NCBI RefSeq assembly: GCF_000424985.1
Contig: NZ_AUKX01000007.1
Span: 62,001-126,000, forward strand
Source: Arenibacter latericius DSM 15913
GTDB taxonomy: Bacteria > Bacteroidota > Bacteroidia > Flavobacteriales > Flavobacteriaceae
Direction of reading: 5' to 3'
Length of the DNA: 64,000 bases
Part shown: positions 1 through 64,000 of the stretch, one piece after another
Layout: each line of letters starts with the position of its first letter
Numbering within the stretch: the stretch's first letter is position 1
Notes under the pieces: model-generated
Told to the model about the DNA's origin: nothing
What the model saw: only the letters and a program-made list of their open reading frames with translations
Database searches by the model: none
Made by a program: the position numbers and the translations under genes

Positions 1-284
1 GCCCCCGGACCAGATGTTGCAACAGCTACACCTACTTTACCTGTTACCCTAGCATAACCCTGAGCAGCGTGGGTAGCACCCTGTTCGTGTCGGGTAAGTA
101 CATGGGTAAGTTTATCTTGAAACTTATATAGCTCATCATAAAATGGCATAATAGCACCTCCTGGGTAACCATAAATTAAATCTACCCCTTCTGCCAATAG
201 ACAGTGAATAATAGCCTCAGCACCACTAATTCTTAGGGATTTCTGATTTTCTAACTCTACCTTCTCCTTTTTCAATGTTTCCAT
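1..284 (-). CDS. ilvB: Acetolactate synthase large subunit, N-terminal part (cut by window edge)
   Basis: Reading leftward from the ATG at 284-282, the frame stays open to the window edge and gives about 94 residues. They show the thiamine-diphosphate-enzyme N-terminal fold: an ISGAEAI segment, the [15 protein letters not shown] motif, then [15 protein letters not shown] with the catalytic glutamate of ThDP enzymes, and VATSGPG. Acetolactate synthase condenses two pyruvates, or pyruvate with 2-oxobutyrate, in valine, leucine and isoleucine synthesis. It follows ilvD on the same strand after 77 nt with no terminator and no TAnnTTTG element in the gap, so both are probably one transcript. The small subunit gene would lie to the left, outside the window. 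The family is certain; the protein is incomplete here. Confidence 0.95.
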
Positions 285-361
285 AATCACAAACCAAATC
301 GGTTAACATATTGGTATTTCTACCCTTTAAATCTCCTTATCCGGAAATTGTTTATTTACAG

Positions 362-2044
362 TTAAAACTCATCAGTAACACATCCTTGAGATGCTGACGA
401 TACTGTTTTTGAATATTTATAAAGGACGCCACGCTGAAACTTTAACGCTGGTGCTTTCCAATTAGCTCTTCTTTTTTGTAGTTCCTCGTCTGAAACTTCA
501 ATGTTAATGGTGTTTTTCACCGCATCGATGGTAATAATATCTCCATTTTCTACTAAGGCTATATTACCTCCTGTTTGCGCTTCGGGTGAAACGTGGCCTA
601 CTACAAATCCATGTGAACCTCCCGAAAAACGTCCATCAGTTATTAAAGCAACTTCTTTCCCCAAGCCTGCTCCCATAATAGACGAAGTTGGTTTTAGCAT
701 TTCTGGCATTCCAGGACCTCCTTTTGGCCCTTCATACCTAATAATAACCACATCTCCTTTTTTAACTTTTCCGTTTTTAATCCCTTCATTTACAGCATCC
801 TCTCCATCAAACACATTTGCTGTACCTTTAAAGTACAATCCTTCTTTACCTGTAATTTTTGCCACGGCACCTTCTGTAGCTAGGTTTCCAAAAAGAATTC
901 GAATATGCCCTGTTTCTTTTATAGGCTTATCCAATGTACTAACCACGTCTTGCCCCTCTAACAAATTAGGGACATCTTTTAAGTTTTCTGCTAGAGTTTT
1001 ACCGGTAACTGTTAAACAATCACCATGAAGCATATCGTTATCCAATAAGTACTTTAATACTCCAGGTATCCCTCCTACTTCGTGCAATTCTTCCATTGAA
1101 TATTTTCCACTTGGCTTAAGGTCTGCCAATAGCGGAGTATTATCACTTATCTTTTTAAAATCGTCTAAAGTAAATTCAATTTGAGCCGCTTTTGCAATAG
1201 CTAAGAAGTGAAGTACGGCATTAGTAGAACCACCAAGAACAGTAACCAACCTAAATGCATTTTCCAATGATTTTTTGGTAACGATATCCGAAGGCTTTAT
1301 ATCTTTTTCTAACAATAGGCGAAGTGCTTCCCCTGCTCTAACAGATTCTTGCTCCTTTAATTTTTCACTACTTACAGCTGGATTAGACGAATTAAATGGC
1401 AATGACATCCCTAAAGCCTCTATTGCAGATGCCATAGTATTTGCGGTATACATACCACCACAAGCACCAGCACCAGGACATGCTTTGTGTATAACTTCCT
1501 GAAATTCAGATTCATCTATGGTTCCTGCCACCTTTTGCCCATAAGCTTCAAAAGCAGAAATAATATCTAATTTCCTTCCGTTATGACAACCTGAAGCAAT
1601 TGTACCCCCATATACTAAAATTGAAGGTCTATTTAATCGTAACATTGCCATTAAAGCCCCTGGCATATTTTTATCACACCCAACTACAGTAATAAGTCCA
1701 TCATAGCTCATTCCCTGTACTACAGTCTCCATAGAGTCTGCAATTATATCTCTAGATGGCAATGAATAACGCATTCCCTGCGTACCATTTGCAATCCCAT
1801 CACTAACTCCTATCGTATTAAAAATCAGTCCAATCAATCCAGCATTATCAGCTCCTTTTTTAATGTAAGTAGCCAAATCATTCAAATGCATATTGCAAGG
1901 GTTCCCCTCATAACCTGTACTACCTATACCAATTAATGGTTTTTGCAAATCTTCATCTGTTAATCCAATTGCATGCAACATAGCTTGTGCCGCTGGCAAG
2001 GTAGGATCCTGAGTAACGCTTTTACTAAACTTATTTAATTCCAT
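362..2044 (-). CDS. ilvD: Dihydroxy-acid dehydratase
   Basis: This 560-residue protein is full length for the family. It dehydrates 2,3-dihydroxy-isovalerate or -methylvalerate to the 2-oxo acids in the third step of valine and isoleucine synthesis, in the cytoplasm. Cysteines typical of the iron-sulfur ligands are visible in [15 protein letters not shown] and [16 protein letters not shown], and the C-terminal half carries [13 protein letters not shown] and [10 protein letters not shown]. The ATG at 2044-2042 begins [10 protein letters not shown] -7 element (TATCTTTG on this strand) lies 34 nt upstream at 2085-2078. ilvB follows 77 nt downstream, so the gene starts an ilv operon. Confidence 0.98.
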
Positions 2045-2077
2045 TTATATCTATCTATTTTAATCCAGTCTAATAAC

Positions 2078-2085
2078 CAAAGATA
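2078..2085 (-). promoter_or_regulatory. Predicted -7 element for ilvD
   Basis: The minus strand reads TATCTTTG, an exact match to the Bacteroidota -7 consensus TAnnTTTG. Transcription would start near 2071, leaving a leader of about 25 nt before the ilvD ATG. No clear -33 TTG was found at the usual distance, so the call rests on the -7 box and its position. Confidence 0.55.
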
Positions 2086-2280
2086 AAAGTTTAAAACCCA
2101 TTAGTTCTTTAACATAAAAGAATGATTTAAATCCAGTCTCACCAATAGCAACTCAAGAAGTTGAATATCAGGCATATAGACCTGTAATTTATATCATATT
2201 CAGTCGGATTTTATTCTTCAGTATTTCAATTTATTTTATGCTTATAATGTCGAAAATCCTCTTCCTATCAATTTTCAATA

Positions 2281-2320
2281 AAAAAAGCCTGTATCGTTTA
2301 TAATGGATACAGGCTTTTTT
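2281..2320 (-). terminator. Terminator of the pxpABC operon
   Basis: The arms AAGCCTGTATC and GATACAGGCTT surround a 10-nt loop. A-runs and T-runs flank it on both sides, so it can work in either direction. It lies about 135 nt past the pxpC stop and upstream of the ilvD promoter, so it separates the two operons. Confidence 0.85.
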
Positions 2321-2454
2321 ATAAATCAAAATAAATCCGTATCACCCCTATCAAGGGATAATAATGACGAAATTGATTATGATATTATTTATTTTCATGA
2401 GCATAAAATTAGATATTATAATTCAATATCCAAAAATATCTTATGTTTTTTGCC

Positions 2455-3291
2455 TTACAAGCTAAATCGGATTGAATCTCCAGATTTTTTTTGAGATAGT
2501 ATGTCAATAGCTTTTTCAGCTAATTGTAATATTCTTGGGTATCCCCCTGTTGATTGTCCGTCTTTCATTAATACAATCAGTTTTCCTGAAGGGGTCAACT
2601 GGATCGTTCCTGGCAATGTTGCCGAAGTTAGCATTGACAAATTAGAGCCATCTATGGTTTCATTAAGCTGATAAGCCATTCTATTATTTTCTTTTGCTAC
2701 AGAAAACTCTTTAGTAAACAGTTCCTCTAGTTGCTTATCCGTTAACTCATCAAATTCTGGGCCCCGATATACCTTTAAACTTTCTTCATCTAACATATCA
2801 TCTACCTTCATCTCTGAAATTTTTGGAGTAAAATCCCCTGCAGGGGTATACGGCAAGCTATCTAAAGATTTTATACAGCTATTCTTAGTTACAGGAAAGT
2901 AAAAAGATCTACTACCCAAAATCGAAGCAGTTTTAAAACCATCTTTAATCGCTAAATAGGACCTAAATCCGCGTTCTAATCTACCATAACTAAGAACATC
3001 ACCTTTTTTTATCTTAATTACCTTATAATTTGGGATGGGAGAATTATTTAGCATAGCCGTCATTTCGGCACCACCAAGAACAATAAAAGTTTCCGCCTGA
3101 AATTCTAGGGTTGGTCCTGTCATAGTTATTTCCATCACTGCTGCCGATTCTTCATTTTCCAAAAGAGCATTCACCCTAGAACCAGCGTAAGAATCCATTA
3201 CCCCAGCAACCGGAACTCCTTTATCGCGATATCCAAACCTACCACAGTCTTGCACTGTAGTAAAAAATCCAGGTTTTAAAATTTTAAGCAT
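2455..3291 (-). CDS. pxpC: 5-oxoprolinase subunit C (KipA / biotin-dependent carboxyltransferase fold)
   Basis: The 278-residue protein begins MLKILKPGFFTTVQDCGRFG, the N-terminal signature of the KipA/PxpC family. With PxpA and PxpB it forms the ATP-dependent 5-oxoprolinase that opens pyroglutamate to glutamate in the cytoplasm. Further family landmarks are the GVMDSYAGSRVNALL segment and a C-terminal ATLPGTIQLTPSGK...GGYPRI stretch. It overlaps pxpB by 8 nt and ends the operon, with a strong terminator downstream. At 278 residues it is slightly shorter than the usual roughly 300. The same fold occurs in the second half of urea carboxylase, but the three-gene context makes PxpC the best reading. 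Confidence 0.93.
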   Translation of the reverse strand: MLKILKPGFFTTVQDCGRFGYRDKGVPVAGVMDSYAGSRVNALLENEESAAVMEITMTGPTLEFQAETFIVLGGAEMTAMLNNSPIPNYKVIKIKKGDVLSYGRLERGFRSYLAIKDGFKTASILGSRSFYFPVTKNSCIKSLDSLPYTPAGDFTPKISEMKVDDMLDEESLKVYRGPEFDELTDKQLEELFTKEFSVAKENNRMAYQLNETIDGSNLSMLTSATLPGTIQLTPSGKLIVLMKDGQSTGGYPRILQLAEKAIDILSQKKSGDSIRFSL

Positions 3292-4021
3292 CTAACTCTA
3301 ATTTTTCAATTTGATAAATTCCAACTTCATTCTCTATAAGGTGTAGTTGATACTCGCCTTTTGAGATAGCATAAAACTGAATTTTATCGCCTACCTTAAC
3401 AAAACAAGGGTCATCATTTTTTGAATCAAACATGGGCACAGAACAACTGCCAATTATATTCCAGCCCCCAGGAGATTCTTGAGGGTAAATGCCCGTTTGC
3501 TTTCCTGCTATAGCAACAGCTCCCTTTGGTACCCTAGGACGAGGTGTTGCCCTTCTAGGCACCTCTAATTCACTTGGCACACCTCCTAAATACATAAAGC
3601 CTGGTAAAAAACCTATACCATAAACGGTGTACACAGAAGAAGTATGGAGTGTAATAAGTTTATCTACAGAAATTTGTAATTTATTAGCTGTTTCTATTAA
3701 ATCTACACCAAATTCCTCATCATAGCACACAGGTAACTTCCATAAATGCCTATTTTGTATAACTGTTTCCTTCTTATTATTATACCATTTCTTAAGTTTG
3801 GGTAATAATTCGTTGAAGTTAACAACACTACCTTTACTTACAAGAGTAAGCGAATTATAAGCTGGTATAAACTCCCATTCGGGTTCAAGTAAATGGTTCT
3901 CCTTAAGGTATCGGGAAAATTTTAAAATATCTAACAAAATATCTTCCTCCACTATTTTTGGCCACTCTACTAAAATGGCATGGAGACCAAATTGTCGGAT
4001 CGAAATAGTATAGTTTTTCAA
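3284..4021 (-). CDS. pxpB: 5-oxoprolinase subunit B (KipI)
   Basis: The 245-residue protein has the KipI/PxpB hallmarks GIGFLPGFMYLGG, PRRATPRPRVPKGAVAIAG and QESPGGWNIIG. It partners PxpC in the 5-oxoprolinase complex; Bacillus KipI also inhibits a sporulation kinase, a role with no context here. The start is TTG at 4021-4019, which shares four bases with the TGA stop of pxpA (TTGA), so translation is probably coupled. No ATG fits the family N-terminus MKNYTISIRQFG. The gene overlaps pxpC by 8 nt at its 3' end. Confidence 0.93.
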   Translation of the reverse strand: MKNYTISIRQFGLHAILVEWPKIVEEDILLDILKFSRYLKENHLLEPEWEFIPAYNSLTLVSKGSVVNFNELLPKLKKWYNNKKETVIQNRHLWKLPVCYDEEFGVDLIETANKLQISVDKLITLHTSSVYTVYGIGFLPGFMYLGGVPSELEVPRRATPRPRVPKGAVAIAGKQTGIYPQESPGGWNIIGSCSVPMFDSKNDDPCFVKVGDKIQFYAISKGEYQLHLIENEVGIYQIEKLELDA

Positions 4022-4761
4022 TTTTTAATATAGATTTTATGCTTTGGTAACTCGTTGGAAAGATACGTTAATATTTGCAATGTAGAGGGAGCATCCCCAT
4101 GAATACAATAAGTATCTGCTAATAACGCTATAGAGTCCCCTTTCACTGTTTTCACCTCTTGATGGGTAACCATATAACGTAGGTGATTTAAAACTGCATT
4201 GGGATCTTGAATTAAGGCATTATCCTGTGTACGAGAAACTAAAGAGCCGTCTGTATTATAATTTCTATCCGCAAATGCCTCGTACTTTATCTTAAACCCG
4301 TTTGCTAAGGCAACTTCTCCAACTATTGATCCATAAGGCACAAACAGCGCCACCCTCCCCTTATACTCTTCAATGGCCAAAATAAAGAGCTTTGCCAACC
4401 TACGATCCTTTGCAATATCGTTATACAATGCACCATGTGGTTTAATATGCGTTAAAGAAATATTTTGCTCCTTTAATATCCCTTCTAACTCTTTTATTTG
4501 AGTCCTTATACTTTCTATTAATCGTAAATCCAAAATATCCATGCTAATTCGCCCAAAATTTTCCTTGTCAGGATATGAAGGGTGAGCGCCTATAAATACA
4601 TTGTGTTCCATTGCCAAGGCAACTACTTTTTTCATTGTTTGCCTATTTCCAGCATGGCCTCCACACGCAATATTACAAGAGGAAATATACGGCATAATTA
4701 AAGCTTCATTATCAAGCCCCTCCCCTAAATCGCAGTTAATATCAATGGTATATATTTTCAT
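4018..4761 (-). CDS. pxpA: 5-oxoprolinase subunit A (LamB/YcsF family)
   Basis: The 247-residue protein is full length for LamB/YcsF. Visible motifs are DINCDLGEGLDNEA, SSCNIACGGHAGN, GAHPSYPDKENFGR and VKPHGALYN-like IKPHGALYN, which line the active site of the subunit that carries out ring opening of 5-oxoproline. It leads the pxpA-pxpB-pxpC operon, with overlaps of 4 and 8 nt. An AGGAGG Shine-Dalgarno sequence sits 5 nt before the ATG, unusual among the genes of this window and perhaps allowing strong initiation. No convincing -7 promoter lies close upstream; a TAATTTTG on this strand at 5012-5005 is a distant candidate. Confidence 0.95.
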   Translation of the reverse strand: MKIYTIDINCDLGEGLDNEALIMPYISSCNIACGGHAGNRQTMKKVVALAMEHNVFIGAHPSYPDKENFGRISMDILDLRLIESIRTQIKELEGILKEQNISLTHIKPHGALYNDIAKDRRLAKLFILAIEEYKGRVALFVPYGSIVGEVALANGFKIKYEAFADRNYNTDGSLVSRTQDNALIQDPNAVLNHLRYMVTHQEVKTVKGDSIALLADTYCIHGDAPSTLQILTYLSNELPKHKIYIKN

Positions 4762-5424
4762 AAAAACCTCCTGATAAAATTAAAACCTTCTGTCCTACTA
4801 ACATCTAGTTGATAATTATTTTTAATAGTTCGCTCCAAGGTGATTATATTTCCCATAAAAATCCCTTAGCATTTACTCCATTAAGTTCTCATTATTAAAA
4901 GGACGAATATCGAAATGCTCTATTCTTCATTTTAAAAACTACAGCGTTTTGGAATTACAGAACAAAACGCTTAAAAAGTGAAGATAGCAATTCATTTGAT
5001 TCTCCAAAATTAATGGAGTGTAGAACATTTAGAGTAACAGCAATTAGAAGGGGTCTATTAAAATTTCCTAATCCTAATAGCCTGGAACAATTGCCTATTA
5101 TAAAATCTAATTAGTAAGATTTGGGCCTTTCACAGTATACTCCCCAATCTGCCTGGTTAAAAACTAGGTATATTAAAAACATATAGACCGAAAAACAGAT
5201 GGAATTCCTGGATATTTTAAGTACTTTTAACCGTCATGTAAGTATAATCGGATATTTTAAAGAAGATTTTCATAAAATACAAAGGGATAATATCACATAC
5301 AACGTGCTGTTCATCCGAAGTTTTGCAGTTCATCTAAAACTTAGATTTTTTACAGCACCCACGTATAATAAACCTTAAAAATTATGGTTATAATAGTCCC
5401 AAATTAATTTCTTAACCTACTCAA
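4762..5424. other. 663-nt region without a convincing gene
   Basis: An inverted repeat with 9-nt arms lies at 4943-4951 and 4963-4971 (AGCGTTTTG / CAAAACGCT) without a T-run. A TAATTTTG on the minus strand at 5012-5005 could be a far pxpA promoter. A 59-codon frame on the plus strand at 5199-5378 has no visible ribosome site or recognisable motif. The short word GGATATTTTAA occurs as near-copies around 5209 and 5249. I see no RNA gene or riboswitch. Confidence 0.5.
4767..4772 (-). promoter_or_regulatory. Perfect Shine-Dalgarno site before pxpA
   Basis: The minus strand reads AGGAGG, 5 nt before the pxpA ATG. Most genes in this window have no such site, as expected for Bacteroidota, so a perfect one stands out. 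It supports the chosen start. Confidence 0.7.
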
Positions 5425-5868
5425 ATGACTTGTTTAGAATGTAGAGAAAAGCTTAGTTTTATTGATTATAAAAATGCAATGGACGCCTTTGGATTAGAGC
5501 TCTGCTCAAAACACAAGCTCCGAGTCGAAAAGATTATAAAACTTAAAGGCACACCAAAAGAAGCCATACAGTTATATTACGGCTTAAAAGACGCTGGAGT
5601 AGATCCAACGTTAGAATGGTGGGACGGCAAAAAGTCTGTAGACATTGCAATATCTAGGGTGCGTCTGAATATTGAAGTCGACACCGAATACCATCGTATC
5701 TCCCACGAACAGGCAATTACTGACTTGGAAGAGGCTATGCATTCCTTTAAAAACGGATTTACAACCATTAGAATACCTAATGTGATTATTGAACTCTATT
5801 TAAAGGAAACCGTACAAAACATATTGGGCATAGTGGAAGGGTTAAAAGCCAACATAAAGGCAATATAA
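5425..5868 (+). CDS. Putative DUF559/Vsr-like endonuclease with N-terminal zinc-finger-like cysteines
   Basis: The 147-residue protein has two visible parts. Residues 3-30 carry C-x2-C-x20-C-x2-H (CLEC ... CSKH), which could bind one zinc. The second half (from about residue 68) reads SVDIAISRVRLNIEVDTEYHR-like, then a helix with DLEEAM, then NGFTTIRIPN. This matches the order of DUF559/Vsr-type PD-(D/E)XK nucleases: VDxxI, hydrophobic strand, EVD, YH, aspartate helix, G-x-x-hydrophobic-R-x-P/W-N. These are usually small single-strand or mismatch nucleases. It stands alone, between pxpABC and a convergent exporter gene, so context gives no function. The similarity is read from motifs only; loss of activity or another DNA-binding role is possible. 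Confidence 0.6.
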   Translation: MTCLECREKLSFIDYKNAMDAFGLELCSKHKLRVEKIIKLKGTPKEAIQLYYGLKDAGVDPTLEWWDGKKSVDIAISRVRLNIEVDTEYHRISHEQAITDLEEAMHSFKNGFTTIRIPNVIIELYLKETVQNILGIVEGLKANIKAI

Positions 5869-5958
5869 ATCCAAAATCAATTACCTCAGTCAGGATCTTT
5901 GCTCTTTTTACTTGGAATTAAACTCCAACCTAAATGTTGCAATTTAAGATAGCCATTA

Positions 5959-8514
5959 TTAATCCCCTTCCTTTCTAAGTACAACTAAGGGTGGACTTGT
6001 AATTACGCTCCGGCTATTCATTAGCCCAATAAATAATACTAATAATACAATACCAGGAAACAACACTAAAAATGGCACCAAAGATGGTACAAATGGCGCA
6101 TCAAAAACCCACCATGCCATTAGTTGACTACTTACTAAAGAAAGTACTATTCCTGAAAGGCTTCCTAAAACCCCTAAATACAGGTATTCCAAAGCGGTTA
6201 TCCACAGAATCTGACTACTTTTAGCCCCTAAGGTCCTGAGCAAGACACTCTCCTTAATTCGTTGATATTTACCAGTACGAATAGCCCCCAAAAGCACAAT
6301 TATCCCAGTAAGGATACTGAAGAAAGCCATAAAATTAATTATCCAGGAAATTTTATTAAGGAGCCCTTCTATAACGACTAATATCTGCCTAAGATCCAAT
6401 ATAGAAATATTGGGGAATTTATGGACCAGATCTCTTTGCAATCCAGCAGATATAGCCTGACTGGGAGCATTAGTGGTTAACACTCTAAATTGAGGGGCAT
6501 TTTCCAAAACCCCCTTAGGAAAGACTATAGTAAAATTAGGCTGCATACTACTCCAATCCACAGTCCTAATACTAGCGACTCTGGTATTCACAATCACCCC
6601 TTGTACATTAAATGTAATTTTATCATCTAAGGATACTTTGGCATCTCTAGCAAAATTATCACTGATAGATATAGGAATTTCCGACTCCTGCTCCACTACA
6701 CCAACCCAATCCCCAGATTCTAATGATTCTGACGAGGTTATACTATCCCTATAGGTTACCCGAAATTCGTGGTTTAAGATCCATCTTCTCACAGTGGAAG
6801 TAGTATCCTTACGTATCTCGTTAACAGATCTACCATTTAATTCTTGCACCCTCATGGTCACTATAGGAATATCATTCAACACAGATAAATCATTATCCTT
6901 TATAGTTCCTGCAACCTCTCCACGCTGCTCAGTTTGAACATCTAGAAGTATTATGTTGGGACTATTTGCTTGCTTTTCCATATTGGTCTGTGCTAGCAAA
7001 AAATCTTTTGTAAAATATAGGGTACTAATTAGAAAGGTTCCTACCCCAATTGACAGTATTAAAATTATGGTCTGATTTTGAGGTCGGAATAAGTTTAATA
7101 AACTCTGCCGGGCAGGAAAACTCCAGGAAGAGGGAAAATACACTTTAATCCCTCGCATTAAAAAATGGGCCACCGCAGCTAATATTGAAAAGGTAATTAG
7201 TATACCTGCAACAAATGCAACGGCATATCGCCATTCCCTTATCAGCCACAGTGAAAAAAGGAAAATAAATATAAAAATACCTCCCGAAACCAATACCCCC
7301 GATAATTTAGAAGCAGATTCGCTTTTATTTCCTATCCGCAATGCTTGTAATGGAGAAACGTATAGCGTACTCATTAAAGGGTATAAGGCAAACAAAACCG
7401 ACATAAACACCCCTAATGCAAGCCCCATAAAAATCGCTTGTGGTGCCCACGAAACCTGAACCTCCACGGGCAATAATCCTTGTAATAGTATAGGAAACCC
7501 TTGTTGCAACAGCAAGCCTACCGTAGTCCCTATTAGTCCACCCACAAAACCTATTACAGCAATTTGGATTAAATAGATTAAGAAAGTCTGTCTTTTTGTA
7601 GCTCCCAAACACTTTAGCACAGCTACATTAGGTAGCTTTCCTTTTATATAGACATGAACGGCACTCGCAATACCAATGCACCCCAACAAAAGAGCGATAA
7701 ACGCCACCAGATTAAGAAATTTTCCAAAATTATCATATCGCCTACCTAAATTTCGACTAGTTGATAAATGGGTGTCTAGATCTGCTTCTTCTGCTTCCAA
7801 AATAGGATTCAGGGTTTTATCTAACAGTTCTAGATCCATATTTGTGTCGGCCACAAAATAGTACTCATACTCCAATCGGCTTCCTTGCTGTATCAGTCCT
7901 GAGTTTTCAATAAATCGATACGGGATTACAACAGGAGGAGCTATAGAACTAAATATGGAAGAACTCCCTGGAATGGAATTAATAGAACCAGCAATTGGCA
8001 AAGTAACCTCGCCCACCTTTATACTGTCTCCAGGCACCACCCCCAATTGATGCATTACTGTAGCATCAACTAGAGCTGCACCCTTTTCTTGATACATCGA
8101 TGCGGCTTCTTTAGGCTCCGTATCTATTTCCCCATAAAATGGAAATCCGCCTTCAACACCACGTATCTGCACCAATTTTGAACTGCCTTTATTTACAAAT
8201 ACAGCCATGGAAGGAAAATTAATTTCCTTGGCATTGGCACCCCCTAGAGAATCCATGATTCCCATAACCCTAGCATTGGGAGGCTGCTTACTATCTATAA
8301 TAAAATCGGCACCCATTAGGGACTTAGATTGCAAAGAAATGTTTTTCTTAAGATTGTCCCCAAAAGACTGAATGGAAACTACTGCGGCAATTCCTATTAC
8401 GATAGAAGCCATAAAAAGCACCAATTTTTTGGCACTAGCTTTCCCGTCCCGCCAAGCCATCTTTAAAATCCAAAGAAAGTCTGCTTTGGTATAATCGTTG
8501 GAATTCTTTCTCAC
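5959..8514 (-). CDS. ABC exporter permease of the YbbP/FtsX type
   Basis: The 851-residue membrane protein has the two-FtsX-domain layout of E. coli YbbP: an N-terminal anchor (about residues 32-52), a large periplasmic domain, an FtsX block of three helices with the KCLGATKRQ coupling segment, two central helices, a further helix, a second periplasmic domain and a final three-helix FtsX block with LRTLGAKSSQ. The start is GTG at 8514-8512 and overlaps the stop of the ATPase gene by 4 nt (GTGA). This class moves or extracts lipids or proteins from the inner membrane using energy from its ATPase partner. The substrate is unknown. The divergent tesA-like gene repeats the tesA/ybbA-ybbP layout of E. 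coli. Confidence 0.9.
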   Translation of the reverse strand: MRKNSNDYTKADFLWILKMAWRDGKASAKKLVLFMASIVIGIAAVVSIQSFGDNLKKNISLQSKSLMGADFIIDSKQPPNARVMGIMDSLGGANAKEINFPSMAVFVNKGSSKLVQIRGVEGGFPFYGEIDTEPKEAASMYQEKGAALVDATVMHQLGVVPGDSIKVGEVTLPIAGSINSIPGSSSIFSSIAPPVVIPYRFIENSGLIQQGSRLEYEYYFVADTNMDLELLDKTLNPILEAEEADLDTHLSTSRNLGRRYDNFGKFLNLVAFIALLLGCIGIASAVHVYIKGKLPNVAVLKCLGATKRQTFLIYLIQIAVIGFVGGLIGTTVGLLLQQGFPILLQGLLPVEVQVSWAPQAIFMGLALGVFMSVLFALYPLMSTLYVSPLQALRIGNKSESASKLSGVLVSGGIFIFIFLFSLWLIREWRYAVAFVAGILITFSILAAVAHFLMRGIKVYFPSSWSFPARQSLLNLFRPQNQTIILILSIGVGTFLISTLYFTKDFLLAQTNMEKQANSPNIILLDVQTEQRGEVAGTIKDNDLSVLNDIPIVTMRVQELNGRSVNEIRKDTTSTVRRWILNHEFRVTYRDSITSSESLESGDWVGVVEQESEIPISISDNFARDAKVSLDDKITFNVQGVIVNTRVASIRTVDWSSMQPNFTIVFPKGVLENAPQFRVLTTNAPSQAISAGLQRDLVHKFPNISILDLRQILVVIEGLLNKISWIINFMAFFSILTGIIVLLGAIRTGKYQRIKESVLLRTLGAKSSQILWITALEYLYLGVLGSLSGIVLSLVSSQLMAWWVFDAPFVPSLVPFLVLFPGIVLLVLFIGLMNSRSVITSPPLVVLRKEGD

Positions 8515-9200
8515 AATATGGGTGTATTTTGGTCTACAACAATCTTTCCTCCTTTTAACCTCATCTGATGCTGCGTCATTTCTGCCAACTCCATATCATG
8601 CGTAACAATTACCAAAGTAGTGCCAGTATCTGCATTTAGATCAAACAGCAATCGAATTATCTTTTCACCTGTCTCGGCATCTAAATTACCAGTAGGTTCA
8701 TCGGCAAATAATATTGAAGGTTGATTAGAGAATGCTCTAGCAACTGCAACCCGCTGTTGCTCCCCACCTGAAAGCTGTGAGGGGTAATGGTGTAACCGAT
8801 TTGCTAATCCAACCTTCTCTAACAACTCTATTCCTTTTTTAGAGGCCTTCTTAACTCCCTGTAACTCTAAGGGTACTACTACATTTTCTAATGCGGTAAG
8901 CGTAGGTAACAATTGAAAGTTTTGAAACACAAACCCCACTTCTCTACTCCGCAGCAAAGCCCTCTCATCTTCACCTAAGCCTCCAAGATCCATCCCACAG
9001 AGTTCTATGCTCCCCGTATCTACCCTATCTAAACCGGCACAAAGTCCAAGCAAAGTAGTTTTTCCACTTCCAGAAGGACCTACTATAGAAAAAGTATCGC
9101 CTTTTTCTATAGAAAAATTAATGTCTTGGAGTACGGATAATTTTTTAGAACCACTAGAGTAAGATTTCCCTAGATTGCTTACGTTTAATATCTTTGCCAT
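8511..9200 (-). CDS. ABC transporter ATP-binding protein (YbbA/LolD family)
   Basis: The 229-residue ATPase has Walker A GPSGSGKTT, signature LSGGEQQRVAVARA, Walker B ILFADEPTGNLD and an H-loop VIVTHD. FVFQNFQLLPTLTALENV is typical of the MacB/LolD/YbbA group. It powers the permease encoded 4 nt downstream in overlap. Within this group the partner permease and the divergent esterase point to YbbA rather than LolD. The ATG at 9200-9198 is well placed; no clear -7 element was found in the 80-nt divergent gap. Confidence 0.93.
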   Translation of the reverse strand: MAKILNVSNLGKSYSSGSKKLSVLQDINFSIEKGDTFSIVGPSGSGKTTLLGLCAGLDRVDTGSIELCGMDLGGLGEDERALLRSREVGFVFQNFQLLPTLTALENVVVPLELQGVKKASKKGIELLEKVGLANRLHHYPSQLSGGEQQRVAVARAFSNQPSILFADEPTGNLDAETGEKIIRLLFDLNADTGTTLVIVTHDMELAEMTQHQMRLKGGKIVVDQNTPIL

Positions 9201-9280
9201 TATTCTTCTAATGTTGCTTTTGTTTCCTTTGTTTCAATTGGACAAAATAAGAAAATGATTTTAATTAAATCCATTATCAC

Positions 9281-9973
9281 ATGCGAACCCTGTTAAGCTT
9301 TTGTTATTTATTTATTTTAACCTTACTAATGTCTTGTGGGGAAAAATCACAGAAAAATGTCTCCAAAGATTCAATACAAAGTGAACAGGAAACATTAAAA
9401 ACAACACCAACCGAGGATAATAGAATTATCCTATTCTATGGCAATAGCCTTACTGCGGGAATGGGACTTGATCCCAACGAAGCTTTCCCTGCACTCATTC
9501 AAGAGAAATTAGACACTCTTGGACTACCCTATAAAGTTATTAATGCAGGATTAAGTGGAGAAACTACTGCCAGCGGTAAGAATAGAATTTCTTGGGTGCT
9601 TAAGCAAAAGGTAGATGTCTTTGTTTTGGAGTTAGGCGCCAATGATGGGTTAAGAGGAATTCCATTGGTAGAAACTAAGAAAAACCTACAAGATATTATT
9701 GACGTAGTAAAAACAGAAAACCCTAATACAATCATTATCCTAGCTGGAATGCAAATTCCGCCCAATATGGGTCCGGAATACACCACAGAATTTAAAAACA
9801 TATTTCCACAGTTAGCATCAGAAAATAATCTAATGCTAATTCCATTTTTATTAGAAAACGTAGCCGGAATCCCTGAACTAAACCAAGCCGATGGTATTCA
9901 CCCTACAGCTGAAGGACAGCAAATAATCGCAAAGAATATATGGCCAATAATTAATAAAGCCATATCAAATTAA
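9281..9973 (+). CDS. tesA: TesA-like SGNH hydrolase lipoprotein (arylesterase / lysophospholipase)
   Basis: The 230-residue protein begins with a lipoprotein signal (LLMSC, lipid cysteine 19), so it should be anchored in the cell envelope facing the periplasm. SGNH blocks are visible: block I is GNSLTAG with the catalytic Ser56 and Asn in place of the usual Asp; block III is GANDGLRG; block V is DGIHPTAEG with the Asp/His pair near residues 204-207. E. coli TesA hydrolyses thioesters, arylesters and lysophospholipids. The gene is divergent from the YbbA/YbbP-type exporter genes, as in E. coli, which suggests linked work on envelope lipids. Confidence 0.92.
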   Translation: MRTLLSFCYLFILTLLMSCGEKSQKNVSKDSIQSEQETLKTTPTEDNRIILFYGNSLTAGMGLDPNEAFPALIQEKLDTLGLPYKVINAGLSGETTASGKNRISWVLKQKVDVFVLELGANDGLRGIPLVETKKNLQDIIDVVKTENPNTIIILAGMQIPPNMGPEYTTEFKNIFPQLASENNLMLIPFLLENVAGIPELNQADGIHPTAEGQQIIAKNIWPIINKAISN

Positions 9974-10127
9974 ATATTTGAATTCCTAAACACCATAAAA
10001 GCGCTGCATTTATTAATTAACAACAACATCAAGTTTTAAATCAATAATCCGCTTAATTTTCCTATTCAGAAATTGAATTAAAAAACCGAACTTCACATGG
10101 CTCATAAACTATAAACTTACAATAGTC

Positions 10128-10150
10128 GCAAAAACTGATTAGGTTTTTGC
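10128..10150 (+). promoter_or_regulatory. Short hairpin upstream of the DUF1275 gene
   Basis: The arms GCAAAAAC and GTTTTTGC flank the 7-nt loop TGATTAG. The hairpin ends 18 nt before the ATG at 10169 and has no T-run, so it is not a standard terminator. It may structure the leader or be an operator; no more can be said. Confidence 0.35.
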
Positions 10151-10168
10151 ACCCTATATAAAAATAAA

Positions 10169-10894
10169 ATGTTTAGACATCAAGGTAAATTCAGAACCGC
10201 CAAACACAATTTAAAGATTGCATCCTTACTTTCCTTTGTTGCAGGAATTGTAAACGTTACCGGCTTTTTGTCTATCCATAAGCTTACCACAAACGTAACG
10301 GGGCACTTTGCTTTTTTTATTGATGAAATCCATAGATGGGAGCCGTGGCAAGGAACGGTATATTTACTTTATATTCTTTCATTCCTCTTTGGGTCATTTC
10401 TTTCTAGCACGTTAATAGAGTTGACTAATATTGGTGAAAGGATAAATATTTATATACTCCCCACTCTGTTGGAAGTGATAACTCTAGTACTCGTCGCAGT
10501 TTTGGTACATATAACACCAGATTTATCTGCAAGTATAATTGCCTGTCTCCTTCTTTTTGCAATGGGAGTCCAAAACTCGTTTGTAACCAAAATATCAGAT
10601 GCCGTAGTGCGTACTACTCACTTAACCGGGCTTTTCACAGATTTGGGGATAGAGCTATCTTATTTAATGTTTCCTAAGAAACATGCGAATAAGAAACATG
10701 TCTTAACTAATATTAGACTACGACTTTATATTATTAGTTTTTTCTTCTTAGGCGGAATTATTGGTGGGTACCTATATACCATTATTCATTATAATGCCCT
10801 TTTAGTAGCTGCTGCATTACTTCTAATTGGCTTAATGTACAGCCGTATCAAGTTTAAGGCTATTTTAGTCAAAAGAAGGTATCAAAATAGATAG
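10169..10894 (+). CDS. YoaK/DUF1275 family membrane protein
   Basis: The 241-residue protein has about six hydrophobic helices. The first block, LLSFVAGIVNVTGFLSIHKLTTNVTGH in essence, is the DUF1275 signature, as is MGVQNSFVTKISDAVVRTTHLTG. The family resembles small transporters, but its substrate is unknown. A short basic tail, KFKAILVKRRYQNR, ends the protein. It stands alone between tesA and a secreted peptidase, with its own 195-nt upstream gap that holds a small hairpin. Confidence 0.88.
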   Translation: MFRHQGKFRTAKHNLKIASLLSFVAGIVNVTGFLSIHKLTTNVTGHFAFFIDEIHRWEPWQGTVYLLYILSFLFGSFLSSTLIELTNIGERINIYILPTLLEVITLVLVAVLVHITPDLSASIIACLLLFAMGVQNSFVTKISDAVVRTTHLTGLFTDLGIELSYLMFPKKHANKKHVLTNIRLRLYIISFFFLGGIIGGYLYTIIHYNALLVAAALLLIGLMYSRIKFKAILVKRRYQNR

Positions 10895-10987
10895 GAATAA
10901 TCCCGAACAGACATAAATCTCAACTTTAAGAAAGGTTTTACGTAGTTTTATAGCTTATTCGTAAACTAAAATTCTAATTATCGTACT

Positions 10988-12844
10988 ATGATTAAAAAAA
11001 ATAACCTCGCGCTTTGCCTATCCCTCATTTTTGGGTTCATAAGCCTAATAAATGCTCAGACAGAAGAGGTTTCGGCAACTAAAAAGGCACTACCTATTTT
11101 TAATAATGGGGAAGCTCAAATAGTTCCTGAATTTAAAGATGCTTCAAAATGGATACGACACGATCTCTGGGTAGAAACCGAATTTGATACGGACGGAGAT
11201 GGTAAAAAAGACAGGATGCACGTTTCGGTGACAAGACCGTACCAAACCGATACCGAGAAACTTAAGTTACCAGTGATATATATTACTAGCCCTTATTTTG
11301 CAGGGGTAGCTCCTTTTGTTGAAGGTAGTTTTTGGAATGTGAAACATGAGCTAGGCGAAGCTGCACCGCCACGCGTTCACCCCGAAGTGGTCCGTACTGG
11401 GGAAAGACCAATAATTTCAAATTCTCATATCCACACCTGGGTACCTAGAGGGTACATTGTGGTCCATTCCTCCTCTCCTGGTACAGGCCTCTCACAGGGC
11501 GCCCCTACCGTAGGTGGCGAGAATGAATCACTGGCTCCAAAAGCAGTAATAGATTGGCTAAATGGTCGTGCTAAGGGATATACAGAACCCTATGGCAAGG
11601 AACGAGTAAAAGCATATTGGTCTACAGGAAAAGTAGGTATGACAGGTACTAGTTATAATGGCACGCTCCCACTAGCAGCTGCTACAACAGGGGTAAAAGG
11701 CTTGGAAGCTATTATCCCGATAGCACCAAACACTTCCTATTACCATTATTACAGGTCTAACGGACTTGTAAGATCTCCAGGTGGTTATCTAGGTGAAGAT
11801 ATTGATGTGCTATACGATTTTATTCACAGTGGTGATGAAAGTAAACGAGCTCACAACAATGCCATTATAAGAGATACGGAGTTGAAAAATGGCATGGATA
11901 GAATTACAGGCGACTACAACGACTTTTGGGCAAATCGAGATTATTTAAATAAAATAGAGCCCATGAAAGCCGCTCTATTAATGGCTCATGGGTTTAATGA
12001 TTGGAATGTAATGCCAGAACACAGTTATAGAATATATAAGGCTGCCAAGGACAAAGGCTTACCTACACAAACCTATTACCATCAAGATGGTCATGGTGGA
12101 GAGCCTCCATTAGAAATGATGAACCGATGGTTTACCCGATACCTACATGGAATTGAAAACGGGGTAGAAAACGACCCAAAGGCATGGATAGTAAGAGAGA
12201 ATGATGCTAGAAACGAGCCAACTCCATATAAGGATTACCCAAATCCTGAAGCCGCTCCGGTGGTATTATACCCAACTAAAGGGGCACCAGAAGTTGGTGG
12301 TCTATCATTAAAAAAAGAAACTACTCAAGTAAAGGAAAAAATTATAGACAACTATTCTTTTTCGGGAGCTGTTCTTGCACAGGCAGAAAATACCAATCAC
12401 CGATTGTTATATGTAACTCCAACCTTAACCAAAGATCTCCATATATCTGGGACACCTAAAGTTACTATTTCCCTTGCAAGCAATAAAGCTGCAGCGAACT
12501 TATCGGTTTGGCTAGTTTCATTACCATGGAACAACAACCGTAAAGCCAAAATTACCGATAATATTATTACCCGGGGATGGGCCGACCCACAAAACCATAA
12601 TTCTTTAACGAATGGAGAACCTTTAAACCCAGGACAATTTTATGAAGTATCTTTTAGCTTAATGCCCGATGATCAAATTATCCCAAAAGGACAACAAATT
12701 GGGTTAATGATTTTCTCTAGCGATAGGGAGTTTACGCTTTGGCCAGAACCTGGAACAGAACTAACAGTAGATCTAGACAACACTAACCTAACAATTCCTA
12801 TTGTTGGAGGTACAGAAAGTTTTAAAGAGGCTACTACAGAATAA
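10988..12844 (+). CDS. Secreted X-Pro dipeptidyl-peptidase / CocE family hydrolase (S15)
   Basis: The 618-residue protein begins with a signal peptide of about 23 residues ending INA|Q, so it is exported to the periplasm or surface. The alpha/beta-hydrolase part carries the S15/CocE nucleophile motif GMTGTSYNG with Ser222. Likely acid and histidine positions follow in HGFNDWNV and HQDGHGG. After about residue 410 comes the jelly-roll C-terminal domain of this family (SGTPKVTISLASNKAAANLSVWLV region). It should cleave X-Pro dipeptides from peptide N-termini, although related members are acyl esterases. It is monocistronic and ends in a bidirectional terminator shared with carB. Confidence 0.9.
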   Translation: MIKKNNLALCLSLIFGFISLINAQTEEVSATKKALPIFNNGEAQIVPEFKDASKWIRHDLWVETEFDTDGDGKKDRMHVSVTRPYQTDTEKLKLPVIYITSPYFAGVAPFVEGSFWNVKHELGEAAPPRVHPEVVRTGERPIISNSHIHTWVPRGYIVVHSSSPGTGLSQGAPTVGGENESLAPKAVIDWLNGRAKGYTEPYGKERVKAYWSTGKVGMTGTSYNGTLPLAAATTGVKGLEAIIPIAPNTSYYHYYRSNGLVRSPGGYLGEDIDVLYDFIHSGDESKRAHNNAIIRDTELKNGMDRITGDYNDFWANRDYLNKIEPMKAALLMAHGFNDWNVMPEHSYRIYKAAKDKGLPTQTYYHQDGHGGEPPLEMMNRWFTRYLHGIENGVENDPKAWIVRENDARNEPTPYKDYPNPEAAPVVLYPTKGAPEVGGLSLKKETTQVKEKIIDNYSFSGAVLAQAENTNHRLLYVTPTLTKDLHISGTPKVTISLASNKAAANLSVWLVSLPWNNNRKAKITDNIITRGWADPQNHNSLTNGEPLNPGQFYEVSFSLMPDDQIIPKGQQIGLMIFSSDREFTLWPEPGTELTVDLDNTNLTIPIVGGTESFKEATTE

Positions 12845-12887
12845 CCTATATCCAAATAGAATAGTAGGGAATTAAACCCCTTACAAT

Positions 12888-12929
12888 AAAAAAACTCCTT
12901 TGCCACAAGATTAGGCAAAGGAGTTTTTT
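12888..12929. terminator. Bidirectional terminator between the S15 peptidase gene and carB
   Basis: The arms AAAACTCCTTTGCC and GGCAAAGGAGTTTT enclose a 9-nt loop, with an A-run before and a T-run after. It lies between convergent genes and can stop transcription from both. Confidence 0.92.
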
Positions 12930-12959
12930 ATATGGGGATATCCCCTATAAAATGGAAGC

Positions 12960-15812
12960 TTATTTGCTTAAGTACATCTTACGTCTAGCATAAAGGTTGT
13001 AAAACTGATCATCCTTTAAGTTCTCAATAAACAATATACTCTCCCCAGTACTCTTCATTTCTGGACCAAGATTTTTGTTTACATTAGGGAATTTCTCAAA
13101 GGAGAATACAGGCTGCTTAATTGCAAATCCTTCCTGTTGTGGATTAAAATTAAAATCCTTCACTTTTTTCTCACCTAGCATTACTTTGGTCGCATAGTTT
13201 ACATAGGGCTCCTTATAAGCTTTTGCAATAAATGGAACAGTTCTAGAAGCTCTAGGGTTAGCCTCAATAATATAAACTATATCGTCTTTTATAGCGAATT
13301 GTATATTAATTAGTCCTACAGTATTTAAGGCCAAGGCTATTTTTTTGGTATGATCTTTTATCTGCTGCATTACAAGCTCCCCTAGAGTAAATGGAGGTAA
13401 TATAGCATTAGAATCACCAGAGTGAATACCACATGGCTCTATATGCTCCATTATTCCTATGATATACACATCTTCGCCGTCACAAATAGCATCTGCTTCT
13501 GCCTCAATAGCACCATCCAAGTAGTGATCTAACAGAAGTTTGTTATTAGGAATCTTCCTTAAAAGATCCACGACATGCTCTTCTAGCTCATCTTTATTAA
13601 TCACAATCTTCATTCCCTGCCCTCCAAGAACATAGGAAGGACGTACTAGAAGTGGGAAGTCTAGCTCATCGGCAAGATTTAAAGCCTCATCAGCAGTTTC
13701 TGCCACCCCAAATTTTGGAAAAGGAATGTCATTTTTCTCTAACAGTGTAGAGAAACTTCCACGATCTTCTGCTAAGTCTAAAGACTCAAAGCTAGTTCCT
13801 ATAATTTTAATACCGTACTTTTCTAACTTTTCTGCAAGCTTAAGAGCTGTCTGCCCTCCTAACTGTACAATTACCCCTTCTGGCTTCTCATGTCTAATAA
13901 TATCATAGATATGCTCCCAGAATACAGGCTCAAAGTAAAGCTTATCGGAAATATCGAAGTCGGTAGATACTGTTTCTGGGTTACAGTTAATCATGATAGT
14001 CTCATAACCACATTCAGCCGCAGCTAATACCCCGTGCACACAGCAATAGTCAAATTCTATCCCTTGTCCAATTCTATTAGGTCCAGAACCAAGCACAACA
14101 ATTTTTTTCTTGTCACTTACTACACTGTCGTTCTGTACATATTTAGTGCCATCAGGTTTTTCAATTTCAGCTTCAAAAGTGGAGTAATAGTACGGGGTCA
14201 TTGCTTTAAATTCTGCCGCACAAGTATCAACCAACTTATAAACCCTATTTATATTAAGAGCAACACGTTTATTATACACTTCACTTTCGTAACAGTCTAC
14301 CATATGTGCAATCTGCCTATCAGCAAAACCTTTTTGTTTAGCCTCTAGTAACAAATCTTTAGTAAGGGATTCTATTGAATACTTACAAATTTCTTTTTCT
14401 AGTTGGTATAGCTCCTCATATTGACGTAGGAACCACATATCTATTTTGGTAATCTCATGGATAGTACTCAATGGTATTCCCATCTGAATAGCATCGTAGA
14501 TTACGAAAACTCTGTCCCAACTTGGAACTGTTAGTTTTTGAATAATTTCCTCGTAATTAGTATACCCTTTACCATCTGCACCAAGTCCGTTTCTTTTAAT
14601 TTCTAGGGACTGTGTAGCTTTGTGTAAGGCCTCTTGGAAAGAACGACCTATACCCATTACTTCACCTACCGATTTCATCTGTAGTCCTAAAGTACGATCA
14701 GACCCTTCAAATTTATCAAAGTTCCATCTTGGAATTTTAACGATCACGTAATCCTGAGTTGGCTCAAACAAAGCAGAGGTAGATTTAGTAATCTGGTTAC
14801 TTAGTTCATTTAAGTTATACCCAATTGCCAATTTAGCTGCAATTTTTGCGATAGGATAACCAGTAGCCTTAGAAGCCAATGCCGAGGAACGAGATACACG
14901 CGGATTAATCTCAATAGCAATAATATCTTCTTTTTCATCTGGACTAACAGCAAACTGTACGTTACATCCTCCTGCAAAATCTCCAATACTACGCATCATT
15001 TTAATGGCCATATCGCGCATTCTTTGGAAAGTGCTGTCCGATAAAGTCATCGCAGGAGCTACCGTTATAGAGTCCCCTGTATGGATTCCCATCGGGTCCA
15101 TATTTTCAATGGTACAGATAATTACAACGTTATCATTCTTATCACGTAGCAATTCTAACTCATACTCTTTCCATCCCATTAGTGCCTTGTCTATCATCAC
15201 CTCGTGAATAGGAGAGATTTCCAAACCATTAGAAAGCATCTCATCAAAATCCTCAGGTTTATAAACTATAGATGCACCAGCACCCCCTAAAGTATAGGAA
15301 GCTCTAATCACCAATGGAAAACCAAACTCTTGGGCTATTTCCTTTCCTTTTAAAAACGAGGTTGCAGTAGCCTGTGGCGCCATACCTACCCCGATTTTAA
15401 GCATAAGTTCACGGAATTTTTCCCGATCTTCTGTAATATTTATAGCATCAATATCTACTCCTATAATTTCTACTCCAAAATCTTCCCAAATACCCTTATT
15501 ATCTGCCTCAATACAAAGGTTTAACGCAGTTTGCCCACCCATAGTTGGTAGTACCGCATCTATATTTGGATGCTTCTCCAGGATTTCTCTGATTGAGTTG
15601 GTGGTTAACGGTTTTAAATAGACATGATCAGCCATAGTAGGATCAGTCATAATCGTAGCCGGGTTACTATTGATTAGGATTGTCTCTATCCCATCTTCCC
15701 TTAAGGACCTAAGCGCTTGGGTACCTGAATAATCAAATTCACACGCCTGACCAATAACGATGGGGCCAGAACCAATAATTAAAATGGAGTTTAAATCTTT
15801 TCTTTTGGGCAT
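12960..15812 (-). CDS. carB: Carbamoyl-phosphate synthase large subunit, short form
   Basis: The protein has 950 residues against about 1070 in E. coli. It has the two homologous ATP-grasp halves: the first with IGSGPIVIGQACEFDYSG, GGQTALN and SYTLGGAGASIV, the second with LGSGPNRIGQGIEFDYC, GGQTALKLAEKL and SYVLGGQGMKIV. The C-terminal MGS-like domain that binds UMP and ornithine in E. coli is absent; the chain ends soon after the second ATP-grasp domain at YARRKMYLSK. It makes carbamoyl phosphate for pyrimidines and arginine with CarA, which is not in the window. No frameshift is seen, and the terminator downstream is intact, so the short form is native. A weak TATATTTA lies 15 nt upstream. 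Confidence 0.96.
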   Translation of the reverse strand: MPKRKDLNSILIIGSGPIVIGQACEFDYSGTQALRSLREDGIETILINSNPATIMTDPTMADHVYLKPLTTNSIREILEKHPNIDAVLPTMGGQTALNLCIEADNKGIWEDFGVEIIGVDIDAINITEDREKFRELMLKIGVGMAPQATATSFLKGKEIAQEFGFPLVIRASYTLGGAGASIVYKPEDFDEMLSNGLEISPIHEVMIDKALMGWKEYELELLRDKNDNVVIICTIENMDPMGIHTGDSITVAPAMTLSDSTFQRMRDMAIKMMRSIGDFAGGCNVQFAVSPDEKEDIIAIEINPRVSRSSALASKATGYPIAKIAAKLAIGYNLNELSNQITKSTSALFEPTQDYVIVKIPRWNFDKFEGSDRTLGLQMKSVGEVMGIGRSFQEALHKATQSLEIKRNGLGADGKGYTNYEEIIQKLTVPSWDRVFVIYDAIQMGIPLSTIHEITKIDMWFLRQYEELYQLEKEICKYSIESLTKDLLLEAKQKGFADRQIAHMVDCYESEVYNKRVALNINRVYKLVDTCAAEFKAMTPYYYSTFEAEIEKPDGTKYVQNDSVVSDKKKIVVLGSGPNRIGQGIEFDYCCVHGVLAAAECGYETIMINCNPETVSTDFDISDKLYFEPVFWEHIYDIIRHEKPEGVIVQLGGQTALKLAEKLEKYGIKIIGTSFESLDLAEDRGSFSTLLEKNDIPFPKFGVAETADEALNLADELDFPLLVRPSYVLGGQGMKIVINKDELEEHVVDLLRKIPNNKLLLDHYLDGAIEAEADAICDGEDVYIIGIMEHIEPCGIHSGDSNAILPPFTLGELVMQQIKDHTKKIALALNTVGLINIQFAIKDDIVYIIEANPRASRTVPFIAKAYKEPYVNYATKVMLGEKKVKDFNFNPQQEGFAIKQPVFSFEKFPNVNKNLGPEMKSTGESILFIENLKDDQFYNLYARRKMYLSK

Positions 15813-15848
15813 TGTAGTGAGTATTATAAATATAAAAACAAATCGGGC

Positions 15849-15886
15849 AAAAAAAAGGTGCTACTTTGGAAAAAGTAACACCTTTG
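15849..15886 (-). terminator. Terminator of rpmH
   Basis: Read on the minus strand, an AAAGGTG...CACCTTT stem with an inner TACTTT/AAAGTA stem is followed by a run of eight T. It lies 25 nt past the rpmH stop and separates rpmH from carB. Confidence 0.9.
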
Positions 15887-15910
15887 TTAATTATAATAAC
15901 AGTATTCTCA

Positions 15911-16072
15911 TTATTTCTTGTGCTTCAACTCAGAAGATACAGATAATTTCTTTCTACCTTTTGCGCGTCTTCTAGCAAGAACTTTTCTACCATTAGCAGT
16001 AGCCATACGTTCTCTAAAACCATGTTTATTCTTTCTCTTCCTTTTTGATGGTTGAAATGTTCTTTTGCTCAT
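15911..16072 (-). CDS. rpmH: 50S ribosomal protein L34
   Basis: The 53-residue, very basic protein begins [20 protein letters not shown] and contains the L34 signature [23 protein letters not shown]. It is a component of the large ribosomal subunit. The ATG at 16072-16070 is the only fitting start. A near-ideal flavobacterial promoter lies 83-112 nt upstream, and a strong terminator follows the stop. In many bacteria rpmH precedes rnpA; here carB follows instead, so it is transcribed alone. Confidence 0.98.
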
Positions 16073-16154
16073 CGTGGCGTATTTTTAAAAGTCTTCTTAA
16101 GTTTCTATTCTAAGTTCTATGGATTTTGCAAATGTACCAGACAAAATCCGGGTG

Positions 16155-16184
16155 CAAATATACAAAGAGTTTTTGCTTTGGCAA
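16155..16184 (-). promoter_or_regulatory. Promoter of rpmH (-33 and -7 elements)
   Basis: On the minus strand, TTG at 16184-16182 is followed 19 nt later by TATATTTG at 16162-16155, close to the Bacteroidota consensus. The predicted start near 16148 gives a leader of about 75 nt before rpmH. Confidence 0.75.
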
Positions 16185-16242
16185 GCCTTATTAAAAAAAT
16201 ATTTTTTTATAATTGTCCACCTCTAGGCCGGTACTAATTTAT

Positions 16243-16250
16243 TACTTTTG
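16243..16250 (+). promoter_or_regulatory. Predicted -7 element for the DUF6263-like gene
   Basis: TACTTTTG matches TAnnTTTG and lies 29 nt before the ATG at 16280. The nearest upstream TTG is 27 nt away, longer than ideal. Confidence 0.6.
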
Positions 16251-16279
16251 CATCGGTTTAATTAGAATCATAATTTCAC

Positions 16280-17185
16280 ATGAAGCGGTTTCTTCTTTTT
16301 ACAATTTTTACCCTACTCCACATAGTGGTATTCGGGCAAGTTTCCTTGGGGTATAATTTGCACAAAGGAGACGTATTTAAGGTGAAGCAAGAAGCCGAGC
16401 AAATCATTACTCAAGAATTGGATGGAGCTTCCCATGTAATTACCAATTTAATTAATGGAGTTCTAGAATTTAAAGTTCTTAATGAAGTAGCAGAAGGTTA
16501 TATAATAGCCCTTACCTTTAAAGATTTAAATCTTAGAATGACTTCTAGTATAGAGGGTGAATTAATGAATATTAAAGCTAAGGAGGTTGTTGTAGGAGAT
16601 ATGCAATCTAAAATATTCAATACTATATTAGAAAATCCAGTTACATTAACTCTAGCTAAAACAGGAGATATTCTTAACGTACAAGGGGGAGATAGCCTAG
16701 TCTCTAAAATGGCAACTGCCTCTGGTCTAAAAGATGAGTTTGCACTTAACCTGATGAAAAAATCCCTAAGAAAGGAATTTGGCTCAGAAGCCTTATCCAA
16801 TAGTTACAAGCAAATGACTTACATCTACCCCAATAAAAAAGTACAGGTTAGCGATACTTGGGAAAACACCTACTCGGGGAAATTAAAAACAGCCACTACT
16901 TGGACTTTAAAGGGAATTTCAGGTCAGAAATCAACAATAACTGGGAAGGGCACCATAGTAATGGACGTAAAAGAACCCAATACCACCATGAAACTAAAAG
17001 GAAATCAATACACAACAATTTTGTCTAGCATTGATACCGGTTTCATTATAAAAATGACTGTGGAAGGAACATCTAAAGGAGTGTCTACCTTAGTGCAATT
17101 GGGAGACCAAGAATTGCCTACCACTATAAAATCTAAAATCACTTACGAATTAATTAATAAGGAACATGTTCAACAAAAACTTTAA
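16280..17185 (+). CDS. Secreted DUF6263-like protein
   Basis: The 301-residue protein has a signal peptide of about 19 residues (MKRFLLFTIFTLLHIVVFG|Q). The mature part is rich in beta strands and Thr/Lys, with a VSLGYNLHKGDVFKVKQEAEQ start and a central YPNKKVQVSDTWENTYSG stretch. This layout fits the DUF6263 family of Bacteroidota, whose function is unknown. It is probably periplasmic or surface-exposed. The next gene starts 20 nt before its stop in another frame, so the two are likely co-translated. The family name is from memory of sequence features; no catalytic motif is visible. Confidence 0.7.
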   Translation: MKRFLLFTIFTLLHIVVFGQVSLGYNLHKGDVFKVKQEAEQIITQELDGASHVITNLINGVLEFKVLNEVAEGYIIALTFKDLNLRMTSSIEGELMNIKAKEVVVGDMQSKIFNTILENPVTLTLAKTGDILNVQGGDSLVSKMATASGLKDEFALNLMKKSLRKEFGSEALSNSYKQMTYIYPNKKVQVSDTWENTYSGKLKTATTWTLKGISGQKSTITGKGTIVMDVKEPNTTMKLKGNQYTTILSSIDTGFIIKMTVEGTSKGVSTLVQLGDQELPTTIKSKITYELINKEHVQQKL

Positions 17186-17681
17186 GATAATTATTGCCGC
17201 ACTGATTATTGCGTATGCGGTTTACCAATTTGTAGAAGGGAATATAGGTAACGGAATCTTCTTGATTCTATTAGCCTCTATTTTTGTATTTCTTTATTTT
17301 AGAAATGAAATTATCCTTTTAGCCTTCCTACGGATGAGGAAACAAGATCTTGAGGGTACTAAGAAATGGCTAAATAAAATTAAAAATCCCGAAACGGCTC
17401 TTACTCAAAAGCAACATGGGTATTACAACTACCTTAACGGTATAATCTTTTCCCAGACCAACCTTACTCAGGCTGAAAAATATTTTAAAAAAGCTCTAAA
17501 ACTTGGCCTTAACATGGACTATGACGTAGCAATGGCAAAGTTAAGTTTGGCGGGTATTGCTATGCAGAAACGCAGAAAGAGGGAAGCTACTATGCTATTG
17601 CAGGAAGCCAAGAAGCTAGACAAGCAAAATATGCTTACTGATCAGATTAAGATGATGCAACAACAAATGAAAAAAATATAG
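17166..17681 (+). CDS. Membrane-anchored TPR protein
   Basis: The 171-residue protein has two adjacent N-terminal transmembrane helices (about residues 7-22 and 29-46), then a soluble part with two tetratricopeptide-like units, YYNYLNGIIFSQTNLTQAEK and a second around AMAKLSLAGIAMQKRRKREA. TPRs mediate protein contacts; the partner is unknown. It overlaps the preceding secreted-protein gene by 20 nt and ends before a strong terminator, so the pair forms a two-gene operon. The ATG is at 17166. Confidence 0.8.
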   Translation: MFNKNFKIIIAALIIAYAVYQFVEGNIGNGIFLILLASIFVFLYFRNEIILLAFLRMRKQDLEGTKKWLNKIKNPETALTQKQHGYYNYLNGIIFSQTNLTQAEKYFKKALKLGLNMDYDVAMAKLSLAGIAMQKRRKREATMLLQEAKKLDKQNMLTDQIKMMQQQMKKI

Positions 17682-17781
17682 GTGTTGAATAACTAATATG
17701 TCGTGAAAATTTAATTTTTATTTTTTAGACAGAATTAGTAATTTTCCCTAGTATAACGTTTATTATTTATATTTTAGAATC

Positions 17782-17820
17782 GCCAATACCGAACAGAAAA
17801 GTACAGGTATTGGCTTTTTT
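17782..17820 (+). terminator. Terminator after the TPR gene
   Basis: The arms GCCAATACC and GGTATTGGC with a 15-nt loop are followed by six T. It closes the operon starting at 16280, just before the convergent cls gene. Confidence 0.9.
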
Positions 17821-17856
17821 CATTCATTATAACAGCAGTGAAAATCGTTGATTAAC

Positions 17857-19320
17857 CTATAGTAATGGCGCCCACAACCTACTAAAAGACTCCTTAAGCT
17901 TTCGTTTAATCCCCCTATTTTCCCAGCGGTCTAAGGTCACCTCTTCGCAATCTTCTAAGTCTATATTAAACTGATCTACCATTTGCTGATTAACATCCCT
18001 ATTATACAGGAGAGCATTGATTTCAAAATTCATAGAAAAACTCCTGTAGTCCATATTAGCTGTTCCAATACTAGAGAACATATCGTCTATCACTAAGGTT
18101 TTAGCATGTACAAAGCCTTTAGAATACCTGTACACTCTAACCCCAGACAGAAGACACTCTTCAATATAGGAATCGGTTGCGTATTGAGCTGCCCAGGAGT
18201 CCGATTCATAAGGAATTATTATCTTCACCTCCACTCCACTCCTAGCTGCCGTTGTTAAGGCAGTAAGTATAGACGCATTAGGCATAAAATATGGGGTAGT
18301 AATTAACACACGATCCTTAGCCGAATTAATCATACAAAAAATAGCTTCCATTATATTTGCCCAATCACTGTCTGGTCCACTTGCAGCAATTTGGATAGCT
18401 ACGGGCTCTTTAACACTCGGTTTCTTTTTGGGTAATAGAATTTCTTCAATTTCCTGCTCCTCCTTGGAAACAAAATTCCAGCTTAGAATAAAAGAAGACT
18501 GCAATGCCCCAACAGCACCTCCCATAACGCGCATATGAGTATCCCTCCAATAGGTATCGTTATCATAAGTGTTATCATACTTTTTATCCAGATTAATTCC
18601 GCCTACATACCCGATTTCCCCATCAATAACCACAATTTTCCTATGATCTCTGTAGTTCAGCTTACTGGTGGAATTGGAAAATAGAACAGGGAGGAAGGCA
18701 AAGTGTTGCACCCCGTTTTTGGTGAGCTTCTTTTTATTCTTGGAAGAAATATCACTACCTACATCATCATAAATCAACCTAACAATAACCCCTTCCTTAG
18801 CCTTCTTACATAAGACATCTATAATCTCATCACCAAATTCGTCATCGAGAACTACAAAATATTCTAAGTGAATATGATGTTTTGCATTCGCAAGGTCTTT
18901 TCTAAGCTGTTTAAATTTCTCCTCTCCATTTATAAGAATAGACACCTCATTATCAAAAGTAAGCACCGCTTTTTCATTGTTTTTTAACAGCCGATACACC
19001 TTAAGTATCCCTTCTCCAAATAGATCTCCTAAATCTTCTCTCTCCTCCGCATTAAGACTAATCTTATTTTTCCATTTTCTTAATCTATCGTCATCAAGGA
19101 TATACTTTTTATCAAATATCTTATCTTTTCTATAATCTTGCCCAAAGAAATAATACACCAATAGCCCCACAAAAGGCAAAACGGCAAGCACAAAAATATA
19201 GGAGAGTGTCTTTACAGGGTTCCTATTTTTAAGGACAATAACAATAGAAAATACAATAACCAATAGATAATTTACTTCTAAAAGGACCTTCCAAACATTA
19301 CCTTCTAGAAAACTAAACAT
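17857..19320 (-). CDS. cls: Cardiolipin synthase (phospholipase D superfamily)
   Basis: The 487-residue protein has two N-terminal transmembrane helices, then two HKD catalytic motifs: HRKIVVIDGEIGYVGG and HAKTLVIDDMFSSIGTANMD. Both have the H-x-K-x4-D pattern, so it should be active in joining two phosphatidylglycerol molecules to cardiolipin at the inner membrane. The length matches ClsA-type enzymes. Its ATG at 19320 directly abuts the stop of the upstream transglycosylase gene, so the two are one operon. The C-terminus KESFSRLWAPLL is typical. Confidence 0.95.
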   Translation of the reverse strand: MFSFLEGNVWKVLLEVNYLLVIVFSIVIVLKNRNPVKTLSYIFVLAVLPFVGLLVYYFFGQDYRKDKIFDKKYILDDDRLRKWKNKISLNAEEREDLGDLFGEGILKVYRLLKNNEKAVLTFDNEVSILINGEEKFKQLRKDLANAKHHIHLEYFVVLDDEFGDEIIDVLCKKAKEGVIVRLIYDDVGSDISSKNKKKLTKNGVQHFAFLPVLFSNSTSKLNYRDHRKIVVIDGEIGYVGGINLDKKYDNTYDNDTYWRDTHMRVMGGAVGALQSSFILSWNFVSKEEQEIEEILLPKKKPSVKEPVAIQIAASGPDSDWANIMEAIFCMINSAKDRVLITTPYFMPNASILTALTTAARSGVEVKIIIPYESDSWAAQYATDSYIEECLLSGVRVYRYSKGFVHAKTLVIDDMFSSIGTANMDYRSFSMNFEINALLYNRDVNQQMVDQFNIDLEDCEEVTLDRWENRGIKRKLKESFSRLWAPLL

Positions 19321-20286
19321 CTACTTAGCTAATTTATAATAGCCTTTATGAGGTATTTCAATGATATACTTCTTTCTAGAATCATTGTTAAGGTGTGGCT
19401 CTCGCAACCATGGGTTATGTCTCTTTAAAATCTTATAATTGATTTCATATTCATGGGCAAAATCCGCAAAATTCGCGATAGGCTCATCTACCTCAATAGT
19501 AAAAGTAGGCACCTTTTTATATAGATCATTTTCCTCTACATGAAATCCATATTTCTCAGGATTTGAAAGAATCTCTTTAATCGCTAGTATACGAAATACG
19601 TAACGCCCTGTTTCTTGTCCCAAAAGAAGATCATAATAATCTTCTACCTTCTGAGTGTTCATATATCTTTGCATTCCTGCAGGACCGGCATTATACGCGG
19701 CAGCGGCCATCGTCCAACTACCAAATCTTTCCTTAGAACGTTTTAAATACTGACAAGCTACCTCTGTAGATTTTTCAACATGGTACCGCTCATCTACATT
19801 TTTATTTATCTCCAAACCATAATCCCTACCTGTACCACGCATAATTTGCCAAAATCCTGTTGCACCCGCAGGGGAAACTACATTTTGAAGTCCACTTTCA
19901 GCAAGGGCTAAATATTTAAAATCATCCGGTATACCATTTTTAGCCAAAATAGGCTCAATAATCGGAAAATACTTATGAGCCCTCTTCATAAACAACAAGG
20001 CATTAGATTGCCAATAGGTATTCACTAAAAATTCTCGGTCTACCCGCTCCATTATATCTGGATCTTCATATGGAACTATCTCCCCTGCAAAATTTAACCC
20101 CTCAGGAATCTCAATAGCCGTAATTCGGTAACCAGAATTTTCATTGCTTGTATTTCTAGCACTATCAACGCTAGCAGAATCCTCTACCATCGCTATATCT
20201 TGACTATTATTTTGAACTGCAAAAATTAATGTGCTTCCCACAAAGAGCACACCCAATATCATTAAAACATTCTTCACTAATTTCAT
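19321..20286 (-). CDS. Membrane-anchored lytic transglycosylase (SLT, GH23)
   Basis: The 321-residue protein starts with a hydrophobic segment (residues 5-24), then a spacer. The SLT domain carries YLALAESGLQNVVSPAGATGF in essence, with the catalytic glutamate in ALAESG, and later AAAAYNAGPAGMQRY. A C-terminal segment, FAHEYEINYKILKRHNPWL, resembles a LysM-like peptidoglycan binding element. It resembles MltD and should cut glycan strands in the periplasm. It is the first gene of an operon with cls, and a -7 element is found 87 nt upstream. Confidence 0.92.
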   Translation of the reverse strand: MKLVKNVLMILGVLFVGSTLIFAVQNNSQDIAMVEDSASVDSARNTSNENSGYRITAIEIPEGLNFAGEIVPYEDPDIMERVDREFLVNTYWQSNALLFMKRAHKYFPIIEPILAKNGIPDDFKYLALAESGLQNVVSPAGATGFWQIMRGTGRDYGLEINKNVDERYHVEKSTEVACQYLKRSKERFGSWTMAAAAYNAGPAGMQRYMNTQKVEDYYDLLLGQETGRYVFRILAIKEILSNPEKYGFHVEENDLYKKVPTFTIEVDEPIANFADFAHEYEINYKILKRHNPWLREPHLNNDSRKKYIIEIPHKGYYKLAK

Positions 20287-20372
20287 ATTGTTCTTTGTTG
20301 TTTGTTGTAATTAAAAAAAATAATTGAATTCTCACTAATAGTCTCTCTCTTAACACAAAAATCCAATTATGT

Positions 20373-20380
20373 CAAAGATA
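20373..20380 (-). promoter_or_regulatory. Predicted -7 element for the transglycosylase-cls operon
   Basis: The minus strand reads TATCTTTG. The start near 20366 would give a leader of about 80 nt before the ATG at 20286. Confidence 0.5.
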
Positions 20381-20395
20381 TTAAATACATCCCCC

Positions 20396-21058
20396 TTATT
20401 GCAATATAATTGACGGTAAGTGCTCATTAAACCACCTATACCTGTGAATAATAATAGTATGAGTACCATTCTTCACTAAAATACAATCTTTAATATGACT
20501 TATTGGAAAAACAGGATCTTTCTCTCCATGAATATGTACTAGTTCTGGATCACATTCAGCCTGATTCCAATTTACAATATTATCAATGGACCAATCCAAG
20601 TAATATTTATCCCGTACAGACAAGTATTTTTCATAAAGCGCTAATCGTTTGGTAGCCATTTCCCCAAAAGCATATTTAGACAGCAGTTCTACATTATTTA
20701 CCAAACCAGTTGGCAATAGCTTATGGACTTTGGTATATTTTGCAAATATCATGCGTTTAGGTAATTCTGACTTCTTTTTCACACTAGAAATAATTATTAC
20801 TTTTCGCACCTGTATATGCTTAGCCATCTCCTGCACCATTATACCCCCAAACGAAACGCCAATTAGAACGGGATTTGAGTGCTTTATACGCGTGCACATT
20901 TCCAAGGCATAATCCTCTAGACTTATACCTTTACTTGGAATTCTCCAGTCTAAATAATGCTGAACAAACTTTTCTTCAGGAAGCCGTATATTCTCAAATA
21001 TGGAAATATTTGCAGCCATTCCTGGCATAAAATAAACATGTATTTTACTGTTGACCAT
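20396..21058 (-). CDS. Alpha/beta hydrolase
   Basis: The 220-residue cytoplasmic protein has the alpha/beta-hydrolase triad layout: nucleophile elbow LIGVSFGG (Ser near residue 69), an acid in HIHGEKDPVFP, and a histidine in NGTHTII. The N-terminus FMPGMAANISIFENI supplies the oxyanion-hole loop. The substrate is unknown. The gene stands 109 nt upstream of the transglycosylase operon on the same strand, with that operon's promoter in between, so it is probably separate. Confidence 0.82.
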   Translation of the reverse strand: MVNSKIHVYFMPGMAANISIFENIRLPEEKFVQHYLDWRIPSKGISLEDYALEMCTRIKHSNPVLIGVSFGGIMVQEMAKHIQVRKVIIISSVKKKSELPKRMIFAKYTKVHKLLPTGLVNNVELLSKYAFGEMATKRLALYEKYLSVRDKYYLDWSIDNIVNWNQAECDPELVHIHGEKDPVFPISHIKDCILVKNGTHTIIIHRYRWFNEHLPSIILQ

Positions 21059-21104
21059 TAACTTAAGTATACACTAACAAATAGGAATATATCTTTTTTA
21101 TTAT

Positions 21105-21112
21105 TAAATTTG
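21105..21112 (+). promoter_or_regulatory. Predicted -7 element for the small GNAT gene
   Basis: TAAATTTG matches the consensus. The start would be near 21118, giving a rather long leader of about 90 nt before the ATG at 21212. No clear -33 box was assigned. Confidence 0.4.
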
Positions 21113-21211
21113 TACTCCGCCTATTTTTAACTACTTATCTTAACTATTCATTTTGGAGTATCATATGTAATATCATAATCCAAAACTAATGAATTAATAA
21201 AACGAATCTAT

Positions 21212-21505
21212 ATGAATGAAGTAGAAATTAAAGACAATAGTTTCTTGCGTCAATTTGAAACTAATCTTAATGGGCATTTAGCCAAAATAGAGTACGCTTC
21301 TCAGGAACGTAAAGTTTTCTTAACAAAATTAGTTATCCCTGAAGAAATCAATGATGCTAAGTTTAAGGAAAACTTTATTAAAAGTGTTTTAAACCACATC
21401 CAAAAGGAAAACCTGCGAGTAGTACCAACTAGCCCCGAAATCACCCGATTTTTGAGAAAAAATCGACAATACAAAGAAATGCTCCCCGTAGGGATTAAAT
21501 TATAA
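21212..21505 (+). CDS. Small GNAT-fold protein (YjdJ-like), acetyl-CoA loop degenerate
   Basis: The 97-residue protein follows the short YjdJ/GNAT layout: NGHLAKIEYASQERKVFLT strands, VIPEE, a long helix, then LRVVPTSPEITRFLRKNRQY, matching the family's VxPxCPFxxxxxxxHPEY region. The usual R-x-x-G-x-G/A acetyl-CoA loop is replaced by INDAKFKENFIK with no glycine, so acetyltransferase activity is doubtful. A structured repeat and a very strong terminator follow. The function is unknown; the fold call is moderately sure. Confidence 0.65.
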   Translation: MNEVEIKDNSFLRQFETNLNGHLAKIEYASQERKVFLTKLVIPEEINDAKFKENFIKSVLNHIQKENLRVVPTSPEITRFLRKNRQYKEMLPVGIKL

Positions 21506-21512
21506 GTCAACT

Positions 21513-21604
21513 ACTCGAGAGTAAGCCACAAGGCATTAAAAGATATATATATTGATTTTGAGGCCCGCCTGAAAAATTCGGGCAAGCAAGTCTCGGAGTA
21601 TTTA
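21513..21604 (+). repeat. Dispersed intergenic repeat, copy A
   Basis: The 44 bp at 21561-21604 match 34715-34758 at 35 of 44 positions. Both contain a GCCCG/CGGGC stem with a variable loop, then GTCTCGGAG and ATTTA. A second shared block, CTCGAGAGTAAGCC...AAGGCA (21515-21534), lies before it here but after it in the other copy. Both copies lie between a stop codon and a terminator hairpin. Confidence 0.7.
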
Positions 21605-21607
21605 TAA

Positions 21608-21654
21608 CTATAAAAGAAAAAGCCTTTCGTAACGAAAGGCTTTTTCTTTTATAG
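21608..21654. terminator. Very long bidirectional terminator
   Basis: Two perfectly complementary 22-nt arms surround the loop TAA, with A-runs and T-runs inside the arms. It lies between convergent genes, the small GNAT and mtaB, and can serve both. Confidence 0.93.
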
Positions 21655-21725
21655 CTACTTTTACACTATTTCTAGATTCGGAAACTATGGAGTTATTTAG
21701 GAGCTATATAATGCTTAAAAAAGAA

Positions 21726-23066
21726 TTAACGAACTGTAACGCCCTCTTTTTCTAATATGGTACACCTCACCAATCCATCTTCCGCAATAGTATCTAACTT
21801 CACTTCATGTAACATATTACTCAACCCAGGATCCCATGGGTACTTTACTTTTACATAATTCTCCGTAAACCCATGAATATAGCCTTCCTTATTTTCACTT
21901 TCAAATAATACCGTGCGCGTTGTACCCAATTGTTGCTCATAAAATGCCCTACGTTTCTTAACAGAGAGCCCTCGCAACATTTTAGACCTTTTATTCCTCA
22001 CTTTTTTAGGCACTACCCCTTCCATTTCAGCAGCAACGGTATTGTCTCTTTCAGAGTAGGTGAAAACATGCAAATAAGAGATATCTAAGTCGTTTAAAAA
22101 GTTATAGGTAGTTAGAAAATGCTCATCGGTTTCACCAGGAAAACCAACTATCACATCCACTCCTATACAAGCATCTGGCATTACCTCTTTAATCTTATTT
22201 ACCCGATTTACATATAAATCAGACATATAACGTCTTCGCATTAATTTTAAAATCTCATCGCTACCACTCTGTAATGGAATATGAAAATGAGGCACAAAAG
22301 AGTTGCTATTCCCCACAAATTCGATGGTTTCATTTTTCAACAGATTAGGCTCAATAGAAGAAATTCTTAGTCGATGTATACCTTCTACAGTATCTAACGC
22401 CTTAACCAAGTCTAAGAAGGTGTGCTCGTGTTTTTTGTTTCCAAATTCACCCTTTCCATAATCCCCTATATTAACTCCGGTTAGAACTATTTCTTTAATT
22501 CCTTGTTCCGAGATTTCTTTTGCATTCTTCAATACATTCTGCAAGGTGTCACTTCGAGAAATCCCTCTTGCTAGTGGAATGGTACAATAGGTGCATTTAT
22601 AATCACAACCGTCTTGCACTTTTAAAAATGCTCTAGTTCTATCGCCTATAGCATAGCTCCCTACATAAAAATCGGCCTCATTAATTTCACAGGAATGCAC
22701 TTCCCCATAATCATTTTTAGACAGGTCGTTTACATAGTCTGCTATATTAAACTTCTCTGTAGCTCCTAAAACAAGGTCTACCCCATCTACCGCGGCCAAA
22801 TCTTTAGGTTTAAGCTGTGCATAACAACCAATTGCCGCTACAAACGCATCTGGATTAACCTTTTGAGCCTGTTTTACAATAGTTTTAAACCGTTTATCTG
22901 CATTATCAGTTACCGAACATGTATTTATAACATACATATCAGCATGTTCTGTAAAATCTACCCGTGTAAAGCCCTCGTCTACCAGATTACGAGCAATTGT
23001 TGAAGTTTCTGAAAAATTGAGCTTACAGCCCAATGTGTAGAAAGCGACCTTTTTTTTCATATCCAT
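21726..23066 (-). CDS. mtaB: tRNA (t6A37) methylthiotransferase MtaB
   Basis: The 446-residue radical-SAM enzyme is full length. Three N-terminal cysteines for the auxiliary cluster lie in TLGCKLNF, INTCSVTD and AIGCYAQL, and the radical-SAM cluster motif is CDYKCTYC. A TRAM-like C-terminal domain ends the chain. It adds a methylthio group to N6-threonylcarbamoyladenosine at position 37 of tRNAs reading ANN codons. Two in-frame ATGs, 6 nt apart (23066 and 23060), could start it. A good -7 element lies 61 nt upstream. Confidence 0.95.
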   Translation of the reverse strand: MDMKKKVAFYTLGCKLNFSETSTIARNLVDEGFTRVDFTEHADMYVINTCSVTDNADKRFKTIVKQAQKVNPDAFVAAIGCYAQLKPKDLAAVDGVDLVLGATEKFNIADYVNDLSKNDYGEVHSCEINEADFYVGSYAIGDRTRAFLKVQDGCDYKCTYCTIPLARGISRSDTLQNVLKNAKEISEQGIKEIVLTGVNIGDYGKGEFGNKKHEHTFLDLVKALDTVEGIHRLRISSIEPNLLKNETIEFVGNSNSFVPHFHIPLQSGSDEILKLMRRRYMSDLYVNRVNKIKEVMPDACIGVDVIVGFPGETDEHFLTTYNFLNDLDISYLHVFTYSERDNTVAAEMEGVVPKKVRNKRSKMLRGLSVKKRRAFYEQQLGTTRTVLFESENKEGYIHGFTENYVKVKYPWDPGLSNMLHEVKLDTIAEDGLVRCTILEKEGVTVR

Positions 23067-23126
23067 CTCTCTTTCACCAAATTGACATTCAATTTAGTTT
23101 CCTTTAAAATTCTGCTAAATGCGGTG

Positions 23127-23134
23127 CAAATATA
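23127..23134 (-). promoter_or_regulatory. Predicted -7 element for mtaB
   Basis: The minus strand reads TATATTTGC, a good match. The start near 23120 gives a leader of about 55 nt. The rest of the 300-nt gap 23067-23366 is AT-rich, with no gene or strong hairpin seen. Confidence 0.6.
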
Positions 23135-23366
23135 CCAATAATCCAAAACCTAGTGGTAAGTTTATAGCGAAATAACACATCTTGAATCGCCACAAACTAC
23201 AACTATCCTAAGCTAAAAATCTTTAATTGATGGTTGAATTTCAATTATTTTTAAAAGAAACAGCTCTATGAAAAACCGGAGGTTTAGATGATAATTTCAG
23301 CTTAAAACATCATCTTCCCATCGACAACAGGTTATAAGTAGCGCTTAATAAATTTAGACTCTACCC

Positions 23367-24542
23367 TTAATCATTGCGCCATTTTTTTGATTCCTCAAAA
23401 ACATGCGTCAAGATTTTAGCATCCATTTCATTAAATTCTACTTCCCTTCTTGCCATCATCACTTTAGCAGCTTCAAAAGCTTTTTCTGGCTGGTAAGTAC
23501 TAAAACCAGTTGCGCCACCCCAACTAAAACTAGGAATAAAATTTCTAGGGAATCCAGGCACATAAATATTACAATTTACACCAATCACAGTTCCCGTATT
23601 AAACATCGTATTAATAGCGGTTTTACTATGATCTCCCATCATTAACCCACAGAATTGTAATCCTGTAGGTTCAAATGTTTCCGTTTCATAATTCCACAAC
23701 CTAACTAAGGCATAGTTATTTTTTAAATTGGAGTTATTAGAGCTAGCTCCAATATTACACCATTCTCCAAGAACAGAATTTCCCAAGTATCCTTCATGCC
23801 CCTTACTGGAATACCCAAAAATAACCGAATTACTAAGCTCCCCAGCAACCTTACTATAGGGACCAACAGTAGTAGCGCCATAAATCATAGTCCCCATTTT
23901 AACTACTGCTTTTTCACAAAGGGCAAATCCTCCACGAATAAGGTTTCCCTCCCACACTTCAGAGTTTTTCCCCAAGTATATAGGACCATCAGTAGCATTT
24001 AAGATGCTATACTCTACCTTTGCTCCTTCCTCAAGAAATATATTCTCGGGGCATATAAGGTCGTTTGTTTTAGAAATTGGAGCACTTTTTCTGCCTTCAG
24101 TAATAAGATCAAAGTCGGCCTGTAAAGCCTCCGCATTTTTAGAAAATATATCCCATGTATTCTCTATCCTTAAAACATCACCCTCATATTCAGTAGCACT
24201 ATATGTAGAGAAGTCTATTTCTTCCTGGGCCTCACTAGCATAAAACGCAACTATCTCATCATGGTACAAAATAATCTCGTTTTGTTCTAGATTTAAAATT
24301 AAATCTACCAAATCGGGATTAGGCAATAAAGAAGCATTAATCAATACATTATGCTCCATTTCCACTAAGGGATATTTTTCCGACAAATAATCTTCGGTAA
24401 TGGTGGTTGTGGTACTACCAAGATATTTCTCCCACTTTTCCCGAATGGTCAAAATACCTATTCGTATTTCTGCTACCGGTCTAGTATAGGTGAAGGGTAA
24501 TAAAGCATTTCTTACAGTACCATCAAAAAGAATATAATTCAT
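23367..24542 (-). CDS. GlmU-like putative sugar nucleotidyltransferase (NTP_transf_4 with left-handed beta-helix)
   Basis: The 391-residue protein starts MNYILFDGTVRNALLPFTYTRP in essence, the signature of the Bacteroidota NTP_transf_4 family. The classical GxGTRM nucleotide loop of GlmU is absent. From about residue 170 it has hexapeptide-like repeats (left-handed beta-helix, e.g. IYLGKNSEVWEGNLI and GAKVEYSILN), as in acyltransferases. It is thought to act in sugar-nucleotide or envelope metabolism, but its substrate is not established. It follows rpmE2 on the same strand, separated by a terminator hairpin only about 20 nt before its start codon, so it may depend on read-through. Confidence 0.85.
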   Translation of the reverse strand: MNYILFDGTVRNALLPFTYTRPVAEIRIGILTIREKWEKYLGSTTTTITEDYLSEKYPLVEMEHNVLINASLLPNPDLVDLILNLEQNEIILYHDEIVAFYASEAQEEIDFSTYSATEYEGDVLRIENTWDIFSKNAEALQADFDLITEGRKSAPISKTNDLICPENIFLEEGAKVEYSILNATDGPIYLGKNSEVWEGNLIRGGFALCEKAVVKMGTMIYGATTVGPYSKVAGELSNSVIFGYSSKGHEGYLGNSVLGEWCNIGASSNNSNLKNNYALVRLWNYETETFEPTGLQFCGLMMGDHSKTAINTMFNTGTVIGVNCNIYVPGFPRNFIPSFSWGGATGFSTYQPEKAFEAAKVMMARREVEFNEMDAKILTHVFEESKKWRND

Positions 24543-24561
24543 ACAACTAATTTAAAACAAA

Positions 24562-24587
24562 AAAAGTCACGCTAATGCGTGACTTTT
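24562..24587 (-). terminator. Terminator between rpmE2 and the GlmU-like gene
   Basis: The arms AAAAGTCACGC and GCGTGACTTTT surround the loop TAAT, with further T after the stem on the minus strand. It starts 20 nt past the rpmE2 stop and ends 20 nt before the next ATG, so it may attenuate rather than fully stop transcription. Confidence 0.88.
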
Positions 24588-24607
24588 AATCTTTTTAGTA
24601 AAAAAGT

Positions 24608-24859
24608 TTATTTCTTAAATTTACCGTATTTATTCTTGAACTTATCAATACGACCAGCCGTATCCAATAACTTAGCTTTACCAGTATAGAATGGATGAGA
24701 AGTTCTAGAAATCTCTAATTTCACCAACGGGTACTCTACTCCCTCAACATCTAAAGTCTCCTTGGTCTCTGCTGCAGATTTAGTGATAAAAACCTCATCA
24801 TTGGACATGTCCTTAAAGGCTACCAATCTATAATTTTCTGGATGTATATCTTTTTTCAT
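24608..24859 (-). CDS. rpmE2: 50S ribosomal protein L31 type B
   Basis: The 83-residue protein begins MKKDIHPENYRLVAFKDMSN and contains SRTSHPFYTGKAKLLDTAGRIDKF in essence, the L31 signature. It lacks the CxxC zinc pair of type A L31, so it is the zinc-independent B form, the usual form in Bacteroidota. A strong promoter with both elements lies 42-71 nt upstream. Its terminator sits directly before the GlmU-like gene. Confidence 0.97.
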   Translation of the reverse strand: MKKDIHPENYRLVAFKDMSNDEVFITKSAAETKETLDVEGVEYPLVKLEISRTSHPFYTGKAKLLDTAGRIDKFKNKYGKFKK

Positions 24860-24900
24860 TGTAAAAACGTTAATTCCTTCTTGATCTTGATTTCGAGGTG

Positions 24901-24930
24901 CAAATTTAATTATTTTTCTGATATGAACAA
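24901..24930 (-). promoter_or_regulatory. Promoter of rpmE2 (-33 and -7 elements)
   Basis: On the minus strand, TTG at 24930-24928 is followed after 19 nt by TAAATTTG at 24908-24901. The predicted start near 24894 gives a leader of about 35 nt. A second TATATTTG further upstream on the same strand, around 24983-24990, could add a promoter. Confidence 0.75.
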
Positions 24931-25030
24931 TTTATATCCTTAAAAAAGAGAAAATAAATATAACTTATCTTTATTTGTAACAAATATAGGCCAACAAATA
25001 CAAATCTAAAAACAACTTAATCATAAAAAA

Positions 25031-25555
25031 ATGGAATTAGAAAAACCTAAAACTGGAAAATTTGCATCAACCTACGGACTAATCCTAGGTTCTCTAAGCG
25101 TTATATTTGGACTAATGCTTTATTCTTTGGATATGCATTATCAAGGCGGGATGATGGTTCTTGCAGTAAGCCTCATTTTAACGATTACCGTAATTACTAT
25201 AGGTATGTTCCAGTTTAGAAAAGCGAACAATGGTTTTATGTCCTTTGGTCAGGCGTTAAAACTTGGAGTTGGTATTGGTTTAATAGGTGGTATTATCAGC
25301 ATCTTATTTAATCAGTTAATGGTAGGTGTAATAGATCCTGATATGATGGAAAAGGCGATGACCTATCAAAAAGGACTACTCCTAGAAACCACTAATATGA
25401 CTCCAGAGCAGGTAGATGCGCAAATGGAGATGGGCAAAAAATTTAATACAACCACTATGCAAATAGCATTTGGACTATTATTTAGTGTGATAAGTAGTTT
25501 TATATTATCCTTATTCCCTGCATTAATTTTAAAAAGACCGGAAACTATTCAGTAA
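25031..25555 (+). CDS. DUF4199 family membrane protein
   Basis: The 174-residue protein has four hydrophobic segments: about 14-30, 38-58, 74-94 and 140-165. The layout and the phrase NNGFMSFGQALKLGVGIG match the DUF4199 family of Bacteroidota, of unknown function. A soluble loop with EQVDAQMEMGKKF separates helices three and four. It precedes a glycosyltransferase gene by 35 nt; a -7 element right after the stop suggests the two are at least partly transcribed separately. Confidence 0.85.
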   Translation: MELEKPKTGKFASTYGLILGSLSVIFGLMLYSLDMHYQGGMMVLAVSLILTITVITIGMFQFRKANNGFMSFGQALKLGVGIGLIGGIISILFNQLMVGVIDPDMMEKAMTYQKGLLLETTNMTPEQVDAQMEMGKKFNTTTMQIAFGLLFSVISSFILSLFPALILKRPETIQ

Positions 25556-25559
25556 TTTG

Positions 25560-25567
25560 TACTTTTG
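25560..25567 (+). promoter_or_regulatory. Predicted -7 element for the GT2 gene
   Basis: TACTTTTG starts 5 nt after the DUF4199 stop codon. The start near 25573 leaves a leader of about 18 nt before the ATG at 25591. Confidence 0.55.
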
Positions 25568-25590
25568 AAAAGATTTTGCATTAGTACCGA

Positions 25591-26550
25591 ATGAATATAT
25601 CTATAATAATCCCTTTACTCAACGAGGAAGAGTCGTTAACAGAACTGCATGATTGGATTGTACGTGTTATGCAATCCAATCAATTTTTATATGAAATCCT
25701 ATTTATAGATGATGGGAGCTCTGATAAATCTTGGAAAATTATCACCCAGCTAGGAAACAACAACCCTAATGTAAAAGGGATTCGATTTTTAAAGAATTTT
25801 GGTAAATCCCAAGCTTTACATGCAGGTTTTAAAGCGGCAAAAGGTGATGTAATTATTACCATGGATGCCGACCTACAAGATAATCCTGAAGAGATACCAG
25901 AACTATATAGGTTGATACACGAAGATGGTTATGACCTAATATCGGGGTGGAAGAAAAAAAGATATGATTCTATCCTTTCCAAAAATCTTCCTTCAAAATT
26001 ATTCAATTGGGCCGCTAGAATAACATCAGGCGTTAAACTTCACGATTTTAATTGCGGGCTTAAAGCCTATAAAAAAGAAGTAGTAAAAACCATTGAAGTA
26101 TCTGGAGAAATGCATCGCTATATTCCCGTATTGGTAAAATCGGCCGGATTTTCTAAGATAGATGAAAAAGTAGTAAAGCATCAGGCACGAAAATATGGCA
26201 AGACAAAGTTTGGAATGGAACGTTTTATTAATGGCTTCCTAGACCTAATCACCATTTGGTTTGTGTCTAAGTTTGCCAGAAGGCCAATGCATCTATTCGG
26301 GGCATTAGGTGTATTGATGTTTACTATTGGATTTGGATTTGCTATTTATTTAGGAGTAGATAAATTATTTATAAATCCTTCAGGACGTCTTCTTACAGAC
26401 CGTCCTCAGTTCTTCTTTGCACTAATAGCTATGGTAATAGGTTCTCAATTATTTTTAGCCGGCTTTCTAGGAGAAATTATTGTTAGGAATAGAAAAAATG
26501 AGACCCGATACACTATTTCAGAAGGTTTAAACCTTAATCAAAATAAATAA
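25591..26550 (+). CDS. GT2 glycosyltransferase of the polyprenyl-phosphate (GtrB/ArnC/DPM) type
   Basis: The 319-residue protein has the GT-A fold start ISIIIPLLNEEESL, the metal-binding DADLQDNPEEIP motif and two C-terminal transmembrane helices (about residues 233-253 and 272-292). This is the layout of enzymes that move a sugar from a nucleotide donor to polyprenyl phosphate at the inner membrane. The end product could be a lipid-linked sugar for protein or polysaccharide decoration. A phosphosugar mutase and an ABC exporter follow on the same strand. Confidence 0.9.
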   Translation: MNISIIIPLLNEEESLTELHDWIVRVMQSNQFLYEILFIDDGSSDKSWKIITQLGNNNPNVKGIRFLKNFGKSQALHAGFKAAKGDVIITMDADLQDNPEEIPELYRLIHEDGYDLISGWKKKRYDSILSKNLPSKLFNWAARITSGVKLHDFNCGLKAYKKEVVKTIEVSGEMHRYIPVLVKSAGFSKIDEKVVKHQARKYGKTKFGMERFINGFLDLITIWFVSKFARRPMHLFGALGVLMFTIGFGFAIYLGVDKLFINPSGRLLTDRPQFFFALIAMVIGSQLFLAGFLGEIIVRNRKNETRYTISEGLNLNQNK

Positions 26551-26593
26551 TAAATCTTTGTATTTTTAAATACATAATCAAACCAAAGATACT

Positions 26594-28303
26594 ATGGAAG
26601 CAATAATGAAAAATGCTAAAGATTGGTTAACGGATTTTTTTGACACTAAGACAAAAGAAGAAGTAAAAGATCTAATCGAAAATAATACGGAAGAATTAAA
26701 AGATCGCTTTTATAAGGATTTAGAATTTGGAACCGGGGGAATGCGCGGTATTATGGGGGCAGGAACCAACCGTATAAATAAATATACCCTAGGCAAGAGC
26801 ACCCAAGGACTTAGCAATTATTTAAAAATAGCATATCCTAACACCGACCTAAAAGTGGTAATCGCCTATGATTGTAGACACAATAGTGATACCCTTGCGC
26901 GTACGGTAGCCGAAGTATTTTCGGCCAATGGAATTCAGGTTTATCTTTTTTCTGAACTCCGCACTACTCCAGAGCTTTCATTCGCTGTTCGTCATCTTAA
27001 TTGCCATGCAGGTATTGTTTTAACCGCTTCCCATAATCCACCAGAATATAATGGCTATAAGGTATATTGGACCGATGGCGGACAAATTGTACCCCCACAG
27101 GACGGAAAAATAGTTGCAGAAATAAACAGCCTTTCCTTTGAGGACATCAAATTTGAAGCAAATAACGACCTTATAAAATTAATAGGTAAGGAAGTAGACG
27201 AAGCCTTTATTGATGCCTGCGTAGCAAATGGAAGTTTTAACGCCAAGGGAAAGGACGACTTTAAGGTGGTATTTACCTCCCTTCATGGAACCTCTATAAC
27301 AGCAGTTCCTGAAGTACTTAAAAGAGCAGGTTATAAAAATGTAACCGTTATTGAAGAACAGGCCAAACCAGATGGGGATTTCCCAACGGTAAAATCGCCT
27401 AACCCTGAAGAGCCAGAAGCCTTATCAATGGCCATAAAAAAGGCTGAAGAAATAGGTGCAGATATCGTAATAGGAACAGATCCCGATTGCGATCGCTTAG
27501 GGGTTGCCGTTCGTAATTTAGAAGGAAAAATGGAGATCCTAAACGGAAACCAATCCATGATTATGATGACCAAGTTCTTATTAGATCAACGAAAAGAAAA
27601 AGGCATTAATGGAAATGAATTTGTAGCTTCTACAATTGTTTCTACACCAATGATGGATTCTCTCGCTAAGGCTTATGGCGTAGAATGCAAAACTGCATTA
27701 ACAGGCTTTAAATGGATTGCTAAAATGATTAAAGACTTCCCTGAACAGCCGTTTATAGGTGGCGGAGAAGAAAGTTTTGGTTTTATGGTAGGCGATTTTG
27801 TACGTGATAAAGATGCCGTGACCTCTACCCTACTCGCCTGTGAAATAGGTGCCAGTGCTAAAGCAAACGGCAGCTCTTTTTATAAGGAATTAATAGATAG
27901 TTATGTGGCCTTCGGATTTTACAAGGAAAAATTAATTTCTCTTACTAAAAAAGGAATGCAAGGTGCAGAGGAAATCAAGCAAATGATGATCGATTTTAAA
28001 GAGAATCCGGTAGAGTCAATTGATGGTTCTAAAGTAATAACCGTGGAAGATTACAACACAGCCACCTCTAAAAATGTAGAAACAGGTGAGGTAACTCCAC
28101 TTGATATTCCAAAATCTAATGTACTGATTTACATTGCAGAGGATGGCACTAAAATGGCAGCTAGACCTAGTGGAACAGAACCTAAAATTAAATTCTATTT
28201 CAGCATCAATGCTCCTTTGGAAAAGGCGGCCGACTTTAAAGAAGTAGACGCCCAATTGGATGCTAAGATTAATAGAATTCTAAATGAACTGAAAATTGAT
28301 TAA
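26594..28303 (+). CDS. Phospho-sugar mutase (phosphoglucomutase/phosphomannomutase family)
   Basis: The 569-residue protein contains the phosphoserine loop TASHNPPEYNGYK, the metal site DPDCDRLGV, the sugar-specificity loop GGGEESFGF and the phosphate-binding RPSGTEPKIKFY. It interconverts hexose 1- and 6-phosphates. The length and the GTGGMRGIMGAGTNRIN start match the PgcA-like group. In-frame ATGs at 26594 and 26606 are both possible. Its TAA overlaps the ATG of the following ABC exporter by one base (TAATG). Confidence 0.94.
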   Translation: MEAIMKNAKDWLTDFFDTKTKEEVKDLIENNTEELKDRFYKDLEFGTGGMRGIMGAGTNRINKYTLGKSTQGLSNYLKIAYPNTDLKVVIAYDCRHNSDTLARTVAEVFSANGIQVYLFSELRTTPELSFAVRHLNCHAGIVLTASHNPPEYNGYKVYWTDGGQIVPPQDGKIVAEINSLSFEDIKFEANNDLIKLIGKEVDEAFIDACVANGSFNAKGKDDFKVVFTSLHGTSITAVPEVLKRAGYKNVTVIEEQAKPDGDFPTVKSPNPEEPEALSMAIKKAEEIGADIVIGTDPDCDRLGVAVRNLEGKMEILNGNQSMIMMTKFLLDQRKEKGINGNEFVASTIVSTPMMDSLAKAYGVECKTALTGFKWIAKMIKDFPEQPFIGGGEESFGFMVGDFVRDKDAVTSTLLACEIGASAKANGSSFYKELIDSYVAFGFYKEKLISLTKKGMQGAEEIKQMMIDFKENPVESIDGSKVITVEDYNTATSKNVETGEVTPLDIPKSNVLIYIAEDGTKMAARPSGTEPKIKFYFSINAPLEKAADFKEVDAQLDAKINRILNELKID

Positions 28304-30123
28304 TGGAGTACTTTAAAAAGATCCTTCGCTTTGCAAAACCATACCGTAAATACGGGTTTTTAAATATTTTTTTTAACATCCTCTACGCTCTTTTCAGTGC
28401 TCTAAGTTTTGCAGCATTGATTCCTATGTTAGATGTGTTGTTTACACCCGAAAAAAAGGTATTGCAAGAACCGGTTTACACTGGTTTTGGACAATTGAAG
28501 GATTACTTGCAAGATTACATCAATTACAAGGTAACAGCCTATTCTGGAGACGATGAAATGAAGGGTCTAGTCTTGGTTATTGGCTTGGTATTGGCGCTTT
28601 TCCTTCTAAAAAACCTCTTTAATTATTTGGCCATGTATTTCATCACCTTTTTAAGAAATGGGGTTTTAAAGGATATCAGAAATAGCATGTATAAAAAAAT
28701 AGTAAATCTGCCCATTTCTTTTTATTCTGAAAAGAAAAAAGGAGATGTCATTGCTAGGATAACCTCCGATGTACTTGAAATTCAACATTCCTTTCTTTCG
28801 GTATTAGAACTCATTGTACGGGAGCCGCTGACTATTTTATTTACTATTATTATCATGTTCGGCATCAGTACGGAGCTAACCCTGTTTGTATTTATATTTA
28901 TTCCCATTGCAGGTATGATTATTTCTAGGATAGGAAAATCCCTTAAAAAGCAATCTGACCGAGTGCAAAAAGAACAAGGTGATTTTCTTTCTATTGTAGA
29001 AGAAACTTTGGGCGGACTCCGCGTAATAAAAGCATTTAATTCCGAATCTAGATTCTACCAAACATTTAGTAGTTCTACAAATAGATTTTTCCGATATTCT
29101 AATCAGCTCCTTAACAGACAAAATTTAGCTTCTCCAACGGGAGAATTCCTAGGAATTTTAGTTATTGGTGTGCTGTTGTGGTTTGGGGGAAGAATGGTAT
29201 TAATAGAGAAAACCTTAGATGCCTCTTCCTTTATAGCTTATATGGGATTAGCCTACAACATACTTACTCCTGCAAAATCTATTAGTAAGGCTTCTTTTGG
29301 TGTTAAAAAAGGGAATGCTGCAGCAGAACGGGTTCTAGAAATTTTAGAAACAGAAAATCCGATTGTTGAAAAACCAAATGCCATCGTAAAAGAGGATTTT
29401 AATACAGGAATCAATATTAAGGACATCTCTTTTAAATACGAGGATGAATACGTGTTAAAGAATTTTAACCTTACCGTACCCAAAGGTCATACCGTAGCCT
29501 TAGTAGGACAATCTGGAAGTGGAAAAAGTACCATCGCCAATTTAGTAACTAGATTTTACGATGTAAATGAAGGGGACATCCAAATTGACGGAACCAATAT
29601 TAAAGATTTTACTAAGAAATCCCTACGGAATTTAATGGGGCTAGTTACGCAAGATTCTATCCTATTTAATGATTCTGTAAAAAACAACATTGGATTAGGA
29701 AAAGAAAATGCCACAGAGGAAGAAATTATTGAAGCTGCTAAAATTGCTAATGCTCACGATTTTATAATGGGGCTTCCTAATGGGTACAACACCAATATTG
29801 GTGACAGTGGAAACAAGTTAAGTGGTGGACAAAAACAACGTTTATCTATCGCCAGGGCCGTACTTAAAAATCCGCCTATTATGATATTAGACGAAGCTAC
29901 CTCTGCTTTAGATACAGAAAGTGAACGTCTTGTACAGGATGCATTAGAGAAAATGATGCAAAACAGGACTTCTATTGTCATTGCTCACCGACTCTCCACC
30001 ATCCAAAATGCAGATAATATTGTAGTGCTCCAAAAAGGAGAGATTGTAGAACAAGGGTCTCATGCAGATCTATTGGCAGCAAATGGCGTATACAAAAAAT
30101 TAGTGGCTATGCAGTCCCTTTAA
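28303..30123 (+). CDS. MsbA-like ABC exporter (fused membrane and ATPase domains)
   Basis: The 606-residue half-transporter has six membrane helices in its first 320 residues, then an ATPase with Walker A GQSGSGKST, signature LSGGQKQRLSIARA, Walker B IMILDEATSALD and IAHRLST. It forms a homodimer that exports lipids, lipid-linked sugars or drugs. The start overlaps the phosphosugar mutase stop by one base, which implies translational coupling. With the glycosyltransferase upstream, a role in envelope glycolipid export is plausible but not proved. Confidence 0.93.
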   Translation: MEYFKKILRFAKPYRKYGFLNIFFNILYALFSALSFAALIPMLDVLFTPEKKVLQEPVYTGFGQLKDYLQDYINYKVTAYSGDDEMKGLVLVIGLVLALFLLKNLFNYLAMYFITFLRNGVLKDIRNSMYKKIVNLPISFYSEKKKGDVIARITSDVLEIQHSFLSVLELIVREPLTILFTIIIMFGISTELTLFVFIFIPIAGMIISRIGKSLKKQSDRVQKEQGDFLSIVEETLGGLRVIKAFNSESRFYQTFSSSTNRFFRYSNQLLNRQNLASPTGEFLGILVIGVLLWFGGRMVLIEKTLDASSFIAYMGLAYNILTPAKSISKASFGVKKGNAAAERVLEILETENPIVEKPNAIVKEDFNTGINIKDISFKYEDEYVLKNFNLTVPKGHTVALVGQSGSGKSTIANLVTRFYDVNEGDIQIDGTNIKDFTKKSLRNLMGLVTQDSILFNDSVKNNIGLGKENATEEEIIEAAKIANAHDFIMGLPNGYNTNIGDSGNKLSGGQKQRLSIARAVLKNPPIMILDEATSALDTESERLVQDALEKMMQNRTSIVIAHRLSTIQNADNIVVLQKGEIVEQGSHADLLAANGVYKKLVAMQSL

Positions 30124-30144
30124 TAAATAAGCTGTTTTATTTTA

Positions 30145-30188
30145 AATTAGCCCTTAGGTGATTAATATAAATTATCTAAGGGCTAATT
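30145..30188 (+). terminator. Hairpin after the ABC exporter gene
   Basis: Arms of 13 nt (AATTAGCCCTTAG / CTAAGGGCTAATT) enclose an 18-nt loop, 22 nt past the stop. The following T-run is weak, so termination may be partial. Confidence 0.6.
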
Positions 30189-30350
30189 ATTTGCCTATTA
30201 ATCCAAGCTTGATCCACCTTTTTATGCAGAGGCTATAATATTTGATAATACAATTTTGCCTTATCCTTATAAACCAATCCACTTCCATAATTCATAAACA
30301 AAAGTAGTTATCCTTGCCATGATATAGCTATTCATATCCCTCCTATTCCT

Positions 30351-30358
30351 TACCTTTG
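30351..30358 (+). promoter_or_regulatory. Predicted -7 element for the MutS2-like gene
   Basis: TACCTTTG matches the consensus. It overlaps a TTG codon at 30356 that extends the frame, so transcription should start after that codon; this decides for the ATG at 30377. Confidence 0.65.
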
Positions 30359-30376
30359 AAGCGTTTAAATGTTACT

Positions 30377-32554
30377 ATGGCAAAAATAAGCAGCAAAACT
30401 CTTCAAGATTTAGAATTCAATACTGTACTTCAACAGCTATCCGTTAGATGTAATACGGAACTAGGGAAGGAAAATGTGCTTAATGTAGGCCCTATTGAGT
30501 CTCAGGAAGAACTTATGGCCACTCTCGGTCAAACATCAGAATACCTATCCTCCTTTACGAATGACAATACAATTCCCAATCACGGTTTTGATGCTATTTT
30601 AAACGAGTTAAAACTGCTTAAAATTGAGAATACTACGTTAGAAATAGGTGGATTTAGAAGGATAGCCTACATCTGTAATACGGTAGCCACACATATCAAG
30701 TTTTTTGTAAAGTTTAAAGATTACTATCCGCAGCTACTTAATGTGACAGAATCTATCACCTATCACCCAGAGATTGCGAAATCTATAGATATCGTAATCG
30801 ATAAGTTTGGAGAAATAAAAAATACAGCTTCCCCAAACTTACAAGATATACGCTCACAAATAGGTTCGGTAAAAGTAAAGATTAATCAAAGTTTTGCTTC
30901 CGCGCTCTCCACTTATCAGGCTGCCGACCTATTGGATGAAATAAAAGAATCTGTAGTAGACAACAGACGTGTATTGGCCGTAAAAAGCATGTACAGAAAA
31001 AAAGTTAAAGGCTCTGTCATGGGATCCTCTAAGACAGGAAGTATTGTTTACATAGAGCCCGAAGCTACTTTGAGATATAGCAGAGAGCTTAATAACCTAG
31101 CATTTGAGGAAAGAGAAGAAATTCAAAAAATCCTAAAAGACCTTACCAATAAGATCAGGCCTTTTGCCATTCCATTAGCAGACTATCAAAACTTCTTGGC
31201 GTATATGGATATCACTGCGGCGAAAGCTAAATATGCATCGGAAATGGACGCTCTTTTGCCAGAAATTACAGAGAAAAGGGAACTTTATTTAAGGGATGCG
31301 TATCACCCTTTGCTATTCTTGAATAACAAGTATAAAAACGAAAAAACATATCCCCAAACCATTACCCTGCATCCAGAAAACAGAATCATTGTAATTTCAG
31401 GGCCTAATGCGGGAGGAAAAAGTATCACCCTTAAAACCATAGGTCTTTTACAACTTATGTTGCAGAGTGGGTTGCTTATCCCAGTACATGAACGTTCTAA
31501 AGTTTGCTTGTTCAATAATATTCTGACCGATATTGGAGACAACCAATCTATTGAAAACCACTTGAGCACCTATAGTTATAGATTGAAAAACATGAACTAT
31601 TTTTTGCGTAAGTGCAATGACAAAACCTTATTCTTAATAGATGAGTTTGGTACCGGAAGCGATCCAGAACTTGGTGGGGCCTTGGCAGAAACATTTTTAG
31701 AGGTATTTTATGAGCGAGGGGCATATGGTGTTATCACCACTCACTATTCAAACTTAAAGCTTTTAGCTAATGAACTACCCCATGTTTCCAATGCAAATAT
31801 GCTTTTTGATGGAAAGTCGTTAGAGCCCACCTTTCAATTAGTTATTGGGCAAGCAGGAAGCTCTTTTACCTTTGAAGTGGCCCAAAAAAATGGTATTCCT
31901 TATAGTCTGATTAATAAAGCAAAAAAGAAAATAGAACGCGGAAAAGTGCGTTTTGATGCTACTATTGCGAAATTGCAAAAAGAACGTAGCAAGATGAAAA
32001 AGACAGGGTCTAAGCTACAAGAAGAGGAATCCAAAGCTAGAATTGAGGCTCAAAAATTAGAAGAGCTCAACTTAAAGATCAAATCCAAATTAGAAAATTA
32101 CCAGGAACTCTATGATCATAATCAACGAATGATCTATTTGGGTAACAAGGTAAATACTGCTGCAGAGAAATATTTTCAGACTAAAAAAAGACGCCCTTTA
32201 ATCTCCGAATTACTAAAGATAGTAGAAACGGAGAACAGCAAACGCAAAAAGCAAACTCCAAAGGAGATAAAAGTCCAAAAGGAGAAGAAAGCAAAAGTAG
32301 AACAAGAGGTTATAAAGAAGGTGGAAGTAATCCGCGAAACTAAAAAAGTAGAAAAAAAGAAGGCGGAAGTAAAAGAGAAAAATAAGCCTCGCCCTATTTT
32401 TAAAATTGGGGATCGTGTACGAATGTTAGATGGTAAGGCAGTAGGAACTATAGATAACCTAGAAAAAAACAAGGCTATTGTAAATTACGGTATTTTCACC
32501 ACCAATGTAAATGTAGACCAACTAGAATTGGTGCAAGCTGCCAAAAAAAAGTAA
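30377..32554 (+). CDS. mutS2: MutS2-like ATPase without Smr domain
   Basis: The protein has 725 residues from the ATG at 30377 (MAKISSKTLQDLEF). The MutS core and clamp come first, then the ATPase with Walker A SGPNAGGKS, IGDNQSIENHLSTYS and Walker B LIDEFGTGSDPELGG. After it come a coiled coil, a Lys/Glu-rich linker (about residues 625-680) and a KOW-like end, FKIGDRVRMLDGKAVG. The Smr nuclease domain that ends Bacillus and Thermus MutS2 is missing. Known MutS2 proteins suppress recombination or split collided ribosomes; this form has no visible nuclease. An upstream TTG at 30356 lies inside the predicted promoter and is rejected as the start. Confidence 0.88.
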   Translation: MAKISSKTLQDLEFNTVLQQLSVRCNTELGKENVLNVGPIESQEELMATLGQTSEYLSSFTNDNTIPNHGFDAILNELKLLKIENTTLEIGGFRRIAYICNTVATHIKFFVKFKDYYPQLLNVTESITYHPEIAKSIDIVIDKFGEIKNTASPNLQDIRSQIGSVKVKINQSFASALSTYQAADLLDEIKESVVDNRRVLAVKSMYRKKVKGSVMGSSKTGSIVYIEPEATLRYSRELNNLAFEEREEIQKILKDLTNKIRPFAIPLADYQNFLAYMDITAAKAKYASEMDALLPEITEKRELYLRDAYHPLLFLNNKYKNEKTYPQTITLHPENRIIVISGPNAGGKSITLKTIGLLQLMLQSGLLIPVHERSKVCLFNNILTDIGDNQSIENHLSTYSYRLKNMNYFLRKCNDKTLFLIDEFGTGSDPELGGALAETFLEVFYERGAYGVITTHYSNLKLLANELPHVSNANMLFDGKSLEPTFQLVIGQAGSSFTFEVAQKNGIPYSLINKAKKKIERGKVRFDATIAKLQKERSKMKKTGSKLQEEESKARIEAQKLEELNLKIKSKLENYQELYDHNQRMIYLGNKVNTAAEKYFQTKKRRPLISELLKIVETENSKRKKQTPKEIKVQKEKKAKVEQEVIKKVEVIRETKKVEKKKAEVKEKNKPRPIFKIGDRVRMLDGKAVGTIDNLEKNKAIVNYGIFTTNVNVDQLELVQAAKKK

Positions 32555-32711
32555 TCTTTTAGCAGTTATATTGGTTAAGTTTTACTAGACAATTGCATTT
32601 TAAAAGGTCATATCATCAAACTTATCTACTGTATATAATGATGGTTATTACCCGACTTTATTTGATGTAGTTTGTACACTTTTAAATTTAGTATTATTCT
32701 TTCTACCACAG

Positions 32712-32719
32712 TATCTTTG
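32712..32719 (+). promoter_or_regulatory. -7 element directly before the DCC-family gene (leaderless candidate)
   Basis: TATCTTTG ends 4 nt before the ATG at 32724. The predicted start of transcription falls on or next to the start codon, so the mRNA may lack a leader. Confidence 0.55.
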
Positions 32720-32723
32720 TGAA

Positions 32724-33134
32724 ATGGAAACAAGCCCAAAAAAAATTTTATTATTTGATGGCGTTTGCAATTTATGCAATAACGCCGTTCAATACGTAAT
32801 TAAAAGAGATAAGAACGATACGTATCGGTATGCGGCACTTCAGAGTGATATTGGCAAAAAACTAACTTCTGAACGACATATAGACACCTCAAAGATAGAC
32901 TCCATAATTTTAATAGAACCTGGTGTAGCCTATTATACTAAATCTGCCGCCGCATTAAAAATAGCAAAGTCCTTTGGAGGAGTTTGGGGGCTAGTAGCCA
33001 TTTTGGAATGGATACCGGAGAGCATTAGCAATAAGGTTTACGATTTTGTAGCCAAGAATCGATATCGTTGGTACGGTAAAAAAGAAGCTTGTATGATCCC
33101 TACCCCGGAATTAAAAGCCAAGTTTTTAAATTAG
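32724..33134 (+). CDS. DCC-family thiol-disulfide oxidoreductase-like protein
   Basis: The 136-residue protein begins ILLFDGVCNLCNNAVQYVIKRD, the DCC family signature with the CNLC pair after DGVC, then YRYAALQSD, and later ESISNKVYDFVAKNRYRWYG. The family (YuxK-like) is predicted to be thioredoxin-like, but substrates are not established. It is cytoplasmic, monocistronic and preceded by a -7 element that nearly touches the start codon. Confidence 0.9.
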   Translation: METSPKKILLFDGVCNLCNNAVQYVIKRDKNDTYRYAALQSDIGKKLTSERHIDTSKIDSIILIEPGVAYYTKSAAALKIAKSFGGVWGLVAILEWIPESISNKVYDFVAKNRYRWYGKKEACMIPTPELKAKFLN

Positions 33135-33156
33135 CATAAATGAATACTTACATTGG

Positions 33157-33230
33157 GCATTCTATCATTTGACTCCCCCCAATTCATGATATCATTATTG
33201 CTTATTTAGAGAAACTACAATATAGAATGC
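33157..33230. repeat. Widely spaced inverted repeat upstream of fumC
   Basis: GCATTCTAT at 33157-33165 is matched by ATAGAATGC at 33222-33230, separated by 56 nt that contain the perfect palindrome ATGATATCAT. It may be an RNA fold or chance; the arms lie just before the fumC promoter. Confidence 0.35.
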
Positions 33231-33265
33231 TAGGGAATAAACTTTCTTTCTTAAGCATATAACCG

Positions 33266-33273
33266 TAAATTTG
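33266..33273 (+). promoter_or_regulatory. Predicted -7 element for fumC
   Basis: TAAATTTG matches the consensus and gives a start near 33279 and a leader of about 20 nt. Confidence 0.6.
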
Positions 33274-33300
33274 TAATTATCATTAAACGGAATATTAATT

Positions 33301-34701
33301 ATGGAATATCGCATTGAAAAAGATACCATGGGCGAGGTAAAGGTACCGTCCAATAAGTATTGGGGCGCACAAACCGAACGCTCTAGAAACAATTTTAAAA
33401 TTGGTCCAGCGGCCTCTATGCCCTTAGACATTGTTTATGGTTTTGCTTATCTAAAAAAAGCGGCTGCCTATACCAATCACGAACTCGGTGTTTTAGAAGT
33501 AGAAAAAAGAGACCTTATAGCGCAGGTTTGTGATGAGATTTTGGCAGGCAAGCACGACGATCAATTTCCGTTAGTAATTTGGCAAACTGGCTCTGGAACC
33601 CAGAGTAATATGAATGTTAATGAGGTAATTGCCAATAGAGCACATGAGCTTGCTGGAAAAAAAATTGGTAAAGGGGAAAAGACCATTCAACCCAATGATG
33701 ATGTAAATAAATCCCAATCTTCTAACGATACCTTCCCTACCGGGATGCATATAGCTACTTATAAGAAAATTGTAGAAACAGCAATTCCTGGAATCACCCA
33801 GCTTAGAAATACATTAAACAAAAAAGCTAAGGAATTTGCCAATGTGGTTAAAATAGGCCGTACGCATTTAATGGATGCTACCCCCCTAACCTTAGGACAA
33901 GAAATTTCTGGTTACGTTTCCCAATTAGACCACGGGTTACGGGCATTAAATAACACTTTAGACCATTTAAGTGAACTAGCATTAGGTGGCACCGCCGTAG
34001 GAACAGGTCTTAACACCCCCGAAGGCTATGACGTACTTGTAGCAGAGTATATTGCTAAATTTACTGGACTACCCTTTAAAACAGCTGAAAATAAGTTTGA
34101 GGCTTTGGCTGCTCACGATGCCTTAGTAGAATCGCACGGCGCATTAAAGCAATTGGCAGTAGCATTAAACAAGATTGCTAATGATATAAGAATGATGGCT
34201 TCTGGACCTAGATCTGGAATTGGCGAAATAATAATTCCAGCTAATGAGCCTGGTAGTTCTATTATGCCAGGAAAAGTGAATCCTACGCAATGTGAAGCAT
34301 TAACTATGGTTTGCGCCCAAGTAATGGGGAACGATGTAGCTATTACTATTGGTGGTACTCAAGGGCATTATGAGCTAAATGTCTTTAAACCAATGATGGC
34401 TGCCAATTTACTGCAATCGGCACAACTATTGGGTGATGCCTGCGTAAGTTTTGATGAGCACTGTGCCGTAGGAATAGAACCTAACCACGCTGTAATAGAG
34501 CAGTTGTTGAATAATTCATTGATGTTGGTAACCGCCTTAAATACTAAAATTGGGTATTACAAGGCTGCTGAAATTGCAAATACTGCCCATAAAAATGGAA
34601 CTACCTTAAAAGAGGAGGCTATTAATTTAGGGTATGTAACTGCCGAGCAATATGACGAATGGGTTAAACCTGAAAACATGGTGGGTTCTCTTAATAAGTA
34701 A
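33301..34701 (+). CDS. fumC: Class II fumarate hydratase
   Basis: The 466-residue protein is full length. It carries the superfamily signature [13 protein letters not shown] with the catalytic serine, [19 protein letters not shown], and the [16 protein letters not shown] block. It hydrates fumarate to malate in the TCA cycle without an iron-sulfur cluster. Monocistronic, it has its own promoter and is followed by repeat copy B and a strong terminator. Confidence 0.97.
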
Positions 34702-34714
34702 ACTACATCGGGGT

Positions 34715-34786
34715 AGGCCCGCCTGAATGGAACGGGCAAGAGGGTCTCGGAGCATTTAAAGCTCGATTATTGAGTAAACCAAGGCA
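34715..34786 (+). repeat. Dispersed intergenic repeat, copy B
   Basis: The 44 bp at 34715-34758 pair with copy A at 21561-21604 (35 of 44 identical): AGGCCCGCCTGAA, a variable loop, CGGGCAAG, GTCTCGGAG and ATTTA. A CTCGA...GAGTAAACCAAGGCA block follows at 34762-34784. It sits 13 nt after the fumC stop and just before the terminator. Confidence 0.7.
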
Positions 34787-34797
34787 CCAATAAATAG

Positions 34798-34831
34798 AAA
34801 GGCCGATCTAAAAACAGATCGGCCTTTTTTT
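34798..34831. terminator. Bidirectional terminator after fumC
   Basis: The arms AAAGGCCGATCT and AGATCGGCCTTT with a 6-nt loop are followed by seven T. It lies between convergent fumC and the coiled-coil gene. Confidence 0.92.
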
Positions 34832-34849
34832 GATTAATGGTAGTGTGTG

Positions 34850-35737
34850 TTATTTTAATTCGAATTTGGAAGTTCCCAATAGCTTTAAACTATTGTCATA
34901 CACATTCACCATATAGTTTCCTTTTTGGAAATCTCCCGCTGGCTTATCTATAAAATCACATACATCAAGAGCACGATTCTCATAATAAAAGTCAGTACTC
35001 TTGCTATAAGTTACAGATGCACCAGAATCAGCAGTTTGTGAAGAACTATCTCCTAAAACATTCCCCTGCGGATCTAACACTTCTATAAAAAATTGTCTAT
35101 CACCTGCTTGTGCTATAACATTATCAGCAACAGTAAAACAAACTTTTAATTTATCTGTAGCCCTAGCTCTTGAGGTAGAAACTAGTTTCCCACTATTTCT
35201 TTCTTTTACCGCATCTACACTAAACTTAGATAAGTTTAAGGTAGAACCTTTTTCAACTACATCAGCCAATTGGGTATTCTGCACTATTAAAGAATCATTA
35301 AAAACAGTTTGTTTTTCTAATTCAACATACGTACTATCTCTTTGCATTGCAAGGAAAGTATTAGATCTAGTAAGTGAATCTACTTTTCTCAATAACTGCT
35401 CGCGTTCCTTAGTAAGTATACCTACTTGCTTTCTATACCTGTACAAATTAGCTATATCTGCTTTCATCGTCTTTACGGAGTCAATATATTTTGCAATATT
35501 GTCCCTAGCAGAAATTAACTCCTCATTAGTAGCATTGCTTTCTAAGATAGCTTTATCGTACTCCGATTTTAAACTGGTAAGGTCTTCAACTACTAATTCT
35601 TTTTCTTTAGTTAATAAAGCCGTATTTTTTTGTTTATCCTGATAAAGACTTACTGTGTAGATAATTACACCCAGTAAGATTACCGCAAGTAAGCCTGCTA
35701 TAACTTTTAATCCGTTATTGCTTTTTGTTTCAGTCAT
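34850..35737 (-). CDS. Membrane-anchored coiled-coil protein of unknown function
   Basis: The 295-residue protein has one transmembrane helix near the N-terminus (about 10-30). A long heptad-rich segment follows (about 35-160), rich in Lys, Glu and Leu, with KEKELVVEDLTSLKSEYDK and KEREQLLRKVDSLTR. A globular C-terminal domain with beta-strand character ends it (DKLKVCFTVADNVI and FFIEVLDPQGNVLG). The C-terminal domain should face the periplasm. No enzyme motif is visible. Such proteins occur next to unrelated genes in Flavobacteriaceae. It is monocistronic. Confidence 0.75.
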   Translation of the reverse strand: MTETKSNNGLKVIAGLLAVILLGVIIYTVSLYQDKQKNTALLTKEKELVVEDLTSLKSEYDKAILESNATNEELISARDNIAKYIDSVKTMKADIANLYRYRKQVGILTKEREQLLRKVDSLTRSNTFLAMQRDSTYVELEKQTVFNDSLIVQNTQLADVVEKGSTLNLSKFSVDAVKERNSGKLVSTSRARATDKLKVCFTVADNVIAQAGDRQFFIEVLDPQGNVLGDSSSQTADSGASVTYSKSTDFYYENRALDVCDFIDKPAGDFQKGNYMVNVYDNSLKLLGTSKFELK

Positions 35738-35873
35738 AATTTTAAATGTTAATTAATTTTCTTTGGTTAACTTGAATATTAGTTTGTATCAGTACTATAT
35801 ACGATATAGTTTGAATTTTGGATTTTTTTGGCAAAAAAAATAATTTATCTTCAAAAACTTAAGATGCTTCCAC

Positions 35874-35881
35874 TAACTTTA
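35874..35881 (+). promoter_or_regulatory. Possible -7 element for the GNAT gene
   Basis: TAACTTTA differs from the consensus at its last base. It lies 22 nt before the ATG at 35904. Confidence 0.35.
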
Positions 35882-35903
35882 CAAATATTATTATTAAATA
35901 GCT

Positions 35904-36377
35904 ATGTCCCTAGAAATCATCCCTTTTGAACCCGAAAATTCGGAGCATACTAATAAATTTAGAGCCTTAAACGAAGCTTGGTTAAAAAAATTCTTCTATT
36001 TAGAATCAAAAGATCGTAAGATTTTAATGGATTCTAAAGCTAATATAATCAATAAAGGCGGATATATTTATTTCGCCCGTTATAATGGTGAAATTGTAGG
36101 GTGTTATGCGCTTTTACCCCACAGCGCTAGTCAATACGAATTAAGTAAAATGGCTGTTGATCCAGTCTATCAAGGCTTAAAAATAGGACAAACGCTTTTA
36201 AAACATGCCATTAATATTGGTCAACAAAACAACTGGGAAAAGATTATATTATACTCCAGTACTCGTTTGGAAAATGCCATCTATATGTATAAAAAAATTG
36301 GTTTTAAGGAAGTCCAATTAGAGGAGAGTTTACCTTATAGCAGAAGTGATATTAAAATGGAAATGGCTTTAACCTAA
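35904..36377 (+). CDS. GNAT family N-acetyltransferase
   Basis: The 157-residue protein has the GNAT core with strand 4 YELSKMAVDPVYQG and the acetyl-CoA loop GLKIGQTLLKHA, then a C-terminal ENAIYMYKKIGFKEV. It should transfer an acetyl group to an amine, probably of a small molecule or protein; the substrate is unknown. The next gene starts 11 nt after its stop, so the two share a transcript. Confidence 0.88.
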   Translation: MSLEIIPFEPENSEHTNKFRALNEAWLKKFFYLESKDRKILMDSKANIINKGGYIYFARYNGEIVGCYALLPHSASQYELSKMAVDPVYQGLKIGQTLLKHAINIGQQNNWEKIILYSSTRLENAIYMYKKIGFKEVQLEESLPYSRSDIKMEMALT

Positions 36378-36388
36378 AATTCTAGAAT

Positions 36389-37186
36389 ATGAAGACTTAT
36401 CATTTATTTAGATTAATACTAGTAATAATTACTGTTCTTGTTTTAAGCTGTAAAGAAAAGTCTAAATCTGCCGCTCCTATAAATGAAATTGTTCCGCAGA
36501 AAGAAAACAAAGCAGTAGATATCCAAATTTCCCCCATTGAACACGCATCTGCCGTCCTCATTATGGATGACGTTACCATCTATATAGACCCAGTTGGTGA
36601 AATAGATTCTTATGATGATGTTCCCGAACCAGACTTAATACTCATAACCGATATTCATGGAGATCATTTTAGCTTAGAGACCCTAGAGGCACTAAATACG
36701 CAGAATTCTAAAATAATTCTTCCTCAAGCAGTGGCCGAAAAAATGCCTGAAAAATATACTCCTCAATTAGATATTTTAGATAACGGAGATCATAAAGTTC
36801 GTTTTGGAATTACGATAGAAGCTATTCCCATGTATAATTTAAGGGAAGAGGCAAAAGACTTTCATCCCAAAGGCCGAGGCAATGGTTATGTAATTAGCAA
36901 GAACGAGGAGCGCATATATTTCTCTGGAGACACCGAAGATATACCTGAAATGAGAGCGCTATCACAAATAGATAAAGCCTTCATTTGTATGAACCTTCCA
37001 TATACTATGGATATTGAAAGCGCTGCAGAGGCAGTTCTAGAGTTTAGACCAAAACAGGTTTACCCTTATCACTACCGTGGCAATCCGGATGTAAGCGATG
37101 TTTCATTATTTAAAAAAATAATTAACAGTGAAAACCCGGATATAGAAGTGGTACAATTAGATTGGTACCCTAATATGGATTATTAA
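36389..37186 (+). CDS. Metallo-beta-lactamase-fold lipoprotein
   Basis: The 265-residue protein has a lipoprotein signal LVLSCKEKS (lipid cysteine 21). The metal-binding segment reads TDIHGDHFS (residues 87-95), with Asp88 where most family members have the first His of HxHxDH; a later FSGDTED and a distal histidine YPYHYRGN are present. It resembles the UlaG-like branch. It sits at the cell envelope, and its substrate is unknown. It is in an operon with the GNAT gene, and a bidirectional terminator follows. Confidence 0.87.
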   Translation: MKTYHLFRLILVIITVLVLSCKEKSKSAAPINEIVPQKENKAVDIQISPIEHASAVLIMDDVTIYIDPVGEIDSYDDVPEPDLILITDIHGDHFSLETLEALNTQNSKIILPQAVAEKMPEKYTPQLDILDNGDHKVRFGITIEAIPMYNLREEAKDFHPKGRGNGYVISKNEERIYFSGDTEDIPEMRALSQIDKAFICMNLPYTMDIESAAEAVLEFRPKQVYPYHYRGNPDVSDVSLFKKIINSENPDIEVVQLDWYPNMDY

Positions 37187-37208
37187 GACTAGTAGCTTCT
37201 ACAAAATA

Positions 37209-37246
37209 AAAAATCCGCCAATACTTTGTTTAGCATGGCGGATTTT
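37209..37246. terminator. Bidirectional terminator between the lipoprotein gene and ettA
   Basis: The arms AAAATCCGCCA and TGGCGGATTTT enclose a loop of about 14 nt, with A-rich and T-rich flanks. It serves both convergent genes. Confidence 0.9.
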
Positions 37247-37265
37247 GTTGAATAGAAATGGTAAT

Positions 37266-38957
37266 CTAACGGATTAATTTCTTGTATTTTAATCGTTTAG
37301 GAATTAAATCACCTCCTAAGCGTTTTCTTTTATTTTCTTCATATTCTGAGAATGAACCTTCAAAGAAATAAACTTGCGAATCCCCTTCAAAGGCTAGAAT
37401 ATGGGTACATATTCTATCTAAAAACCACCTATCGTGGGAAATAACTACGGCACAACCAGCAAAATTCTCTAACCCTTCTTCCAATGCACGTAAGGTATTC
37501 ACATCCAAATCGTTAGTAGGCTCATCTAAAAGCAATACGTTTCCTTCTTCCTTTAAGGTCATTGCTAGGTGCAAACGGTTACGTTCCCCACCTGAAAGCA
37601 TGCTCACTTTTTTATTCTGCTCATTTCCTGAGAAATTGAAACGACTTAAATAAGCTCTAGAATTTACCTGTCTTCCTCCCATGAGGATTAGCTCTTGCTC
37701 GTCACTAAAATTTTGCCATATTGTTTTTTCAGGATCAATATTAGAGTGATTCTGATCTACGTAAGCAATCTTAGCTGTTTCACCAACTATAAACTCACCT
37801 TTGTCCGGGGTTTCCTCTCCCATAATCATACGGAAAATAGTAGTTTTACCCGCCCCATTTGGACCAATAATCCCTACAATACCAGCTTGTGGAAGTTTAA
37901 AATTAAGGTCTTCATATAATAGTTTATCGCCATACCCCTTACTTACTCCTGTGGCCTCAATAACATTGGTTCCTAGTCGAGGTCCGTTAGGGATATAGAT
38001 TTCCAACTTTTCGTCTAATTGTTTCTGATCTTGACTCATTAGCTTGTCGTAGTTCTGCAAACGAGCTTTCTGCTTGGTCTGACGTCCCTTAGCTCCTTGT
38101 CTAACCCAATCTAACTCCCTCTCCAACACTTTTTGACGTTTAGAAGCAGTCTTACTTTCTTGTGCCAAACGTTTCGATTTCTGGTCTAACCAACTAGAAT
38201 AGTTACCTTTCCATGGAATACCTTCCCCACGGTCTAATTCTAAAATCCATCCCGCTACATTATCTAAAAAATATCTGTCGTGAGTAACCGCAATCACGGT
38301 CCCTTTGTAGGATGCCAAATGATGCTCTAACCAATGTACAGATTCCGCATCCAAGTGGTTAGTAGGCTCATCTAACAATAAAATTTCAGGCTCCTGCAAC
38401 AACAACCTACATAAGGCAACACGTCTGCGTTCTCCTCCAGATAGGATTCCAATTTTTTTATCGGAATCTGGTGTACGCAAGGCGTCCATCGCAATTTCCA
38501 ATTTAGTATCTAACTCCCAAGCGTTGCTAGCATCAATTTTATCCTGAAGTACTGCCTGACGATCCATTAATTTTTGCATCTTATCGGCATCTTCATACAC
38601 TTCCGGAAGACCAAACATATCATTGATCTTATTATACTCATCCAAAATAGCAACGGTTTCTGCAACACCCTCTTTTACAACTTCTAATACCGTTTTTTCT
38701 TCATCTAACTGCGGCTCTTGCTCCAAATATCCTACTCTGTATCCAGGAGAAAAAACAACATCTCCCTGGAAGTTTTTATCTACGCCGGCTATAATCTTTA
38801 GTAAGGTAGATTTACCCGAACCGTTAAGTCCTAAAATTCCAATTTTAGCTCCGTAGAAAAAGCTTAAATAGATATTCTTTAAAACTGGGGTATTAGCTGT
38901 TTTATAGGTCTTGGTTACCCCAGACATGGAAAATATCACTTTCTTATCGTCTGACAT
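37266..38957 (-). CDS. ettA: Energy-dependent translational throttle protein EttA (ABC-F)
   Basis: The 563-residue ABC-F protein has two ATPase domains: Walker A GLNGSGKST and GPNGAGKTT, signatures LSGGERRRVALCR and LSGGERNRLHLAM, Walker B EILLLDEPTNHLD and VLLLDEPTNDLD. The linker and the arm typical of EttA are present, and it has no transmembrane helix. It binds the ribosomal E site and couples translation to ATP level. The C-terminus LGGDLIPKRLKYKKLIR is the usual basic end. It is transcribed alone. Confidence 0.95.
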   Translation of the reverse strand: MSDDKKVIFSMSGVTKTYKTANTPVLKNIYLSFFYGAKIGILGLNGSGKSTLLKIIAGVDKNFQGDVVFSPGYRVGYLEQEPQLDEEKTVLEVVKEGVAETVAILDEYNKINDMFGLPEVYEDADKMQKLMDRQAVLQDKIDASNAWELDTKLEIAMDALRTPDSDKKIGILSGGERRRVALCRLLLQEPEILLLDEPTNHLDAESVHWLEHHLASYKGTVIAVTHDRYFLDNVAGWILELDRGEGIPWKGNYSSWLDQKSKRLAQESKTASKRQKVLERELDWVRQGAKGRQTKQKARLQNYDKLMSQDQKQLDEKLEIYIPNGPRLGTNVIEATGVSKGYGDKLLYEDLNFKLPQAGIVGIIGPNGAGKTTIFRMIMGEETPDKGEFIVGETAKIAYVDQNHSNIDPEKTIWQNFSDEQELILMGGRQVNSRAYLSRFNFSGNEQNKKVSMLSGGERNRLHLAMTLKEEGNVLLLDEPTNDLDVNTLRALEEGLENFAGCAVVISHDRWFLDRICTHILAFEGDSQVYFFEGSFSEYEENKRKRLGGDLIPKRLKYKKLIR

Positions 38958-39307
38958 ATCTTAATTTTCGTGTTAATTGTTAAATTATTTTTCTTTGGAC
39001 ACTAGTCCCTAGGGTTCATTTTTATAAATGGCTCTTCTGCTAAGTTTTGAAGCTAATCTACTTTACAAAACCACTTATTCCTGAGTAACTATTTTAACTT
39101 AAACGGACCTATCCAAGGCCACATTTAGTAATTATAATAAGGTTATTCCTAAACCACCTCGATTAAAGAGCTGACAAAATTTATATAAGCCACTCACTTG
39201 TTCATAATTTTCACCCCTTACTCTTAAAGAGTTCACCCTCTTTTATAATACTGCTAATCTGCCAAAACATTCATGAGGGTTAATGAATAATGACCAACTA
39301 AAATAAA
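38958..39307. other. 350-nt intergenic stretch without a recognised feature
   Basis: The region upstream of ettA is AT-rich. A short palindrome, CTCTTAAAGAG, lies near 39222, and TTCAT/ATGAA arms surround GAGGGTTA near 39270. No TAnnTTTG element on the minus strand could be assigned to ettA, and no gene or RNA was seen. Confidence 0.5.
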
Positions 39308-39490
39308 TTACACTCTACCCTTTAAGGCATTAAACACCCAAGCAATGGCAAAAAAGCCAATACCTACAGAGGCAAATCCCCAACCAGCAACGTCATCATA
39401 TCTAAAAGCACCTAATGCAATAAGTGCAAGTCCTACTATTATCATTATAAAGGTTGCCCATGCAAGCACCGTATTCTTATTCATTCCCAT
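39308..39490 (-). CDS. Small CAL67264-like membrane protein
   Basis: The 60-residue protein has two transmembrane helices (about 9-27 and 35-54) separated by FRYDDVAGWG. It resembles the short flavobacterial family named after CAL67264, of unknown function. A second in-frame ATG two codons downstream (39484) may be used. A GATATTTG (near-consensus -7) lies upstream on the minus strand around 39519-39526. The coding call rests on hydrophobic pattern and family memory. Confidence 0.72.
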   Translation of the reverse strand: MGMNKNTVLAWATFIMIIVGLALIALGAFRYDDVAGWGFASVGIGFFAIAWVFNALKGRV

Positions 39491-39571
39491 ATTAAATTTG
39501 GTTTAAATTGTAGAAGGCCAAATATCGTAAATTTTATAAGATTATATCTGTCAAAATGCACTTAATTCAAA

Positions 39572-40546
39572 CTATGAAAAGTTGATCCCATTTTGATTTC
39601 TCACCGTATCCATTAATCCAATAAGATCTAAGCTGTTTTGATGACTCCATAAATCACTCTCTATTTTCCCTTCTGCAAGACATGTATGCACTTCTTCAAT
39701 TTCATAGAAATACCCCTTACCGTGAGTAGGCAGGTTAAACACTTTTTCTTCATTTTCTTTATTTATTCTATACCCTTGGGCTTGGTGCCATCGATTAGGT
39801 ATAACAATAGTACCTTTCTCTCCCGCTATTTGTACCGTCATTTCAGATTTACTATTAAATCCAGAATATAAGATGGCGTGGGTATGTGGATATTTAAAAA
39901 TCATAGAAGTTTGTATTTCCGCTCCATTTGTATGAAAGTCAGAGGTAGACAAGATCTCATCTGGTTTTCCTAATAGCAGATAGGCTAAAAATATAGGATA
40001 GATACCAATATCTAAAAGTGAGCCCCCTCCTAATTTAGGATTTAATACACGACCTTGCAAATCCCTATCCATTGCATAGAAAGCGAAATCGGCATGTAAA
40101 TAAGTGACATTTCCAATTTCACCAGATTCCACCAAGGATTTCACTTTACGGATAGCAGGATTAAACCTGCTCCAAAGCGCCTCCATTAAAAACACCTTGT
40201 TTTTTTTAGCTGATGATATCATTCTTTCTACTTCCCGTTTATCCATGCCCAAAGGTTTCTCACATAACACATGCTTTCCTAAGTCCATCGCCATTATGGA
40301 CAAATTTGCATGCAAACTATGCGGCGTTGCAATATAGACTACATCTACTTCCTCACACTCTAATAACTCTTCATAGCTTCCAAATGCTAAGGGCACACGG
40401 TACTCTTCAGCAAATACCTTAGCTTTCTCTGCACCTCTAGAGGCAACCGCACTAATTACAGCGTCTTCAACTAGCGCCAAATCCTTTACAAAAGAGTGTG
40501 CGATATTACCAAGCCCAATGATTCCCCACCGTATTTTTTGCTTCAT
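39572..40546 (-). CDS. Gfo/Idh/MocA family oxidoreductase
   Basis: The 324-residue protein starts with a Rossmann fold GIIGLGNIAHSF, then the family's CEKPLG motif (residues near 95-100, with the catalytic lysine) and a C-terminal alpha/beta domain with GGGSLLDIGIYP. It should oxidise or reduce a sugar or trans-dihydrodiol-like substrate with NAD(P)H. No neighbouring sugar genes narrow the substrate. It is monocistronic. Confidence 0.93.
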   Translation of the reverse strand: MKQKIRWGIIGLGNIAHSFVKDLALVEDAVISAVASRGAEKAKVFAEEYRVPLAFGSYEELLECEEVDVVYIATPHSLHANLSIMAMDLGKHVLCEKPLGMDKREVERMISSAKKNKVFLMEALWSRFNPAIRKVKSLVESGEIGNVTYLHADFAFYAMDRDLQGRVLNPKLGGGSLLDIGIYPIFLAYLLLGKPDEILSTSDFHTNGAEIQTSMIFKYPHTHAILYSGFNSKSEMTVQIAGEKGTIVIPNRWHQAQGYRINKENEEKVFNLPTHGKGYFYEIEEVHTCLAEGKIESDLWSHQNSLDLIGLMDTVRNQNGINFS

Positions 40547-40735
40547 ACTATTCTTTATAGTTTTTTTAAAAATTTTGATAAAATTATTTTTTTTTGAGAT
40601 ACTCCTCTAAAAGAAGACAAGTCCCAACACTAAAGTCCTTAATACACAGTGGAATTGCATTAATTAGCAAATCCGTCTACTTTAAAAAAGAGATTATTGC
40701 CCCATATTTAATTTAAGTTAATAAATATAACTCCT

Positions 40736-40743
40736 TATCTTTA
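40736..40743 (+). promoter_or_regulatory. Possible -7 element for the acyl-CoA carboxylase gene
   Basis: TATCTTTA differs from the consensus at its last base. The start near 40749 leaves a leader of about 20 nt before the ATG at 40769. Confidence 0.4.
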
Positions 40744-40768
40744 GTGCGCAAAGCAAACCCACGACTAC

Positions 40769-42397
40769 ATGGATATTAACTTCAACAAAAACGAAGACCA
40801 CAATAAACTATTACTTTCGGAATTAAAGCGCAAACTAGCCAAAGTAAAACTTGGCGGGGGCAAACAGCGTTTAGATAAACAACATGCTCTTGGAAAAATG
40901 AGCGCTAGAGAGCGCATAGATTATCTTTTAGACGAGGGAACTAGTAGTATTGAAATTGGAGCATTTGTTGGGGAAGGAATGTACGAGGACCACGGTGGGT
41001 GTCCCTCTGGAGGGGTTATTGTGAAGATTGGGTATGTAAAAGGCAAACAATGTATTGTAGTCGCAAATGATGCTACTGTAAAAGCAGGTGCATGGTTTCC
41101 CATCACCGCTAAAAAGAATCTACGAGCACAGGAAATCGCCATAGAAAATCGACTTCCTATTATCTATTTGGTGGATAGCGCTGGCGTTTATCTTCCCATG
41201 CAAGACGAAATATTTCCAGATAAGGAACACTTTGGAAGAATATTTAGAAATAATGCTATAATGAGCAGTATGGGGATCACCCAAATTGCAGCGGTAATGG
41301 GTAGTTGCGTAGCTGGAGGGGCTTACTTGCCTATTATGAGTGATGAGGCTTTGATCGTTGATAAAACGGGTAGTATTTTTTTAGCAGGCAGCTATCTTGT
41401 AAAAGCTGCAATTGGAGAGGTAATAGACAACGAAACCTTAGGAGGCGCTACCACTCATTGCGAGATTAGTGGAGTAACAGATTATAAAGCTAAAGACGAT
41501 AAGGATGCGCTAGAGACCATTAAAAACCTTATGGATAAGATTGGGGATTTTGACAAGGCAGGTTATAATAGAATAGCTCCCCTTAAGCCAAAAGATACGG
41601 AAAAAGACATCTATGGAATACTTCCTAAATCCAGGGCCGAGCAGTATGATATGTTAGAAATCATTAAACGCTTAGTAGACAACTCGGATTTTGAACAATA
41701 TAAGGAAGGCTATGGAAAATCTATACTTACCGGCTATGCCCGTATTGATGGGTGGGCAGTTGGGATAGTAGCCAACCAACGTAAAGTGGTAAAAACAAAA
41801 AAGGGAGAAATGCAATTTGGAGGAGTAATTTATTCCGATTCTGCAGATAAGGCTACCCGGTTTATTGCCAATTGCAACCAAAAGAAAATCCCCCTAGTTT
41901 TCTTACAAGACGTCACCGGTTTTATGGTGGGCAGTAAGAGTGAGCACGGAGGTATAATTAAGGATGGAGCTAAAATGGTAAATGCAGTTAGTAACTCTGT
42001 AGTTCCCAAATTCACTATTGTTATAGGAAATAGTTATGGTGCAGGAAATTACGCAATGTGCGGTAAGGCTTACGACCCAAGGTTAATAGTAGCTTGGCCA
42101 AGCGCAGAATTAGCAGTGATGAGTGGTAATTCTGCAGCAAAGGTATTATTGCAAATAGAAACAGCTTCCCTTAAGAAAAAAGGTGAAAAAATCACCCCTG
42201 AAAAAGAAGAGGAACTATACAATAAAATAAAGCAGCGTTACGACGAGCAGATCTCTCCTTACTATGCTGCCTCTAGATTGTGGACCGATGCGGTAATTGA
42301 TCCTTTAGATACCCGTAAATGGATTTCTATGGGTATTGAAGCAGCCAATCACGCTCCAATAGAAAAACCCTTTAATTTAGGAGTAATTCAGGTGTAA
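40769..42397 (+). CDS. Acyl-CoA carboxylase beta subunit (methylcrotonyl-CoA carboxylase-like)
   Basis: The 542-residue carboxyltransferase shows the crotonase-like halves of biotin carboxylases: GGCPSGGVIVKIGYVKGK, VDSAGVYLPMQDEIFPD, MGSCVAGGAYLPIMSDE and a C-terminal GNSYGAGNYAMCGKAYDP with oxyanion-hole glycines. ETLGGATTHCEISGVTD resembles methylcrotonyl-CoA carboxylase beta of leucine degradation more than propionyl-CoA carboxylase. The biotinylated alpha subunit is not adjacent. A degenerate repeat region lies after the stop. Confidence 0.88.
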   Translation: MDINFNKNEDHNKLLLSELKRKLAKVKLGGGKQRLDKQHALGKMSARERIDYLLDEGTSSIEIGAFVGEGMYEDHGGCPSGGVIVKIGYVKGKQCIVVANDATVKAGAWFPITAKKNLRAQEIAIENRLPIIYLVDSAGVYLPMQDEIFPDKEHFGRIFRNNAIMSSMGITQIAAVMGSCVAGGAYLPIMSDEALIVDKTGSIFLAGSYLVKAAIGEVIDNETLGGATTHCEISGVTDYKAKDDKDALETIKNLMDKIGDFDKAGYNRIAPLKPKDTEKDIYGILPKSRAEQYDMLEIIKRLVDNSDFEQYKEGYGKSILTGYARIDGWAVGIVANQRKVVKTKKGEMQFGGVIYSDSADKATRFIANCNQKKIPLVFLQDVTGFMVGSKSEHGGIIKDGAKMVNAVSNSVVPKFTIVIGNSYGAGNYAMCGKAYDPRLIVAWPSAELAVMSGNSAAKVLLQIETASLKKKGEKITPEKEEELYNKIKQRYDEQISPYYAASRLWTDAVIDPLDTRKWISMGIEAANHAPIEKPFNLGVIQV

Positions 42398-42560
42398 CGA
42401 CCTATTAATGTACCAATAAAACAGTGTGTAAATGTACTAATTACCTAATGGAACAAGGTTGATTTAGAAATGAGCCAATATACTAATGTATCAATTTGAT
42501 AATTTGGAGCTGAGTTAATTTGGAAATATACTAAGGTGAATAATGTAATAATATGGAATG
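42398..42560 (+). repeat. Degenerate short-period repeat tract
   Basis: Near-copies of a motif like AATGTaCcAATTtGaaAATg follow one another, for example AATGTACCAATA, AATGTACTAATT, AATGAGCCAATA, AATGTATCAATT and GAGTTAATTTGGAAAT. The tract starts right after the carboxylase stop. The rest of the 304-nt gap, to 42701, shows a weak CTC-AGT/ACT-GAG fold near 42680 and no gene. Confidence 0.5.
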
Positions 42561-42701
42561 AAGTCATGTTGAAAAAAAAATTTTACTTGACTTCGAATCC
42601 ACTCTGCCACCTAAATCTATGAATTATGTTAATGCCGAAATTTGTCTATTTAGGTATGTGACAATAAGAAAAATGCTCACAGTAAAATGCCACTGAGAAC
42701 T

Positions 42702-43799
42702 TCAATTTAACCCCAAAACCCGTAGCGTTTCTCCCCTATTTACCTTTCCACTTCCTGTTTCTATAAACTTAGGAAGGGTATATATTTCCTTCGGAACTTG
42801 ATATTTATTAATTGTATTGAGGGATTTTATATTATTTAGCAAGGTAGCGGTCTCCTCATGCCCTTCCACTACAAGAATTAATTTTTGTCCTAAACTAGCA
42901 TCTACTTTCCCAGCTACAAAAAATCTATTGGGTATCAAACTAGATAACTGGGTTTCTATTTGTTCGGGAATTAACTTAATCCCACCGGAGTTAATCACGT
43001 TATCGTAACGACCTAACCATTTAAACTCCGTATTAGATATTAAATCAACCATATCATTTGTCACCACATCAATATCAGATATATGTGGCGCATTTATTAC
43101 TAAACACCCCCGCTGATCCGTAGTGAAGTTAACTTGAGGAAGGGCTTTAAAAGTTAAATCTTCATTAGTTTCAGAGGAATTATTTTTGAACGTGTTTACT
43201 CCTTTCGCAGCGATATGGGTTACAGTCTCGGTCATCCCATAAGTCTCGTAGACTTTAGTGAAAGCACAGGATAGTTTAGATTTTAAATCTCCCGACATAG
43301 GGGCTCCCCCAACAATTAGTGTACCTATCAGAGATATATTAGTAAGAGAATTTTCTACTTGTAGCGGCACCATTGCCCCAAAATCGTAGTGCCCTTTAGC
43401 ATGTTCCATTGGATGAGAATTAGGCGCTACACAATGTATATCCCATCCCAAGACCATAGCTCTAACCAACATCATTTTACCGGCAATAAAACGGGTAGGC
43501 AAACAGTGTAACGCCTTAGTGCCTTCCTGCATTTTAAAAAATGTACCAGTTGCCAAAGCAGAGTTCACCATGTACTTTTTTTGAAGCGGAATAATTTTAG
43601 GAATACCCGTAGAACCAGAGGTACTTACGTACACTGTATTGGAACTATCTAACCAATCTAGCAAGAAATCCCCAATAGCTATTTCATATTCCTCACCCTC
43701 CTTTATTAAGCTATATGCTAATTCTAAAAGCTCTAGAAAATCGTAGTGCTTCCCGTTGAATTTAAACCTAGGATGAACAAACTTATAGCTTCGGTCCAT
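42702..43799 (-). CDS. menE: o-Succinylbenzoate-CoA ligase-like AMP-binding enzyme
   Basis: The 365-residue acyl-adenylating enzyme has the AMP-binding P-loop YVSTSGSTGIPK, a YGMTET motif and the C-terminal GSGKVNRG with a lysine for adenylation. It is short compared with typical MenE (about 450-500) but matches the short Bacteroidota form. It should activate o-succinylbenzoate to its CoA ester in menaquinone synthesis. It overlaps the upstream CPBP gene by 17 nt, and menC lies one gene further upstream, which supports the assignment. Confidence 0.87.
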   Translation of the reverse strand: MDRSYKFVHPRFKFNGKHYDFLELLELAYSLIKEGEEYEIAIGDFLLDWLDSSNTVYVSTSGSTGIPKIIPLQKKYMVNSALATGTFFKMQEGTKALHCLPTRFIAGKMMLVRAMVLGWDIHCVAPNSHPMEHAKGHYDFGAMVPLQVENSLTNISLIGTLIVGGAPMSGDLKSKLSCAFTKVYETYGMTETVTHIAAKGVNTFKNNSSETNEDLTFKALPQVNFTTDQRGCLVINAPHISDIDVVTNDMVDLISNTEFKWLGRYDNVINSGGIKLIPEQIETQLSSLIPNRFFVAGKVDASLGQKLILVVEGHEETATLLNNIKSLNTINKYQVPKEIYTLPKFIETGSGKVNRGETLRVLGLN

Positions 43800-44742
43800 T
43801 TTCTTCTAACACTTTATATTCCTCCTTCAATAATACCTTCCCTGTAAGTCGCTCTTTCCAATTATGCCAGTTATACTTTTTAGAGAAAACATATATAAGA
43901 ATAGGGTAAATCACCAATACTGGTACAAATACATCCCATCCCAATTTAGGTTCAGAGACATCTAAATATATCGACTCTGTCTGAAACGCCGTCCAATCTG
44001 CGGTAACCAATAAGGCAGTTAGTAAATTATTAGCAGCATGAAAACCAAGGGCCAATTCTAACCCCTCGTCCATCAGGGTAATAATTCCCAAGAAAAAACC
44101 AGTTCCAATATAATAGACCATAATACCATAGCCTAATTTATCTACCTCTGGATTAAATAAATGTAACAGTCCAAAGATCAAGGATGTTACCACCAAAGGC
44201 ACCCATTTATTACCGACAACAATACCGATACCTTGCATTAAATATCCGCGCATAAAATACTCCTCAAAACTAGTCTGCAAGGGAATAAAGAGAATAGCTA
44301 TAACGCAAAGGATTAAAAACGGCACTAGTTTAAAATTCAACTGATAATCTTCTGGGGAAAGATAAACATCAATCCCTAAGACTATTATGGTAATTCCTGC
44401 CCATAGTCCAAATGCGTAAAACACCCTTTTCCAATCTATCCTTTTTCTGCTAGTTGTAAGGGAAACAATAGATTGTTTGTGTATATATTTTACAGTGATA
44501 AAAGTAGCTAGCAATCCAAAAGCGAAAGATAATAACATAAGGAACAAAAACAGATTGCTTCCTAAAAGCTTAGACATACCGCTAACATCCATAGGCATTG
44601 GTCCAGACCCTAGGGATTTAATAACCAAAGCAGCCATAAGAGGAATCATTCCAATAACCTGCCACCCTAAGAAAATTAACAACAACCCAACTAAGTAAAC
44701 CCAAGATTCACGATTACCCTTATACCCTTGTTCTATATACAT
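43783..44742 (-). CDS. CPBP intramembrane metalloprotease (Abi/Rce1-like) in the men operon
   Basis: The 319-residue protein has about eight membrane helices and the CPBP motifs: EEYFMRGYLMQG (EExxxR), FGLLHLFNPE (FxxxH) and GFHAANNLLTA (HxxxN). The start is taken at the ATG 44742, preceded by GGAAAG; a TTG nine codons upstream (44769) is less likely. The family includes prenyl-protein proteases and bacteriocin self-immunity proteins. It overlaps menC by 10 nt and menE by 17 nt, so it is expressed with menaquinone enzymes; its link to that pathway is unknown. Confidence 0.88.
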   Translation of the reverse strand: MYIEQGYKGNRESWVYLVGLLLIFLGWQVIGMIPLMAALVIKSLGSGPMPMDVSGMSKLLGSNLFLFLMLLSFAFGLLATFITVKYIHKQSIVSLTTSRKRIDWKRVFYAFGLWAGITIIVLGIDVYLSPEDYQLNFKLVPFLILCVIAILFIPLQTSFEEYFMRGYLMQGIGIVVGNKWVPLVVTSLIFGLLHLFNPEVDKLGYGIMVYYIGTGFFLGIITLMDEGLELALGFHAANNLLTALLVTADWTAFQTESIYLDVSEPKLGWDVFVPVLVIYPILIYVFSKKYNWHNWKERLTGKVLLKEEYKVLEENGPKL

Positions 44743-45785
44743 ATTCTTTCCAATAATTTTTCTTCCCAATTTATACTTTTCGCATATCCCAAATGACCAT
44801 TTTTAACCGTTAACGGGCTAGAAAAGTTATTGGTATACAGACTGCCAGTGCCTAAGCCTTGAGGCAGTTTATTTTTTAAGGTATACGTCCATTGTGCAAT
44901 AGCATTTAAGCCAATATTACTCTCTAAAGCACTAGTTATCCACCATTTAACATTAAGCTTATCTGCAATGTTTATCCATTCTTCACTACCTCTATATCCG
45001 CCCACCAAACTTGGTTTTAATATTATATATTGCGGTTGAATGGTTTGTAGCAGTTCTTCTTTGTTTGCAACCTTATTAATCCCAATAAGTTCTTCATCTA
45101 AAGCAATTGGGATGGGCGTATTACTACATAATTCTTTCATTGCCATAGTTTGCCCGGCTTTAATTGGCTGTTCTATGGAATGTATATTAAAAGGCGCCAA
45201 GAGATGAAGTTTCTCCATAGCTTCTGAAGGTGAAAAAGCTCCATTTGCATCTACCCTTAATTCTATTTGATCTGGATTATACGAGTCTCGAATGGAAGCT
45301 AATATTTCCAATTCCTTTTCAAAATCAATCGCGCCAATTTTCATTTTAATACAGCGAAACCCCTCCACCAACTTTTGTTGTATTTGCTGATGCATGAAAT
45401 TCTCATCTCCCATCCACACCAAACCATTTATGGGAATGACCTTCTCTCCATTGGTAAATTCCGACGGATATAAGGTAAACGTATCTTTAGAATTCAAGGA
45501 TAAAAATGCTTGTTCTACTCCAAACTGTATACTGGGATAATCAACAAGAGCTTTCCAAAGTTCTTCTTTTCCCAGATGGATATTTTCACAAGTCCATTTT
45601 AGTTTCTCCTCATAATTAGGAGTATCGTCGTAACTTAATCCTCTTAAAATACCACATTCTCCAATTCCTAATTCACCGTTATCTTCCAAAATAAGAAACC
45701 ATATTTCTTTTTGGGTCATTACTCCTCTAGAAGTACCACTGGGTCTTTTAAACTGTAGAATGTATTTTTTATAAGTAGCTTTCAT
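44733..45785 (-). CDS. menC: o-Succinylbenzoate synthase
   Basis: The 350-residue enolase-superfamily enzyme has the catalytic KMK in CIKMKIG, metal ligands in RVDANGA, SIEQP and ALDEE, and a second lysine in ILKPSLVGG. It dehydrates SHCHC to o-succinylbenzoate in menaquinone synthesis. The start is the ATG at 45785 (MKATYKKYILQF), 13 nt past a TAAATTTG element, so the leader is a few bases only. A TTG at 45800 overlaps that element and is rejected. The CPBP protease and menE follow with overlaps. Confidence 0.93.
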   Translation of the reverse strand: MKATYKKYILQFKRPSGTSRGVMTQKEIWFLILEDNGELGIGECGILRGLSYDDTPNYEEKLKWTCENIHLGKEELWKALVDYPSIQFGVEQAFLSLNSKDTFTLYPSEFTNGEKVIPINGLVWMGDENFMHQQIQQKLVEGFRCIKMKIGAIDFEKELEILASIRDSYNPDQIELRVDANGAFSPSEAMEKLHLLAPFNIHSIEQPIKAGQTMAMKELCSNTPIPIALDEELIGINKVANKEELLQTIQPQYIILKPSLVGGYRGSEEWINIADKLNVKWWITSALESNIGLNAIAQWTYTLKNKLPQGLGTGSLYTNNFSSPLTVKNGHLGYAKSINWEEKLLERICI

Positions 45786-45797
45786 ATTCAATAAGGC

Positions 45798-45805
45798 CAA
45801 ATTTA
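45798..45805 (-). promoter_or_regulatory. -7 element of the men operon (near-leaderless)
   Basis: TAAATTTG on the minus strand ends 12 nt before the menC ATG, so the leader is about 6-8 nt. On the other strand TATCTTTT at 45809-45816 could serve the divergent SDR gene. Confidence 0.6.
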
Positions 45806-45833
45806 ACTATCTTTTTCTTTTTAATGAGATAAA

Positions 45834-46628
45834 ATGGCAACAAACAAAAATAAGATTATATGGATTACAGGAGCATCTTCCGGACTAGGCAAAGCGCTTA
45901 CTTTAGTACTTAGCAAGAAAGACCATAAATTAATTATTTCTTCTAGAAACAAGGATCAGCTCAATAAGGTAAAAAGTAGTTGTTCTAACCCAGAAAATAT
46001 TGAAGTGCTTCCTTTAGATTTAGAAGATATCAGTTCAATGTCCATCAAAGTAGATAAAGCTATGCTAATTTATGGTTCCATAGACATCTTAATTAACAAT
46101 GCCGGAATAAGTCAACGATCTCTAATTATAAATACAGAGATGAGTGTCTACAAGCAGCTTATGGATATAAACTATATGGGAACCATTGCGCTGACTAAAG
46201 CATTACTCCCTCACTTTGTGCGGCAAAGGCAGGGTCAGTTTGTTACTGTAACTAGTCTTATGGGTAAATTTAGCTCCCCTTACCGGTCTGGTTATTGTGG
46301 AGCCAAACACGCGTTGCACGGTTTTTTTGATGCCCTTAGAATGGAGCATGCCAAAGATAACATAAGCGTTACTATGATCTGCCCTGGATTTGTTAACACA
46401 GATATAGCCAGAAATGCACTCACTAGTACGGGGACTCCCCAAAAAGAGAACGATAAAGCCACTCAGAATGGAATGTCCCCAGAAATATTTGCAAAAAAAA
46501 TGATGAGGGCAATTAAGAACAAAAAGTTTGAAGCCTACATTGGAAAACGGGAAGTAATGGGCATATACGTAAAACGCTTTTTCCCAAAGCTCCTACACCG
46601 AATGGTTTTAAGGAGTCAGGTACGCTAA
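45834..46628 (+). CDS. Short-chain dehydrogenase/reductase
   Basis: The 264-residue SDR has the TGASSGLGKAL nucleotide loop, NNAGISQRS, a catalytic serine in TVTSLMG and the YCGAK motif for Tyr/Lys. It reduces or oxidises an unknown hydroxy/oxo substrate with NAD(P)H. It is divergent from menC over about 48 nt. Its stop codon directly abuts the stop of the convergent UlaG-like gene, leaving no room for a terminator. Confidence 0.93.
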   Translation: MATNKNKIIWITGASSGLGKALTLVLSKKDHKLIISSRNKDQLNKVKSSCSNPENIEVLPLDLEDISSMSIKVDKAMLIYGSIDILINNAGISQRSLIINTEMSVYKQLMDINYMGTIALTKALLPHFVRQRQGQFVTVTSLMGKFSSPYRSGYCGAKHALHGFFDALRMEHAKDNISVTMICPGFVNTDIARNALTSTGTPQKENDKATQNGMSPEIFAKKMMRAIKNKKFEAYIGKREVMGIYVKRFFPKLLHRMVLRSQVR

Positions 46629-47309
46629 TTATACAGTTAGCTGTTCTCCTATATCCAATAGAATTAACTCTTTCCCTGCATCTGAAAAGGTTTTCTTTGC
46701 CTTTTCATGATCTATTTCAATAAACCCAAAAGTATCAAAGTGATACCCTAAGACCTTGTCACATTCTACAAAATCTGCCGCTATAACCGCATCTTTGGGT
46801 CCCATGGTAAAATTGTCTCCCACAGGCAAAATAGCAAGATCTAATTGAGCGAACAAGGGAATCAACTTCATATCCATAGTTAAGGCGGTGTCTCCAGCAA
46901 TGTAAATCTGCTTTTTTCCTGAGCTTAAAATAAATCCTCCAGGTTGTCCTCCATAGGAGCCATCGGGAAAAGAAGAAGTATGTATAGCGTTCACATATTT
47001 TAAATCTCCAAAATCAAAACTCCAACTTCCACCGTGGTTCATAGGATGGGTAGAAAGACCTTTATTTTCAAAATAAGTGGCGATTTCAAAATTACTAACC
47101 ACTACTGCTTTGCTCCTCAAGGCTATTTCTTCAACATCTAAGATATGATCTTGGTGAGCATGGGTAATTAAAATATAATCGGGGTTAAGATCATTAATAT
47201 CAATTATCCCCTTTGCTTTTTCGTTTCCAGATATAAACGGGTCAACCAATAGGGTCTTACCTCCTACAGTAATTTGTAGTGAAGCGTGACCTAAAAATGT
47301 AATTTGCAT
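46629..47309 (-). CDS. UlaG-like metal-dependent hydrolase (UPF0173)
   Basis: The 226-residue metallo-beta-lactamase-fold protein has the complete motif THAHQDH (His50, His52, Asp54, His55), a later AGDTALTMDM and a C-terminal histidine in GYHFDTFG. The family is classed as UPF0173 metal-dependent hydrolases with mostly unknown substrates. TAACTTTG at 47335-47328 gives it its own promoter although the histidine-kinase gene ends 24 nt upstream on the same strand. Confidence 0.92.
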   Translation of the reverse strand: MQITFLGHASLQITVGGKTLLVDPFISGNEKAKGIIDINDLNPDYILITHAHQDHILDVEEIALRSKAVVVSNFEIATYFENKGLSTHPMNHGGSWSFDFGDLKYVNAIHTSSFPDGSYGGQPGGFILSSGKKQIYIAGDTALTMDMKLIPLFAQLDLAILPVGDNFTMGPKDAVIAADFVECDKVLGYHFDTFGFIEIDHEKAKKTFSDAGKELILLDIGEQLTV

Positions 47310-47327
47310 ATTGAACTTGTTTTAACC

Positions 47328-47335
47328 CAAAGTTA
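47328..47335 (-). promoter_or_regulatory. -7 element for the UlaG-like gene
   Basis: The minus strand reads TAACTTTG and overlaps the end of the histidine-kinase gene. It predicts a start near 47321 and a 12-nt leader. Confidence 0.55.
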
Positions 47336-49303
47336 TTTAAAATTGAACCAATAACGAACTCCTTCTGAAGTTTTGTCGATATTTAAGGTAGATTGCAACT
47401 GATTAGCCAAACGATTCATAAGACGTATTCCCATGGAAGCGTTCTGATTTAAGTCTGATTCCTCAGGTAACCCTACTCCATTATCAGAATATTCGAAATA
47501 ACCTTTTTCGGAATCTTTACTTAAATAGATAGAAATCTTTTCTTCGGTTTCTTTCCTTACCTCATCGGGGAATGCATATTTAAAAGAGTTGGAAACCAAT
47601 TCGTTTAAAATTAGGCCAAAGGGAATAGCCCTATCGATATCTAACTCTACCCCTTCCGCATCTATAATGATATTAATATTATGTCCTCCTTTTTTATATA
47701 CTGATTGCACACTATTGATTAGGCTTTCTATATATCCCTGCATTTCAATAACCGATAGGTCTTCATTTTGATACAGTTTTTGATGTATTAATGCCATAGC
47801 TTTTACCCTACTCTTCCCTTCCTCTAACGCCTGTATTGCAGCCTTGCTTCTCGTATTTTTAGTTTGTAAGCTAAGCAGGCTTGAAACCATTTGTAAATTA
47901 TTTTTCACCCGGTGATGTATCTCCTTTAAAAGCGAATCTTTTTCCACTAAAGCTGCTTCTATCATCTCTTTCTGATTCTCTATAAGTCGCTGATTTTTAA
48001 TACTCTTTATATACGCATACACAAGTCCCGCAAAACCTAAAAGAGTGAAAATCAGGGAAATAAATACAATATTTATCCGTTCTTCCTTAGCTAATAGATC
48101 GGTTTTAGACTTATCTAAGTCTAGTTTTTGAGCCTCCATCATTTTTTTAGAATACTCAATTTCCTGTCCAGCTACTGCAGCCAACTGCTGCTTTTTCATT
48201 GATGTTTCATTTTTAACCAACGAATCATTTATCCTTACATTTCTTTTTAAGTAATCTACAGAACTTTTATAATCATTAGTTTTTGCAAAATAGGCAGCTA
48301 GCAGTCCATTTCTTCTAACAACATTTTCAACTGTCGCAGGCGCAGCCACTTTTTTAAGTAAATCTCTAGCCCGATCATATTCCTCCTTTTGAAGATAACA
48401 ATCTGCTAACTCCAGTGTGTTTACTATTAATTCATTAGAGGGCCTTCCTAAATTACTCCCTTGCAAAGTGGTAATAGAGGTCTCTAACAATGGAATGGCA
48501 AGATCAAATTCCTTTAGAAGAGCATAACACTTGCCTATATTTCCTTCTATGATACCTTTAAGCAAATTGCCTTTTTCTATTTCAAGATCCGATTTATCTC
48601 TTCTAATATCAGTTAAGTAAATATTGATAAAACTTTCAGCTTTTTTAAAGTAGGTAAGTGCAGTAGGTGTAGATAAATCCAAAAACAAATAAGTCCCCAC
48701 ATTATTATGATATTCGGCTTGCCCATAATAATCGAACTCCCCCACCGTTTTCAACATCTCCTTAATATAATCGTCCATCGCCTTTCTATGGAGACCAAGA
48801 TTAGAGTAAATGTCATAAAAAACAACCTTATCTGACAGCCCCAATTCCCTTTTCTCGTTCCTTATTTCAAATTGACGATCATAAAGTCCAAGTTTCGCAT
48901 AATTATTATCAATCAAATCCAAAAGAATCCTCTTAGATTCTAAGCTTGTACCTTCCCATTTGCTGTACAACTCATTGGCTATAGCTACACTTTTGCTATA
49001 ATCACCAATATCATAAAACAACTGCGCTTGCATTATTTCATACTTCATTATACTTAATGAATCGTTGACATTTTCTGCCTCTTTATGATACTTATTTACT
49101 ATAGCCTGCCAATCATAGGCAGAGTTATCTTTATAGCGATTAGTACTATCAAAGAAAAGCTGAAACTTTTCTTCGGCCATTTGCAAACTCTGAAATTCTT
49201 GAAAAAGATTAGGTTTCACAACTTCCTCTTGGGCTAAAGCGCTCCCTAGGCCTATAGAGAATAGGGCAAATACCATTAGTATTTTTCTTAGGAATTTTGT
49301 CAT
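47333..49303 (-). CDS. TPR-containing sensor histidine kinase (HisKA_2 type)
   Basis: The 656-residue protein has a signal peptide (cleavage near SALA|Q24), then a periplasmic helical/TPR region (about 30-380). A coiled coil and one transmembrane helix (about 410-431) come next. The cytoplasmic kinase has EIHHRVKNNLQMVSSLLSLQ (phospho-histidine at 463/464), ILNELVSNSFKYAF (N box) and DNGVGLP with a full ATP lid. It senses an unknown periplasmic signal. No response regulator gene is adjacent. Confidence 0.9.
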   Translation of the reverse strand: MTKFLRKILMVFALFSIGLGSALAQEEVVKPNLFQEFQSLQMAEEKFQLFFDSTNRYKDNSAYDWQAIVNKYHKEAENVNDSLSIMKYEIMQAQLFYDIGDYSKSVAIANELYSKWEGTSLESKRILLDLIDNNYAKLGLYDRQFEIRNEKRELGLSDKVVFYDIYSNLGLHRKAMDDYIKEMLKTVGEFDYYGQAEYHNNVGTYLFLDLSTPTALTYFKKAESFINIYLTDIRRDKSDLEIEKGNLLKGIIEGNIGKCYALLKEFDLAIPLLETSITTLQGSNLGRPSNELIVNTLELADCYLQKEEYDRARDLLKKVAAPATVENVVRRNGLLAAYFAKTNDYKSSVDYLKRNVRINDSLVKNETSMKKQQLAAVAGQEIEYSKKMMEAQKLDLDKSKTDLLAKEERINIVFISLIFTLLGFAGLVYAYIKSIKNQRLIENQKEMIEAALVEKDSLLKEIHHRVKNNLQMVSSLLSLQTKNTRSKAAIQALEEGKSRVKAMALIHQKLYQNEDLSVIEMQGYIESLINSVQSVYKKGGHNINIIIDAEGVELDIDRAIPFGLILNELVSNSFKYAFPDEVRKETEEKISIYLSKDSEKGYFEYSDNGVGLPEESDLNQNASMGIRLMNRLANQLQSTLNIDKTSEGVRYWFNFK

Positions 49304-49794
49304 TGTTTTAGTTGTGCATCCAAATTAAGTTACCCTTCCATATTAGTATGCTAATCCTTGGTAACAGTAAAGATGTAATATTTAAATTAATAATCAAGCA
49401 TAAATTCACTTGCATTGTCTCGCCATTACCATCAACAATGACAAGATTCACTCCTATAAAATTAATCGATTTACCTGCCCACTGCTATAGTTAATTAGGT
49501 GTAAGTAAATTTGCTATTCAATTCTCTGAATCGATTCCTTATAATAAATAGGATTGAATTTGCTATAGTTAGCGTAGTCAATAAAAAAGGCAATACAAGT
49601 TAATTGTAGTGCCTTTAAGTATATGTAAAACGATAAGATTTGGGGTCTTTTATCAAGATTAAAAATAGCTTGTCTTTACAGTAAAGCTACAATAATGTTG
49701 TGTAACCATCCAATTTTGTGGTGAAGATTATAATTTGCAATATATTATGATTCTAGTTTCCCTAAAAATAATAGGATAGTACTTGTTACTATAT
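49304..49794. other. 491-nt region between the histidine kinase and the LexA-like repressor
   Basis: It holds the repressor's terminator (49583-49616). A TTAATTTG on the minus strand around 49320-49327 is one mismatch from a -7 box and could serve the kinase. AATTTGCTAT occurs twice (near 49507 and 49558), with ATTCAAT/ATTGAAT between. No gene is believed; a 60-codon plus-strand frame at 49312 shows no motif. Confidence 0.5.
49583..49616 (-). terminator. Terminator of the LexA-like repressor gene
   Basis: The arms AAAGGCAaTACAA and TTGTAgTGCCTTT with a 5-nt loop are followed on the minus strand by six T. It lies about 180 nt past the repressor stop. Confidence 0.8.
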
Positions 49795-50562
49795 TTAGTT
49801 ATTTACCCTTTTAATCTGACTTTTCAGTTCTTCCATTGATTCCTGTAATTGTCGCAACAGTCCACTTTCCGAAGTGGCGTCTACACCAAAGGTAATTTTA
49901 CTTCCCACTTGCCAAAGTTCCTGTAGCTCATTTGTCTTAACACGATAGGGTGGGTAATTTTCATTTATAGAAATAAGAGAAATCTCTGTAGGGTCTGGAG
50001 ATCTTTCAATTTTCTTTACTAAAACGGCATCTTGTAGAACAACAACATAAATTTTATTGGGACTTATATCCTGCAATCCTTCCACAGCCTTGGCTAAAAC
50101 CCACTCCCCTGGCCTCAAATTAGGTAGCATACTATCTCCTTCTACTTGAAAGCCACGATAAGTAGCATTTCTAAACTCCGGAAGAGGGATATCGAACGCA
50201 GGAAGTTGACGATACCAACTAGTATCTTGTATATTCTGAGGGTACCCTGCGGCAGCTTTAGCATTTACTAAAACCATATTCTCATTATCTGAGGAGTCTA
50301 CAGTTACTACTTTTGGCATTACACTGCTATTTGCCGTAGATAAATTCTTATGAATACTATCTCCATACAACCAAAGAGGATTCACGTTAAATTGTTTGAG
50401 CAGTTGAGCAACTACAGTTCCAGATAATTTGGTCCTACCACGCTCTATATCAGCAGTAGTATTGGAAACTCCCAAAAGCTTGGCAAATTCTGCCTGTGTA
50501 AAACCTAATTCCCTACGAATCTCTGTAAAACGCTTAACTGCAATCTCTAAATTATCGTTCAT
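49795..50562 (-). CDS. XRE-S24 repressor (LexA/CI-like, self-cleaving type)
   Basis: The 255-residue protein has an XRE helix-turn-helix (about residues 8-60, with FTQAEFAKLLGVSNTT) and a C-terminal S24 peptidase domain. Cleavage could fall at Ala105-Gly106 in KAAAGYP. The catalytic pair is Ser144 in VEGDSML and Lys183 in VLVKKIER, spaced as in LexA and UmuD. Such repressors cleave themselves when RecA filaments form after DNA damage. A short coiled coil follows at the C-terminus. It is divergent from a two-gene DNA-repair-like operon, and three palindromes lie in the shared 173-nt gap, one of them inside its own promoter. It is therefore probably autoregulated. Confidence 0.9.
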   Translation of the reverse strand: MNDNLEIAVKRFTEIRRELGFTQAEFAKLLGVSNTTADIERGRTKLSGTVVAQLLKQFNVNPLWLYGDSIHKNLSTANSSVMPKVVTVDSSDNENMVLVNAKAAAGYPQNIQDTSWYRQLPAFDIPLPEFRNATYRGFQVEGDSMLPNLRPGEWVLAKAVEGLQDISPNKIYVVVLQDAVLVKKIERSPDPTEISLISINENYPPYRVKTNELQELWQVGSKITFGVDATSESGLLRQLQESMEELKSQIKRVNN

Positions 50563-50635
50563 ATCCCAAAATTTAAATTAAAACTCCCAGATAGTATCCA
50601 TTCTCTATAGGGAATAACAGACCATAAATATAATT

Positions 50636-50643
50636 CAAATATA
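50636..50643 (-). promoter_or_regulatory. -7 element of the repressor gene
   Basis: TATATTTG on the minus strand. A TTG at 50664-50662 (-33) stands 18 nt before it and is the half-site of the first palindrome, so bound repressor would block its own promoter. Confidence 0.65.
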
Positions 50644-50649
50644 CACAAT

Positions 50650-50664
50650 TTGGAGTATATCCAA
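50650..50664. promoter_or_regulatory. Operator-like palindrome 1
   Basis: TTGGAGTATATCCAA is a perfect TTGGA-N5-TCCAA palindrome. It spans the -33 box and spacer of the repressor promoter. Confidence 0.65.
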
Positions 50665-50672
50665 TAAAATTG

Positions 50673-50687
50673 TTGGATTATTTCCAT
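50673..50687. promoter_or_regulatory. Operator-like palindrome 2
   Basis: TTGGATTATTTCCAT keeps TGGA-N5-TCCA. Its centre is 23 bp from palindrome 1. It covers the likely -33 region of the plus-strand promoter. Confidence 0.6.
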
Positions 50688-50690
50688 ATT

Positions 50691-50705
50691 TAGGAATAAA
50701 TCCAT
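50691..50705. promoter_or_regulatory. Operator-like palindrome 3
   Basis: TAGGAATAAATCCAT keeps GGA-N5-TCC. Its centre is 18 bp from palindrome 2, and it touches the -7 box of the plus-strand promoter. Confidence 0.55.
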
Positions 50706-50712
50706 ATATTTG
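50705..50712 (+). promoter_or_regulatory. -7 element of the small-gene/TIGR03915 operon
   Basis: TATATTTG matches the consensus and begins within palindrome 3. The start near 50718 gives a leader of about 18 nt before the ATG at 50736. Confidence 0.6.
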
Positions 50713-50735
50713 GATTAATTACAAAACGCTACATT

Positions 50736-50912
50736 ATGACTATTGAAGAGCTACACCACAAATTAAGTCTATTAGCCCTAACTGCAATAGGAGATGAACC
50801 CTTGATAACACCCAAACCAAGGATTAGAAAACCTAAACTAAAAAGGTCTACACAGCCTAAGCCTGATTGTTTGGAAAACAAGAATTATATACAATTTAGT
50901 TTATTTGATTAA
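50736..50912 (+). CDS. 58-residue protein with C-terminal sliding-clamp motif
   Basis: The ATG at 50736 opens 58 codons. The product starts with a helix (TIEELHHKLSLLALTAIGDE), has a basic proline-rich middle (PKPRIRKPKLKRSTQPKP) and ends QFSLFD, where residues 53-57 fit the DnaN clamp-binding consensus QxxLF. The next gene starts 2 nt after its TAA, typical of coupled translation, and its promoter lies among LexA-like palindromes. I know of no named family for it. It could tether a repair factor, perhaps its operon partner, to the clamp. The frame is short, so chance is possible, but promoter, spacing and motif agree. Confidence 0.72.
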   Translation: MTIEELHHKLSLLALTAIGDEPLITPKPRIRKPKLKRSTQPKPDCLENKNYIQFSLFD

Positions 50913-50914
50913 GC

Positions 50915-51631
50915 ATGGAAAATGTAAAAATTTTACGATATGATGGAAGTCTAAATGGTTTCTTATGCGCCATATACCGGGCTTTCGAATCAAAATTAAG
51001 AGTAATCGATATTCAAAAAAGCGAAAAGGCTCAAAAAGGTTTATTTACGGAAGTAGAAACTATTATTACGGATGTAAATAAAGCTAGACGTGTATGGATA
51101 GGTATCCAAAAGAAAAACAATGCGGCGATCAAAAATATCTACTTTTCATTTCTGAGCGAATCAAAAGGGATTGAATTACTGCTGTATAAATACATTTGCT
51201 CTCTCTACAATACGACATCTGATACTGAATCAGAAGAAGAATTACAGACCATACGAATAAAACTATACCAATATTCAGGTATGGTATCTAGAGAAAAACT
51301 CCGAATTGAGTCGATCGCTAAATTCAGAGTTTCCCAAGATGGTATTTATTTTTCTGCGGTATCACCATACTATGATGTATTACCACTTTTAAGTAAATAC
51401 TATAGATCAAAATTTCCTAATAAGGCGTTTGCTATCTACGATCTCAAAAGACGTTATGCTGTTTTTTATGATCTAGAGACAACACAAATAATTAGGACAG
51501 ATCTTTCCAATATCCAATCTATAGGTCCATTATCTAAAACAAATTTAAAACCTTTAATTAAGAGGGAGCTTTTCACTCATGATTATACACCACATGCCAC
51601 TAGTTTCTTTAGTGAAAAAGAGGCCGTTTAA
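50915..51631 (+). CDS. TIGR03915/DUF4130 family putative DNA metabolism protein
   Basis: The 238-residue protein begins LRYDGSLNGFLCAIYRAFE, the TIGR03915 start, and later has REKLRIESIAKFRV, FSAVSPYYDVLPLLSKYYRSKF and AIYDLKRRYAVFYD, the DUF4130 core. In other genomes such proteins are paired with a radical-SAM protein (TIGR03916) thought to act on DNA; that partner is absent here. Instead a 58-residue clamp-motif protein precedes it by 2 nt. A damage-inducible DNA repair or modification role is inferred from family pairing and the LexA-like repressor; the reaction is unknown. Confidence 0.82.
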   Translation: MENVKILRYDGSLNGFLCAIYRAFESKLRVIDIQKSEKAQKGLFTEVETIITDVNKARRVWIGIQKKNNAAIKNIYFSFLSESKGIELLLYKYICSLYNTTSDTESEEELQTIRIKLYQYSGMVSREKLRIESIAKFRVSQDGIYFSAVSPYYDVLPLLSKYYRSKFPNKAFAIYDLKRRYAVFYDLETTQIIRTDLSNIQSIGPLSKTNLKPLIKRELFTHDYTPHATSFFSEKEAV

Positions 51632-51693
51632 GACAAACTAGAGTCTAAGAATAATCTAATCGTAATACTCAACACTTAATCTAAGACGAATTA

Positions 51694-51717
51694 CTTCTTT
51701 ACTCCCAAATAAAGAAG
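51694..51717. terminator. Weak hairpin between convergent genes
   Basis: The arms CTTCTTTA and TAAAGAAG with an 8-nt loop are GC-poor and lack a clear T-run. It may be a weak terminator for the TIGR03915 gene. Confidence 0.35.
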
Positions 51718-51788
51718 GTTTAAACCTAAGTTTTTCTTGGACTTATCATTAAAGTTCATTGAACCATCCAAAATCGGTTATTTAGAAA

Positions 51789-52316
51789 TTATTTACTTTT
51801 TGCACCTACAAAATTATCGCTCTGATTCTTAAAGAGAACATTAAAAGTTGTTAAGCTACCATAAATACGAGTAATGTATTGTTGCAAGTCAACTTTTTCT
51901 TGGTCATCCAGATTAGAACTACTATTAATTTTCTGTTCCATCACCCTTATACGGTCTCGCACCATAACTATCTTATGAAAAAAAGTATCTATTGGTATTT
52001 TCTTTTCTGATAAATTGGCATCCCCAGGCTCTAGAACTAAGGTTCCCCCTTTCCATTTATCTGCTATTGGAGTAACGGAACTGGCATCACTCCACCTTCT
52101 AAGTATCTCTATTAAAGACTGTTCAACTTCAGAAAAGCTAATAGAATCTACCTCATCTTCCAAGGCCTCAATTACTTCAAAATCTGAATCAATAGCAATG
52201 GTTTCTAGGCCGCTATCCATAAAGGTTACCCAATAATGCTTGGAGGTCACATTAGTAACCACCCCTTTACCTAATTCTTGATGCTGTATTCGCGACCCTA
52301 TTCCTAAAATCTGCAT
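51789..52316 (-). CDS. Conserved-looking protein with KOW/Tudor-like N-terminus
   Basis: The 175-residue soluble protein begins GIGSRIQHQELGKGVVTNVTSKHYWVTFMDSG in part, a small beta-barrel pattern as in KOW, Tudor or UvrD C-terminal domains that bind RNA polymerase or nucleic acid. The middle has EVEQSLIEILRRWSD, and the end is helical with a charged coiled coil. I do not recognise the family. It is divergent from uvrA over about 120 nt, so a role in DNA or RNA transactions is possible but unproved. Confidence 0.7.
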   Translation of the reverse strand: MQILGIGSRIQHQELGKGVVTNVTSKHYWVTFMDSGLETIAIDSDFEVIEALEDEVDSISFSEVEQSLIEILRRWSDASSVTPIADKWKGGTLVLEPGDANLSEKKIPIDTFFHKIVMVRDRIRVMEQKINSSSNLDDQEKVDLQQYITRIYGSLTTFNVLFKNQSDNFVGAKSK

Positions 52317-52413
52317 ATATTATTATTTTAAATTTATATCGCTAATGTATATCTAAGCCATTAAATAACAAAAAACTAAATTGTACCGCCTTCATTTTTA
52401 AAGGTCAATATTG

Positions 52414-52421
52414 TAACTTCG
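52414..52421 (+). promoter_or_regulatory. Predicted -7 element for uvrA
   Basis: TAACTTCG is a common flavobacterial variant of TAnnTTTG. The start near 52427 would fall by the first candidate start codons (TTG 52426, ATG 52429) and 14 nt before the ATG at 52441. No TTGGA-N5-TCCAA palindrome is seen here. Confidence 0.5.
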
Positions 52422-52440
52422 CGCTTTGATGACAAAAACG

Positions 52441-55272
52441 ATGGCATACGAAGAAAATATTGAGGTTCAGGGAGCTCGGGTACACAACCTAAAAAATATA
52501 GATGTTACTATCCCTAGGGAAAAGCTGGTAGTAATAACCGGACTTTCGGGTAGTGGTAAATCATCTTTAGCTTTCGATACCATTTATGCAGAAGGTCAAC
52601 GAAGATACATAGAGACTTTTTCTGCTTATGCACGACAATTTTTAGGAGGATTAGAACGTCCAGACGTGGATAAAATAGACGGACTTTCTCCTGTTATCGC
52701 GATTGAGCAGAAAACCACCTCTAAATCTCCGCGTTCCACAGTTGGCACCATTACCGAAATTTATGACTTTCTTAGGTTATTGTTTGCAAGGGCGAGTGAT
52801 GCCTACAGCTACAATACCGGTGAGAAAATGGTTAGTTATGATGATGAGCAGATTAAAGACCTCATAATATCAACCTATAAGGACAAAAGGATTAATATTC
52901 TTGCCCCGGTAATTAGATCTAGAAAGGGACACTATAGGGAACTGTTTGAACAGATTGCTAAACAGGGGTTTGTAAAAGTAAGAATAGATGGGGAAATAAA
53001 GGATATTGTAAAGGGCATGAAAGTAGACCGTTACAAAACCCATGACATTGAAATTGTTATAGACCGACTTAAAATTTCTTCTGGCCCTGAATTAGATAAG
53101 CGTATTTCTGAAAGTATTAATACTGCTATGTATAGCGGAGATAATATATTGATGGTTTTAGAAGAGGGCAAAGACGAGCCTCGCTATTTTAGTAGAGACC
53201 TTATGTGTCCTACTACAGGTATCTCTTATCCCTCACCAGAACCAAATACATTTTCTTTTAACTCCCCAAAAGGAATGTGCCCTGATTGTAATGGTTTAGG
53301 AAATATTCATGAGGTGAACGAAAGCAAAATATTCCCCAATAAAAAATTATCAATTACCGCTGGTGGTATAGCACCCTTGGGGCCTTACAAAAAATCATGG
53401 GCTTTTAAGCAAATAGAAATCATTGCCCAGCGTTACAATTTTAGTTTGGACGATCCCATATCTAAAATTCCAGATGAAGCAATTAAGATATTGCTATATG
53501 GAGGAAAAGAAAGTTTTGAAGTAGATTCCAAAATTTTAGGAGTTAAAAGAAAATATAAGATTGATTATGAAGGAATTTCGCATTTTATAAAAAGTCAGTT
53601 CCACGAAGCCAATTCAACTTCCATAAAAAGATGGGCTAAGGAATATATGGACAAAATTAAATGTCCAACCTGCGAAGGCACTCGCTTAAAACAAGCTTCT
53701 TTAAACTTTAAGATAGACGCTAAAAACATTGCTGAATTATCCAATTTGGATATTTCTGACCTAGCAGATTTTTTCGGGAATTTAGAAGAAAAGCTATCAG
53801 GTAATCAATTGAAGATCGCTGAAGAAATAATTAAAGAGATTAGAAGCAGAATCCAATTTTTATTGGATGTAGGCTTAAACTATCTTTCATTAAACCGTAG
53901 TAGCAAGTCTCTTTCTGGTGGGGAGGCTCAACGGATTAGACTTGCTACCCAAATAGGCTCTCAACTAGTAGGGGTACTTTACATTTTAGACGAACCCAGC
54001 ATTGGTCTACATCAAAGAGACAATGAGCGTTTAATAGCTTCCTTAGAATCACTAAGAGATATTGGAAATTCTGTTATTGTAGTAGAACATGATCGGGATA
54101 TGATAGAGCGTGCAGATCATGTAATAGATATTGGACCAAAAGCTGGAAAATACGGTGGGGAAATAATATCACAAGGGAGTCCTGCAGAGCTCAGAAATCA
54201 TCACACCCTTACCGCAGCATATATAAACGGAGAGAAAGAAATAGAGGTACCTAAGACTAGAAGATCTGGCAATGGGAAATCTATAAAACTTACCGGTTGT
54301 ACTGGTAATAACCTTAAGAATATTTCAGTAGAATTCCCTTTAGGTAAAATGATCGGGGTAACAGGAGTATCAGGAAGTGGAAAGTCAACTTTAATTAGTG
54401 AAACATTGTACCCTATTCTAAACGCTTATTATTTTAATGGCGTTAAAGAACCAATGCCTTATAAAAAAATAAGTGGATTAGAACATATAGATAAAGTAAT
54501 AGACATTAATCAATCTCCCATTGGTAGAACCCCAAGGTCTAATCCAGCCACCTACACTGGAGTATTCAGTGAAATACGAGCCCTGTTTGCAAAGACCCAA
54601 GAAGCCGCAATTAGAGGCTACAAACCTGGGCGATTTAGTTTTAATGTTACAGGTGGACGTTGCGAAACTTGTAAAGGTGGTGGTTTAAGAGTTATAGAAA
54701 TGAATTTTCTGCCAGATGTATATGTAGATTGCGAGACTTGTAATGGAAAACGATTTAACCGAGAAACCTTAGAAATAAGATACAAAGGAAAGTCAATTGC
54801 AGATGTTCTAGAAATGACCATCAATGAATCGGTAGATTTTTTTGAAAACATTCCTAAAATCCATAGAAAACTTAAAACCATACAGGATGTAGGGTTAGGA
54901 TATATTTCTTTAGGTCAACAATCCACAACACTTTCTGGAGGAGAGGCACAGCGAATTAAGTTAGCAACTGAATTATCTAAAAAAGATACTGGAAACACCT
55001 TTTATATTTTGGATGAACCCACTACTGGCTTACATTTTGAGGATATTAGAGTACTTATGAATGTTTTAAACAAACTTGTAGACCAAGGGAATACCGTCTT
55101 AATTATAGAACACAACATGGATGTTATAAAAATGATGGATCATATCTTGGATATTGGTTATGAGGGGGGGCGAAATGGAGGAATGGTGGTTGCAAAAGGT
55201 ACTCCTGAAGAAGTAGCTAAAGATAAAAAAAGTCATACTTCCAAGTATCTAAGAAAAGAATTAGGTTTGTAA
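52441..55272 (+). CDS. uvrA: Excinuclease ABC subunit A
   Basis: From ATG 52441 the protein has 943 residues, normal for UvrA. It has two ABC modules: Walker [10 protein letters not shown] and GVSGSGKST, signatures [13 protein letters not shown] and [13 protein letters not shown], Walker [13 protein letters not shown] and [12 protein letters not shown]. Zinc sites lie in [15 protein letters not shown] and CETCKGGG...CETCNGKRF. It finds bulky DNA damage with UvrB in nucleotide excision repair. Starts at TTG 52426 and ATG 52429 lie at the predicted transcription start; 52441 ([16 protein letters not shown]) fits best but 52429 is possible. Bacteroidota often have a second UvrA. Confidence 0.95.
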
Positions 55273-55382
55273 CTTTAGCAGTTTTGATATTATAAAAATT
55301 GCTATACTCAACATAATTTTGGACAGCCTAAGAATTTTTAGCACATTTAACAGACTTTAAAACAATTGATTTACGATATATT

Positions 55383-56069
55383 ATGAGAAAAGAACAACAT
55401 CACAAGGGATGGAATGAAATAAAAACCAACGATTCATGGGCATTATTTAAGATAATGGGAGAATTTGTAAACGGTTTTGAAAAAATGAGTGCCATTGGTC
55501 CTTGTGTTTCCATCTTTGGATCTGCCCGTACCAAACCAGAAGACCCCTATTATGAACTTGCCGTTAGAGTAGCTAAAAGCATTTCTGAAGCAGGCTATGG
55601 TATTATTACCGGAGGTGGTCCTGGAATAATGGAAGCAGGAAATAAAGGAGCTCATTTAGCTGGCGGCACCTCGGTTGGTTTAAATATAGACTTACCTTTT
55701 GAACAGCATGACAACCCATATATCGATAACGATAAAAGTTTAGATTTTGATTATTTCTTTGTCCGTAAGGTGATGTTCGTTAAGTATTCTCAGGGCTTTG
55801 TAGTTATGCCAGGAGGCTTCGGAACCTTAGATGAGCTTTTTGAAGCCATTACTCTTATTCAGACCAATAAAATTGAAAAATTCCCAATTATTTTGGTCGG
55901 CACAGAGTTTTGGACTGGATTGATAGATTGGATAAAAAGCTCCTTACTTAAGGTTGGAAATATTAGTCCAAACGATTTAGACCTAATTCAAATTGTTGAT
56001 ACAGAGGAAGAAGTAGTAGATATTATTGATGCTTTTTACAAAGGCAACCTACTTACTCCAAACTTCTAA
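55383..56069 (+). CDS. LOG-family (TIGR00730) nucleotide-processing protein
   Basis: The 228-residue Rossmann-fold protein has GGGPGIMEAGNKGA and the LOG motif PGGFGTLDELFEA. Family members cleave nucleoside 5'-monophosphates to the base and ribose 5-phosphate; plant and some bacterial ones release cytokinins. In a bacterium of this kind purine salvage is as likely. A TTG start 12 nt after its stop begins the next gene, so the two are co-transcribed. Confidence 0.92.
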   Translation: MRKEQHHKGWNEIKTNDSWALFKIMGEFVNGFEKMSAIGPCVSIFGSARTKPEDPYYELAVRVAKSISEAGYGIITGGGPGIMEAGNKGAHLAGGTSVGLNIDLPFEQHDNPYIDNDKSLDFDYFFVRKVMFVKYSQGFVVMPGGFGTLDELFEAITLIQTNKIEKFPIILVGTEFWTGLIDWIKSSLLKVGNISPNDLDLIQIVDTEEEVVDIIDAFYKGNLLTPNF

Positions 56070-56081
56070 AATCTTATCTAC

Positions 56082-58928
56082 TTGAGAAAATTGTTGAATA
56101 GCTTACTAAGTAACCTACCCCTAATTATTTTATTATGGGGACACCTAAGTTATTCCCAAAACAGTAATAAAGTTACTGCTTCCTTGGATGAGGAAACAAA
56201 AGTAATAAGCATTCAACAGGAATTAACTTACTACAATCAATCTCAAGATACATTAAACAACATATTTTTAAATGATTGGGCCAATGCCTATGCCGATAAG
56301 AATACGGTATTGGCCAAAAGATTTGCTGAAGAGTTTAAAAAGAGCCTTCATCTAGCAAAAGAGGACGAACGTGGACATACCAAAATAATAAGTGCTGTAG
56401 ACGACAAGCATCAAGGGCTAAGTTGGAGTTATACTACAGCCCGGGATATCGTTAAAATAGATCTCAATACTCCCTTACCTCCAAAATCCTCTATTAAACT
56501 ATTTATTACCTATAAGGTTAAACTACCCCCCAATAAGTTTACACCTTACGGGTTTAATAGTAATAGGGAATATTTTCTTAAGGACTGGTATTTATCTCCC
56601 GCAGTTTATGATGGGGAATGGCACCTCTATTCTAATAAAAATTTAGAAGATTTATATACGGAAGTTACAAACACTACAATACATCTCACTCTTCCCAAAG
56701 ATTTATACGCAGTTTCAAATTTTAACGAGTCTGATAAGTCTAGCCTAGGAGATAATCAACATATCACCTTAATTGGTACGGATCAAAAAAATGGAGAAAT
56801 ACTAATTACACCTTACAGGCGATTCACCAAACATGTAACACCAGCACTCACAGTAATTACAGATCTACAAACAATAAGGTATGATGAAATATCCTCCGGA
56901 ATTTCAATTAATAGGATTACCAAATTTCTACAAGAAAGCCTAGGAGATTTTCCGCATCAACATTTATTGGTAAGTGAATGGGACTATGATAAGGACCCTC
57001 TATATGGAATAAATCAACTACCTAAATTCATAAGACCATATGAGGAGCAGTTTCAATTTGAAATGAAGTTTCTAAAAACTGCCTTAAACAGTTTTGTTAA
57101 GGAAACTATGTTCATAAATCCAAGAAAAGAAAAGTGGGTAACAGATGCTATTACAAATTATCTGATAATAAACTTTGTAGAGCAACATTATCCGGATCAA
57201 AAGCTTTTGGGAAAACTATCGAGCATTTGGGGTATTCGTGGTTTTCATTTGGCAAAAATGAATTTTAATGAGCAATATCCTTTGTTACATATGTTATCTG
57301 CTCGAAGAAATGTAGATCAGGCTTTAACCACTCCCAATGACTCGTTAATAAAATTCAACCAAAAAATAGCGAACAGATATAAGGCTGGATTAGGTTTAGC
57401 ATATTTAGCAGACTATACTGGTAAAGAAAAAGTAGATAAAAGTGTTAGAGATTTTTACGAATTCTATAACCTGAAAGAATCCACGGCGGCAGATTTTAAG
57501 TTTATAGTAGTAGAAAATTCGGACAAGGATATCAATTGGTTTTTCGATGAATATGTATCTACCACCAAGAAAATTGATTTTAAAATAACGAAGGTTTTAA
57601 AATCTCAAGACTCTTTATCGGTCACCTTAAAGAACAAACAAGGAACTAATGTTCCCATTTCACTATTTGGAATTAAAAACGATTCTATTGTTTCCAAATA
57701 TTGGTTCACCAATATTACTGACGAGAAAACCTTCCATATTCCTAGAGAAGACGAGGAGCGATTAGTACTAAATTATGATCAGACCATTCCTGAATTTAAC
57801 CAACGTGACAATTGGAAATCTCTCAATGGATTCTTTTCTAGTAACAAAAGATTGAAATTTCAATTCTTTAAAGATGCTGAAGACCCATATTTTAATCAAG
57901 TTTTTTATGTTCCAGTTCTAAGTTTTAATAAATATGACGGACTTGCCCCTGGGATACGTCTCCATAATAAAACCCTATTAGAGCGTCCTTTTGTTTTTGA
58001 TGTAGCTCCTTCCTATGCTCCCAATGAAAAAACCCTTGTGGGCTATGGAAGTTTTAATTTTAGACAGTATCACGCAAAAAAAGGGTTATACGTTACCAAC
58101 TATTCTTTAAGAGGGTCTACTTCACATTTTCAAAAAAATTCTCGATACACCACTATTAGTCCTTCAATTGGTTTTGGCTGGAGACCAGACAACTTGCTAT
58201 CTAACAAACGAAACTATTTACTTTTTAGGTCTGTAAATGTCTTTAGGACAGTTGACGAAGCCCTTGAAAGCAGTGGCTTAGAGACTGATCCAGATTACAA
58301 TGTACTTAACGCTAAATACATTCATACTACCAATAACATATTAAATTATTTTTCCTGGTCATTTGATGCACAACATTCCAATGTTTTTACCAAAGTTGCC
58401 TACGAATTAGAATATCGAAAGCTTTTTGAAAACAACACTCAATTTAACATACGTTTTTTTGCTGGAAAGTTTATTAACAACAAATCAGCTGGCGACAGCA
58501 ATTTCTTTAGTTTTTCCCTAGATAGACCAACAGATTACTTGTTTGATTATGATTACTTAGGAAGGTCTGAAGGTTCCGGAATTTATAGTCAGCAAATTAT
58601 AGTAGCAGAAGGTGGATTTAAATCGAAATTAGAAAATCCATTTGCAGACGATTGGATGGCAACCGTTAACTCTAGTGTTAATCTCTGGCGATGGGTAGAG
58701 CTTTATGGCGATATTGGTTTAGTGAAAAATAGGGGGCTAAAAGAACGTTTTGTTTATGATTCTGGGATCCGTCTAAATCTATTGACTGATTATTTTGAAC
58801 TTTATTTCCCTATCTACTCTAATAATGGTTGGGAAATTTCTCAGCCCCAGTACGATCAAAAAATTAGGTTCGTGATTACCTTAAGTCCAAGGACCTTAAC
58901 CGGCTTATTTACTAGAAAATGGTTTTAA
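56082..58928 (+). CDS. Secreted pseudo-M1 peptidase fused to an outer-membrane beta-barrel
   Basis: The 948-residue protein has a signal peptide (about 1-26, ending SYSQ). Residues 30-500 follow the M1/gluzincin layout: an immunoglobulin-like N-terminal part with an LPPKSSIKLFITYKVKLP strand, WYLSPAVYDGEWH and a helical part. Where M1 enzymes have HExxH the sequence reads FEMKFLK, and WLNEGF is replaced by WVTDAIT, so the zinc ligands are missing. From about residue 610 strands with alternating aromatic residues (FVFDVAPSYAP, GYGSFNFRQYHAK, FSWSFDAQHS) and a final phenylalanine look like an outer-membrane barrel. The start is TTG at 56082, with no nearby ATG preferred. Surface binding or export is a guess. 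Confidence 0.7.
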   Translation: MRKLLNSLLSNLPLIILLWGHLSYSQNSNKVTASLDEETKVISIQQELTYYNQSQDTLNNIFLNDWANAYADKNTVLAKRFAEEFKKSLHLAKEDERGHTKIISAVDDKHQGLSWSYTTARDIVKIDLNTPLPPKSSIKLFITYKVKLPPNKFTPYGFNSNREYFLKDWYLSPAVYDGEWHLYSNKNLEDLYTEVTNTTIHLTLPKDLYAVSNFNESDKSSLGDNQHITLIGTDQKNGEILITPYRRFTKHVTPALTVITDLQTIRYDEISSGISINRITKFLQESLGDFPHQHLLVSEWDYDKDPLYGINQLPKFIRPYEEQFQFEMKFLKTALNSFVKETMFINPRKEKWVTDAITNYLIINFVEQHYPDQKLLGKLSSIWGIRGFHLAKMNFNEQYPLLHMLSARRNVDQALTTPNDSLIKFNQKIANRYKAGLGLAYLADYTGKEKVDKSVRDFYEFYNLKESTAADFKFIVVENSDKDINWFFDEYVSTTKKIDFKITKVLKSQDSLSVTLKNKQGTNVPISLFGIKNDSIVSKYWFTNITDEKTFHIPREDEERLVLNYDQTIPEFNQRDNWKSLNGFFSSNKRLKFQFFKDAEDPYFNQVFYVPVLSFNKYDGLAPGIRLHNKTLLERPFVFDVAPSYAPNEKTLVGYGSFNFRQYHAKKGLYVTNYSLRGSTSHFQKNSRYTTISPSIGFGWRPDNLLSNKRNYLLFRSVNVFRTVDEALESSGLETDPDYNVLNAKYIHTTNNILNYFSWSFDAQHSNVFTKVAYELEYRKLFENNTQFNIRFFAGKFINNKSAGDSNFFSFSLDRPTDYLFDYDYLGRSEGSGIYSQQIIVAEGGFKSKLENPFADDWMATVNSSVNLWRWVELYGDIGLVKNRGLKERFVYDSGIRLNLLTDYFELYFPIYSNNGWEISQPQYDQKIRFVITLSPRTLTGLFTRKWF

Positions 58929-58933
58929 AACTT

Positions 58934-58964
58934 TACCACATTCTTAAAATATGCGGTATTTTTT
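58934..58964 (+). terminator. Possible terminator after the barrel gene
   Basis: TACCACAT and ATGCGGTA pair except for one position and are followed by six T, right after the stop at 58928. Confidence 0.5.
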
Positions 58965-59038
58965 GCGACATCAACAACGATTAATTTATCAAAACCCTAA
59001 ACGTTAAGGATTTATTAAGTAATATCGTATTTTATCGG

Positions 59039-59069
59039 TTGCAAAAACCATTATGATTTGATACTTTTG
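59039..59069 (+). promoter_or_regulatory. Promoter of the fused E1 gene (-33 and -7 elements)
   Basis: TTG at 59039-59041 is followed after 20 nt by TACTTTTG at 59062-59069, a good consensus pair. The start near 59075 gives a leader of about 24 nt. Confidence 0.72.
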
Positions 59070-59098
59070 CGTAAACCTTTAATTCCGTTGATTCCGTA

Positions 59099-61510
59099 AT
59101 GAATATAGATTCCGAAACTAGTAGCGACATTTCATTTGATGATTTTCAAATTCAAATATTAAAGGATTACGAAATTGCAGTTACCAGTAGGGAGTGTAGT
59201 TTGTTAGGAAGAAGAGAAGTTTTAACTGGTAAAGCGAAATTTGGAATTTTCGGTGATGGTAAAGAGCTACCACAACTCGCTATGGCTAGGTCTTTTATGG
59301 ACGGAGATTTTAGAAGTGGTTATTACCGAGACCAAACCTTTATGATGGCCTTAGGCCTACTTACTCCAAAGCAATTCTTTCATGGCCTCTATGCCACAAC
59401 CGATATCACTAAAGATATTATGAGTGCTGGTAGGCAAATGGGAGGACATTTCACTACCTTCAGTTTAAACGAAGATGGCAGTTGGAAAAATCTTACCGAA
59501 CAAAAGAATAGCAGTGCAGACATCTCTTGTACAGCAGGTCAGATGCCTAGACTTTTAGGCCTAGCACAAGCCTCAAAAATATACAGAAACGTTAAAGGAA
59601 TTAATAGTGACAAGTTTTCTAAAAATGGAAACGAAGTTGCATGGGGTACTATTGGTAACGCCAGTACTAGTGAAGGAGCTTTTTTTGAAACTATAAATGC
59701 TGCTGGAGTATTACAAGTACCAATGGTAATCAGTATTTGGGATGATGAATATGGGATATCCGTGCATGCCAAACACCAAACCACAAAAGAGGACATTTCT
59801 AAAATATTAGCTGGTTTCCAACGTGACAAGAAGGATGACGGATTTGAAATAATAAAGGTAAAGGGCTGGGATTATACAGCACTTATACACGCTTATGAAA
59901 ATGCAGCCGATATAGCTCGGGAACAGCACGTTCCAGTAATCATTCACGTTACCGAACTCACCCAACCACAGGGTCATTCCACCTCTGGGTCTCACGAACG
60001 CTACAAAAGTGAAGAACGCTTAACTTGGGAAAGGGAAAATGATTGTAATAAAAGGTACAGAGAATGGATTCTCTCCAATAAAATTGCAACAGAGGAAGAG
60101 TTAAATAGCATTGAAAAGAATATTAAAAGACAGGTCCGAAGCGCAAGAAAAGAAGCTTGGGAAGAGTTTTTAACCCCACACAGGGAGCATAAAAAAACAC
60201 TGGTAAACATATTAGATAATGTTGCCAATTCTAGCCCCAACAAAAACTTTATTGAAAAACTCAAAAATGATTTAATTGCCAAGGAAGATCCTATTAAAAA
60301 AGACCTAGCCTCTACCGCAAGAAAAACCATGCGCTATCTTTTGGGTGAAGACACCAAGGAAAAGGATGTTTTAGCGAATTGGCTAGATTCTTTTATGGAA
60401 GAGTCTGAAGCTAAATTCAGTTCTTTCCTTTACAATGAACAAGAGAATAGTGCCCTCTATGTTCCAGAAGTGAAGCCTTCCTATGACCAAGATACTACAG
60501 CTGTAGATGGCAGAGTTATACTAAGGGATAATTTCGATAGATTATTTGAAAAATACCCTGAAGCCTTAATTTTTGGGGAAGATACAGGTGCTATTGGCGA
60601 TGTAAACCAAGGCTTAGAGGGATTGCAAAAAAAATATGGTGAGCTAAGAGTCGCCGATACGGGAATTAGAGAAGCAACTATTATTGGTCAGGGAATAGGA
60701 ATGGCCATGCGAGGCTTACGCCCAATTGCAGAAATCCAATATTTAGATTATATTTTCTATGCTTTATTTACCTTGACAGATGATTTAGCTACCTTGCTAT
60801 ATAGGACCGTGGGAAAACAACGTGCGCCATTAATTGTAAGGACAAGAGGTCACAGGCTAGAAGGTATATGGCACTCCGGCTCTCAAATGGGTGGCCTAAT
60901 CCACTTATTACGAGGCATGTATATCCTCACGCCAAGAAACATGACCAAAGCTGCAGGCTTTTACAACACTTTATTGAAAGGCAATGAACCTGCACTAGTA
61001 ATTGAAAGCTTAAACGGATATCGTCTTAAAGAGGACAAACCTAATAATTTAGGAGAGCTATGCACTCCTATTGGCGTAGTAGAAGTCGTGAAACCTGGAA
61101 AGGATATTACGCTTCTCTCCTATGGATCTACTTTACGAATTGTAATGAAGGTTGCCCAAGAGCTACAACAAGTAGGTATAGATGCAGAAGTAATAGATGC
61201 GCAAAGTCTTTTACCTTTCGATTTAAATCACGACGTATTAAAAAGTATCCAAAAGACCAATCGATTATTGATAATAGATGAAGATGTTCCTGGTGGATGT
61301 TCTGCATACCTAATCCATGAAATCATGGAAAAGCAAGGGGCATATCAGTATTTAGACAGCGCTCCACAAACCCTAACAGGAAAACCCCATAGACCAGCAT
61401 ACGCCACGGATGGAGATTATTTTTCAAAACCTAATGCAGAAGATATTTTTGAAAAGGTCTATTCCATAATGCGCGAATCTAACCCTAAGGAATTCCCTAA
61501 ATTAAGATAA
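59099..61510 (+). CDS. Single-chain E1 alpha-beta 2-oxoacid dehydrogenase
   Basis: The 803-residue protein joins an E1-alpha half (about 1-460) and an E1-beta half (about 470-803). The alpha half has YYRDQTFMMALGL and a ThDP motif that reads GNASTSEG at 186-193 and WDDEYGIS at 214-221; the usual forms are GDG...EG and NN. The beta half has IFGEDTGAIGDVNQG, GQGIGMAMRGLRPIAEIQ and a DEDVPGG end. The most likely substrate is a branched-chain 2-oxo acid, with E2/E3 subunits encoded elsewhere. The gene is monocistronic with a strong promoter. The altered metal ligands are discussed under findings. Confidence 0.9.
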   Translation: MNIDSETSSDISFDDFQIQILKDYEIAVTSRECSLLGRREVLTGKAKFGIFGDGKELPQLAMARSFMDGDFRSGYYRDQTFMMALGLLTPKQFFHGLYATTDITKDIMSAGRQMGGHFTTFSLNEDGSWKNLTEQKNSSADISCTAGQMPRLLGLAQASKIYRNVKGINSDKFSKNGNEVAWGTIGNASTSEGAFFETINAAGVLQVPMVISIWDDEYGISVHAKHQTTKEDISKILAGFQRDKKDDGFEIIKVKGWDYTALIHAYENAADIAREQHVPVIIHVTELTQPQGHSTSGSHERYKSEERLTWERENDCNKRYREWILSNKIATEEELNSIEKNIKRQVRSARKEAWEEFLTPHREHKKTLVNILDNVANSSPNKNFIEKLKNDLIAKEDPIKKDLASTARKTMRYLLGEDTKEKDVLANWLDSFMEESEAKFSSFLYNEQENSALYVPEVKPSYDQDTTAVDGRVILRDNFDRLFEKYPEALIFGEDTGAIGDVNQGLEGLQKKYGELRVADTGIREATIIGQGIGMAMRGLRPIAEIQYLDYIFYALFTLTDDLATLLYRTVGKQRAPLIVRTRGHRLEGIWHSGSQMGGLIHLLRGMYILTPRNMTKAAGFYNTLLKGNEPALVIESLNGYRLKEDKPNNLGELCTPIGVVEVVKPGKDITLLSYGSTLRIVMKVAQELQQVGIDAEVIDAQSLLPFDLNHDVLKSIQKTNRLLIIDEDVPGGCSAYLIHEIMEKQGAYQYLDSAPQTLTGKPHRPAYATDGDYFSKPNAEDIFEKVYSIMRESNPKEFPKLR

Positions 61511-61636
61511 AACCCATTTATTTTTTTAAAGAATAGCCTTGCTTAAATACAGTTTTATACCAAAAAATATATGTTTTAATTAGGCAAATAGCTATTTTTA
61601 TCAACGAAAATAGTTATTAATTAAATTGTCCCCCAA

Positions 61637-61999
61637 ATGAAAGATCTTGGTTTACTTCTTTTACGAGTTGGTTTATCCGCATTGATGCTTACCCATGGAG
61701 CTCCAAAGTTTTTAAAACTAATACAAGGTAATTTTGAGTTTGGTGATCCAATAGGAATTGGGGCCGCTCCTTCTCTATTTTTAGCAGTAATCGGAGAATT
61801 TATATGTCCTATTTTAGTGATTATAGGTATTAAAACCCGTTGGGCTTCTGTACCTGTTATTATAACCATGTTAGTAGCCACATTTCTAGTTCATGCCAAT
61901 GATCCAATATCCGTTAAGGAAAAAGCACTATTATTTTTAGTAGGTTTTACAAGTATAGTTTTATTGGGACCAGGAAAGTTTAGTCTGGACAAAAAATAA
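61637..61999 (+). CDS. DoxX family membrane protein
   Basis: The 120-residue protein has four hydrophobic helices. The start DLGLLLLRVGLSALMLTHGAPK and the middle FLAVIGEFICPILVIIGIKTRW match the DoxX family, whose members have been linked to redox processes; this one's role is unknown. An imperfect hairpin (AATAgCTATTTT / AAAATAGtTATT) lies at about 61586-61619, 17 nt before the start. It ends 9 nt before the convergent holA stop. Confidence 0.9.
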   Translation: MKDLGLLLLRVGLSALMLTHGAPKFLKLIQGNFEFGDPIGIGAAPSLFLAVIGEFICPILVIIGIKTRWASVPVIITMLVATFLVHANDPISVKEKALLFLVGFTSIVLLGPGKFSLDKK

Positions 62000-62008
62000 T
62001 ATTGTTCT

Positions 62009-63010
62009 CTATCGGAATATTTTCACCACCAACTCCTTTAATAGATCTTGGTGAGAAATACTAGCGCCTACCCCTTTACTCTTTACATCTAGCTCCCTTA
62101 GCTCAGATATAATTGCACTTACCCGCCTCATAGGATAGTTTCTTGCTGCAATCTGGATTTCCTCTACAAAATAAGGCCTTATGCCCAAGGCGCTGGAAAC
62201 GCTTTTTGGAGAATGGTCATTTAATCCGTGGTAATTTAACAACTGATTAAAAAAGGAATACAATAAAGTCACTGTCAATACAAAGGGATTGTCTTTAGGG
62301 TTCTGAGCAAAATAATTTATAATCCTTGTGGCTTTCACCACATCTCGTTCACCAATAGCCTTTTTTAGTTCAAAATTGTTAAAGTCTTTACTAATTCCTA
62401 TATTTTCCTCAATTGCTTCGGGTGTAATTTGGATGCCCTTAGGAACAACAAGACATAGTTTCTCTAGTTCTTTATCTATTTTTCCTAAATCGGTACCCAA
62501 GAATTCAACCAAAAGATTCGCCGCTTTAAAGGTGATATCGTACCCCCTAGATTTTAAGACGGTTTTAATCCAATCTGCTACCTTATTTTCATAAAGCTTT
62601 TTGCTTTCAAAAATAACCCCTGTTTTATTGATAGCCTTGTATAATTTTTTACGCTTATCTAGCTTATTATACTTATAGCAGATTACCAACACCGTAGATG
62701 GCTGCGGATTTGATGCATAGGAAACCAAATTCTCTATTGTTCGAGATAAATGCTGTGCCTCCTTTATAATCACTACCTGCCTTTCTGCCATCATAGGGTA
62801 CCTTTTAGCATTCCCTACAATATCATCTACACTAATATCCCTTCCATAGAGAACCATCTGATTAAAACCACGCTCCTCTTCCGAAAGCACATTCTTTTCA
62901 ATAAACTCAGAAATTTTGTCGATATAAAAAGGTTCTTCCCCAGTCAGGAGATATATTGGTGCTATATTTCCTTTTCTTATATTGCCTACAATTTTCTTTA
63001 CTTCGTCCAT
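62009..63010 (-). CDS. holA: DNA polymerase III subunit delta
   Basis: The 333-residue protein has the HolA pattern: IYLLTGEEPFYIDKI at the start, VVIIKEAQHLSR in the ATPase-like domain I, and a C-terminal collar domain with DLLKELVVKIFR. Delta opens the DnaN clamp in the clamp loader. The divergent gene to its right encodes an HsdR_N-type domain; the gap is only 26 nt and may carry two promoters. Confidence 0.92.
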   Translation of the reverse strand: MDEVKKIVGNIRKGNIAPIYLLTGEEPFYIDKISEFIEKNVLSEEERGFNQMVLYGRDISVDDIVGNAKRYPMMAERQVVIIKEAQHLSRTIENLVSYASNPQPSTVLVICYKYNKLDKRKKLYKAINKTGVIFESKKLYENKVADWIKTVLKSRGYDITFKAANLLVEFLGTDLGKIDKELEKLCLVVPKGIQITPEAIEENIGISKDFNNFELKKAIGERDVVKATRIINYFAQNPKDNPFVLTVTLLYSFFNQLLNYHGLNDHSPKSVSSALGIRPYFVEEIQIAARNYPMRRVSAIISELRELDVKSKGVGASISHQDLLKELVVKIFR

Positions 63011-63024
63011 TTCAAAAAATTTGT

Positions 63025-63032
63025 CAACTTTG
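63025..63032 (+). promoter_or_regulatory. Possible -7 element of the HsdR_N gene (leaderless candidate)
   Basis: CAACTTTG differs from TAnnTTTG at the first base and ends 4 nt before the ATG at 63037. It supports that start over an upstream in-frame ATG at 62956, which lies inside holA. Confidence 0.45.
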
Positions 63033-63036
63033 CATC

Positions 63037-63483
63037 ATGGAGTCATTAAACTTTCCATCATATTCGTTTCGCTTCAAAAATAGGGAAAATAAAATCTATA
63101 TTTTTGATGTAATCCGCAAAAAATTCGTGGTTCTACAACCAGAGGAATGGGTACGTCAACACGTGGTGCATTATTTGCTTAATGAGAAAAATTACCCAAT
63201 TAGTCATATCAATGTTGAAAAGCAACTCCTTGTCAACAATTTAAAAAAACGCTATGACGTTGTAGTCTTTAACCCCGATGGAGATATTCTACTATTAGTG
63301 GAGTGTAAAGCCCCTAAAATCAATATTTCCCAAGATGTATTTGATCAGATAGCGAGATATAACCTTCAACTTAACGCAAAGTACCTAATGGTAACTAACG
63401 GCCAGAACCATTATTACTGTAAGATGAATACAAAAGAAGAAATGTATAGCTTTCTAAAAACCATTCCCCACTACACCCCATAA
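63037..63483 (+). CDS. Orphan HsdR N-terminal-type nuclease domain protein
   Basis: The 148-residue protein matches the HSDR_N_2 domain: RYDVVVFNPDGDILLLVECKAPK carries D ... ExK of a PD-(D/E)XK nuclease (ECK), followed by DQIARYNLQLNAKYLMVTNG. It lacks the helicase part of HsdR and no hsdM or hsdS gene is near, so it is not a type I restriction subunit. The start is the ATG at 63037; an upstream ATG at 62956 would add 27 residues overlapping holA. The domain may be a repair or recombination nuclease. Its divergent pairing with holA points to replication-linked work. Confidence 0.85.
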   Translation: MESLNFPSYSFRFKNRENKIYIFDVIRKKFVVLQPEEWVRQHVVHYLLNEKNYPISHINVEKQLLVNNLKKRYDVVVFNPDGDILLLVECKAPKINISQDVFDQIARYNLQLNAKYLMVTNGQNHYYCKMNTKEEMYSFLKTIPHYTP

Positions 63484-63687
63484 TAAAAAGAGATTTTTTT
63501 CTGTTTAATAACCATTAATAAATTAATATACACTTCTAAGCATTTAAGCACCAATTGGTAAGTAAAATTTATAGAGGAAAAGGGAGGCACATTAAAATTA
63601 TTCTAAGGAAATATTTCTTTACTTTGCCTTCTTAATTTATTCTTTACAAATCTATAAAACCCCTCTTTTTATGTGGGGAGTCCGCAC

Positions 63688-64000
63688 ATGTTGAAAATCG
63701 CAGTTGTAATTTTAAATTGGAATGGAGAAGCTCTTCTAGAGAAGTTTCTACCATCGGTAACCGCATATTCCAAAGAAGCCGATATTTATGTGGCAGATAA
63801 TGCCTCAACAGATAGCTCTATAGCTTTCCTTAAAAAAAACTATCCAGATATTAGAATTATTCGCAATAGCAGCAATGGCGGTTATGCCAAAGGATACAAC
63901 GATGCCTTAACCGATATTAAAGCTGATGTGTTTTGTCTATTAAATTCGGACGTAGAGGTAACAAAAGATTGGTTAACCCCTATAATCAAAGAATTTTTAA
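63688..64000 (+). CDS. GT2 glycosyltransferase, N-terminal part (cut by window edge)
   Basis: From the ATG at 63688 about 104 codons are visible. They show the GT-A start KIAVVILNWNGEALLEKFLPS, the ADNASTDSS motif, SNGGYAKGYNDAL and the metal-binding LNSDVEV (DxD-like). It should transfer a sugar from a nucleotide donor, as rhamnosyl- or glucosyltransferases do. The rest is outside the window. A TTACTTTG (near -7 consensus) lies at about 63619-63626. Confidence 0.93.
   Translation, partial: MLKIAVVILNWNGEALLEKFLPSVTAYSKEADIYVADNASTDSSIAFLKKNYPDIRIIRNSSNGGYAKGYNDALTDIKADVFCLLNSDVEVTKDWLTPIIKEFL

Follow-up and report, generated by a model that had tools for sequence, protein, structure and literature searches.

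Organization of the locus

The window analyzed in this study, a stretch of 64,000 nucleotides from the genome of Arenibacter latericius DSM 15913, harbors a small gene of 58 codons plus stop (50736..50912, + strand), here referred to as mini, which is kept in the genus and shows the signature of purifying selection. Its translation (MTIEELHHKL...YIQFSLFD, 58 aa) has a conserved part at either end. The N-terminal block of the form [IL]...KL..LA..[AG]..D (residues 1–20; 50736..50795, + strand) resembles the start of TIGR03916, while the codons of a predicted clamp-binding motif, QFSLF (residues 53–57; 50892..50906, + strand), fit the QxxLF consensus and are followed by Asp and the stop codon. 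Searches with the 58-mer revealed no Pfam or NCBIfam family at E ≤ 1.

The TAA codon of mini ends at 50912 and the next gene starts with ATG at 50915, leaving a gap of 2 nt. This gene (50915..51631, + strand) encodes a short TIGR03915/DUF4130 protein of 238 aa. Further downstream, a conserved gene for a 175-aa protein (51789..52316, − strand) and a uvrA-like gene (52426..55272, + strand; recognized by its N-terminal sequence only) served as synteny markers. Upstream, a divergent gene (49795..50562, − strand) encodes an HTH and S24 repressor of the Bacteroidetes non-canonical LexA type, with Ala105-Gly106, Ser144 and Lys183. Between repressor and mini lie three palindromic operators of the pattern GGA-N5-TCC (50652..50663, 50675..50686 and 50693..50704), spaced by 23 and 18, and the box TATATTTG (TAnnTTTG; 50705..50712, + strand) 23 nt before the mini ATG, which we take to be a −7 promoter box of the Bacteroidetes type.

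Two claims of a first-pass annotation of this DNA concerned this arrangement, and both hold. The frame ending in QFSLFD does stop 2 nt before a DNA-metabolism gene, as that gene scores 131.9 bits with TIGR03915, above the cut-off of 112.25 (profile positions 1–195 of 243 only), and matches DUF4130 in Pfam (59.4 bits, cut-off 27). The LexA-like repressor suggested to control the frame is found in the divergent gene, which carries HTH_3 and Peptidase_S24 domains; its Ala-Gly site, Ser and Lys were located by pattern.

The small frame is kept as a protein-coding gene

The short TIGR03915 copy is present in all 18 Arenibacter genomes, and mini stands directly before it in 17 of them; in the remaining one (G010), no mini-type frame is left before this copy. 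Across seven species pairs, the dN/dS of mini was 0.20 for residues 2–22, rose to 0.52 in the middle and fell to 0.05 over the last seven codons, compared to 0.12 for DUF4130. The last seven codons do contain synonymous changes (Sd 7.0, Nd 2.0; 7 species pairs). Taken together, this pattern suggests that selection acts on the ends of the protein and not on the DNA. The first-pass annotation had considered the frame to be probably real and had singled out the C-terminal QxxLF as the part to be conserved. Presence in 17/18 genus genomes and purifying selection bear out the former, and the invariance of Q53, L56 and F57 in 16 diverse minis, in addition to M1 and D20, bears out the latter. The invariant Q, L and F occupy motif positions 1, 4 and 5, which carry weight in the clamp-binding consensus QL[S/D]LF or QxxLF, according to the available part of PMC12309361.

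The C-terminal motif by itself was rejected as proof of a gene, since Q[LF]x[LF]Fx followed by a stop is not rare in the genome: with TAA or TAG, it occurs 36 times in 4.48 Mb, compared to 19 times in the reversed control. Among 30 matches examined, four (mini included) close a frame that measures 50 aa or more from its first Met. What goes beyond chance is the conservation of the motif in place in 17/18 genus genomes, not the motif alone. Both end patterns together were found only in mini among the 85 ATG frames of 40–120 aa in the window, where the N-terminal pattern had been drawn from the minis themselves. Judged by its sequence conservation, the 58-codon frame is a real, protein-coding gene of marine flavobacteria.

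As a separate observation, two other frames of the source genome end in a similar motif, QLALFY (L175; 96 aa, truncated where the locus ends) and QLALFC (L183; 303 aa), and are possibly transposases with clamp tails.

Distribution of mini

Overall, we collected 40 distinct mini copies, including that of the window, each positioned right before a gene for DUF4130 or radical SAM. Thirty were found by position and C-terminal pattern and ten by profile. All of the first 30 end in QxxLF and 28 fit the N-terminal pattern drawn from them; the C-terminal counts are partly so by construction, because the QxxLF pattern itself was the detection criterion for 30 of the 40. The profile (16 rows) did not require QxxLF, but its seed has it. 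At E ≤ 0.01, it gave 22 matches in 397 Flavobacteriaceae genomes; a search of 296 genomes of the order gave six, with two weak ones outside the family. Inspection of 14 profile-matched loci yielded the ten further minis, one already known and three loci without the C-terminal motif. No frame with this motif was found near the match in two of the 22 family matches (G672, G619) and in one of the two matches outside the family (G298, the other being G212). Thus, homologues keeping the C-terminal motif before TIGR03915 in related genomes, as proposed in the first-pass annotation, were looked for and found, and the opposite outcome, loss of the motif in relatives, was not observed.

All minis are assigned to Flavobacteriaceae, except for that of L148, a metagenome-assembled genome (MAG) named only as Bacteroidetes bacterium. 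The copies measured range between 53 and 75 aa. DUF4130 persists without mini in several lineages, namely in G010, in five of the best 80 of 269 relatives' loci and in five further genomes (L074, L075, L077, L078 and L083), so that mini is not obligatory. The first-pass annotation had missed these mini-less lineages.

The operon slot upstream of TIGR03915

TIGR03916, a radical-SAM protein of the family named rSAM_link_UDG that starts like MSFERIKEKLNILADAAKYD, is the usual partner of TIGR03915. In the best 80 of 269 relatives' loci, the slot before TIGR03915 is occupied by TIGR03916 in 52, by mini in 23 and by neither in five; ten of the enzyme loci had been missed by the initial pattern and were assigned by eye. 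An S24 gene lies upstream on the opposite strand in 80/80 of these best loci, and the 175-aa neighbor was seen in 40/80. We detected uvrA downstream within the fetched stretch in 65/80 (23/23 mini loci, 5/5 with neither and 37/52 enzyme loci), and the 15 loci without it are all enzyme loci, mostly from Maribacter. In Zobellia (L049), S24 and the operator are followed by radical SAM, full TIGR03915 and uvrA, and Arenibacter carries mini where Zobellia has the radical-SAM enzyme. TIGR03916 is absent from 15/18 Arenibacter genomes and from 14/14 genomes of other genera; of these 14, 13 carry a gene for TIGR03915, whereas G172 has a fragment. A second, complete TIGR03915/TIGR03916 pair is encoded elsewhere in three genus genomes, including the source genome (C44). 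Judged by gene order, mini thus usually occupies the TIGR03916 slot, which the first-pass annotation had missed.

Replacement of the enzyme by mini is not general, as two genomes of one genus (G263, G326) show the order S24, mini, radical SAM, full TIGR03915 and uvrA. Their radical-SAM proteins are 420 aa long with CX3CX2C present and their minis 53 aa from the Met chosen as start, which indicates that mini can be a third operon member. Together with the selection described above, this coexistence weakens the view that mini is simply left over from a deletion in the radical-SAM gene. A relic of enzyme deletion, as judged from its sequence, is seen on one MAG contig (L132): here, the operator is directly followed by the codons QQLSLFN and a stop, with no ATG, and trees put this locus among the enzyme loci.

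Two further features of enzyme loci were recorded in passing. A second small conserved frame of about 43–76 aa, which differs from mini, lies between radical SAM and TIGR03915 in L103, L135, L141, L144, L149 and others. Of the 50 enzyme loci examined, 27 have a gap of 140 nt or more, and 23 of these 27 contain the frame; its motif, [IVL]L..[GS]Y......K[ST]..KK, was drawn from the frames themselves. In a Pricia MAG (L119), the gap measures 1049 nt and contains another frame (336 aa).

We also investigated how often mini arose. Independent, repeated reductions were not retained as a conclusion: the AU test that spoke against one mini clade (p = 0.013) had shut out L067, an Arenibacter locus without mini nested inside the genus, and is superseded. 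One clade of mini-type loci, nested mini-less rows included, was not rejected (p = 0.547 and 0.664). The same was true for a placement of L148 outside the enzyme clade (p = 0.695) and for a tree in which the genus with both mini and enzyme joins the enzyme clade (p = 0.709). L084 (G172) and L078 were excluded from the trees. The constrained tree outscored the free quick tree in four of four tests, showing that the quick trees were poorly searched.

Mini resembles the two ends of TIGR03916

The C-terminal end of TIGR03916 reads QLxLF, in some copies followed by a few residues. In 29 aligned copies, K11, L12, L15, A16 and D22 are invariant near the start and Q417, L418, L420 and F421 near the end. 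Among the 52 S24-linked copies, QxxLF lies within 12 residues of the end in 50/50 examined, and the remaining two (L126, L154) end in QLSLFN and QLALFN. With an N-terminal block followed by a C-terminal QxxLF, mini has the same order of elements. Based on sequence, both conserved blocks of mini resemble the TIGR03916 ends, a further point missed in the first-pass annotation.

Comparing a mini profile with whole TIGR03916 by hhalign placed Met on Met, with P values of 0.0043 for the whole mini and 0.0011 for its N-terminal part. The N-terminal score of 21.8 was reached by 0/300 column permutations (maximum 18.3; first Met kept). The probabilities given by hhalign were nevertheless low (7.9% and 20%), and single minis compare only weakly with the TIGR03916 N-terminus: six of 24 scored at ≤ 5 in 1000 shuffles and several were at chance. 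Because of this weak single-sequence similarity and the low probabilities, homology of the N-terminal block to the TIGR03916 start is likely but not proven. In mini itself, neither the CX3CX2C cluster motif nor a TIGR03916 profile match was found. The structure model of TIGR03916 is poor (mean pLDDT 54), and a helix at residues 5–19 falls in a stretch under 50 and was set aside.

Mini and TIGR03916 share the operon slot, the C-terminal QxxLF and probably a similar N-terminal block, whereas the approximately 420-aa TIGR03916 has a CX3CX2C core and mini lacks the whole enzyme core. Separately, we noted that the radical-SAM protein of Maribacter arcticus (L160:2533–3789) has a Ser where the second Cys of the cluster is expected (CX3SX2C), which could be an error or an inactivation.

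The downstream TIGR03915/DUF4130 protein

The closest named relative of the window protein is the DUF4130 protein of A. certesii (79% identity). Copies of TIGR03915 differ in their C-terminal region depending on what occupies the upstream slot. Here, decay was measured as identity to the consensus over strongly conserved columns in the last 45 of TIGR03915 (..HVPKRYWKYLSEK). This identity was 0.98 in the 52 S24-linked enzyme loci and 0.84 in 20 distant enzyme-linked copies (core 0.73), compared to 0.31 in 29 mini loci (core 0.69) and 0.39 in ten loci with neither (core 0.74). The latter group is mixed, as L132 (0.97) and L114 (0.85) retain the C-terminal region, as recent losses would; L121, L114 and L132 have intermediate sequences. 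A strict HVPKRYW-type pattern was present in 51/52 enzyme loci, 1/23 mini loci and 0/5 others, and we preferred the graded identity because L119, L132 and L114 miss this pattern by one to two residues. The C-terminal region thus mostly decays where the enzyme is gone. From this co-decay, it seems that the region acts together with the enzyme core, whereas the remainder of DUF4130 works independently of that core. Two fragments match only the C-terminal part of TIGR03915 (G003:C1:3818918–3819040 and G172:C7:144624–144758) and are probably remnants.

The AF2 model of the DUF4130 protein (mean pLDDT 84.4) resembles DHH-family folds. Its top match in the PDB is the PAP phosphatase 8a8k (E 4e-4, TM 0.42) and that in a viral library a Klosneuvirus DHH phosphohydrolase (E 4e-4, TM 0.37); RecJ, RecJ2 and Cdc45 are among the lower matches. 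No significant sequence match was found in the PDB. This modelled likeness to DHH phosphoesterases is a weak lead and not an assignment. In the available part of PMC3765255, DUF4130 is called a predicted mutagenesis-related enzyme.

The DUF4130 protein also contains an internal QxxLF of its own, QKGLF (residues 40–44 in a predicted loop; 51032..51046, + strand). An internal Q..[LIM]F is found in 52/52 S24-linked enzyme loci, 28/29 mini loci, 9/10 loci with neither and 9/20 distant pairs. In S24-linked loci, it is a possible second clamp motif, by which DUF4130 might reach the clamp unaided. Position three is mostly Gly, and Gly at this position weakens clamp binding according to the available part of PMC12309361; mini may therefore supply the strong clamp contact.

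Repressor, operators and regulon

The regulatory elements of the window recur in its relatives. In the best 80 of 269 relatives' loci, the Ala-Gly, Ser and Lys patterns occur together in 62, and the 18 misses fail in Lys only. The operator triple, searched with N5 or N6 allowed, is present in 75/80 of these best loci at spacings of 22–23 and 18, and a TAnnTTTG box follows it in 75/75. Single operator sites mean little, as the pattern GGANTAWWTCCA has 27 matches in the source genome and 21 in the control. Clustered operators occur at only two places in this genome, at the mini locus and in the promoter of a Y-family polymerase of 404 aa. The latter (G000:C20:60990–61506; L213, L197) carries two GGA-N5-TCC operators. 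In the 18 genus genomes, an operator pair precedes 20/20 Y-family genes of the 404-aa class and 0/18 DinB genes of the 363–365-aa class; three Y-family loci (L262–L264) fall outside these counts. An internal QINLF was found in two copies of the 404-aa polymerase.

TIGR03916 is probably COG4277, and we take COG1573-COG4277 to be the canonical TIGR03915/TIGR03916 pair. By its sequence features, the window repressor fits the Bacteroidetes non-canonical LexA described in PMC8565304. The available part of this work reports that S24 regulators of two groups bind their motifs, with GGA-N5-TCC mainly in Flavobacteriaceae, that regulon targets are induced by mitomycin C in other species and that the COG1573-COG4277 operon belongs to the regulon. 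The mini locus is alike in its HTH and S24 repressor and its operators, and DinB-type and COG4277 members occur in the regulon as here. The mini locus differs in having a mini-like small protein, which is absent from the available part of the regulon account (PMC8565304).

Proposed function and alternatives

The first-pass annotation had named mini a clamp adaptor and a new repair co-factor; these are candidate roles and unproven. Our own reading, to which we lean by a little, is that mini may be a DNA-damage-induced clamp adaptor delivering DUF4130 to the sliding clamp. We infer that self-cleavage of the S24 repressor would lead to SOS induction of the operon, so that mini and the short DUF4130 protein would be made together. 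The helix-like N-terminal block would bind DUF4130, and the C-terminal QxxLF would dock in the hydrophobic pocket of the beta sliding clamp. DUF4130 would thereby be recruited to clamps on stalled or post-lesion DNA, and the co-regulated Y-family polymerase would act there as well.

Alternatively, mini could act alone as a damage-induced clamp competitor that occupies the clamp pocket, displaces the replicative polymerase and favors the co-induced Y-family polymerase, much like the toxin SocB of Caulobacter. That QxxLF is the best-conserved part of mini and that similar operators precede the Y-family polymerase gene would suit such a role, but a bare competitor would not need the N-terminal block, which is conserved (dN/dS 0.20) and TIGR03916-like, and the minis found adjoin DUF4130 or radical SAM; we consider it unlikely. 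The shared kind of operators could also mean that mini serves the Y-family polymerase, or another clamp client, instead of DUF4130. We judge this improbable, given that mini shares its operon position with DUF4130 and that two copies of the polymerase contain an internal QINLF themselves.

It appears equally improbable that mini has no function as a protein and represents a leader, a coupling frame or the remains of a deleted radical-SAM gene. Relics do occur, as L132 shows, and some lineages have no mini. Against this stand the purifying selection at codon level, which is strongest at the C-terminal motif while synonymous changes are tolerated, the retention of both blocks over diverged species and the intact radical-SAM frame alongside mini in two genomes.

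The adaptor reading can be extended to the enzyme. In relatives, TIGR03916 carries similar blocks at its two ends around an enzyme core; most Arenibacter and their allies lack this core, with the putative targeting piece alone remaining. The TIGR03916 ends might accordingly form a portable targeting module made of a partner-binding helix and a clamp tail. As a free micro-protein, such a module might, in some Flavobacteriaceae, have outlived the enzyme and deliver a stand-alone, possibly DHH-fold DUF4130 to the clamp in the SOS response. We put this module reading forward tentatively and rate its chances at somewhat below even.

Relation to known systems and implications

Small clamp-binding proteins have a parallel in SocB of Caulobacter, reportedly a toxin that acts as a small clamp-binding inhibitor and is proteolysed. 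SocB-type inhibitors and mini would be alike as small proteins with a clamp motif, whereas SocB is said to be a proteolysed toxin and mini belongs to an operon next to an S24 repressor gene; the two are likened by description only. Motif and C-terminal position are also shared with the clamp-binding tails of polymerases and transposases (QL[S/D]LF, QLxLF) in the available parts of PMC12309361 and PMC4549789. Those tails sit on enzymes, whereas that of mini is one of two conserved parts of a 58-aa protein. In the open-licence literature searched (without preprints and most subscription papers), we found no account of mini or of a TIGR03916 clamp tail, and open-licence full texts on TIGR03915, TIGR03916, COG4277 and DUF4130 contained no experiment on the chemistry of this putative repair pair.

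A conserved clamp-type tail on TIGR03916 would place the TIGR03915/TIGR03916 pair at the replication fork, and mini shows which pieces of TIGR03916 survive the loss of the enzyme. It offers a small handle on the pair, with a 6-residue tail for putative DnaN binding and a 20-residue block for putative DUF4130 binding.
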